Positions 1 to 33,052 of a stretch of DNA of 33,052 bases are shown piece after piece; within the stretch, counting starts at the first letter, position 1, and every line of letters starts with the position of its first letter. The stretch is from Nitrospirales bacterium. GTDB taxonomy: Bacteria; Nitrospirota; Nitrospiria; Nitrospirales; UBA8639. A program made the position numbers and the translations under genes. The stretch lies in contig JAJDBR010000207.1 in NCBI GenBank assembly GCA_029261275.1, forward strand, positions 1 through 33,052, given 5' to 3'. Below the pieces are notes generated by a model. The model saw only the letters and a program-made list of their open reading frames with translations, made no database searches and was not told the origin of the DNA.

Positions 1-1
1 C

Positions 2-304
2 AAGCCGAAGTCAATTACGCCCCATACGAAATTCAAGGCGGAAGTGTATGTCTTGACGAAGGAAGAGGGCGGGCGGCATACGCCCTTCTTTAACGGCTAT
101 CGTCCGCAGTTCTACTTTCGGACCACGGATGTGACGGGTATCGTGCAGTTGAATGAGGGTGTAGAGATGGTGATGCCGGGGGACAATGTGTCCTTTTCGG
201 GGGAGTTGATTGCGCCAATCGCCATGGAGCAGGGGGTGCGGTTTGCAGTGCGCGAGGGGGGTCGGACCGTTGGGGCCGGCGTCGTGACGGAAAGTGTCGA
301 ATAA
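2..304 (+). CDS. tuf: Elongation factor Tu, C-terminal fragment (5' end outside window)
   Basis: This is the last 100 codons of EF-Tu, the GTPase that delivers aminoacyl-tRNA to the ribosome. Only domain 3 and the end of domain 2 are present. The frame is open from base 2, and the conserved stretches [21 protein letters not shown] and [10 protein letters not shown] near the C-terminus are diagnostic. The gene is cut by the window edge, so the GTP-binding domain cannot be seen. It precedes rpsJ by 33 nt, the usual str-to-S10 operon junction. Its bases look more GC-rich than the ribosomal genes that follow. Confidence 0.97.
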
Positions 305-337
305 AAATTAATGGGTAAGGGGAAAGGGTAGGTTTTT

Positions 338-649
338 GTGGATCGAGACCGCAGAATTCGAATACGTTTAAAGGGTTTTGACTACCGTGTGCTTGATCAA
401 TCTGTACGGGAGATTGTGGATACGGTCAGGCGTAGTGGAGCCCTCATTGCGGGCCCCGTTCCTTTACCTACGCGAATAGAGAAATACACTGTTAATCGTT
501 CGACGCACGTAGATAAGAAGTCTCGTGAGCAATTCGAAATTCGCACTCATAAGAGGTTGCTAGATATTATGGAGCCGACTCCAGAGACTATGGATGCCTT
601 GATGAAGTTGAATTTGGCCGCGGGTGTGGATGTTGAAATTAAACTGTAG
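338..649 (+). CDS. rpsJ: 30S ribosomal protein S10
   Basis: S10 is a small-subunit head protein that also serves in NusB-S10 antitermination complexes. The 103-residue length is normal for the family. [14 protein letters not shown] at the N-terminus, [20 protein letters not shown] and the RTHKRLLDI segment are family signatures. The start is GTG, preceded by a purine-rich AAGGGGAAAGGG tract about 10 nt upstream. It is the first gene of the S10 block and follows tuf by 33 nt with no terminator seen, so co-transcription with tuf is likely. Confidence 0.98.
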
Positions 650-701
650 GATATCAGGTGGTTTTCGATTTGGGCTATGAAGAATATGGGTAACATGAAT
701 T

Positions 702-1319
702 ATGGTTAATGGTTTGCTGGGGAAGAAATTGGGAATGATTCAGGTTTTTGATGAGGCGCGCTGCCTTATTCCGGTTACCGTGGTAGAGGTGGGCCCATGT
801 GGGATTGTTCAAATTAAGGAAAAGGGTCACGACGGGTATGGTGCTGTCCAGATTGGTTTTCTGGAGGTTCCGGATAGAAAGCTGACAAAGCCTCAGATTG
901 GGCATTTGAGGAAGTGTGGCGACAAGCGCTGGAAGTATTTGAGGGAGTTTCAGTCAGCTGGAAGGCCCGAAGTCGGTTCGATTGTTTCGGTGGATTTATT
1001 CGCAAAAGGTGAGCAGGTGAATGTTCAGGGAGTATCCAAGGGGAAGGGCTTTCAGGGTGTTATGAAACGGCATAATTATGCTGGTGGCCCAGCTACTCAC
1101 GGGTCGATGTTTCATCGCGCGCCTGGAGCGATTGGGCAATGTTCGTATCCTTCTCGAGTGTTTAAAAATAAGGCTTTGCCTGGCCAAATGGGAAATAAGA
1201 AAATTACGGTAAAGGGTTTGAGGGTCTTCGATGTAAGGTCGGAGGAAAATATTCTGTTGGTATCGGGATCAATTCCAGGCCCCATAGGCGGGTTGGTGAT
1301 TGTAAGGAAGGCTAGATAA
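702..1319 (+). CDS. rplC: 50S ribosomal protein L3
   Basis: L3 is an early-assembly 50S protein whose long loop reaches the peptidyl transferase centre. The N-terminus (GLLGKKLGMIQVFDE) and the loop near residues 140-165 (HRAPGAIGQCSYPSRVFK, PGQMGNKKITVKGL) are typical. The 205-residue length is normal. ATG at 702 is chosen because it places the canonical N-terminus at the start; the Shine-Dalgarno match is weak (GGG about 12 nt upstream). It lies 52 nt after rpsJ in the S10 operon. Confidence 0.98.
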   Translation: MVNGLLGKKLGMIQVFDEARCLIPVTVVEVGPCGIVQIKEKGHDGYGAVQIGFLEVPDRKLTKPQIGHLRKCGDKRWKYLREFQSAGRPEVGSIVSVDLFAKGEQVNVQGVSKGKGFQGVMKRHNYAGGPATHGSMFHRAPGAIGQCSYPSRVFKNKALPGQMGNKKITVKGLRVFDVRSEENILLVSGSIPGPIGGLVIVRKAR

Positions 1320-1328
1320 GGTCAGCGT

Positions 1329-1949
1329 ATGGATGCTATTCCTGTATATGGTTCCACCGGGCAGAAGGTGGATTCTGTCGAGTTGAATGAAGTCGTGTTT
1401 GCCGCTTCTGTTGATGAGCGGCTTGTTCATCGGGCAGTGGTGATGCAAAGGGCCTCAAGTAGGCAAGGTAATGCGTCCACGAAGGGACGAGGGGAAGTTC
1501 GCGGATCAGGAAAGAAGCCTTGGAAACAGAAGCATACTGGAAGGGCTAGGGCGGGATCAGCGCGTTCGCCTATTTGGAGGCATGGCGGAACTGTTTTCGG
1601 GCCTAAGCCAAGATCGTATGCCTATCAGTTGCCTAAGAAGGTATACCGTGCTGCTTTGAGGGCAGGATTAAGCGATAAGGTGTCAGCGGGTGATTTGATT
1701 GTTGTTGATTTATCTTTTCCTGAATTGAAAACCAAGGAACTTGTTCGGCAGCTGTCACGTGTTGAGGCCGTAGGAAAAGTGGTATTGGTAATTGAGGAAG
1801 GTCTTGAAGATATTATTCGAATTGGAAAAAATGTGAAGTTGCTGAAAGTGGTTCATGCAAAGGATCTTAATGTTTATGACATTCTGTGGTGCGATAAGCT
1901 GGTAGTTTCTCGCGGAGCACTGCAGCAAATACAGGAAGTGTGGGTTTAG
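1329..1949 (+). CDS. rplD: 50S ribosomal protein L4
   Basis: L4 binds 23S rRNA, lines the exit tunnel and in some bacteria autoregulates the S10 operon. The internal extended loop around residues 45-95 (RQGNASTKGRGEVRGSGKK, KQKHTGRARAGSARSP, GGTVFGPKPRSY) is diagnostic. At 206 residues it is full length. It starts 9 nt after rplC, with a TAAGG stretch overlapping the rplC stop as a ribosome binding site. It is followed by rplW after one base, indicating tight translational coupling. Confidence 0.98.
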   Translation: MDAIPVYGSTGQKVDSVELNEVVFAASVDERLVHRAVVMQRASSRQGNASTKGRGEVRGSGKKPWKQKHTGRARAGSARSPIWRHGGTVFGPKPRSYAYQLPKKVYRAALRAGLSDKVSAGDLIVVDLSFPELKTKELVRQLSRVEAVGKVVLVIEEGLEDIIRIGKNVKLLKVVHAKDLNVYDILWCDKLVVSRGALQQIQEVWV

Positions 1950-1950
1950 C

Positions 1951-2238
1951 ATGAATCCTTACGACGTGCTGATTCGTCCTTTGTTGACGGAAAAAATTAC
2001 CGCAATTCGTGAAATTAAAAATAGTGTTGCCTTTGCTGTGGATAGTCGGGCTACACGAATTGATATTCGGCGAGCCGTGGAAAAAGTATTTAGTGTCAAG
2101 GTTGAATCGGTCAATGTCATGAATGTGAGGGGAAAGAAAAAGCGTCAGGGCCGGTATTTGGGGAAGCGTTCTGATTGGCGAAAAGCATTTGTGACATTAA
2201 AAGAGGGCGAAAAAATAGAATTATATGAGAGTGCTTAA
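1951..2238 (+). CDS. rplW: 50S ribosomal protein L23
   Basis: L23 sits at the tunnel exit and is the docking site for trigger factor and SRP. The 95 residues include the N-terminal PYDVLIRPLLTEKIT signature and the basic loop VNVMNVRGKKKRQGRYLGKR. The length is normal for bacteria. Its ATG begins one base after the rplD stop, so translation is probably coupled to rplD. A 42-nt gap separates it from rplB. Confidence 0.98.
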   Translation: MNPYDVLIRPLLTEKITAIREIKNSVAFAVDSRATRIDIRRAVEKVFSVKVESVNVMNVRGKKKRQGRYLGKRSDWRKAFVTLKEGEKIELYESA

Positions 2239-2280
2239 TAAGTTTATCCTGAGAATTGTGATTGTAGGGGAAGTCTGTTT

Positions 2281-3120
2281 ATGCCAATAAAGCAATATAA
2301 TCCAACATCTCCGGGCCGACGAGGAATGTCTGCTGTCTCGAATGAAGGGCTGTCACCGAATAAGCCTGAGAAGGGTTTGACGAAAACCATTTCCCCGTCG
2401 GGTGGAAGAAACAATGCGGGACGGATTACGGTCAGGTTTAGGGGTGGCGGGCATAAACGCCAATACCGAAAGATTGATTTTAAAAGAGATAAAGTTGGGG
2501 TTCCTGCTAAGGTGGCGAGCATAGAATATGATCCTAATAGGACGGCTCGTATTGCCTTGCTGCATTATGCGGATGGCGAAAAGCGATATATCTTAGCTCC
2601 TCATGGTTTGGTGGTGGGTGATTCCGTTAAATCTGGAACGCAGAGTGAGGTGAGGGTGGGGAATGCTCTGCCGCTCATGGAGGTACCGTTAGGGGTCGTT
2701 ATTCATAATATTGAATTGAAGCCTTCTAAGGGTGCTCAATTGGCAAGAAGTGCTGGAGCCTCAGCTCAGGTTATGGGGCGAGACCAGGGCTACGTTCAAG
2801 TCCGTTTGACATCAGGCGAAATGCGGAAAATTTTGGGGACGTGCATGGCCACGATTGGCCAAGTCGGAAATCTTGATCATGGTAATGTCGCAGTTGGAAA
2901 AGCGGGGCGGTCTCGTTGGAAGGGTAAAAAGCCCCATGTACGTGGCGTGGTGATGAATCCTGTAGATCATCCGCATGGTGGTGGCGAAGGGAAGGCTGGC
3001 GCTGGTAATCCTCATCCCGTTTCGCCATGGGGGCAACCTGCAAAGGGGTTTAAGACTCGTAAGCCAAGAAATCAAAGTTCACGGTATATTATTGTCAGTA
3101 GAAAGAAGAAGTCGCGGTAG
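2281..3120 (+). CDS. rplB: 50S ribosomal protein L2
   Basis: L2 is required for subunit association and supports the peptidyl transferase centre. The 279 residues begin with the family pattern [15 protein letters not shown] and contain [20 protein letters not shown]. The near-invariant histidine of [10 protein letters not shown] falls at residue 230, matching the essential histidine of well-studied L2 proteins. The length is slightly above the typical 273-277. It lies between rplW and rpsS in canonical order. Confidence 0.98.
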
Positions 3121-3134
3121 ATTAGGGGGAGACG

Positions 3135-3422
3135 ATGCCAAGGTCAGTTCATAAGGGTCCATTTGTTGATGATCATCTTCTCAGGAAAATTGCAAAGGCA
3201 AGGGATTCGGGCGAATCAAGGGTTATTAAAACTTGGTCTCGTCGGTCTACTGTCACGCCGGATATGATAGGGCTAACATTTGCTGTGCATAATGGGAAAA
3301 AATTTGTCCCAGTGTTTATTACAGATAATATGGTTGGTCATAAGTTGGGTGAGTTTTCCCCGACCAGACTTTTTAAGGGGCATAGTGCAGCTAAGAGTGA
3401 AAAAGGGGTGGCCTTGAAGTAG
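3135..3422 (+). CDS. rpsS: 30S ribosomal protein S19
   Basis: S19 is a head protein that forms the intersubunit bridge region with S13. [18 protein letters not shown] at the N-terminus, [18 protein letters not shown] and [10 protein letters not shown] are conserved hallmarks, and 95 residues is a standard length. The ATG is preceded by AGGGGGAGA at a good distance. It starts 14 nt after rplB and precedes rplV by 55 nt. Confidence 0.98.
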
Positions 3423-3477
3423 TTGACTGTTGGGTTAAGAATTATAGCTTTGGGAAATTGAAAGAGTAAAATATTTT

Positions 3478-3816
3478 ATGGCTGAAGCAAAAGCAATTTT
3501 GAGGCACGTGAGGGTGGCGCCTCGTAAGGCGAGGTTAGTGGTTGATATGGTCAGGGGGCGAAATGCAGCTGAGGCTTTAGCGCTTTTAAAGTTTACTCCG
3601 CGTTCGGCTGCGAGAGTAGTGGAGCAGCTCTTGTTTTCTGCGGTCTCTAGTGCTGGTCAAAAAGATTTAGGTGAGCCGGAAAATCTTAAAATTGCCCGAG
3701 CCTATGTGGATGGAGGTCCAGTTCTCAAGAGATTTCAGCCGCGAGCGATGGGACGAGCAAGCCCAATTAAAAAACGCACAAGTCATATTACCATAGTAGT
3801 TAGTCCAGTTAATTAA
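3478..3816 (+). CDS. rplV: 50S ribosomal protein L22
   Basis: L22 contributes a beta-hairpin to the wall of the nascent-chain exit tunnel, the site of some macrolide resistance mutations. The 112 residues show HVRVAPRKARLVVDMVRG near the N-terminus and the tunnel hairpin region KRFQPRAMGRASPIKKRTSH near residues 85-105. No insertion or deletion is evident in the hairpin. AAAGAG lies about 11 nt before the ATG. It sits between rpsS and rpsC. Confidence 0.98.
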   Translation: MAEAKAILRHVRVAPRKARLVVDMVRGRNAAEALALLKFTPRSAARVVEQLLFSAVSSAGQKDLGEPENLKIARAYVDGGPVLKRFQPRAMGRASPIKKRTSHITIVVSPVN

Positions 3817-3831
3817 TTGATATGTGAGTGA

Positions 3832-3849
3832 GGCCCCTTGTGGGGGGCT
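3832..3849 (+). other. GC-rich hairpin between rplV and rpsC
   Basis: GCCCC at 3833-3837 can pair with GGGGC at 3844-3848, with a flanking G-T wobble (3832/3849) and a six-base loop. No T-run follows, so this is not an intrinsic terminator. It lies 19 nt before the rpsC start, just upstream of its AAGGAG ribosome binding site. It could modulate rpsC translation or mark an RNA processing site; both are speculation. Confidence 0.4.
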
Positions 3850-3867
3850 AGTTAAGGAGAGCGATCT

Positions 3868-4533
3868 ATGGGGCAAAAAACCCACCCGTATGGTTTTAGA
3901 TTGGGTTACACTAGGACTTGGCGATCGCGTTGGTACGCCAAGAAGGATTACGCAACCCTGCTCCATCAAGATTTGTCTATTCGTAGTTTGGTCAAAAAAA
4001 GACTTTATCATGCTGGAATTTCTAGTGTGGAAATTGAGCGATCTGGTAATCAGCTGAAATTGATAATACATACGGCTCGGCCAGGGATCATTATTGGCCG
4101 AAAGGGCGCGGAAGTCGACAAGTTAAAGGCTTCTCTTGAAAAAGAATATGGGAATGAAGTTTTTGTGACGGTAAAAGAAATAAAGAAGCCAGAAATTGAT
4201 GCTCAGCTAGTTGCTGAAAATATTGCAACCCAATTGGAGAAACGTGTGTCCTTTCGTCGTGCCTTGAAGCGAAGTGTTGCATCGGCTCTTCGGCTTGGAG
4301 CGTTGGGGATTAAGGTGTATTGTGCTGGACGCTTAGGGGGGCACGAAATTGCTCGCACAGAATGGTATCGTGAGGGCCGTGTTCCGCTTCATACCCTAAG
4401 GGCTGATGTGGAATATGGTTTTGCTGAAGCCAAAACCGCAATGGGACAGATTGGGGTGAAGGCTTGGATCTATAAAGGGGACGCGCAAATTCCTTCGTTG
4501 GAAAAATCTGAGCCGTCTCTCGGGTTCCTGTAG
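3868..4533 (+). CDS. rpsC: 30S ribosomal protein S3
   Basis: S3 is at the mRNA entry channel and has helicase activity with S4 and S5. The N-terminus [17 protein letters not shown] is canonical. A KH type 2 domain follows, with the [14 protein letters not shown] loop around residues 73-87. The C-terminal domain carries [19 protein letters not shown]. The 221-residue length is normal. The start has a strong AAGGAGAG ribosome binding site. It follows rplV by 51 nt, a gap that holds a small GC-rich hairpin. Confidence 0.98.
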
Positions 4534-4569
4534 AAATTACGTACTCCCAAAATTTGGAGACTAAGGACG

Positions 4570-4992
4570 ATGCTAGCGCCGAAACGCATAAAGTTTCGTA
4601 AGGTTCATAAGGGTCGTATGCGAGGGAAGGCTTACCGAGGAGGTGAGGTTTCGCATGGGCAATATGGGCTGAAAGCGATGGAGCCTGGAAGAATAACAGC
4701 AAGGCAAATCGAGGCTGCCCGCATAGCCATGACACGCCATGTGAAGCGCGGGGGTAGAATTTGGACAAGAATTTTCCCTGATAAGCCCATTACCAAAAAA
4801 CCTGCGGAAGTTAGGATGGGTAAAGGAAAGGGGAACCCAGAGTATTGGGTAGCCGTTGTGAAGTCAGGCCGAATCTTATTTGAAATGGACGATGTTTCAA
4901 GGGAGGTGGCAGAGGAAGCTCTGCGCTTAGCTGGGCATAAACTCCCAGTTTTGACTAAATTTATTGTTCGAGGAGAAATTCCAATTCTATAG
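4570..4992 (+). CDS. rplP: 50S ribosomal protein L16
   Basis: L16 lies near the A site and is assembled late into the 50S subunit. The 140 residues contain [16 protein letters not shown] at the N-terminus, [20 protein letters not shown] and the [20 protein letters not shown] segment, all typical. It starts 36 nt after rpsC with GGAGACTAAGGA upstream. It is followed by rpmC after 16 nt in the usual order. Confidence 0.98.
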
Positions 4993-5008
4993 TGTTGGGA
5001 CCATAACG

Positions 5009-5194
5009 ATGGAAATAGATCAATTGAAGAACTTAGAGAAATCAGAGCTCGTCGAAAAAGTTGGGCAATTGAAACAAGAGTTATTTCACTTTCGGAGTCA
5101 GTTGGCCATGGGTCGAATGGAAAATCCAATGAAAATACGAGAGGCTAAGCGCGATATTGCACGTCTCCATACAGTTATTCGGCAAAAGGGTTGA
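5009..5194 (+). CDS. rpmC: 50S ribosomal protein L29
   Basis: L29 is a small coiled-coil protein near the tunnel exit beside L23. Starting at the ATG at 5009 gives 61 residues beginning [17 protein letters not shown], which matches family length and start. The open frame continues upstream to 4964, but that would overlap rplP and add non-conserved residues. [20 protein letters not shown] is the conserved core. The ribosome binding site is weak (TTGGGA). Confidence 0.96.
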
Positions 5195-5231
5195 AAGAGA
5201 ACATGATATATCTTAGGAAAGTTGCTAGCTT

Positions 5232-5492
5232 ATGCCAGAATTAAGAGTCGTCCCTCGATCACTTTTTGGAAAAGTGGTGAGTGATAAGATGCAAAAGACT
5301 GTAGTGGTCGAAGTTGTTCGTATAGAGCGCCACTCACTGTATGGGAAGGTTCTCAGGCGGAAAACAAAAATGAAAGCTCACGACGAACTAAGTAAATGCA
5401 AAATAGGTGATCAGGTGAAAATTGTGTATTCTCGCCCTATTAGCAAGGGTAAGTGTTGGAGGGTAGCTGAAATTTGTGTGAAAAAAACCTGA
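5232..5492 (+). CDS. rpsQ: 30S ribosomal protein S17
   Basis: S17 is an OB-fold primary 16S-binding protein. The 86 residues include [18 protein letters not shown] and [20 protein letters not shown], which are diagnostic. ATG at 5232 has AGGAAAG about 11 nt upstream. It lies 37 nt after rpmC. The 58-nt gap to rplN contains a run of eight T preceded by only a four-base-pair hairpin, too weak to call a terminator. Confidence 0.98.
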
Positions 5493-5550
5493 TGTATAAA
5501 ACAGGAAAGTGTTATTTTTTTTGTATTTAGTCTTAATTAGAGAATAGATC

Positions 5551-5919
5551 ATGATTCAAAATTATACGTATCTTGATGTTGCAGATAATTCTGGAGCAAA
5601 AAGCGTTCGCTGTTTCCATGTATTGGGTGGAACGAAGCGTCGCTACGGGTCCTTGGGGGACTTGATTGTTGTTTCTGTTCGTGAGGCAATCCCTCGGGCA
5701 TCCGTTAAAAAGGGTGATGTAATGAAAGCGGTAATAGTCCGGACTAAAAAAGGGCGTCGTCGTGGTGATGGGTCTCATATTAAATTTGATCGGAATGCAT
5801 GTGTTCTTGTGAATGCTCAGGGGGATCCAGTTGGAACTCGCATCTTTGGGCCTGTCGCAAGGGAGTTGCGTAAGAAAAAATATATGAAAATCATCTCACT
5901 GGCTCCAGAGGTTATTTAG
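5551..5919 (+). CDS. rplN: 50S ribosomal protein L14
   Basis: L14 contacts the 30S subunit and is the binding site of the silencing factor RsfS. The 122 residues are of standard length. They show [20 protein letters not shown] at the start, and [20 protein letters not shown] and [13 protein letters not shown] later. It opens the classical spc segment, 58 nt after rpsQ. rplX follows after 3 nt. Confidence 0.98.
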
Positions 5920-5922
5920 GAT

Positions 5923-6261
5923 ATGGTGATGGCTGGAAAATACCGAATAAAAAAAGGCGATATAGTGATGGTAATCGCCGGAAAAGAAAAAGGGAAAACT
6001 GGGAAAGTCTTGGAAGTGCTCCCTGTGAAAGGGAGGGTCACGGTGGAAAAACTAAATATTATTAAGCGGCATACCAAGCCCAATGCCAAAAATAAGCAAG
6101 GTGGAATTTTGGAGAGAGAGGGGACCATCGCTATATCAAATGTGATGGCCTATTGTGAGTCTGTTCAGAAGCCCTCTAGGGTTAGAATGAAAACTTTTGA
6201 AGATGGGCGGAAGGTTCGTGTCTACCAAAAAGCACCTACGGAAGTATTGGATAAAAGTTAA
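5923..6261 (+). CDS. rplX: 50S ribosomal protein L24
   Basis: L24 is an assembly-initiator protein with a KOW motif. The sequence [22 protein letters not shown] holds the KOW core, followed by [15 protein letters not shown]. The 112 residues are normal. The first ATG at 5923 is used, but the in-frame ATG at 5929 is equally possible. GAGG lies at 5907-5910. The stop codon overlaps the rplE start by one base (TAATG), implying translational coupling. Confidence 0.97.
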
Positions 6262-6890
6262 TGAAACCAAAGGTTGCACCAAAAGAGTCGAGTAAGAAAA
6301 CAAAAGAAAAAAAGGCCGAGGCTTCGGTTCCTCTTCCTGATGATTATTCTCCGCGGCTTAAGGAGTTGTTTCGGGGAACAGTCTTGCCGGCCATGATGAA
6401 GGAGTTTGGCTTTAAAAATCCAATGCAAGTGCCTCGCATGGAACGGATTGTTTTAAATGTTGGGATGGGTGAAGCCGTTCAGAATGCAAAATTGCTAGAA
6501 AGTGCTGCGTTGGAGCTTGAGCAAATCACTGGACAAAAGCCTGTGCTGACCAGAGCAAAGAAGGCTATTGCCGGGTTTAAGTTGCGTGAGGGTATTCCTA
6601 TTGGCGTAAAGGTGACCTTAAGGGGCGCACGGATGCATGAATTTATGGATAGATTGATAGCCGTTGCATTGCCGCGTATTCGAGATTTTCGAGGTATTTC
6701 TCCTAAGGCCTTTGATGGCCGTGGTAATTATACCTTGGGTTTGAAGGAGCAGTTAACTTTTCCTGAAATTAAATATGATGACATTGCATCCATTCATGGA
6801 ATGGATATTACCTTTGTAACGTCTGCCAAACGAAATGACGAAGCCAAGGCTTTATTGGCTCATCTAGGAATGCCGTTCAGAGCTTCCTAG
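6261..6890 (+). CDS. rplE: 50S ribosomal protein L5 with a basic N-terminal extension
   Basis: L5 binds 5S rRNA and contacts S13 and the P-site tRNA. The core from about residue 30 is canonical: [39 protein letters not shown] and [20 protein letters not shown]. At 209 residues it is about 25-30 longer than usual because of a Lys/Glu/Ser-rich leader ([20 protein letters not shown]). The ATG at 6261 overlaps the rplX stop. No conserved in-frame Met occurs at the usual L5 start, which favours the extended form. Confidence 0.96.
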
Positions 6891-6909
6891 GAGAGGGAGG
6901 GGAGTATCA

Positions 6910-7095
6910 GTGTCGAGGTTAGCACTTAAGAATAAAGCAAAGAGGGAGCCTAAGTTTCCGTCTCGTCAATACAACCGCTGCCCGTGTTGTGGTCGGGTCA
7001 GAGGTTTTTTGCGGCGTTTCCGTATGTGTCGTATTTGTTTTCGTTTCCTCAGTTTGCGGGGAGATATTCCTGGCGTCACCAAATCTAGTTGGTAG
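6910..7095 (+). CDS. rpsN: 30S ribosomal protein S14, zinc-binding short form (type Z)
   Basis: This is the 61-residue, zinc-ribbon form of S14. Cysteines C24, C27, C40 and C43 form the CX2C...CX2C zinc site within [22 protein letters not shown]-like sequence. [14 protein letters not shown] at the C-terminus is the family signature. The start is GTG with a strong GGAGAGGGAGGGGAG tract upstream. It lies between rplE and rpsH in the spc order. The short zinc form contrasts with the roughly 100-residue zinc-free form of enteric bacteria. Confidence 0.97.
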
Positions 7096-7164
7096 TCTCC
7101 AGGTAAATTTCCTTGAAAGTAATTAGTTAATTAGAGGAAAATTTTTTACAAGAGGTTTCGCATT

Positions 7165-7569
7165 ATGTCGATGACTGATCCTATTGCGGATTTATTTGTA
7201 CGTATTCAAAATGCAGGACGTCGTGGCCATGACCTGGTCAAGATTCCGGCTTCCCGTGTCAAAGGTGAAATTCTCCGTATTTTTAAAGAGGAAGGTTTTA
7301 TTAGGGATTACCAGCCTATCAGTACGGAAGCGCACCCAACCCTGGAGGTGGCCTTACGGTATGCTCCTGGACGGCAAAAAAAATCCTTTATTTCTGGCAT
7401 TAAGCGAATCAGTAAGCCGGGTTGTCGGGTATATGCTGGAAAGGGTGAAGTCCCTAGGGTTATGAAAGGCTTAGGTGTGGCCATTCTGACCACTGATCGC
7501 GGTCTTTTAACAGATGAGCAATGCCGCACGATGGATGTCGGTGGTGAAATATTGTGTCATGTGTGGTAG
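7165..7569 (+). CDS. rpsH: 30S ribosomal protein S8
   Basis: S8 is a primary 16S rRNA-binding protein; in enterics it represses spc translation. The N-terminal TDPIADLFVRIQNAGRRGHD and the C-terminal GLGVAILTTDRGLLTDEQC with GGEILCHVW are conserved. The 134 residues are of normal length. The first ATG at 7165 has AAGAGG upstream; a second Met lies two codons in. The 69-nt gap after rpsN shows no clear promoter. Confidence 0.98.
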   Translation: MSMTDPIADLFVRIQNAGRRGHDLVKIPASRVKGEILRIFKEEGFIRDYQPISTEAHPTLEVALRYAPGRQKKSFISGIKRISKPGCRVYAGKGEVPRVMKGLGVAILTTDRGLLTDEQCRTMDVGGEILCHVW

Positions 7570-7617
7570 TCCTCTTTTTATTTGTCAACGTGTTTAGCGG
7601 TAATTAATAGGGTAATT

Positions 7618-8157
7618 ATGTCGAGAATTGGAAGAAAGCCTATATCGATTCCATCTGGTGTCGAGGTGAAGGTAAATAATGCCCAAGTATTCGTGAAGGG
7701 TCCCTTGGGTCAATTGGAGTGGTCATTGTCTCCGGGAATACAAGCCCAAGTTGAAAATGGAGTCGTATCACTCACTCGTGAAAACGATTCCGTGAGGTTG
7801 CGTGCTATGCATGGATTGACCAGAGCCGAAATTTCAAATCAGATCGTCGGGGTCAAGGAAGGGTACCAGCGAGATTTGGAAGTGATGGGGGTTGGATATC
7901 GAGCCCAAATCCAGGGGGATGGTTTAAGTTTTACTGTTGGCTATGCCCATCCTGTTTCGCTGGAACTTCCTCAAGGAGTGAAGGCGACTGTCGAGAAGCA
8001 AACGTTGATTTCGCTCAAGGGTATTGATAAGCGGGTGGTTTCACAAGTGGCCGCTCAAATTAGAGAATTAAAAGTTCCTGATGTGTATAAGCATAAAGGC
8101 ATTAAGTATGCTGGAGAAGTTCTGCGTAAAAAAGCCGGTAAGGCTGGGAAAAAATAG
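7618..8157 (+). CDS. rplF: 50S ribosomal protein L6
   Basis: L6 supports the sarcin-ricin loop region where translation factors bind. Starting at ATG 7618 gives 179 residues beginning MSRIGRKPISIPSGVEV, the universal start. A TTG at 7582 would add 12 non-conserved residues and is not favoured. GVGYRAQIQGDGLSFTVGYAHP and the PDVYKHKGIKYAGE-type C-terminus are diagnostic. AGGG lies just upstream of the ATG. rplR follows after 9 nt. Confidence 0.97.
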   Translation: MSRIGRKPISIPSGVEVKVNNAQVFVKGPLGQLEWSLSPGIQAQVENGVVSLTRENDSVRLRAMHGLTRAEISNQIVGVKEGYQRDLEVMGVGYRAQIQGDGLSFTVGYAHPVSLELPQGVKATVEKQTLISLKGIDKRVVSQVAAQIRELKVPDVYKHKGIKYAGEVLRKKAGKAGKK

Positions 8158-8166
8158 GGACCCTTT

Positions 8167-8532
8167 GTGAATATTTTAGAAAAACGCAAAAGATTAGGAA
8201 AGCGCAGTCGAAGAGTTCGGCTTCGTATTGTAGGTTTGTCTTCTCGCCCTCGATTGAGTGTCTTTCGAAGTAATGCACATATTTATGCTCAAATCATTGA
8301 TGATGTAGAGGGAAGGACGCTGGTTTCCGCTTCAACTTGTGATCCTGGGTTAAAAGATCGCATAAAGTCTGGTGGGAGTATTGAAGCAGCAAAAATAGTC
8401 GGTCAAATCATTGCCGAGCGAGCAAAAGCGATTCCGGTTGAGCTTGTAGTTTTTGATCGTGGTGGAAGATTGTTTCACGGTCGAGTGAAGGCTTTGGCTG
8501 AGGCTGCGCGTTCCGCCGGTCTCAAATTCTAA
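8167..8532 (+). CDS. rplR: 50S ribosomal protein L18
   Basis: L18 anchors 5S rRNA to the large subunit together with L5. The 121 residues contain [39 protein letters not shown] and the C-terminal [20 protein letters not shown], which are clear family markers. The start codon is GTG with AGGGA upstream overlapping the rplF stop region. It is followed by rpsE after 44 nt. Confidence 0.98.
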
Positions 8533-8576
8533 TAGAGCCTATTCTCAAGCTTTGAGGAAAGGAAGGATTCACGACT

Positions 8577-9071
8577 GTGAGGGTAAATGTCGAAGAGCTT
8601 AATTTAAAAGACAAGCCGGTGGTGATTAACCGCGTGGCTAAAGTGGTGAAGGGCGGTAAGCGTTTTTCTTTTTCTGCGTTGGTTGTTGTTGGTGATGGAG
8701 AAGGCTGGGTTGGAGTTGGGAAAGGCAAGGCTGCTGAAGTTCCATCAGCAATTGCCAAAGCGGTAGAACATGCCAAGAAAAATCTTATACGAATTCCCTT
8801 GAAGGGCAATTCTATTCCTCATGAAGTACATGGTCGTTTTGGTGGTGAGCATATATTATTAAAACCGGCCAAACAGGGAACGGGTATAATTGCTGGTGGA
8901 GCAGTTCGGTCATTATTGGAAGTGGCTGGTACAAAAAATGTGGTGGCGAAGACCTTAGGGCGAGGGAATCCATTTAATGCGGTTCGGGCAACTATTCAGG
9001 GGTTAAGCCAGCTACGTGACCCTCAGGAAGTAAGAGACATGCGGCATGCCCCCTTGTCATTGGATGATTAA
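8577..9071 (+). CDS. rpsE: 30S ribosomal protein S5
   Basis: S5 contributes to decoding accuracy and mRNA unwinding at the entry site. The 164 residues carry the N-terminal dsRNA-binding fold [19 protein letters not shown] with [20 protein letters not shown], then [19 protein letters not shown] in the C-terminal half. The start is GTG with AGGAAAGGAAGG in front. No insertion is seen in the loop that carries spectinomycin-resistance changes in other species. Confidence 0.98.
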
Positions 9072-9108
9072 CCTATTGCAAACGAGAGTGTGAGGGAAGC
9101 GAGATATT

Positions 9109-9297
9109 ATGGCCGTGCCATCCCAGTTATCAATTACGTTAAAGCGGAGTCAGATTGGCCATCCCAACAAAATGCGCCTTGTTTTGAGGGGATTGGGTTT
9201 GCGGAAAATTGGACAAACTGTTTCTCGTCCAGATACCCCACAGGTTCGAGGGTTAGTTAAAAAAGTTAGACATCTAATTGAGGTATCAGGCTCATGA
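9109..9297 (+). CDS. rpmD: 50S ribosomal protein L30
   Basis: L30 is a small large-subunit protein. The 62 residues include ITLKRSQIGHPNKMRLVLRG and GLRKIGQTVSRPDTPQVRGL, which define the family. The ATG at 9109 follows a GAGGGAAG tract. The stop overlaps the rplO start in an ATGA arrangement, so rplO translation is probably coupled. Confidence 0.97.
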   Translation: MAVPSQLSITLKRSQIGHPNKMRLVLRGLGLRKIGQTVSRPDTPQVRGLVKKVRHLIEVSGS

Positions 9298-9743
9298 AAC
9301 TCCACAATTTACATCCGTTCCCTGGTTCCAGAACCAAAAAAAAGCGCCTGGGTCGTGGGCATGGCTCGGGGCATGGCAAGACTGCTGGCAAGGGGCATAA
9401 GGGTTTGCTAGCGCGCTCAGGGCGAGCCAATCAAATCGGGTTTGAAGGAGGGCAAATGCCTTTAGCTCGCCGGTTGCCCAAGAGAGGATTTACCAATATT
9501 TTTCGAATTGAATACACTGTGATTAATATTCAAACTCTTGCCGCACAAGAAAATACCGCAGAATTCAATCTTTCCGTATTCAGGGATTTGGGTATGCTGA
9601 AAGGTCGGAATTCTCGAATTAAAATTCTTGGAGAGGGTGATATTGGCCGTCCTCTTAATGTGGAGGCGCATAAATTTAGTAGTTCGGCTAAGCAGAAAAT
9701 TGAAGATGCGGGTGGGCAAGCCAAGGTGATTGGCCGTGCTTGA
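9294..9743 (+). CDS. rplO: 50S ribosomal protein L15
   Basis: L15 is a late-assembly large-subunit protein. The N-terminus shows MKLHNLHPFPGSRTKKKRLG followed by the glycine-rich GRGHGSGHGKTAGKGHKG stretch, with GFEGGQMPLARRLPKRGF after it. All are diagnostic. The 149 residues are of normal length. It overlaps rpmD by 4 nt at its start, and the secY start lies inside its last codons. Confidence 0.98.
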   Translation: MKLHNLHPFPGSRTKKKRLGRGHGSGHGKTAGKGHKGLLARSGRANQIGFEGGQMPLARRLPKRGFTNIFRIEYTVINIQTLAAQENTAEFNLSVFRDLGMLKGRNSRIKILGEGDIGRPLNVEAHKFSSSAKQKIEDAGGQAKVIGRA

Positions 9744-11049
9744 ACGGCTTGTTACAAGCCTTCAAAATATCTTAAAAATTCCTGAGTTACGTAGCCGGGT
9801 CATTTTTACATTGGCCATGTTGGCGGTTTATCGTGTTGGGGCACATATCCCTACTCCTGGGATAAATAATGAAGAGTTATTTAAATTTCTAACAGAGCGT
9901 GGCGGAGCCCTTATGGGGTTCCTAGACATTTTTTCAGGAGGGGCTTTATCGAGGCTGACAATTTTTGCTTTGGGCATCATGCCTTATATCAGTGCCTCTA
10001 TTATTCTTCAGCTTCTCACCGTTGTTGTCCCGCATCTCTCAAAATTAGCAAAGGAAGGTGAGCGAGGCAGGAAAACCATAATTCAATATACCCGGTATGG
10101 TACGATCGGCATTGCCTTTATCCAGGGATTTGGTATTGCACTCGGCCTTGAAGGAATGAACGACGGGGCTTTTGTGTTGGATCCTGGCTGGGACTTTCGA
10201 TTTATGACGGTGATTACCTTGGTTGCAGGAACGGCGTTCCTTATGTGGCTAGGGGAGCAAATTACGGAACGTGGAGTGGGAAATGGAATATCGTTAATCA
10301 TTTTTTCTGGAATCGTTGCTAGTCTCCCTGGTGCTATTGTTCAAACGTTTGAATTATATAAAGTTGGGCAAATTAGCCTTTTGTTGTTGCTCTTGCTTGG
10401 CGTCGTGATGTTAGCTGTGATGGGGGCCATTGTTTTTTTAGAAAGTGGGCGACGAAAGATTGCAGTGCAATATGCGAAACGGGTTGTCGGACGTCGGGTT
10501 TATGGAGGACAGAATACTCATATTCCATTGAAAATTAATACGGCTGGTGTTATACCGCCCATTTTTGCCTCATCAATTATTGCTTTTCCGGCGACGATTA
10601 CCAGTTTCATTCAAGTACCTTGGGTGCAGGCATTTGGAGCTCAATTGGCTCCAGGCTCGTTGCTATATACCATGATGTATGTTGGACTGATAATTTTCTT
10701 TTGCTTTTTTTATACAGCGGTTGTATTAAATCCTGTCGATATGGCTGACAATATGAAGAAGTATGGGGGATTTATTCCTGGCATTCGCCCTGGCCAAAAG
10801 ACCGCTGATTTTATTTATAATGTTTTAACGAGAATTACATTTGCCGGAGCGATCTATCTTGCGATTGTCTGTGTCATACCTGAATTGCTCATTTATAAAT
10901 TGAATATGCCCTTTTATTTTGGTGGAACATCGCTGTTGATTGTGATCGGTGTTGGTCTGGATACAGCGCAACAAATTGAAAATCATATGCTCATGCGCAA
11001 TTATGATGGATTTCTTGGAAAGGGTTCATTGAAAGGGAGAAGCGGATAG
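9736..11049 (+). CDS. secY: Preprotein translocase subunit SecY
   Basis: SecY is the channel subunit of the Sec translocon in the inner membrane. The protein shows about ten hydrophobic segments with AVYRVGAHIPTPGI after the first, and PYISASIILQLL, ITERGVGNGISLIIF and a C-terminal LMRNYDGF motif. GTG at 9736 is preferred because AAGG at 9723-9726 is well spaced and the product begins MLERL; TTG at 9730 would add two residues. The start overlaps the rplO end by 8 nt. Length is 437 residues, normal for the family. Confidence 0.96.
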   Translation: MLERLVTSLQNILKIPELRSRVIFTLAMLAVYRVGAHIPTPGINNEELFKFLTERGGALMGFLDIFSGGALSRLTIFALGIMPYISASIILQLLTVVVPHLSKLAKEGERGRKTIIQYTRYGTIGIAFIQGFGIALGLEGMNDGAFVLDPGWDFRFMTVITLVAGTAFLMWLGEQITERGVGNGISLIIFSGIVASLPGAIVQTFELYKVGQISLLLLLLLGVVMLAVMGAIVFLESGRRKIAVQYAKRVVGRRVYGGQNTHIPLKINTAGVIPPIFASSIIAFPATITSFIQVPWVQAFGAQLAPGSLLYTMMYVGLIIFFCFFYTAVVLNPVDMADNMKKYGGFIPGIRPGQKTADFIYNVLTRITFAGAIYLAIVCVIPELLIYKLNMPFYFGGTSLLIVIGVGLDTAQQIENHMLMRNYDGFLGKGSLKGRSG

Positions 11050-11053
11050 CAGC

Positions 11054-11710
11054 ATGAGAGTCATATTCCTTGGCCCTCCAGGGGTCGGTAAGGGCACTCA
11101 GGCAGATTTTGTTGCCCAGCAATATAAGATTCCAAAACTGTCAACGGGTGATTTACTTCGGGAGAGTGTGAGCAAAGGAACGACGCTAGGAAAAGAAGCA
11201 AAAGGATATATGAATCGAGGCGAATTAGTTCCGGATTCTGTGGTGATTGGATTGATTGAGGAAAAGCTCGGGTCACCTGAATGCCAAAAAGGCTTTCTGC
11301 TTGACGGGTTTCCTCGCACTGTGACGCAGGCTGATCAACTATCAAGATATTTAACTTCAAGGGGAGAGAACCTGGACCGGGTTGTCTATTTTTATCTTTC
11401 CAAAGATGAGATTGTTAGGCGAATCAGTGGGCGCCGAAGCTGCCAAGATTGTAAAGCGGTCTATCACCTTGAATCTGTTCCGCCAAAAGTAAAAGGAATT
11501 TGTGACGCTTGCGGCGAATCTCTTATTCAACGAAACGATGATAAACCCGAAACAATTGAATCGCGTTTGACTGTGTATCAGGAACAAACATCACCTTTAA
11601 TTAATTATTATAAAGCCATAAATATTCTCGGTGAATTAGATGGGGCAGGCTCGGTCCCTGCTGTTCAGGATCGATTAGTAGCTCTTTTGGCCAAGCCAAG
11701 AGTAGAATGA
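11054..11710 (+). CDS. adk: Adenylate kinase, zinc-LID form
   Basis: This cytosolic enzyme interconverts ATP + AMP and 2 ADP. The P-loop GPPGVGKGT is at residues 7-15, the AMP-binding region STGDLLRE at 30-37, and GFPRT at 85-89. The LID carries C130, C133, C150 and C153, a zinc-binding arrangement. At 218 residues it is the long bacterial form. It lies 4 nt after secY, and its stop overlaps the map start (ATGA), as in many secY-adk-map operons. Confidence 0.98.
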   Translation: MRVIFLGPPGVGKGTQADFVAQQYKIPKLSTGDLLRESVSKGTTLGKEAKGYMNRGELVPDSVVIGLIEEKLGSPECQKGFLLDGFPRTVTQADQLSRYLTSRGENLDRVVYFYLSKDEIVRRISGRRSCQDCKAVYHLESVPPKVKGICDACGESLIQRNDDKPETIESRLTVYQEQTSPLINYYKAINILGELDGAGSVPAVQDRLVALLAKPRVE

Positions 11711-12459
11711 TTATTCTAAAAACGCTTGAAGAGATGGAGCTGATATCTCGAGCCGGTCAAATTGTTGCTGATTGTCACAAAATATTGATCCGAGAACTCA
11801 GGCCTGGAATGACCACACTCGATTTAGATAAGTTAACCGAAACCTATATCCGTGATCATGGCGGGATTCCAGCATTTAAAGGCTATCGAAGTTATCCAAA
11901 AAGTCTTTGTGCATCACTTAATGAAGAAGTCGTTCATGGTATTCCTTCGCAACGAGTGTTGAAGGATGGAGATATAATCGGGTTGGATGTTGGAGCGATT
12001 GTCGAAGGATTTTATGGAGATGGCGCTGTCACCGTTTCGGTGGGGGAGGTTCAACCTTCAATTCGTAAATTGATCCAAGTTACAGAAGAGGCATTGTCTA
12101 AGGGGTTGGAGCAGGCCGTGGTGGGGAAGCGATTGTCCGATATTTCTTCCGCTATACAAACTCACGTTGAACATCATGGATTTTCCGTTGTCCGTGATTT
12201 TGTTGGTCACGGTATTGGCCGTCAGTTGCATGAAGAGCCGCAAGTGCCAAATTATGGAAAACCTGGGCAGGGCCCGCGTTTGAAGCCTGGTATGGCTCTC
12301 GCCATTGAACCGATGGTCAATATGGGAAAAGCTGGGGTGAAAGTGTTGGAAGATGGATGGACGGCAGTGACAAGTGATGGTTCGCTCTCTGCTCATTTTG
12401 AACATACGATATCCATTGAGCCAGCGGGGCCTCCTCGCGTTCTGACTGCCTGTGCCTAG
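11707..12459 (+). CDS. map: Methionine aminopeptidase type I
   Basis: The enzyme removes the initiator methionine from nascent proteins. The 250 residues have the complete two-metal site: D94, D105, H168, E201 and E232, plus the substrate-contact H77 in NEEVVHGIP. There is no N-terminal zinc-finger extension, so it is the short type Ia form. It overlaps adk by 4 nt, which supports coupled translation, and precedes infA by 22 nt. Confidence 0.98.
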   Translation: MIILKTLEEMELISRAGQIVADCHKILIRELRPGMTTLDLDKLTETYIRDHGGIPAFKGYRSYPKSLCASLNEEVVHGIPSQRVLKDGDIIGLDVGAIVEGFYGDGAVTVSVGEVQPSIRKLIQVTEEALSKGLEQAVVGKRLSDISSAIQTHVEHHGFSVVRDFVGHGIGRQLHEEPQVPNYGKPGQGPRLKPGMALAIEPMVNMGKAGVKVLEDGWTAVTSDGSLSAHFEHTISIEPAGPPRVLTACA

Positions 12460-12481
12460 AGAGGATATTTGATAATTTCTG

Positions 12482-12700
12482 ATGGGAAAAGAAGACGTTA
12501 TTGAGGTGCAAGGATCGGTGACTGAAACGTTGCCAAATGCTATGTTTCGAGTAAAGCTAGATAATGGGCATAAATTATTAGCTCATATATCAGGTAAAAT
12601 GCGAATGCATTTCATTCGAATATTACCAGGAGATAAGGTGACTGTTGAGCTGTCTCCCTATGATCTGACGCGCGGGCGTATTACTTATCGGTTTAAATAG
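12482..12700 (+). CDS. infA: Translation initiation factor IF-1
   Basis: IF-1 binds the ribosomal A site during initiation. The 72-residue OB-fold protein shows [40 protein letters not shown] and [20 protein letters not shown], nearly textbook IF-1. The length is exactly typical. The ribosome binding site is weak (AGAGGAT is about 14 nt away). It sits between map and rpmJ, the canonical location. Confidence 0.98.
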
Positions 12701-12711
12701 AGGGAAACATT

Positions 12712-12825
12712 GTGAAAGTTCAAGCATCAGTGAAGCCAATATGTGTGAAATGTAGCGTTGTTCGTCGAAAAGGTGTTATTCGGGTGCTATGTGTCAACCC
12801 TCGACATAAACAGCGTCAAGGCTAA
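12712..12825 (+). CDS. rpmJ: 50S ribosomal protein L36, zinc-binding form
   Basis: This gene is too short for most ORF filters but is clear. It encodes 37 residues, starting with GTG and reading [20 protein letters not shown], with a C-terminus of NPRHKQRQG. Zinc ligands are C11, C14, C27 and H32, the usual CX2C...C...H ribbon. AGAGGGAAA precedes the start. It lies 11 nt after infA and 55 nt before rpsM, its normal place. Confidence 0.97.
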
Positions 12826-12839
12826 GTAGTTTGCTTGAT

Positions 12840-12860
12840 AGGCAAAATATAAAAATGCCT
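12840..12860 (+). other. Small hairpin in the rpsM leader
   Basis: AGGCA at 12840-12844 pairs with TGCCT at 12856-12860 across an 11-base A/T loop. The overlapping TTGC (12831-12834) can instead pair with GCAA (12842-12845). The two alternatives lie just before the rpsM ribosome binding site. Ribosomal protein S4 regulates the alpha operon at this place in enterics. Whether this structure does the same here is speculation. Confidence 0.3.
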
Positions 12861-12880
12861 TTAACGAAGGAATAGAAGCG

Positions 12881-13252
12881 ATGGCCAGAATTGCAGGGGT
12901 AGAACTTCCAATTGGGAAACGTGTTGATGTCGGTTTAACGTATATTTTTGGCATTGGCCCTGCCCGTGCTCGAGATATCTTACGAAAGACTGGAGTACCT
13001 TTCGACACAAGAATCAAAGATTTGCAAGAAGATGAAGTGGTGAAGTTAAGGGAGACGATTGATCAGGACTATGAGGTCGAAGGCGATCTCCGAAAAGAAC
13101 AATCGATGAGCATAAAGCGATTAATGGATATTGGAACCTATCGTGGACTTCGTCATCGGAAGGGTCTTCCGGTGAGAGGCCAACGGACAAAAACAAATTC
13201 TCGGACCAGAAAAGGTCGTCGCGGTGCCATCGGTGGAAAATCGAAACGCTAA
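12881..13252 (+). CDS. rpsM: 30S ribosomal protein S13
   Basis: S13 is at the head of the 30S subunit and contacts L5 and P-site tRNA. The 123 residues show [33 protein letters not shown] and the C-terminal [17 protein letters not shown], all conserved. The ATG follows GAAGGAATAGAAG. It is the first gene of the alpha operon block, 55 nt after rpmJ; that gap holds a small A/T-loop hairpin. Confidence 0.98.
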
Positions 13253-13273
13253 ACCTGTCGAAAGGGACGGTTC

Positions 13274-13657
13274 ATGAGTGTCAAGAAGGGGAAAAAAAAG
13301 GAACGGAAAGTTATACAGGTTGGCATTGTGCATATTATGGCTTCTTTTAATAATACCATTGTGACCATTACTGATATGACAGGAGGAGCTGTTTCTTGGG
13401 CAAGTGCGGGAAGCCAGGGATTTAAAGGTTCAAGAAAAAGCACGCCCTTTGCCGCAACGCGTGCCGGGGAAGTCGCAGCCAAAAAAGCCATGGAACATGG
13501 ACTTCGCCAGGTTGATGTATATGTCAATGGGCCAGGCTCTGGACGAGAAGCGGCCGTTCGTGCTCTACAGTCTGTTGGTTTACGTGTCAATTTGATCCGT
13601 GATGTGACACCGATACCTCACAATGGATGTCGGCCTCCAAAGCGCCGCCGCGTTTAA
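13274..13657 (+). CDS. rpsK: 30S ribosomal protein S11
   Basis: S11 lies on the platform near the E site. The 127 residues contain [39 protein letters not shown] and the C-terminal [14 protein letters not shown], which are nearly invariant. The ATG is preceded by GAAAGGGACGG. It is located 21 nt after rpsM and 59 nt before rpsD. Confidence 0.98.
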
Positions 13658-13716
13658 TTGTACGATATTTTAAGTAAATCATTTGTCTAAGACATTGAGA
13701 TAGGGGGAGAACGGCT

Positions 13717-14346
13717 ATGGCCAAATATACAGGGCCTGTCTGTCGATTGTGTCGACGTGAAGGTGTGAAATTGTTTCTTAAAGGTACCCGGTGCATGACC
13801 GAGAAGTGCGCAATTGAACGTCGGAGCTATCCACCTGGACAGCACGGGCAGTCTCGGAGAACTCGAGCGACTGAGTATGGGACCCAACTAAGAGAAAAGC
13901 AGAAACTTCGCCGGGTATATGGTATGCAAGAACGGCAATTCCTGAAAACTTATCATTTGGCAGTACGACGAAAAGGGATTACCGGCGAACATTTGTTAAG
14001 TCTTCTCGAGCGACGGTTGGATAATGTCGTCTATCGACTTGGTTTTGCTGCTTCACGTGGTCAGGCTAGACAATTGGTCAATCATGGACATTTGCTAGTG
14101 AACGGGCGGAAGGTGACCATTCCTTCCATGACCATCAATGTGGGAGATTCAATTGAAGTCCGGGAGAAAAGCCGACAGCTCGTTCCTGTTCAGGCTGCTC
14201 TTGAAATTGCAGAAGGTCGGGGTGTGCCCAATTGGCTAGACATGGAACGCAATTTATTGAAGGGGACGGTTCAGGCTCTTCCTACAAAAGACGATATTGA
14301 TGTACTGGTTAATGAACAAGTTGTTGTGGAATTGTATTCACGGTAA
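13717..14346 (+). CDS. rpsD: 30S ribosomal protein S4, zinc-binding form
   Basis: S4 nucleates 30S assembly and contributes to decoding fidelity. The 209 residues carry N-terminal cysteines C9, C12, C26 and C31, a zinc-type S4 N-terminus. The S4 RNA-binding domain follows ([37 protein letters not shown]). AGGGGGAGA lies before the ATG. It is followed by rpoA, as in the classical alpha operon. Confidence 0.98.
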
Positions 14347-14442
14347 GCGAACGGGATGGTTCGTGAACCGAAAAAATGATAAAGAAGGTATGGGACAGTC
14401 CATGTCACCGCCTTGGGGTCAAGAAAGGGAGACGCGATCCTT

Positions 14443-15429
14443 ATGATTACAAGCATGAAGGATTTTCAATTGCCCACAAAGCTGGAGTTGGAAAAAGAAA
14501 CGGCTTCGTCGACGTATGGGAAGTTTATTGCTGAACCCTTTGAACGAGGGTTTGGGACCACGCTGGGAAGTGCGTTGCGCCGAGTGCTTCTGTCGTCGCT
14601 CCCAGGAGCAGCGGTAACATCGGTCAAAATCGAAGGCGTGTATCACGAGTTTTCCACGATTCCTGGGATCACGGAAGATGTCACAATCCTGATTCTTAAT
14701 ATTAAGGGCTTACGATTACGCCTGTATTCAGAGAAGGCCAAGGCCATTCGTTTGACAAAGAAGGGACCTGGAGAGGTAAAAGCTGGTGATCTTGCTGTTG
14801 ACTCTGAAGTCACCATTTTAAATCCTGATCTCCATATTGCCACCTTGGATAAGGATGCCACGTTAGATATTGAGCTTATTGTAAAGCCTGGTCGAGGGTA
14901 TGTTCCGGCTGAGCGAAACAAAGAAGAGGGGCTACCTATTGGAGTTATTCCAGTCGATTCCGTATTTTCCCCGATTAAACGAGTAAATTTCAGCGTGGAA
15001 AGTGCACGTGTAGGTCGAATAACGGACTATGATAAGTTAAACCTGGAAGTCTGGACCGATGACAGTATTACTCCGCAGGAAGCAGTGACCGCTGCCGGAA
15101 GTATTTTAAGAGACCATTTGGATATTTGTCTGCCATCAGATGAGACAGGCGAGCCAACACAAGAAGATAGTAGTGACGAGGCCAATTTGCAAATCAATCA
15201 ACATTTGTTTCGGAGTGTGAATGAATTGGAGCTTTCCGTACGTGCAGCTAATTGCTTGAAAAATGCCAATATTAAAAGTATTGGTGAATTGGTTCAGCGA
15301 AGTGAAAATGAGATGCTGAAAACCAAGAATTTTGGAAAAAAGTCGTTAAATGAAATAAAAGAGGTTTTGTCGGAAATGGGGTTGGAATTAGGAACAAAAG
15401 TGAGTGAAGTCACTGAATCCCACTCCTGA
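14443..15429 (+). CDS. rpoA: DNA-directed RNA polymerase subunit alpha
   Basis: Alpha dimerises to seed RNA polymerase assembly and contacts UP elements and activators. The N-terminal domain shows [20 protein letters not shown] and [21 protein letters not shown]. The C-terminal domain near residues 255-320 has [20 protein letters not shown] and [17 protein letters not shown] 14443 is chosen because AAAGGGAGA lies about 11 nt upstream; ATG 14455 is possible, and TTG 14413 would add ten unconserved residues. The product is 328 residues, normal for the family. Confidence 0.97.
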
Positions 15430-15454
15430 ACTTTTTTAAAAGGACGGTGTTGTT

Positions 15455-15847
15455 GTGCGTCATAGAAAACGAGGTAGACAGTTAGGACGAAATACCAAGC
15501 ATCGGCTAGCGTTGTTTAGAAATTTGGCCACTTCGCTTATGGAGCATGAGCGCATTGAGACCACAGAGGCCAAGGCGAAGGAATTACGTGGAATTACAGA
15601 TAGGCTTATTACCCTTGGGAAGGAAGGAACCCTTCATGCCAGGCGAGGGGCCTTACGTGTGCTTCGTACCAAGCAAGCGGTCTCGAAGCTCTTTGATGAC
15701 GTCGCTAAGCGATTTACTGATCGTCATGGTGGCTATACCCGCATCATAAAAACAAGGCGGAGACCAGGAGACGCTGCAAAGTTAGTGGCTATTGAATTGG
15801 TCGAAGGGGTTTCTGCCTCGCAAGCAACAACTGATTCACCTGAATAG
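15455..15847 (+). CDS. rplQ: 50S ribosomal protein L17
   Basis: L17 is a large-subunit protein near the tunnel exit. The 130 residues begin [20 protein letters not shown] and contain [20 protein letters not shown] and [19 protein letters not shown], which are diagnostic. The start is GTG with AAAGGACGG in front. It is the last gene of the ribosomal supercluster. No convincing intrinsic terminator is seen in the 185 nt that follow. Confidence 0.98.
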
Positions 15848-15949
15848 AACATTAACATCCACGGTTCTGTCACACTGCTATCACTTCCCTTTCCATCTCT
15901 TCTCTCTTTGTAGCCTTATGTCTTCCTAACTGATAGGCTAGGGATTTCA

Positions 15950-15978
15950 TTTACTTGCCATAGACCCTGTGCTATCAT
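15950..15978 (+). promoter_or_regulatory. Candidate sigma-70 promoter for lptC-lptA-lptB
   Basis: TTTACT at 15950-15955 and TATCAT at 15973-15978 are separated by 17 nt, and TGC directly before the -10 box makes an extended -10. The -10 box matches consensus at five of six positions and the -35 at four. It lies about 55 nt before lptC, at the point where function changes from ribosome to envelope genes. It was found by eye only. Confidence 0.5.
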
Positions 15979-16032
15979 TTTTACTGGGTTTTTGGCGTTC
16001 TGGGCTTTCCATTTCACCGACACGTAGGCCCA

Positions 16033-16611
16033 ATGAAAACCTATCTCATTCGGAGTACCCTCACGATTAGCGTTATTCTTATGGCAGTTTTTATTGGTCA
16101 ACGAGTGATCACCCATATGGAAATGAGAAGCCAAGCTACCGCTTCTGTGCCTTTACAGAAAGAGCAAGGATCAGATGCCTGGATTCAAGGATTTTCTTAT
16201 CACCAAACGCGATCGGGTTCGACAAAATGGGTGGTCACGGCAGATCAGGCTAAGGTTTATGATGATGAGCATATTGCAAAATTGCAAACGGTGAAAGTTC
16301 AGTTGTTTGATCAGGATTTCAAAAAGGAACAAATGGTCATTACCGCCGAAGAGGGTGTAATGAATACGACTAGTAATGATTTTGACTTGATCAGTCATGA
16401 TTCAAAGACCGTCATGGCGTTTAGTCCAGGGTACCAAGTATTTTCCGACAGTCTCCGGTGGAAGGAAGAAGATGGACAAATTCATACGGAAGATCCCGTG
16501 GTCATTCAAGGTGATGGTTTAGTCATTTCCGGGATTGGTTTAATTGGAGATGTTGAGAAGAGCGAATTTCATCTACTCAATAATGTTCGGGCGGAGGTGT
16601 CGTCGCCATAA
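16033..16611 (+). CDS. lptC: LPS export ABC transporter periplasmic protein LptC
   Basis: LptC is a bitopic inner-membrane protein that passes lipopolysaccharide from LptBFG to LptA. The 192 residues show one N-terminal transmembrane segment (about residues 6-22). A periplasmic beta-jellyroll follows, with the family patterns TKWVVTADQAKVYDDEHIAK and ITAEEGVMNTTSNDFDL. Sequence conservation in LptC is low, so the call rests on topology, these patterns and its position before lptA and lptB. The gene lies 185 nt after rplQ, with a promoter candidate in that gap. Confidence 0.88.
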   Translation: MKTYLIRSTLTISVILMAVFIGQRVITHMEMRSQATASVPLQKEQGSDAWIQGFSYHQTRSGSTKWVVTADQAKVYDDEHIAKLQTVKVQLFDQDFKKEQMVITAEEGVMNTTSNDFDLISHDSKTVMAFSPGYQVFSDSLRWKEEDGQIHTEDPVVIQGDGLVISGIGLIGDVEKSEFHLLNNVRAEVSSP

Positions 16612-16616
16612 GACAT

Positions 16617-17132
16617 TTGTTGTTGGTCTTCATTCGTGGGTTGGCGTTGGTCGTAGGGGCGGTCTTCATTCCCATCTTAGTGTGGGGGGAGAGTTCGAAA
16701 ACCACAACTGTCATTACCTCGAGTACGATGACAGCAAGTAGTCAGACCAATCAGGCTATTTTTCGTAAAAATGTGAAAATGGTTCAGGAAGAGCTGGTTG
16801 TTCATTCCGATATCATGATCGTGCATTTCAAGGAAAAGAGTTTGCTGGGCTCATCCCCTGTTGGGCAATCCCCTTCCCAAAAATCTAAAAAGGAAATCAA
16901 GTTTATTGAAGCCAAGAGTCATGTCAAAATTTCAAAAGGGGAAAGCCGGGCGATATGTCAGCATGCCCTCTATGATAAACAGGCAGAAAAGATCATTCTT
17001 CGTGGATCTCCCGTGGTGTGGCAAGCCGGTACTCGAGTTAGTGGACGGAAGATTACGATGTTTTTAAAAGAAAATCGGAGTGTTGTAGAGGGAGACACTC
17101 GGGTGACTATTGAGGAATCTGACGGAAATTAG
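16617..17132 (+). CDS. lptA: LPS transport periplasmic protein LptA (OstA-like)
   Basis: LptA forms the periplasmic bridge that carries lipopolysaccharide to the outer membrane. The 171 residues start with a signal-like segment (about residues 3-23) and contain an OstA-type beta-jellyroll: AIFRKNVKMVQEELVVHSD, then KSHVKISKGESRAICQHALY and LRGSPVVWQAGTRVSGRKI. A Ser/Gln/Lys-rich insert near residues 78-92 interrupts the fold. The start is uncertain: tandem TTG codons begin at 16617, while GGAGG at 16593-16597 lies far upstream. It begins 5 nt after lptC. Confidence 0.85.
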   Translation: MLLVFIRGLALVVGAVFIPILVWGESSKTTTVITSSTMTASSQTNQAIFRKNVKMVQEELVVHSDIMIVHFKEKSLLGSSPVGQSPSQKSKKEIKFIEAKSHVKISKGESRAICQHALYDKQAEKIILRGSPVVWQAGTRVSGRKITMFLKENRSVVEGDTRVTIEESDGN

Positions 17133-17210
17133 TAGAGGAAATTTCAAAAATACCTTTTTTTGAACAATAAATTGCTAGCCGAGGCAAACAACTTTTGGCA
17201 TAGTTTAATT

Positions 17211-17301
17211 GAGGGAGGCCATTCGCGTAGAGTTGTATCCCTCGTTTTTGTTGGTTGCATATGAAATATTCTCTCAACACGTGGGTTCTTTCAATACCCA
17301 C
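17211..17301 (+). other. Two successive hairpins in the lptA-lptB gap
   Basis: GAGGGA at 17211-17216 can pair with TCCCTC at 17238-17243, followed by GTTTTTG. GTGGGT at 17281-17286 can pair with ACCCAC at 17296-17301 across a nine-base loop, and T-rich sequence follows. Both stems are six base pairs. They could be weak terminators or attenuators in the 207-nt space between lptA and lptB, or RNA-stability elements. Neither is as strong as the terminator before nadE. Confidence 0.35.
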
Positions 17302-17339
17302 TCCATTGCCATATATTTTGTTTTAGGCTCTTACCGCTT

Positions 17340-18092
17340 ATGGTTGAGGATTTGTCCCATGCCACTCATGAAATTTCGGCGACCAATCTACAAAAAAGTT
17401 TTAAGGGACGGCAAGTTGTCCGTGGAGTCAATCTGGAATTGTTGGGAGGTGAAGTTGTGGGACTTCTTGGTCCGAATGGGGCTGGAAAAACCACAATTTT
17501 TGATATGGTGGTGGGGCTGTGTCAGCCAGATAAAGGAAGCATTTTTCTTAATAAAGAGGACATCACCCATCTCCCGATGTATAAACGTGCAAGACGAGGA
17601 ATTGGCTATTTGCCACAAGAGGCTTCAATTTTCCGCAGGCTGTCAGTCGAGGATAATGTGTTAGCCGTCTTAGAAACCCTGAATCTTTCAAGGGCCCAGC
17701 GAAAAGTTCGTTTAGATGCCCTGCTTGAAGAGCTGAATCTTACCCGACTTCGGACACATGCTTCGTATACCCTATCAGGGGGAGAGCGTCGTCGATTAGA
17801 GATAACCCGAGCCTTAGCCACGAAACCAAAATTTCTTTTACTTGATGAGCCTTTTGCTGGGATTGACCCCATTGCTGTCGGTGATATTCAAGATATTCTT
17901 ACCACATTGAAGAAGAAAAATATTGGTATTCTCATCACTGACCATAATGTGCAAGACACGCTTTCCATTACCGACCGAGCCTATATAATAAGTGAGGGTA
18001 TGATTCTGGAGAGTGGCGCTCCGGAGGTGATTGTAAATAGTCCCAAGGCCAGGGCGGTGTATCTGGGTGAACGCTTTAGAATGACCCCCTAA
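17340..18092 (+). CDS. lptB: LPS export ABC transporter ATP-binding protein LptB
   Basis: LptB powers extraction of lipopolysaccharide from the inner membrane with LptF and LptG, which are not in this window. The ATPase motifs are complete: Walker A GPNGAGKTT at 44-52, Q-loop Q93, signature LSGGERRR at 145-152, Walker B FLLLDE ending at E170, and switch H202. The tail region VYLGERFRM is typical of LptB rather than of other ABC ATPases. The 250 residues are slightly longer than average because of a 12-residue N-terminal lead. It lies between lptA and rpoN, a common bacterial arrangement. Confidence 0.96.
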   Translation: MVEDLSHATHEISATNLQKSFKGRQVVRGVNLELLGGEVVGLLGPNGAGKTTIFDMVVGLCQPDKGSIFLNKEDITHLPMYKRARRGIGYLPQEASIFRRLSVEDNVLAVLETLNLSRAQRKVRLDALLEELNLTRLRTHASYTLSGGERRRLEITRALATKPKFLLLDEPFAGIDPIAVGDIQDILTTLKKKNIGILITDHNVQDTLSITDRAYIISEGMILESGAPEVIVNSPKARAVYLGERFRMTP

Positions 18093-18112
18093 CGTAGGAT
18101 GAATTTTCTCTT

Positions 18113-19627
18113 ATGGACCTTCGTTTAGATCTTCGTCTCTCACAAAAGCTGGTGATGACTCCTCAGCTCCAGCAGGCTATAAAGCTGTTGCAATTGTCAC
18201 GATTGGAGCTACAACAAAATCTAGCTCAACAATTAGTCGAAAATCCACTATTGGAAGATCTTACGTTAGAGACTCAAGAGGAAGAAACCGCCACGGCAGA
18301 AGAAGGAAGTGAGCAAGCCAAAGAACTAGAGGCCGAAGGTGCCGGATCTGGAGAGACTGATGAAAATCAGCCAGCTAAGGAAAGTGAGCCGCTCACTTCT
18401 GAAGAATGGGATAATATTTTAGGGAATGACTGGCGCCCCGCACAGCGTGATCAAATTGGAGCAGGAGATGATGAATTTCCCTCTTACGAACAGACCTTAA
18501 CGAAACCAACCTCGCTTGAAGAGCACTTGGAGTGGCAACTTCGCTTATCTTCCCTTGAAGGTCCTGAGCGAGATATCGGGCGATTGATCATTGGGAATCT
18601 GGATGAAGATGGATATTTACGTGTGGTCTTGTCAGAATTACAAGAGGATGCCAAATGCCCTCTCGAGCAACTTGAGCAGGTACTTCAGCAGATCCAAACC
18701 TTTGACCCTCCAGGAGTCGCTGCGAAGAATTTGGAAGAATGTTTGTTGGTGCAATTAAAACTTCTCCGCCAGGATGAGACGGGTATAGAGAAAACCTTTC
18801 CTGCTGTGTTTTCCATGGAAGTGGTTTCCTCAATCATCAAAAGCCATTTGGTCGATCTCCAAAAAAAACGCTATCAAGTGGTGGCTAAAGCATTGGATGT
18901 GACGTTGGATGAGGTCTATGATGCCGTCCATGTCATTGAAGGGTTGGAACCGAAGCCCGGGCGTCCATTTTCGATGGACAGCAATTCTATTATTATTCCT
19001 GACGTCTATGTGGTGAAACATGAAGGAGAATGGGTGGTCTTATTGAATGAAGACGGACTTCCTCGCTTGCGGATTAGTCCCTACTACCGGCGCTTACTCT
19101 CGAATTCAGGGGAAGATGTTGGTACAACCAAAACGTACTTAGAAGAGAAACTCAAAGGGGCACAGTGGATTATCCGTAGTATCGATCAACGTAATAAGAC
19201 CATTGTGAAGGTGGTAACCAGTCTGATTAAATTCCAAGAGGCATTTTTAGAAAAAGGGATTCAGTATCTTCGTCCGTTGGTTTTGAAACAAGTCGCGGAT
19301 GATGTTGGGATGCATGAGTCGACCATTAGTCGTGTGACGACCAATAAGTATGTCCATTGTCCTCAAGGAATTTTAGAGCTGAAGTTCTTTTTTAATGCTG
19401 GAATCCAGCGAGCGGATAATCGTGGTGAGGATATGTCTTCTGTCACCGTGCGGGAAATGATCAGAGAAATGGTTGCACAGGAAGAGTCTGGTAATCCGCT
19501 AAAAGATCAAGAGATTGTTTCTAGGCTCAAACAGAAAAACATTCTCATTGCGCGTCGAACGGTAGCGAAATACCGCGCGGAACTGCATATTGCTTCTGCC
19601 AGCCAGCGAAAACGGATTCCTACTTAA
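18113..19627 (+). CDS. rpoN: RNA polymerase sigma-54 factor
   Basis: Sigma-54 directs polymerase to -24/-12 promoters that require AAA+ activators. Region I is the Gln/Leu-rich LSQKLVMTPQLQQAIKLLQL and QLVENPLLED. A Glu-rich acidic linker follows (about residues 50-105). The core-binding and DNA-binding regions end with the RpoN box ARRTVAKYR at 480-488. At 504 residues it is complete. It starts 20 nt after lptB. The usual downstream genes hpf and ptsN are absent; rapZ follows after 141 nt. Confidence 0.98.
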   Translation: MDLRLDLRLSQKLVMTPQLQQAIKLLQLSRLELQQNLAQQLVENPLLEDLTLETQEEETATAEEGSEQAKELEAEGAGSGETDENQPAKESEPLTSEEWDNILGNDWRPAQRDQIGAGDDEFPSYEQTLTKPTSLEEHLEWQLRLSSLEGPERDIGRLIIGNLDEDGYLRVVLSELQEDAKCPLEQLEQVLQQIQTFDPPGVAAKNLEECLLVQLKLLRQDETGIEKTFPAVFSMEVVSSIIKSHLVDLQKKRYQVVAKALDVTLDEVYDAVHVIEGLEPKPGRPFSMDSNSIIIPDVYVVKHEGEWVVLLNEDGLPRLRISPYYRRLLSNSGEDVGTTKTYLEEKLKGAQWIIRSIDQRNKTIVKVVTSLIKFQEAFLEKGIQYLRPLVLKQVADDVGMHESTISRVTTNKYVHCPQGILELKFFFNAGIQRADNRGEDMSSVTVREMIREMVAQEESGNPLKDQEIVSRLKQKNILIARRTVAKYRAELHIASASQRKRIPT

Positions 19628-19768
19628 TTGATGTTTCGTAGTTATTCTGACTAAGTAGGGTGTAATTTGAAGTTTTAAGTGATAGATCGTGTGATGAAAT
19701 TAGGGGCATTTGTACGTTGCTAAACCTCTAATTAATGTTGGACAATTGCTGGTTCTTTCAGGAGTACT

Positions 19769-20692
19769 ATGATGATTACTGAGCTTTCTCCCAATCCAAC
19801 TGAGAATGATGCCTTGCCACTGCAATTCAAAATGGTGACGGGGACCTCGGGGTCTGGCAAAACGCAAGCCCTCAAATGCTTAGAAGATTTAGGGTTCTTT
19901 TGTGTGGATAATCTTCCTCCAGCACTCTTTCAGAAATTCACGGAATTATGCACTCAGCCAGGCAAAGATGTGAAAAAAGTGGCGTTGGGAATTGATATTC
20001 GTGAGCGCGCCTTTTTTGACGACTTGTTGAGTAATTTAGAGGCTTTACAAACGAATGGTTGCCAAGTGGAACTACTTTTTTTGGAAGCCCAGGATGATAT
20101 TTTGGTTCGACGGTTTTCTGAATCGCGTCGTCCCCATCCCCTCCTCCCACAACGGCCTGTTATTGAGGGGATTCAATTAGAACGGGAGCGCCTACAAGGT
20201 CTCCGAAATCGCGCTCATCAGGTATTAGATACATCAGAGTTTTCCGTCCATGACTTAAAATCATGGATGATTCAACATTATCAAGAACGTGATGCCACGC
20301 AAGCCCTTAAAATCAGCCTGTTAAGTTTTGGGTATAAGTTCGGAGTGCCTGTTGATGTTGATTTAGTCTTTGATGTCCGATTTCTTCGCAATCCACATTT
20401 TGTTCCAGATCTTCAACCGTTGACGGGTGAGCATGTCGAGATTCAACAGTTTGTGCTTGATAATCAAGAAGGCAAAGATTTTTTGGGGCATTTGCGAGAA
20501 TTATTTGCATTCTTGCTTCCATTATTTAAGCGGGAGCAACGCAGTTATTTAACTATTGCCTTTGGGTGCACTGGAGGCCGACATCGCTCGGTTTCCATGG
20601 CAATACACATGAAGGACGTCCTGAAGACTTTAGGATATGAAGTCACTTTGCGTCATCGTGAAATTCAACAGGAAAAAAATGATTCTGCATAA
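19769..20692 (+). CDS. rapZ: RNase adaptor protein RapZ homologue (P-loop nucleotide-binding)
   Basis: In E. coli, RapZ steers RNase E to the small RNA GlmZ and so controls amino-sugar synthesis; in other phyla the role is less clear. The 307 residues have the P-loop GTSGSGKT at 25-32, FFCVDNLPPALF, DVRFLRNPHFVPDLQPLTG and the C-terminal GCTGGRHRS motif at 266-274, all family hallmarks. A ribosome binding site (AGGAG) lies just before ATG 19769. Residues 1-18 form a short non-conserved N-terminal lead. Confidence 0.95.
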   Translation: MMITELSPNPTENDALPLQFKMVTGTSGSGKTQALKCLEDLGFFCVDNLPPALFQKFTELCTQPGKDVKKVALGIDIRERAFFDDLLSNLEALQTNGCQVELLFLEAQDDILVRRFSESRRPHPLLPQRPVIEGIQLERERLQGLRNRAHQVLDTSEFSVHDLKSWMIQHYQERDATQALKISLLSFGYKFGVPVDVDLVFDVRFLRNPHFVPDLQPLTGEHVEIQQFVLDNQEGKDFLGHLRELFAFLLPLFKREQRSYLTIAFGCTGGRHRSVSMAIHMKDVLKTLGYEVTLRHREIQQEKNDSA

Positions 20693-20970
20693 AGTGATGA
20701 CTGGTATCCGATCAAATTTTTGAAAAATTCGATTTCCCTGTTTAGTGAAATCTCTTCCTGCCCGTTAACTCGCCTGTCAGTCATTCCGCAATCTCTCCTA
20801 ACCATACAACATCGTTGGTGTTCGTTTCTGGTTTTTCCTCTGGGATGAGTCTGGCCTGATCCAAGTTATTGGGTCAAAATCACAACTAGGTAGAAACACG
20901 ACATCATAATGAGTAATGGCATAGGGGAATTCCACGCAGATACAACTAGAGACAAAGAAAGAATGCAACC
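20693..20970. other. 278-nt gap between rapZ and pilM; no gene seen
   Basis: No coding sequence is convincing here on either strand. TGATCC at 20857-20862 can pair with GGGTCA at 20871-20876 across an eight-base loop, and an A/T-rich inverted repeat lies near 20716. No strong sigma-70 or sigma-54 promoter was found by eye; CATAAT at 20905-20910 is a possible -10 box without a good partner. The pilM promoter presumably lies in this stretch. Confidence 0.4.
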
Positions 20971-22047
20971 ATGACTGTTTGGAGAGAATATAGTTGGCGA
21001 GGGGCAGTTCTTAAAGCCAAGGGTCTTCTGGGAAGTGCGCCATTGGCTCTTGGGATTGATTGGGGGTCTCGACTGACCAAAACCCTTACTTTACAGTCAG
21101 ATCGAAATGGGCTGACGTTACATGACTTCTCACTGCATCCTGTTAATAAGCAGTTGTTACAAGATGAACCCTCTGATACGGAGTTGGTTGAGGCCATACA
21201 AAAAAGAGTAACGGTTCCATTCAGTATTATAGGAACCGCTTTATCTGGCCCATCAGTGTTTATTAAGAAAATAAATCTTCCTGTTATGTCTGAGGAGGAC
21301 CTTCGCGATCACCTAGCATTGGAACTTGACCGGTATATTGCGTTTGATGTTCAAGACGTATTCTGGGATGTCTACCATCAAGAATCTTCACCTGAGGGCA
21401 CGATCAACCAACCTGAACATTTTCTCGTTGTCGCCAAAAAGGAATGTGTGGAACGCCAGGTAGAGGCATTTCGTCAAGGTGGGGTAACTGTTCGATTTGT
21501 GGATGTGGATATTTTTGCTCTCATCAATTTAGTGACTTACAACTATGGGAAGAAAGGGAATTGGTTGCTCGCTCATATTGGGCCAACGGGCATGGTCATG
21601 GTGGTGATTGTCCAAGGTGAGCCAGCCTTTATTCGAAAGGTAGCCTATGAAGCAGAATGGTATGAAGATCTCCTTGATCAGTTGTTGCAGCCTGAAATTT
21701 CATTGGATGCAACAAAAAAAATTGGGGCGTCAGAGACACTTCTTCTGCAACAATTTTTACAAGAAACGCGAGAACAAATTGGTGAAACTGTGGAATCCTT
21801 CTCGGACTCCTCCAAAGGTGGCATCGATAGAGGGATCCTTCTTTCTGGTGGATATGCGGTGGTGCCAGAAATGGCAACTACATTGGCTTTTTCCTTAGGA
21901 ATTTCCGTTCAACTACTCGATCCCTTTCAGTCCATAATAGTTCCACTAGCCCTTCAACAAGATCCCGTTTTTCAACAATCGGTTCCACTGATGGGTGTCG
22001 CAGTTGGTGTCGCATTGCGTGGAGTGCTTACTCATGATTCAAATTAA
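20971..22047 (+). CDS. pilM: Type IV pilus assembly protein PilM (actin-like ATPase)
   Basis: PilM is a cytoplasmic actin-like protein that binds the N-terminal tail of PilN in the pilus alignment complex. The 358 residues show the phosphate-1 motif ALGIDWGSRLTKTLTLQ at 26-42. The PilM-type segment INLPVMSEEDLRDHLALELD and a C-terminal LLSGGYAVVPEMATTLAF adenosine loop follow. Overall similarity to classical PilM looks distant, but the order pilM-pilN-pilO-pilP supports the call. It overlaps pilN by 14 nt. Confidence 0.88.
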   Translation: MTVWREYSWRGAVLKAKGLLGSAPLALGIDWGSRLTKTLTLQSDRNGLTLHDFSLHPVNKQLLQDEPSDTELVEAIQKRVTVPFSIIGTALSGPSVFIKKINLPVMSEEDLRDHLALELDRYIAFDVQDVFWDVYHQESSPEGTINQPEHFLVVAKKECVERQVEAFRQGGVTVRFVDVDIFALINLVTYNYGKKGNWLLAHIGPTGMVMVVIVQGEPAFIRKVAYEAEWYEDLLDQLLQPEISLDATKKIGASETLLLQQFLQETREQIGETVESFSDSSKGGIDRGILLSGGYAVVPEMATTLAFSLGISVQLLDPFQSIIVPLALQQDPVFQQSVPLMGVAVGVALRGVLTHDSN

Positions 22048-22600
22048 TCTAGCTCGCCAGTTTCGAAAGCGGGCCATGAAAAATGGAGTATCAGCTCGTT
22101 GCTACGGATGGGTAGGCATGGTCTTTTGTCTGGGAATTGGAGTGGCGAGTTGGTGGTGGACTCAAATACAACAAGTAGAGTATGAAAAATTGATCCAAGA
22201 GAGACATGTCCAAAGGCAATATCTAGATAAGGTTCAAGCAACCTTGAGTCTTCTAGAACAGTATCAGAAGGAAAAGCAACTACTAGGTGATGCTTTTGAA
22301 GCCTTGCATACACGAAGCAATGAAAAAATGGTGCCCCTGGTCTTATTAAATGGAGTCAGTCGGGGTGTTGATGGCCTTGAGATTTGGTTGGACCGCGTTC
22401 AAATGTTGGACCAGATTGTGGAATTGCGAGGGCAATCGTTAGCACTCAACGACATTGGGAAATATATTGATGCATTGGAGGACCACCAGTTGATTACCTC
22501 TTTACCCGTTGTTGAAATTCTTGAAAAAAATGAAAAGGAAAGCGGAAAAACATTTTCCTTTATGATTCGCTTTACTTTGAACCAACAGGTGTCCACATGA
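22034..22600 (+). CDS. pilN: PilN-like type IV pilus assembly protein
   Basis: PilN is a bitopic inner-membrane protein linking PilM to PilO. Starting at ATG 22034 gives 188 residues beginning MIQINLARQF, which resembles the conserved PilN INL motif that inserts into PilM. A transmembrane segment spans about residues 25-42, a coiled coil follows to about 90, and the rest is a ferredoxin-like periplasmic domain (PilN/Fimbrial assembly type). GGAG lies 9 nt before the ATG. It overlaps the pilM end by 14 nt and the pilO start by 4 nt. Confidence 0.86.
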   Translation: MIQINLARQFRKRAMKNGVSARCYGWVGMVFCLGIGVASWWWTQIQQVEYEKLIQERHVQRQYLDKVQATLSLLEQYQKEKQLLGDAFEALHTRSNEKMVPLVLLNGVSRGVDGLEIWLDRVQMLDQIVELRGQSLALNDIGKYIDALEDHQLITSLPVVEILEKNEKESGKTFSFMIRFTLNQQVST

Positions 22601-23190
22601 TTCACTGGTGGAAGGAAGCTCCAACTTGGCAGCGCTTCGTCATCGTTGGATCGGCTGTTGCTCTCTTTGTGTTAGGGATGCAAAGCTTGGTTTGGAGCTC
22701 ACTCGATCATTCCATCACCGTGTTAACTCACGAGATAGCGGGTCTGAGTAAGAAGAATAAGGAGTCTATCAAAAGCATCACGTCATTGAAGGATGTGGAA
22801 AGGGAGGTGTCTCTTTTACGTGAGAAGGTTCCCTCAAAATTTCAGCAATTACCTGTGGGGGCTGAGCCACCGGCCGTTCGAAGAGAAATTGTGGATATTG
22901 GGAAACGAACGGGGGTATCCGTTCGTCTTTGGAAGCCGCAACAAAAATTAGTTGAAAAGGAACAGTCTGAGGTACCTCTCGATATTATCGTGAGAGTTGA
23001 GGGAAGTTTTTATGGCACGGTTCAGTTTTTAGATGAATTATTGAAGCTATCATGGGTTCAAAACATCAATCCTCTGGTGCTTATCAGGAAACACGATGCC
23101 AATAGTACTTCTCTGGTGACGACCGATTTTACGATCAAAGGTGTCGCGTCTCATCACTTTCAACAGACGAAGGAAATGCTAAAAACATAG
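22597..23190 (+). CDS. pilO: PilO-like type IV pilus assembly protein
   Basis: PilO pairs with PilN in the inner membrane to form the periplasmic alignment complex. The 197 residues show a transmembrane segment at about 13-33 and a coiled coil at about 37-80. A ferredoxin-like domain contains VEGSFYGTVQFLDELLKLSW, the pattern typical of PilO. It overlaps pilN by 4 nt (ATGA), so translation is probably coupled. The call rests on topology, that motif and gene order. Confidence 0.88.
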   Translation: MIHWWKEAPTWQRFVIVGSAVALFVLGMQSLVWSSLDHSITVLTHEIAGLSKKNKESIKSITSLKDVEREVSLLREKVPSKFQQLPVGAEPPAVRREIVDIGKRTGVSVRLWKPQQKLVEKEQSEVPLDIIVRVEGSFYGTVQFLDELLKLSWVQNINPLVLIRKHDANSTSLVTTDFTIKGVASHHFQQTKEMLKT

Positions 23191-23211
23191 CATCTTGATG
23201 TGGAGTTAAGG

Positions 23212-23802
23212 ATGGCCAAGGAAGACACCGTGCTCCAAAAACAAGTCATTGATTCTTTAGTTAGAAGAGCCAATATGTTGATGTGTCGAATCACGTTACA
23301 GATTGTGGGAGGCATCCTTTATGTTTTTCTAAGCCCCCCTGTTGAAGCAGGCGAAGTCTCCCAAAAGCCTGCTATCGATTCAAGTGCTGCCGTTGGAGTG
23401 CTTCAACGCATCCAATCTACGGGTGACTTGGGAAAACAGCGTGATCCTTTTAGGCCAATTAAAAAGCGTCGGGTAATTTCAGCCTCATCGAAGAAGGAAC
23501 ATTTCAAGCTTCCCACTATCACACCGACCCCCGTGATAAACAATCCCAATTGGAAATTATTGGGAATCATTGAAGGGCGGTATGGGCGTCAGGCTGTCAT
23601 TCAGGTTGCTCCCCAAGAGCGCGTTTTAATCAGATCTGGGTTGGAAGTGGCTCGATCAGGATGGATAATCAAAACAATCGGTAAGGGAGAAGTGCTTTTG
23701 GAGCATTCGTCTTCCGGGACTTCAGGAAAAGGTCTTTCCGAGCCAAAGGCATTTATCCTTTCCTTTGAGACTCTTGGCAATTTCCCCGAAAATTCTGGTT
23801 GA
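23212..23802 (+). CDS. pilP: PilP-like type IV pilus biogenesis protein without a lipobox
   Basis: PilP usually is an inner-membrane lipoprotein joining PilNO to the PilQ secretin. This 196-residue product has a hydrophobic segment at about 26-41, then the PilP hallmark QRDPFRPI near residue 76. The HR-domain-like region NWKLLGIIEGRYGRQAVIQV and VARSGWIIKTIGKGEVLLE follows. No Cys follows the hydrophobic segment, so lipidation is not predicted. ATG 23212 has GGAG at a good distance; ATG 23275 is an alternative that would make the segment a signal peptide. GTG 23200 is less likely. Confidence 0.82.
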   Translation: MAKEDTVLQKQVIDSLVRRANMLMCRITLQIVGGILYVFLSPPVEAGEVSQKPAIDSSAAVGVLQRIQSTGDLGKQRDPFRPIKKRRVISASSKKEHFKLPTITPTPVINNPNWKLLGIIEGRYGRQAVIQVAPQERVLIRSGLEVARSGWIIKTIGKGEVLLEHSSSGTSGKGLSEPKAFILSFETLGNFPENSG

Positions 23803-23832
23803 GAAAGACCGGAAAAACCTTCATAATCTCTC

Positions 23833-23846
23833 ACCCCGCTTGGGGT
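23833..23846 (+). other. Short hairpin upstream of aroC
   Basis: ACCCC at 23833-23837 pairs with GGGGT at 23842-23846 across a GCTT loop. The last base is also the first base of the possible aroC -35 box. No T-run follows, so it does not look like a terminator. It could be a small operator or a 3' end stabiliser for the pil transcript. Confidence 0.3.
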
Positions 23847-23876
23847 CGACAGCAAGCAATAAATCCTAAGTAAAAT
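23846..23876 (+). promoter_or_regulatory. Candidate sigma-70 promoter for aroC
   Basis: TCGACA at 23846-23851 (five of six matches) and TAAAAT at 23871-23876 (five of six) are separated by 19 nt, slightly longer than ideal. The element lies 33 nt before the aroC ATG, between the pil genes and the aro genes. It was found by eye only. Confidence 0.4.
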
Positions 23877-23909
23877 AGGGTCTTCTTCTTATTAACGGTA
23901 AGGATTGTT

Positions 23910-25070
23910 ATGTTGAGATATTTAAATGCAGGGGAATCCCATGGAAGAGGGCTTATGGCGGTGATTGAAGGGGTGCCTTCAGGGTTACCTCTGACGGCTG
24001 ATGCTATTAACGCCGATCTTATCCGTCGGCAGGGTGGGTATGGACGAGGCGGACGAATGCGCATTGAAAAAGACCGGATCGAATTTATTTGTGGCGTTCG
24101 AAAAGGCAAAACATTGGGCAACCCCTTAGGGCTTCTCATTTGGAATAAAGATTGGGAAAATTGGAAAGAGATCATGGCTTCAGAGCCAGGGACGCCTTCA
24201 ACAGAGCGGGTTGTCACCCGTCCACGTCCGGGCCATGCTGATTTGGTTGGGGCCATCAAGTATGGGCATCGGGATATTCGGAATGTTCTAGAAAAAGCGA
24301 GTGCACGTGAAACGGCGATTCGTGTGGCAATTGGCGGAGTTGCCAAGTCGCTCTTAGCGCAATTTGATATGCAGGTGGTGAGTTATACCATGGACATTGG
24401 TGGTGTGGCGGCACCTAGTCAGGCTGATCCGTTAGCGGCGTATCAAGAAGCTGAACAATCAGACGTGCGGTGCCCTGACCCTGAAGCCGCAAAAAAAATG
24501 ATTGAGCATATTCGTGGGGCCAAGCACAAGGGCGATTCCCTTGGAGGAATTTTTGAAGTCGTCGTCACCAATCCTCCAATCGGATTGGGAACCTATGCGC
24601 AATGGGATCGGCGGCTGACTGCTAGACTGGCTATGGCTGCCATGAGTATTCAAGCGATGAAAGGTGTAGAAATTGGCATGGGCTTTGAGTCTGCACGTAG
24701 GTATGGATCTGAAGTCCATGATGATATATATTTCGATGAATCAGCCGGTCAATTCATTCGAAAATCTAATAATGCGGGTGGGTTGGAAGGCGGTATTACA
24801 AACGGACAACCTATTGTGGTACGAGTGGCAATGAAGCCTATAGCGACGTTATATACTCCGAAAGACAGTGTCGATATTGAAACAAAAGAATCCTTTAAAG
24901 CCACCGTTGAACGATCCGATATTTGTACTGTGCCAGCCGCCGGCGTCGTTGGTGAAGCGGTCATCGCCTATGAGATGGCCAATGCGCTTATCGAAAAATT
25001 TGGAGGAGACACGGTAGAAGAAATGAAGCGCAATTATGAAGCCTATCAAGAGTATGTTCGTTCATTTTGA
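23910..25070 (+). CDS. aroC: Chorismate synthase
   Basis: AroC converts 5-enolpyruvylshikimate 3-phosphate to chorismate, using reduced FMN as cofactor without net redox change. The 386 residues show GESHGRGLMAVIEGVPSGLP near the N-terminus (with H11), RQGGYGRGGRM, RPGHADLVGAIKYGHRDIRN and SARETAIRVAIGGVAK around residues 130-146. The length and the HDDIYFDE region are those of the long bacterial class. It lies directly after the pil block, where aroK is found in many other bacteria. AAGG precedes the ATG. Confidence 0.98.
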   Translation: MLRYLNAGESHGRGLMAVIEGVPSGLPLTADAINADLIRRQGGYGRGGRMRIEKDRIEFICGVRKGKTLGNPLGLLIWNKDWENWKEIMASEPGTPSTERVVTRPRPGHADLVGAIKYGHRDIRNVLEKASARETAIRVAIGGVAKSLLAQFDMQVVSYTMDIGGVAAPSQADPLAAYQEAEQSDVRCPDPEAAKKMIEHIRGAKHKGDSLGGIFEVVVTNPPIGLGTYAQWDRRLTARLAMAAMSIQAMKGVEIGMGFESARRYGSEVHDDIYFDESAGQFIRKSNNAGGLEGGITNGQPIVVRVAMKPIATLYTPKDSVDIETKESFKATVERSDICTVPAAGVVGEAVIAYEMANALIEKFGGDTVEEMKRNYEAYQEYVRSF

Positions 25071-25150
25071 TTAATCCCTCGTTTATGTGTGTTTGTGTAT
25101 GAAAAGTATATCCTGCCTTTATCTGGTTCTTTAAACACGCCCTGCTACCG

Positions 25151-26317
25151 ATGAAGACTGTTCCCGCTTCAAATCGTGTTCCGGTTGCTTTAGGTGATCG
25201 GAGCTATGAAATAGTGATTCAGCCCGGCATATTGAGTCAACTTGGACAAGTGCTCCAACGTGCTGGATGCGCTGGTCGTGTTGGGATCGTGACTAATCCT
25301 GTTGTTAATCAATTGTACGGTCACCCGGTACAACGGGCGTTACGACAAGCTGGGTTTTCCCCGTTCTTCATCATCGTTCCAGACGGGGAGCAGGCGAAGA
25401 CTCTGAAGTGGTTGGCCAAAATTCTTGATGCACTTGTTATGCAACGTGTGGAACGCCAGGATTTCATCTTGGCCTTAGGTGGGGGTGTCACCGGTGATGT
25501 CGCGGGGTTTGCGGCGTCGACCTATCTGCGAGGAATTCCCTTTGTCCAAGTTCCGACGACCCTTGTAGCCCAAGTAGATTCGAGTGTCGGTGGGAAAACG
25601 GGAGTCAATCATTCCCAAGGGAAAAATTTGATAGGCGCATTTTATCAGCCTAAAATTGTGGTCGTTGATCCACATGTACTTAAAACTCTTCCCTCGCGCC
25701 AATGGATTGCTGGTTTAGCTGAGGTGATTAAATACGGGATGATTGCGGACAAAGAATTTTTTAAATATCTCGAGCAACATGTTGAAGGACTTCGAGCACA
25801 GTCTGACGATGTCATGCCGCACATCATTCGTCGATGCTGTGAAATTAAGGCCGATGTGGTGACGGGTGATGAACGTGAATCAGGCAGGAGACGAATTTTG
25901 AACTATGGGCATACCGTGGGCCATGCTTTGGAGTCCTGGGGAAATTATAGAAAATGGATTCATGGAGAAGCGGTGGGCCTTGGGATGGTTCAAGAAGCTT
26001 CCATGGCACAATATCTCGGCATGTGCTCAAAAGATGTGGTCGAACGGCAGGATGATCTCATAAAAAGGGTCGGATTACCCAATGCCATACCCAAAATGAA
26101 ATTTCTGGATCTTTGGCAGGCCATGCAACATGATAAAAAAGTCGTCAAAGGGGATATTCATTGTGTGCTACCGAAACGAATCGGTGACGTGAGTGTGGTG
26201 CCCTTAGTTCGAGATTCCTTACGGAAATGGTTTTCCATTCAGCAACCGTCTTCGAGTAGGGCAACGACTGGGCTTCGGAAATCTCCATCTCCTTCAGGGT
26301 CGGCAAGGAAGAAATAA
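25151..26317 (+). CDS. aroB: 3-dehydroquinate synthase
   Basis: AroB makes 3-dehydroquinate from DAHP with NAD and a divalent metal. The metal ligands are conserved: E191 in AEVIKYG, H254 in GHTVGHALE and H271 in HGEAV. The NAD-binding region GGGVTGDVAGFAASTYLRG and the QVDSSVGGKTGVNH segment are typical. At 388 residues it carries a Ser/Arg/Lys-rich C-terminal tail of about 25 residues beyond the usual end. It lies 80 nt after aroC. The next gene begins after one base, so they are almost certainly co-transcribed. Confidence 0.98.
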   Translation: MKTVPASNRVPVALGDRSYEIVIQPGILSQLGQVLQRAGCAGRVGIVTNPVVNQLYGHPVQRALRQAGFSPFFIIVPDGEQAKTLKWLAKILDALVMQRVERQDFILALGGGVTGDVAGFAASTYLRGIPFVQVPTTLVAQVDSSVGGKTGVNHSQGKNLIGAFYQPKIVVVDPHVLKTLPSRQWIAGLAEVIKYGMIADKEFFKYLEQHVEGLRAQSDDVMPHIIRRCCEIKADVVTGDERESGRRRILNYGHTVGHALESWGNYRKWIHGEAVGLGMVQEASMAQYLGMCSKDVVERQDDLIKRVGLPNAIPKMKFLDLWQAMQHDKKVVKGDIHCVLPKRIGDVSVVPLVRDSLRKWFSIQQPSSSRATTGLRKSPSPSGSARKK

Positions 26318-26318
26318 T

Positions 26319-27560
26319 ATGGCACGTGCCAAGCAATTGACCAGCGAGGAATTGAAGCAACAAGTGCGGGAACGCACTCGTGAAGTGCAAATTCTCCACC
26401 GGATCAGCGAATCGATTAGTAGTACTCTGGAACAGGCCACCGTCTTGAAGCAAATTGTGGAAGTGGTGGTTGAAGTCACAAAAGCGGATGCGTGTTTGTT
26501 GTATCTCATTTCTGAAACCAAAGAAGAGCTCATCTTGCGTGCCTCAAAGAATCCGCATCCCCGACTAATCGGTCGGATTTCCATCGGGTTAGGCGAAGGG
26601 ATCACCGGATGGGTGGCTCGGGAAAAAGTGCCGGTTGTCATTCCACGAAATGCCAGCGATGACGCGCGCTTTAAGTTTTTTCATCGATTGCCGGAAGATC
26701 GCTATCAAGCCTTTCTGTCAGTTCCGATTATCAGTAAAGGCGAAATTATCGGGGTGATCAATGTGCAACATAAGCGATCCAAACGGTATACCGAAGAAGT
26801 GCTGGCATTACTGTTGACCATTGCGAATCAGGTGGGCGGAGCCATTGCTAATGCCCGCTTGTATGATGACATGCGGGAAAAGGCACGTCGTCTGGCCACG
26901 CTTTCTCAAGTCTCAGAAACGGTGGCATCGAATCGCATGATTGAAGATGTCTTGCAATTGATTGTGACGATGACTGCCCAATTGATGAGCTCGAAAATTT
27001 GTTCCATCATGCTGGTCGACCAAGATTCAGGGGAATTACGGATTACGGCGACCCAGAGTTTGAGCGATGCCTATAGACGAAAACCTCCGTTGAAAGTAGG
27101 GCAAAGCATGAGTGGGCGAGCCGTACAGGAACAATGCCCGGTGTATGTGCCAGACGTCACGGCAGAAGGTGGATATTTTTATCGAGATTTGGCAAAACGA
27201 GAAGGGCTACATTCGCTGTTATCCGTTCCCATGTTGATGAAGAATAACGTCATTGGGGTCATCAATGTCTATACCTCCACTCATCACCTATTTTCAGATG
27301 AAGAAACGAAGACTCTGCAAGCGATTGCGAACCAATCAGCTGTGGCGATCGAACATACGCGGCTTATGGAAAAATCTTTTGAAATGCAAGAGGCCCTGGA
27401 AGTCCGCAAGCAGGTTGAGCGAGCCAAAGGATTTCTCATGGTATCAAAAGGACTGTCCGAACCCGAAGCTTTTCGCTTGATGCAACGGCAGAGCATGAAT
27501 TTGCGTAAATCCATGCGTGAAATTGCCGATGCCATCATTCTCGCAGAAGAACTTCAGTAG
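26319..27560 (+). CDS. GAF-GAF-ANTAR sensor protein, putative transcription antiterminator
   Basis: The 413 residues show a short N-terminal coiled coil (about 8-28) and two GAF domains (about 36-180 and 210-345), both ending in the typical LSVPI...GVINV pattern. A C-terminal ANTAR domain lies at about 356-411 with VERAKGFLMVSKGLSEPEAF and MREIADAIILAEEL. ANTAR domains bind RNA with paired hexaloop hairpins and prevent transcription termination. There is no receiver or kinase domain, so a ligand sensed by the GAF domains is the likely input. The gene starts 1 nt after aroB. A matching RNA target lies just downstream, before nadE. The ligand is unknown. Confidence 0.93.
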   Translation: MARAKQLTSEELKQQVRERTREVQILHRISESISSTLEQATVLKQIVEVVVEVTKADACLLYLISETKEELILRASKNPHPRLIGRISIGLGEGITGWVAREKVPVVIPRNASDDARFKFFHRLPEDRYQAFLSVPIISKGEIIGVINVQHKRSKRYTEEVLALLLTIANQVGGAIANARLYDDMREKARRLATLSQVSETVASNRMIEDVLQLIVTMTAQLMSSKICSIMLVDQDSGELRITATQSLSDAYRRKPPLKVGQSMSGRAVQEQCPVYVPDVTAEGGYFYRDLAKREGLHSLLSVPMLMKNNVIGVINVYTSTHHLFSDEETKTLQAIANQSAVAIEHTRLMEKSFEMQEALEVRKQVERAKGFLMVSKGLSEPEAFRLMQRQSMNLRKSMREIADAIILAEELQ

Positions 27561-27616
27561 GCCACCCAAGCATAGGGCACCGTGGACGGATGAATTTCTG
27601 TATGGTCGGGGGTTGA

Positions 27617-27645
27617 TTGAAGAGAGGTTCTGGCACTTGTATAAT
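27617..27645 (+). promoter_or_regulatory. Candidate sigma-70 promoter for nadE-glnD
   Basis: TTGAAG at 27617-27622 and a perfect TATAAT at 27640-27645 are spaced by 17 nt. Transcription would begin near 27651-27653, only a few bases before the first hexaloop hairpin. This gives a leader of about 90 nt that contains just the two hairpins, the terminator and the nadE start. It lies in the gap after the ANTAR gene. Confidence 0.65.
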
Positions 27646-27655
27646 GACTGAAAGG

Positions 27656-27673
27656 GGCGACAACGACGTTGCC
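27656..27673 (+). promoter_or_regulatory. ANTAR-type RNA hexaloop hairpin P1
   Basis: GGCGAC at 27656-27661 pairs with GTTGCC at 27668-27673 (one G-T wobble), enclosing the six-base loop AACGAC. The loop has A at position 1 and G at position 4, the two bases known to be required by ANTAR proteins. It sits at the very 5' end of the predicted transcript. Confidence 0.75.
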
Positions 27674-27695
27674 TGGTCAAATCAAATGGATGAAT

Positions 27696-27711
27696 AGGAC
27701 AATGTCGTCCT
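27696..27711 (+). promoter_or_regulatory. ANTAR-type RNA hexaloop hairpin P2, overlapping the terminator
   Basis: AGGAC at 27696-27700 pairs perfectly with GTCCT at 27707-27711, enclosing the six-base loop AATGTC. Again the loop has A at position 1 and G at position 4. Its 3' arm uses bases 27707-27711, which also form most of the 5' arm of the terminator at 27706-27735. The two structures are therefore mutually exclusive. A linker of 22 nt separates it from P1. Confidence 0.75.
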
Positions 27712-27742
27712 CGGTTCCTTTCGGGACAGAGGACGTTTTTTT
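27706..27742 (+). terminator. Intrinsic terminator (attenuator) directly before nadE
   Basis: CGTCCTC at 27706-27712 pairs with GAGGACG at 27729-27735. After one G/A mismatch, GTTCC at 27714-27718 pairs with GGGAC at 27723-27727 around a TTTC loop. Seven T follow at 27736-27742 and abut the nadE ATG at 27743. The likely Shine-Dalgarno GAGG (27729-27732) is inside the 3' arm. A terminator in this place must be bypassed for nadE to be expressed, so it reads as a regulated attenuator. Confidence 0.85.
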
Positions 27743-29545
27743 ATGATGAACGTACGATTGGCCATGGTGCAGATGAATGCGGTCGTCGGCGATCTTGGGG
27801 CAAACACTCGCGCGATTTGTCGATGGATTCGTGAAGCCAAGAAGGTCAAAGCTGATGTCGTCGTGTTTCCTGAATTAGCGGTATCGGGATACCCTCCAGA
27901 AGATCTGCTTCTCATGCCGCAGTTTCTTCGCGATGTGCATCGCATGCAGGCTCGGATAGCTAACGCCTCAAACGGTCTTTTGGCTGTGGTGGGTAGCGTG
28001 GCCAATCCACGGGATGAACAGTTGAAGCCCTTTTTAAAATCTGATGACCAGGATCCTTCCGATAGACAGAAGCCCTTGAATGTTGCATGGGTCTTTGGCA
28101 AGGGGCAATTAGTCGTGAGCTATGCGAAGCACCAGCTCCCCAATTATGGGGTATTTGATGAACAGCGGTATTTTCAAGAAGGAAGAGCCAATCCGATTGT
28201 TTGCCTTGGATCGGTCAGGATCGGCATCACTATTTGTGAAGATATCTGGTTTGCCGATGGGCCCGTCCGTACCCAAGTGAACGACGGGGGAGCTCAGATG
28301 ATTGTCAATATTAATGCCTCACCCTATCACGTCGGAAAAACACGCACTCGACGACGAATGTTGGCCAATCGTGCGAAAGAGCATGGTGTGTTTGTGAGCT
28401 ATACGAATATGGTTGGGGGGCAGGATGAATTAGTCTTTGACGGGAATAGCCTTGTGATGGATCCTCGTGGGAATCTCGTGGCGCAAGCCAAGGGGTTTGA
28501 AGAAGATCTCCTGCTCACTGATCTTTCTATTCCTAGCGCAATTGATCCACAACCAAAAAGTTTGCCAACGATATCGCCATCCCAAAAACGAGTCGGAATT
28601 ACTTTCCTTCGGATTCCGTGGAAACGTTCGCCCTCACAACCCCTATCCCAATCTGTGCAAAAAAAATCATCATCCATGACGGAATCGGAGGAAATCTATC
28701 GTGCGTTGGTGTTAGGTGTCAGGGATTATGTTCGAAAAAATGGATTTTCCAAAGTTGTGGTGGGGGTCAGCGGAGGGATTGATTCTGCTCTGACGGCACT
28801 GATCGCCCGAGATGCGCTGGGTCCCTCTCAAGTTGTGGGTGTCATGATGCCTTCTCCTTATACATCTTCCGCAAGTAAGCAAGATTCAAGGGCATTGGCG
28901 AAGAATTTTGGAATGGATTTGCTGAATCTTCCCATCACCCCCCTTTTTAAAACATTCCTCCGAGAATTGCGCCCATTTTTTAAAGGGTATTCTGAGGATG
29001 CAACGGAAGAAAATTTACAGGCCAGAATTCGTGGTACGCTCTTAATGGCCCTTTCCAATAAATTTGGGTATCTGGTGTTAACCACGGGGAATAAAAGCGA
29101 AATGAGTGTGGGCTATGCAACCCTATATGGAGACATGGCAGGTGGGTTTGCCGTCATCAAAGATATCACGAAGATGCGGGTGTATCAGTTGGCGAGATGG
29201 CGGAGCGACTACCAAGGTCGAGATTTTGAATCCGTTAGTATTCCCGAGAGAATTCAGTCTCGGCCTCCCTCGGCGGAACTCAAAGCGAATCAAACGGATC
29301 AAGATTCCTTGCCCGCCTACCCTCAGTTAGATGCAATTTTACAGGCCTATATTGAACAAAATCAGTCAAGAAAATCCATTGCGAAGTCAGGCTATCCGGT
29401 AGGTGTCGTGAAAAAGGTGTTGCGCCTAGTTGATCAGAGTGAATACAAGCGCCGCCAATCTCCTATCGGAATAAAAATTACTGCACGCGCATTAGGAAAA
29501 GACCGACGCATGCCGATTACGAATCGATATATTCCAAAGGGATAA
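27743..29545 (+). CDS. nadE: Glutamine-dependent NAD+ synthetase
   Basis: The enzyme amidates nicotinic acid adenine dinucleotide to NAD+, using ammonia released from glutamine. The N-terminal nitrilase-type amidase has the triad E44 (FPELAVSGYPPEDLL), K129 and C165 (GITICEDIWF). The C-terminal synthetase has the P-loop SGGIDSA from residue 343 and TTGNKSEMSVGYATLYGDMAG. At 600 residues the two-domain form is complete. ATG 27743 or 27746 fits the family start. The start codon directly follows the T-run of an attenuator, so expression probably depends on antitermination. Confidence 0.98.
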   Translation: MMNVRLAMVQMNAVVGDLGANTRAICRWIREAKKVKADVVVFPELAVSGYPPEDLLLMPQFLRDVHRMQARIANASNGLLAVVGSVANPRDEQLKPFLKSDDQDPSDRQKPLNVAWVFGKGQLVVSYAKHQLPNYGVFDEQRYFQEGRANPIVCLGSVRIGITICEDIWFADGPVRTQVNDGGAQMIVNINASPYHVGKTRTRRRMLANRAKEHGVFVSYTNMVGGQDELVFDGNSLVMDPRGNLVAQAKGFEEDLLLTDLSIPSAIDPQPKSLPTISPSQKRVGITFLRIPWKRSPSQPLSQSVQKKSSSMTESEEIYRALVLGVRDYVRKNGFSKVVVGVSGGIDSALTALIARDALGPSQVVGVMMPSPYTSSASKQDSRALAKNFGMDLLNLPITPLFKTFLRELRPFFKGYSEDATEENLQARIRGTLLMALSNKFGYLVLTTGNKSEMSVGYATLYGDMAGGFAVIKDITKMRVYQLARWRSDYQGRDFESVSIPERIQSRPPSAELKANQTDQDSLPAYPQLDAILQAYIEQNQSRKSIAKSGYPVGVVKKVLRLVDQSEYKRRQSPIGIKITARALGKDRRMPITNRYIPKG

Positions 29546-29586
29546 TTGATTTATGTTTCGTTTTTTTTCATGACGAAGACAAATTT

Positions 29587-32286
29587 ATGACAATAGGTAA
29601 TCCCATCTCCTTTCCGAATTCTTCCACCATTGGTTCCCAAGGGCTGAAGGAACAACGAGAGGCGATGCATCAACGATTGATGGAAGGGGCCACCGGAGCA
29701 GAAGTCGTCCAGGTATTTTCTGATTTTATGGATGGGCTCTTAATGGCGAGATTCCGTGAAGTCATCCAACAAGGCAATGCTGAAATTCGAGCAGGCTGGC
29801 AAGAATGTTCTTTAGTAGCCATGGGTGGATACGGTCGCCGAGAATTGGCACCTTATTCTGATATTGACGTGATGATCTTGACCCAAGGGAATCAAGCCGA
29901 ACTGGCTCAGGCCATTTCCATAGGCGTCTTTCATCATTTGTGGGATTTAGGTTTTCAAGTCGGACATAGCGTTCGATCCATTGCGGAGTGTCTTGAGATT
30001 GGGGAGGCCGACATCCCTGCTTGCACCTCTCTCATGGAGTCCAGGTTTTTGGGAGGCAATGCGGCGGTATTTCAGGAATTTCAGAGGAAATTTGATCGAC
30101 GAATTATCAAACGACAGAATAAACGATTTGTTCTAGATAAAATCGAAGAGCGGCAGCGGGAATATGCAAAATTTGGAGGGACGGTCTTTTTACTTGAACC
30201 GAATGTTAAAAAAAGTAAGGGTGGATTGCGAGATGTTCACGTGGTGCAGTGGGTAGGGCAAGCTCGATATGGAGCCGGAACTATTCAAGAACTATCTAAT
30301 CGAGGGATATTGGCACTTCAAGATTATCAGGTGCTGCAAGAGGCGCAAGAATTTCTGTGGCGTCTGAGAGCGTTTCTTCACTTAGAGGCAGACCGGGCAC
30401 AGGATATTCTGACCTTTGATGATCAGGTCAAGATCGCGGAAATTTATGGCTTATCCGATCTTCCCAATCTGTTGGCTGTTGAACAATTCATGCAACAATA
30501 TTTCCGGCACACTACGGGATTGCATGATCGGTGTTTGCGATTTCTTGAACAGACTCATGAGGAATCTTGGGTTGACCGAATTCGGCGACGATTGAAGCGC
30601 TATTCATTGATTGAGGGACATTTTCGAAGAGAAGATAATCGCCTCACCATTCCCACAGAAAAAATACTGGGGGTCTTGGAAAGTCCCATCCTACTTTTGA
30701 GGTTCTTTGAATTGTCTCATGAGCAAGCGGTGGCCATTGATTCACAGGTATTAAATGAATTGTCGCAACATTTAGCGACTGTGCCAAACGAACGGTTTCA
30801 AACAGACGAAGTCAGCTCCCTTTTCCGGGGAATATTACGTCGACCCGGTCGGATCGGGAAGACGCTAGAGGCGATGCATCAAGCTGGGCTCTTGGAAAAG
30901 CTTGTTCCAGCCTTTGCCAGAGTTCGAGGTCTCATGCAATTTAACCAGTACCATAAGTATACGGTGGATGAGCATAGTTTATTAGCCGTCAAAGAGGCCG
31001 AGCGATTACTTGACGCTCAAGGGATCATGGGTGAGGTGTATGGGACGATTGAGGACAAGGATATTCTGCACTTGGCTTTGCTGCTGCACGATTTAGGTAA
31101 GGGCAGACCTGGTGATCATTGTAAGGTCGGACAAGAGTTGGCCCATAAAACAGCTGATCGGTTGGGGCTGTCACAAGATGAAAGAGAGGTCCTGGCCTTT
31201 CTTGTGTTTCATCACTTAGTCATGTCCCATACGGCCTTTCGCCGAGATCTGAATGATCCGAAGATCATCCAGGCGTTTGCAAAAAAAATGGTAACCGTAC
31301 CGGTCCTTCAAAAAATGTTCATTCTGACTGTCGCAGATATTTCCGCTGTAGGACCTGAAGTCATGACCAAATGGAAGGAATCCCTGCTGGGTGAACTTTA
31401 TTCCAACACATACGAAGTGATGGTAGAAGGGCAGCTATCTTCTGCAACAACCAGCGGGCAAAGCGCCCTTTCACCCGCCGCTCGAAAATCTCTCCTGAAT
31501 GCGATGGCCATTCAATTAGGGGAATCCTCGAGGCATCAATCTGATTGGTCGTCATGGGTAGATAAACCACTCTCACAACTTCCTGATTGGTATGTGACCT
31601 CCACGCCGCCTGAACAAATGGCCGCACATCTTCTCGCCATGAGGAATTTGTCCTCAACGCCGACACATGTTGAAGGGCGATTCAACGGAGAATTGGGTGT
31701 GTCGGAATATGCCCTGATTACGCGAGCACAAGCGAAGCCAGGTCTCTTTATGCAAGTTACCGGCGTTCTGGCTGCCTTGGGTTTAGGCGTCCTGAATGCC
31801 CAGATTATGACTCTAGATGATGGGACGGCGCTAGATATATTTTCGGTTAATGACCCTGATGGGGAAATGCCGCCTTCGGATTTAAAATTAGAGGAAGTCT
31901 CCCTGGAAATTCAGGCAGTTGTTCAAGAAGAATCTTCGGTTGAACAAGTCTTTGAACGCCACCGCCGCCTGACGTTTGGTCCTCAGTTCCCTACTGGACG
32001 TCGTCCAACCGAAGTCCTCATTGATAATGAAGCGTCGGATTCCTACACGGTGATTGATGTCTTTGCGGATGACAAAGCAGGCCTTTTATTCGTGTTAGGC
32101 AAAACATTAGTACAGTTAGACCTGTCTATCCATATGGCCAGAATCGGGACACGATTAGATCAGGTGGTTGATGTCTTTTATGTGACCATTGCCTCAGGTG
32201 AAAAGATCCGTGATGCGACGCATTGCGAACAGATTCAAGAAACGATTCAGAAAGCCGTCGATGCGTTTCTGGATGGAGGGCAGTAG
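29587..32286 (+). CDS. glnD: Bifunctional PII uridylyltransferase / uridylyl-removing enzyme
   Basis: GlnD senses glutamine and adds or removes UMP on PII proteins, setting nitrogen status. The 899 residues show the nucleotidyltransferase site GGYGRRELAPYSDIDVMIL at 80-98 (D92 and D94 as metal ligands). An HD domain around LLLHDLGKGRPGDH has H501 and D502, and two C-terminal ACT domains start near 709 and 821. All four domains are intact. It lies 41 nt after nadE with no convincing promoter or terminator between, so it is probably in the same transcript. The ribosome binding site is weak. Confidence 0.97.
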   Translation: MTIGNPISFPNSSTIGSQGLKEQREAMHQRLMEGATGAEVVQVFSDFMDGLLMARFREVIQQGNAEIRAGWQECSLVAMGGYGRRELAPYSDIDVMILTQGNQAELAQAISIGVFHHLWDLGFQVGHSVRSIAECLEIGEADIPACTSLMESRFLGGNAAVFQEFQRKFDRRIIKRQNKRFVLDKIEERQREYAKFGGTVFLLEPNVKKSKGGLRDVHVVQWVGQARYGAGTIQELSNRGILALQDYQVLQEAQEFLWRLRAFLHLEADRAQDILTFDDQVKIAEIYGLSDLPNLLAVEQFMQQYFRHTTGLHDRCLRFLEQTHEESWVDRIRRRLKRYSLIEGHFRREDNRLTIPTEKILGVLESPILLLRFFELSHEQAVAIDSQVLNELSQHLATVPNERFQTDEVSSLFRGILRRPGRIGKTLEAMHQAGLLEKLVPAFARVRGLMQFNQYHKYTVDEHSLLAVKEAERLLDAQGIMGEVYGTIEDKDILHLALLLHDLGKGRPGDHCKVGQELAHKTADRLGLSQDEREVLAFLVFHHLVMSHTAFRRDLNDPKIIQAFAKKMVTVPVLQKMFILTVADISAVGPEVMTKWKESLLGELYSNTYEVMVEGQLSSATTSGQSALSPAARKSLLNAMAIQLGESSRHQSDWSSWVDKPLSQLPDWYVTSTPPEQMAAHLLAMRNLSSTPTHVEGRFNGELGVSEYALITRAQAKPGLFMQVTGVLAALGLGVLNAQIMTLDDGTALDIFSVNDPDGEMPPSDLKLEEVSLEIQAVVQEESSVEQVFERHRRLTFGPQFPTGRRPTEVLIDNEASDSYTVIDVFADDKAGLLFVLGKTLVQLDLSIHMARIGTRLDQVVDVFYVTIASGEKIRDATHCEQIQETIQKAVDAFLDGGQ

Positions 32287-32343
32287 GACAAGATCACGAT
32301 GGCCATGGGTAGAATGACCATGTTCATTGAGAGCCAAAGGCAA

Positions 32344-33051
32344 CTATGGGCGATGGGCGAATTCCCATTCCACTGCCGAATTAATGATCTCCTCAAGTGA
32401 AGAAAATGTGGGGTGCCATCCTAATTTTGAAATCAAAGCAGAGGGATCAGCTACGAGCTGAGGCGGGTCACCGGGGCGCCTGGGATGGATGTCAATTGTT
32501 GGCGTGACCGAGAGCCGTGCGGCGATGGCCTGGATCACTTGGAGAACAGAATGGCCATGACCGGTGCCTACATTGAAATTATGCTGCCCCATGAGGTTGC
32601 CGTCTTCGATGGCCTTCACATGAGCTTCGGCAAGGTCTGTGACATGGATGTAGTCTCGAACGCAGGTGCCATCAGGCGTGGGATAGTCATTTCCGTATAC
32701 CTGGACGGGGTTTCCAGAGCGTAGGGCTCGGATAACTCGAGGGATGAGATGTTCTTCAGGATCATGCTGTTCGCCAACCTGCCACTGCACATTGGCGCCA
32801 GAAGCATTAAAATACCGAAGGGCAATGGACCGAAAATCCAGGGCCTGTGCGCTGGCATGCAAGACTTTTTCATATCCGAGCTTTGATGCACCATAGGGGG
32901 AGGTAGGGAGAAGTTCGGTATCTTCTTGAATGGGCATTTTCACCGCATTGCCGTACACCGCGGCAGTTGAAGAAAACACAAAAACCTGAATTGGAAATCG
33001 AGCACACGCCAAAAGAAGGCTGAAACTTGCCCCAAGATTATTATTCCAATA
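32344..33051 (-). CDS. galE: UDP-glucose 4-epimerase, C-terminal part (5' end outside window)
   Basis: GalE interconverts UDP-glucose and UDP-galactose with bound NAD, supplying sugars for lipopolysaccharide or exopolysaccharide. The visible 235 residues run from YWNNNLGASFSLLLACARF at the window edge. They include the catalytic serine motif VFSSTAAVYG, the YGASK motif (Tyr and Lys of YxxxK), ALRYFNASGA and HPRRPGDPPQLVAD. The N-terminal NAD-binding GxxGxxG lies beyond the edge. The frame continues upstream of an internal TTG at 33012, which is not a start. It is convergent with glnD. Confidence 0.95.
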   Translation of the reverse strand, partial: YWNNNLGASFSLLLACARFPIQVFVFSSTAAVYGNAVKMPIQEDTELLPTSPYGASKLGYEKVLHASAQALDFRSIALRYFNASGANVQWQVGEQHDPEEHLIPRVIRALRSGNPVQVYGNDYPTPDGTCVRDYIHVTDLAEAHVKAIEDGNLMGQHNFNVGTGHGHSVLQVIQAIAARLSVTPTIDIHPRRPGDPPQLVADPSALISKLGWHPTFSSLEEIINSAVEWEFAHRP

Positions 33052-33052
33052 T

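Follow-up and report, generated by a model that had tools for sequence, protein, structure and literature searches.

A putative ANTAR-responsive attenuator of nadE and similar leaders before nitrogen genes in Nitrospiria

The main text of Ramesh 2012 (PMC3369931) describes a two-hairpin leader motif, the rule that its hexaloops carry A at position 1 and G at position 4 (A1/G4), the overlap with a terminator, and nitrogen regulons in diverse bacteria, with hits before genes for P-II, ammonium, urea and nitrate/nitrite transporters, nitrite reductase and glutamine synthetase. It covers 1902 genomes, perhaps including Ca. N. defluvii; "Nitrospira" and words starting with "NAD" are absent from this main text, and the supplementary tables may list Nitrospira. 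According to the same text, no PAS- or GAF-linked ANTAR protein had been characterised by 2012. The leaders of the eut genes of Enterococcus faecalis, the EutV/EutW system, display two A1/G4 hexaloop hairpins (P1 and P2), AC..GU closing pairs and an overlap of P2 with the terminator, as does the leader described here; in the main text of PMC3369931 these closing pairs are needed at P1 of eutP. NasR of Klebsiella oxytoca, which acts on the nasF leader, resembles our case in combining sensor and ANTAR in one protein and in its nitrogen theme (PMC7496416, available part).

The first-pass annotation of the present locus knew of no described ANTAR control of nadE, and none was found in the literature searched, the 2012 paper being covered by its main text; in the available part of PMC7602753, nadE is targeted by the small RNA CyaR rather than by ANTAR. 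Judging from titles and abstract openings, we found no paper on ANTAR regulation in Nitrospira, and none on nitrogen-assimilation control in Nitrospira and its kin was among the matches listed for open-access papers.

The nadE leader and its folds

The window, i.e., the whole stretch of 33,052 nt analysed here, is contig C121 of a 3.8-Mb Nitrospirales genome (90% complete). In a collection of named genomes, Nitrospirales MAGs, among them NPIRA03, OFTM334 and SZUA-215, are close kin, with 88-93% identity in the ANTAR protein. Its genes follow the order aroC (as we take the gene before aroB to be), aroB, GAF-GAF-ANTAR, leader, nadE and glnD. The features are as follows:

26319..27560, + strand: GAF-GAF-ANTAR protein, 413 aa, proposed antiterminator (Pfam)
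27617..27645, + strand: sigma-70-type promoter TTGAAG-17-TATAAT, 10/12 consensus matches
27655..27674, + strand: P1 hairpin, hexaloop AACGAC at 27662-27667 (direct reading, fold)
27675..27695, + strand: linker between P1 and P2, 21 nt (direct reading, scanner)
27696..27711, + strand: P2 hairpin, hexaloop AATGTC at 27701-27706 (direct reading, fold)
27706..27742, + strand: intrinsic terminator with 7-bp lower stem, inner stem and T7 (fold -19.0 kcal/mol, z -5.1)
27730..27733, + strand: AGGA, possible Shine-Dalgarno (direct reading; function inferred)
27743..29545, + strand: nadE, NAD synthetase, 600 aa (Pfam NAD_synthase 249 bits, CN_hydrolase 102 bits)
29587..32286, + strand: glnD, PII uridylyltransferase (Pfam GlnD_UR_UTase, HD, ACT), 41 nt 3' of nadE

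The NAD synthetase is labelled glutamine-dependent because both of its domains are present. Direct reading confirmed, base for base, the promoter, the two loops, the terminator and the T7 run that the first-pass annotation had placed here. The promoter is composed of a -35-like TTGAAG (27617-27622), a 17-nt spacer and the -10 element TATAAT (27640-27645); it is the best of seven promoter-like sites in the 7 kb scanned, where such sites as a class are not commoner than in shuffles. P1 has a stem of 7 bp (27655-27661 with 27668-27674, the outermost pair being G-U), P2 a stem of 5 bp (27696-27700 with 27707-27711), and both hexaloops carry A1, G4 and AC..GU closing pairs. The lower stem of the terminator pairs 27706-27712 with 27729-27735 and leads to T7 at 27736-27742, 0 nt past which nadE begins with its ATG at 27743. 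Bases 27706-27711 belong both to P2 and to the 5' arm of the terminator, as had been claimed from the first reading of the two arms, so that P2 and the terminator are mutually exclusive.

Folded in isolation, P1 reaches -7.7 (27656-27673) and P2 -5.6 kcal/mol, with the terminator at the value listed above. A scanner for an A..G.. hexaloop hairpin whose 3' arm doubles as the 5' arm of a T-run terminator revealed a single match on both strands of the window, namely the nadE leader. Two hundred dinucleotide-shuffled windows gave 0.125 matches per window, none with P1 upstream, and 5000 shuffles of the leader alone gave one P2 with terminator and no complete pattern. Chance does not account for the pattern before nadE.

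Left unconstrained, 27647-27745 reaches its MFE in a third fold, where P1 pairs with P2 over a long range (-36.0, versus -32.0 with P1 and the terminator enforced on the same stretch); the cores of the two are complementary because both are GAC..GTC hairpins. Such a fold is what a protein-free metabolite riboswitch or thermodynamic attenuator might use. When folded only to the end of P2, the window leader forms neither hairpin, and P2 forms in 14 of 24 leader cores, the window's not among them. Against a protein-free device, however, all 24 leader cores without the 5' extension show the terminator in their full-length MFE (P1 in 16), no Rfam family reached its gathering score in the window, the 24-leader alignment displays two small, alike loops and no larger conserved core, and all but one of the genomes without the ANTAR gene lack leaders. 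We regard this explanation as very improbable.

Conservation of the leader and its ANTAR protein

We aligned 24 related leaders and built the covariance model R1 on them. The rows had been picked by a scanner demanding A..G loops and, at P2,.GACAA.G..GTC, and the loop invariance of this alignment is therefore partly built in; the stems were not selected for variation. Four of the six P1 pairs showed changes on both sides, and P1 and P2 together displayed 92.8% of cells paired and 16 double-change cells versus 5.0 in shuffles (0/500 as high), while a stricter count, that of pairs with double changes, gave 4 versus 2.5 (37/500 as high). Sliding the alignment by +1 gave 5 double-change pairs and 8 cells. 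P2 says little on covariation since it is nearly invariant. The loop-closing pairs of P1 are A-U in 23 leaders and G-U in one, followed by C-G in all 24. The terminator lies above shuffles for cells paired, double-change cells and covariation score, but not for the other measures, and its innermost lower-stem pair changes from C-G to U-A in 8/24 leaders.

These leaders also bear on the possibility that control is mainly translational, with the protein binding P2 and thereby exposing the Shine-Dalgarno in the terminator arm, and with termination secondary. The AGGA within the 3' arm of the terminator sits 9 nt 5' of the nadE ATG, and the main text of PMC3369931 noted hits near or over ribosome-binding sites. 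Yet a T run of 6 to 10 is kept in 24/24 aligned leaders, and in some genomes of family f2 the leader ends up to 162 nt 5' of nadE, too far for its Shine-Dalgarno. We thus consider mainly translational control unlikely; translation may be coupled to attenuation because the terminator 3' arm carries this likely Shine-Dalgarno.

Among 89 distinct model matches, whose loop rows were fitted to R1, 6-nt loops occur in 76 and 78 rows at the two hairpins, with G4 in 76/76 and 78/78 and with A or G at position 1; the P1-P2 linker measures 17-38 nt in 79 of the 89. The A1/G4 rule of the first-pass annotation thus held for G4, found in every 6-nt loop counted, and is looser than claimed for A1 because position 1 is A or G in relatives. 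P2 loops of 7 nt such as AATGAAC occur in six leaders of family f1, which stand before nitrite genes or before the preceding gene for a sigma-54 activator:

L180:1953-2048
L182:1930-2021
L184:9309-9395
L187:9883-9971
L188:1275-1369
L191:7641-7737

Since scans and seeds demanding A..G are biased to the motif, the nadE test was repeated with free loop letters. For 117 distinct nadE upstream regions, collected by protein homology and with near relatives counted apart, 400 nt were scanned for any hairpin with a 6-nt loop overlapping a T-run terminator. Where the ANTAR gene lies in the same locus (n=78), 58 regions revealed such a hairpin (48 A..G, 10 G..G), leaving 20 without it and 30 without the strict A..G motif. 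Nine of ten regions had it, all A..G, where the ANTAR gene lies elsewhere in the genome, and none of the 29 nadE upstream regions of ANTAR-less genomes did. Position 4 is G in 58/58 and 9/9 of the regions with the hairpin, and as all loops are A..G or G..G, G4 is universal and position 1 a purine in these 67. In some of the regions lacking it (L077, L086, L093), nadE lies 34-135 nt 3' of the ANTAR gene and a leader precedes the next, porin-amt operon. The nadE leaders of genus g2 (L010, L012, L014, L015, L018, L019) keep P2 and the terminator, and the scanner saw no P1 in them.

The GAF-GAF-ANTAR protein is the sole ANTAR match in the window genome, at 90% completeness. Pfam assigns two stretches to GAF_2 and residues 356-407 to ANTAR (PF03861; 71.1 bits versus a cut-off of 27.3), and no receiver or NIT domain was found by Pfam, which makes it probably a one-component sensor. 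The AlphaFold model (pLDDT 83.7, pTM 0.56) has C-terminal helices at 327-377, 381-395 and 399-412. A comparison with the 11 RNA-contact residues of EutV (6wsh), read off the alignment by hand, showed seven identical (R363, K364, K370, E381, M393, N394, R396), two conservative (R368, K147R; F385, Y164F) and two different ones (Q389, R168Q; S398, R177S). Among solved sequences, GAF1 comes closest to 3ci6 (E 8e-24), a GAF domain from a phosphotransferase of PtsP type (enzyme I-Ntr), with a target-normalised TM of 0.84-0.87 to the PtsP-type GAF, and in the available part of PMC4848567 glutamine acts through the GAF domain of enzyme I-Ntr. In Foldseek, tandem-GAF phosphodiesterases rank first, above PtsP-type GAF, so that the ligand is only a guess; we discarded the fold search as a ligand indicator, as it holds no information on this point. 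Our guess is that the signal is nitrogen status, perhaps glutamine via a GAF domain.

Of 295 genomes sampled from the phylum, 278 match this protein at E 1e-10, many over the GAF part only. Matches reaching the ANTAR domain come from families f1-f4, f6-f9 and f20 and, weakly, f5; that of f10 (G185) ends at residue 360, before most of the domain. Genomes without a PF03861 match number 34, and 31 of these belong to genus g7. In a covariance search, the check that the first-pass annotation had named, R1 at E 1e-3 found leaders in 70/79 genomes matching the protein versus 1/34 without ANTAR (G167), a difference with a Fisher p of 4e-19 in which kinship is not corrected for. By family these are 19/19 in f1, 46/47 in f2, 0/1 in f3 and 5/12 in the other families of the class, and G185, where most of the ANTAR domain is outside the match, is one of the nine misses. 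A further 33 distant genomes, including 21 of f20, gave none. Whereas both the 79-genome and the ANTAR-less/distant sets were searched with stricter filters, laxer ones at E 0.05 gave matches, many of them weak, in 18/22 selected genomes, including f3, f4 and all five of f6. Relatives, then, mostly keep the leader with the ANTAR gene and are without it otherwise, one exception apart, which supports the reading as an ANTAR-type leader. In a nadE tree of 69 rows, the absence of ANTAR needs at least three changes, most simply losses.

The exceptional G167 leader (L196:8576-8670, - strand) is probably a relict. G167 is sister to the other 24 genomes of a large ANTAR-less clade in the nadE tree, and the reading of its leader as one before ureD was ruled out: the leader sits 3' of that gene, and the 2.6 kb behind it contain no gene on the same strand. 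Two further R1 matches look like chance: one of 24 bits in G183:C1, where an unrelated 460-aa protein follows, and one of 21 bits in G185:C93, behind which no gene was found.

Among named records, 67/80 loci around the ANTAR gene contain a leader at E 0.01, and nadE is the next labelled gene in 41 of these 67, Ca. Nitrospira defluvii (L239) included. The other 13 are without an R1 match in the examined stretch, Nitrospira moscoviensis (L232) among them, where the ANTAR gene is followed by urtA and no leader match occurs within the 15 kb examined.

Genes behind the leaders

The window genome holds two further leaders. One precedes an FNT nitrite-transporter-like gene (NirC model 218 bits, below the 293-bit cut-off) and nirA, whose product scores 553 bits as a ferredoxin-nitrite reductase of NirA type (cut-off 594), and the other a BBP2 porin-amt-glnK-amt-glnA operon. 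In relatives, leaders are also found before urt, nrt-like, cynS and glnA genes, and all targets together comprise nadE, FNT/nirA, amt, glnK, glnA, glnD, urt, an NMT1-type (NrtA-like) ABC transporter, cynS, sigma-54 activators and ExtI-/BBP2-like porins. The count took 95 of 114 matches, of which 94, from 34 genomes, were placed; outside it were 13 matches directly before nadE and six others, in G270 (two), G081, G157, G183 and G254. By best tblastn label, a nitrogen gene is the first labelled one behind 49/94 placed leaders, and first or among the next same-strand genes behind 77/94. Three of the 17 without one by this rule (G143:C5:71409, G115:C4:53297, G292:C35) lead further on to urt, cynS-nirA or amt-glnK.

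In the window, as in many f1 genomes, the leader lies directly 3' of the ANTAR gene, a position in which it could be the ordinary terminator of that gene, with nadE read from elsewhere and the hexaloops incidental. In several f2 genomes, however, the leader stays with nadE though the ANTAR gene lies at a distance of some 2 kb, and elsewhere in the genome like leaders stand before operons of porin-amt, FNT-nirA, urt and nrt-like type. A promoter-like site precedes the window leader, nadE follows its T7 immediately, and G4 of the loops is kept. Leaders unlinked to the ANTAR gene largely refute an ordinary terminator, which we find scarcely credible.

Some leaders stand in tandem, as in G055 (L297; C1:1309520-1309614 and 1309619-1309724). 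Thirteen more pairs occur in G009, G077, G085 (2), G115, G121, G145, G165, G195, G220, G246 (2) and G250, the two leaders of a pair lying 4-39 nt apart before FNT, nrtA-like, cynS or lipoprotein genes. Perhaps they act as two terminators in series and give sharper control. The lipoprotein-like proteins behind leaders, three of which are tandem, have 298-351 aa and are without Pfam match:

L195:6116-7036, - strand: lipoprotein-like gene
L301:7438-8334, - strand: lipoprotein-like gene
L307:7245-8174, - strand: lipoprotein-like gene
L313:2078-3133, - strand: lipoprotein-like gene

For family f20, which belongs to another class of the phylum, regions upstream of glnA were collected by protein homology alone (15 loci from 14/15 genomes). 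An A1/G4 hexaloop, gaagac[AAGGGC]gtcttc or alike, precedes glnA in all 13 loci with complete glnA (L337-L349); the scanner joined it to a terminator in ten, and in the other three a terminator stem can be seen, though with imperfections. Of these 13 loci, L347 alone had a P1 reported by the scanner, one of 4 bp. Single-hexaloop leaders of this kind fit the revised model, set out in the available part of PMC8934654, that takes a single hexaloop as the minimal ANTAR site.

Proposed mechanism and comparison with known systems

We read 27617-27745, with a probability of roughly 0.88, as an attenuator of the nadE-glnD operon that responds to an ANTAR protein, and this protein probably acts on the other nitrogen leaders as well. 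The reading builds on observed features: anatomy, conservation, covariation of P1, loss together with the protein, and the genes behind the leaders. Several results speak against it: the preference of the whole leader for the long-range fold, a linker longer than in EutV, two differing contact residues, the nadE regions and named loci that have the ANTAR gene but show no motif or R1 match, and the leader of ANTAR-less G167. For binding, antitermination, direction of control and signal, we infer the following course. RNA polymerase would start at about 27652. With no active ANTAR protein, the terminator at 27706-27742 would form and transcription would stop just 5' of nadE. The active GAF-GAF-ANTAR protein, encoded directly upstream, would hold the hexaloops of P1 and P2, the 3' arm of P2 would be unavailable for the terminator, and nadE-glnD would be transcribed. 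The same protein probably acts at the leaders of the nitrite-uptake/reduction and the ammonium-uptake/glutamine-synthetase operons. As many relatives carry the leader before genes for nitrogen uptake, RNA-level control of nitrogen use probably lies with one protein. Beyond what the first-pass annotation had proposed, nadE appears to belong to a nitrogen-assimilation regulon and the sensor part to be GAF-GAF.

A wider, rather doubtful possibility is that nitrogen regulation in Nitrospiria rests mainly with one GAF-GAF-ANTAR protein, which would directly sense glutamine or 2-oxoglutarate in an enzyme I-Ntr-like GAF pocket and control by antitermination alone. If so, antitermination would switch glutamine synthetase, GlnD and NAD synthesis along with the use of ammonium, nitrite, nitrate, urea and cyanate, an RNA-level counterpart of the role of NtrC at promoters elsewhere.

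Nitrogen-assimilation control in Nitrospira and its kin seems little known, and one RNA-binding protein with a defined set of leaders makes the question directly testable, the clades without protein and leaders serving as natural controls. Such a set would also give a GAF-type ANTAR protein clear target RNAs and would tie NAD synthesis, a consumer of glutamine, to nitrogen control.

In comparison with known systems, EutV/EutW combines a receiver-ANTAR regulator with a kinase, whereas the protein here is GAF-GAF-ANTAR. The main text of PMC3369931 gives a linker of 5-12 nt as working for EutV and 14 as already failing, and the 21 nt of the window leader lie outside that range. NasR, as described in the available part of PMC7496416, senses nitrate by a NIT domain, in contrast to the two GAF domains and the multi-operon regulon found here. 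The nitrogen regulons predicted for Desulfotomaculum acetoxidans and Pelobacter carbinolicus in the main text of Ramesh 2012 have several leaders per genome, as here, but differ in phylum and sensor. The Nitrospiria leaders differ from the kind described there in their GAF sensor, longer linkers, some 7-nt P2 loops, A or G at position 1, and tandems. Thus, ANTAR leaders before nitrogen genes are known already from that main text, and what is new, as far as searched, is nadE as an ANTAR-leader target together with the Nitrospiria regulon.
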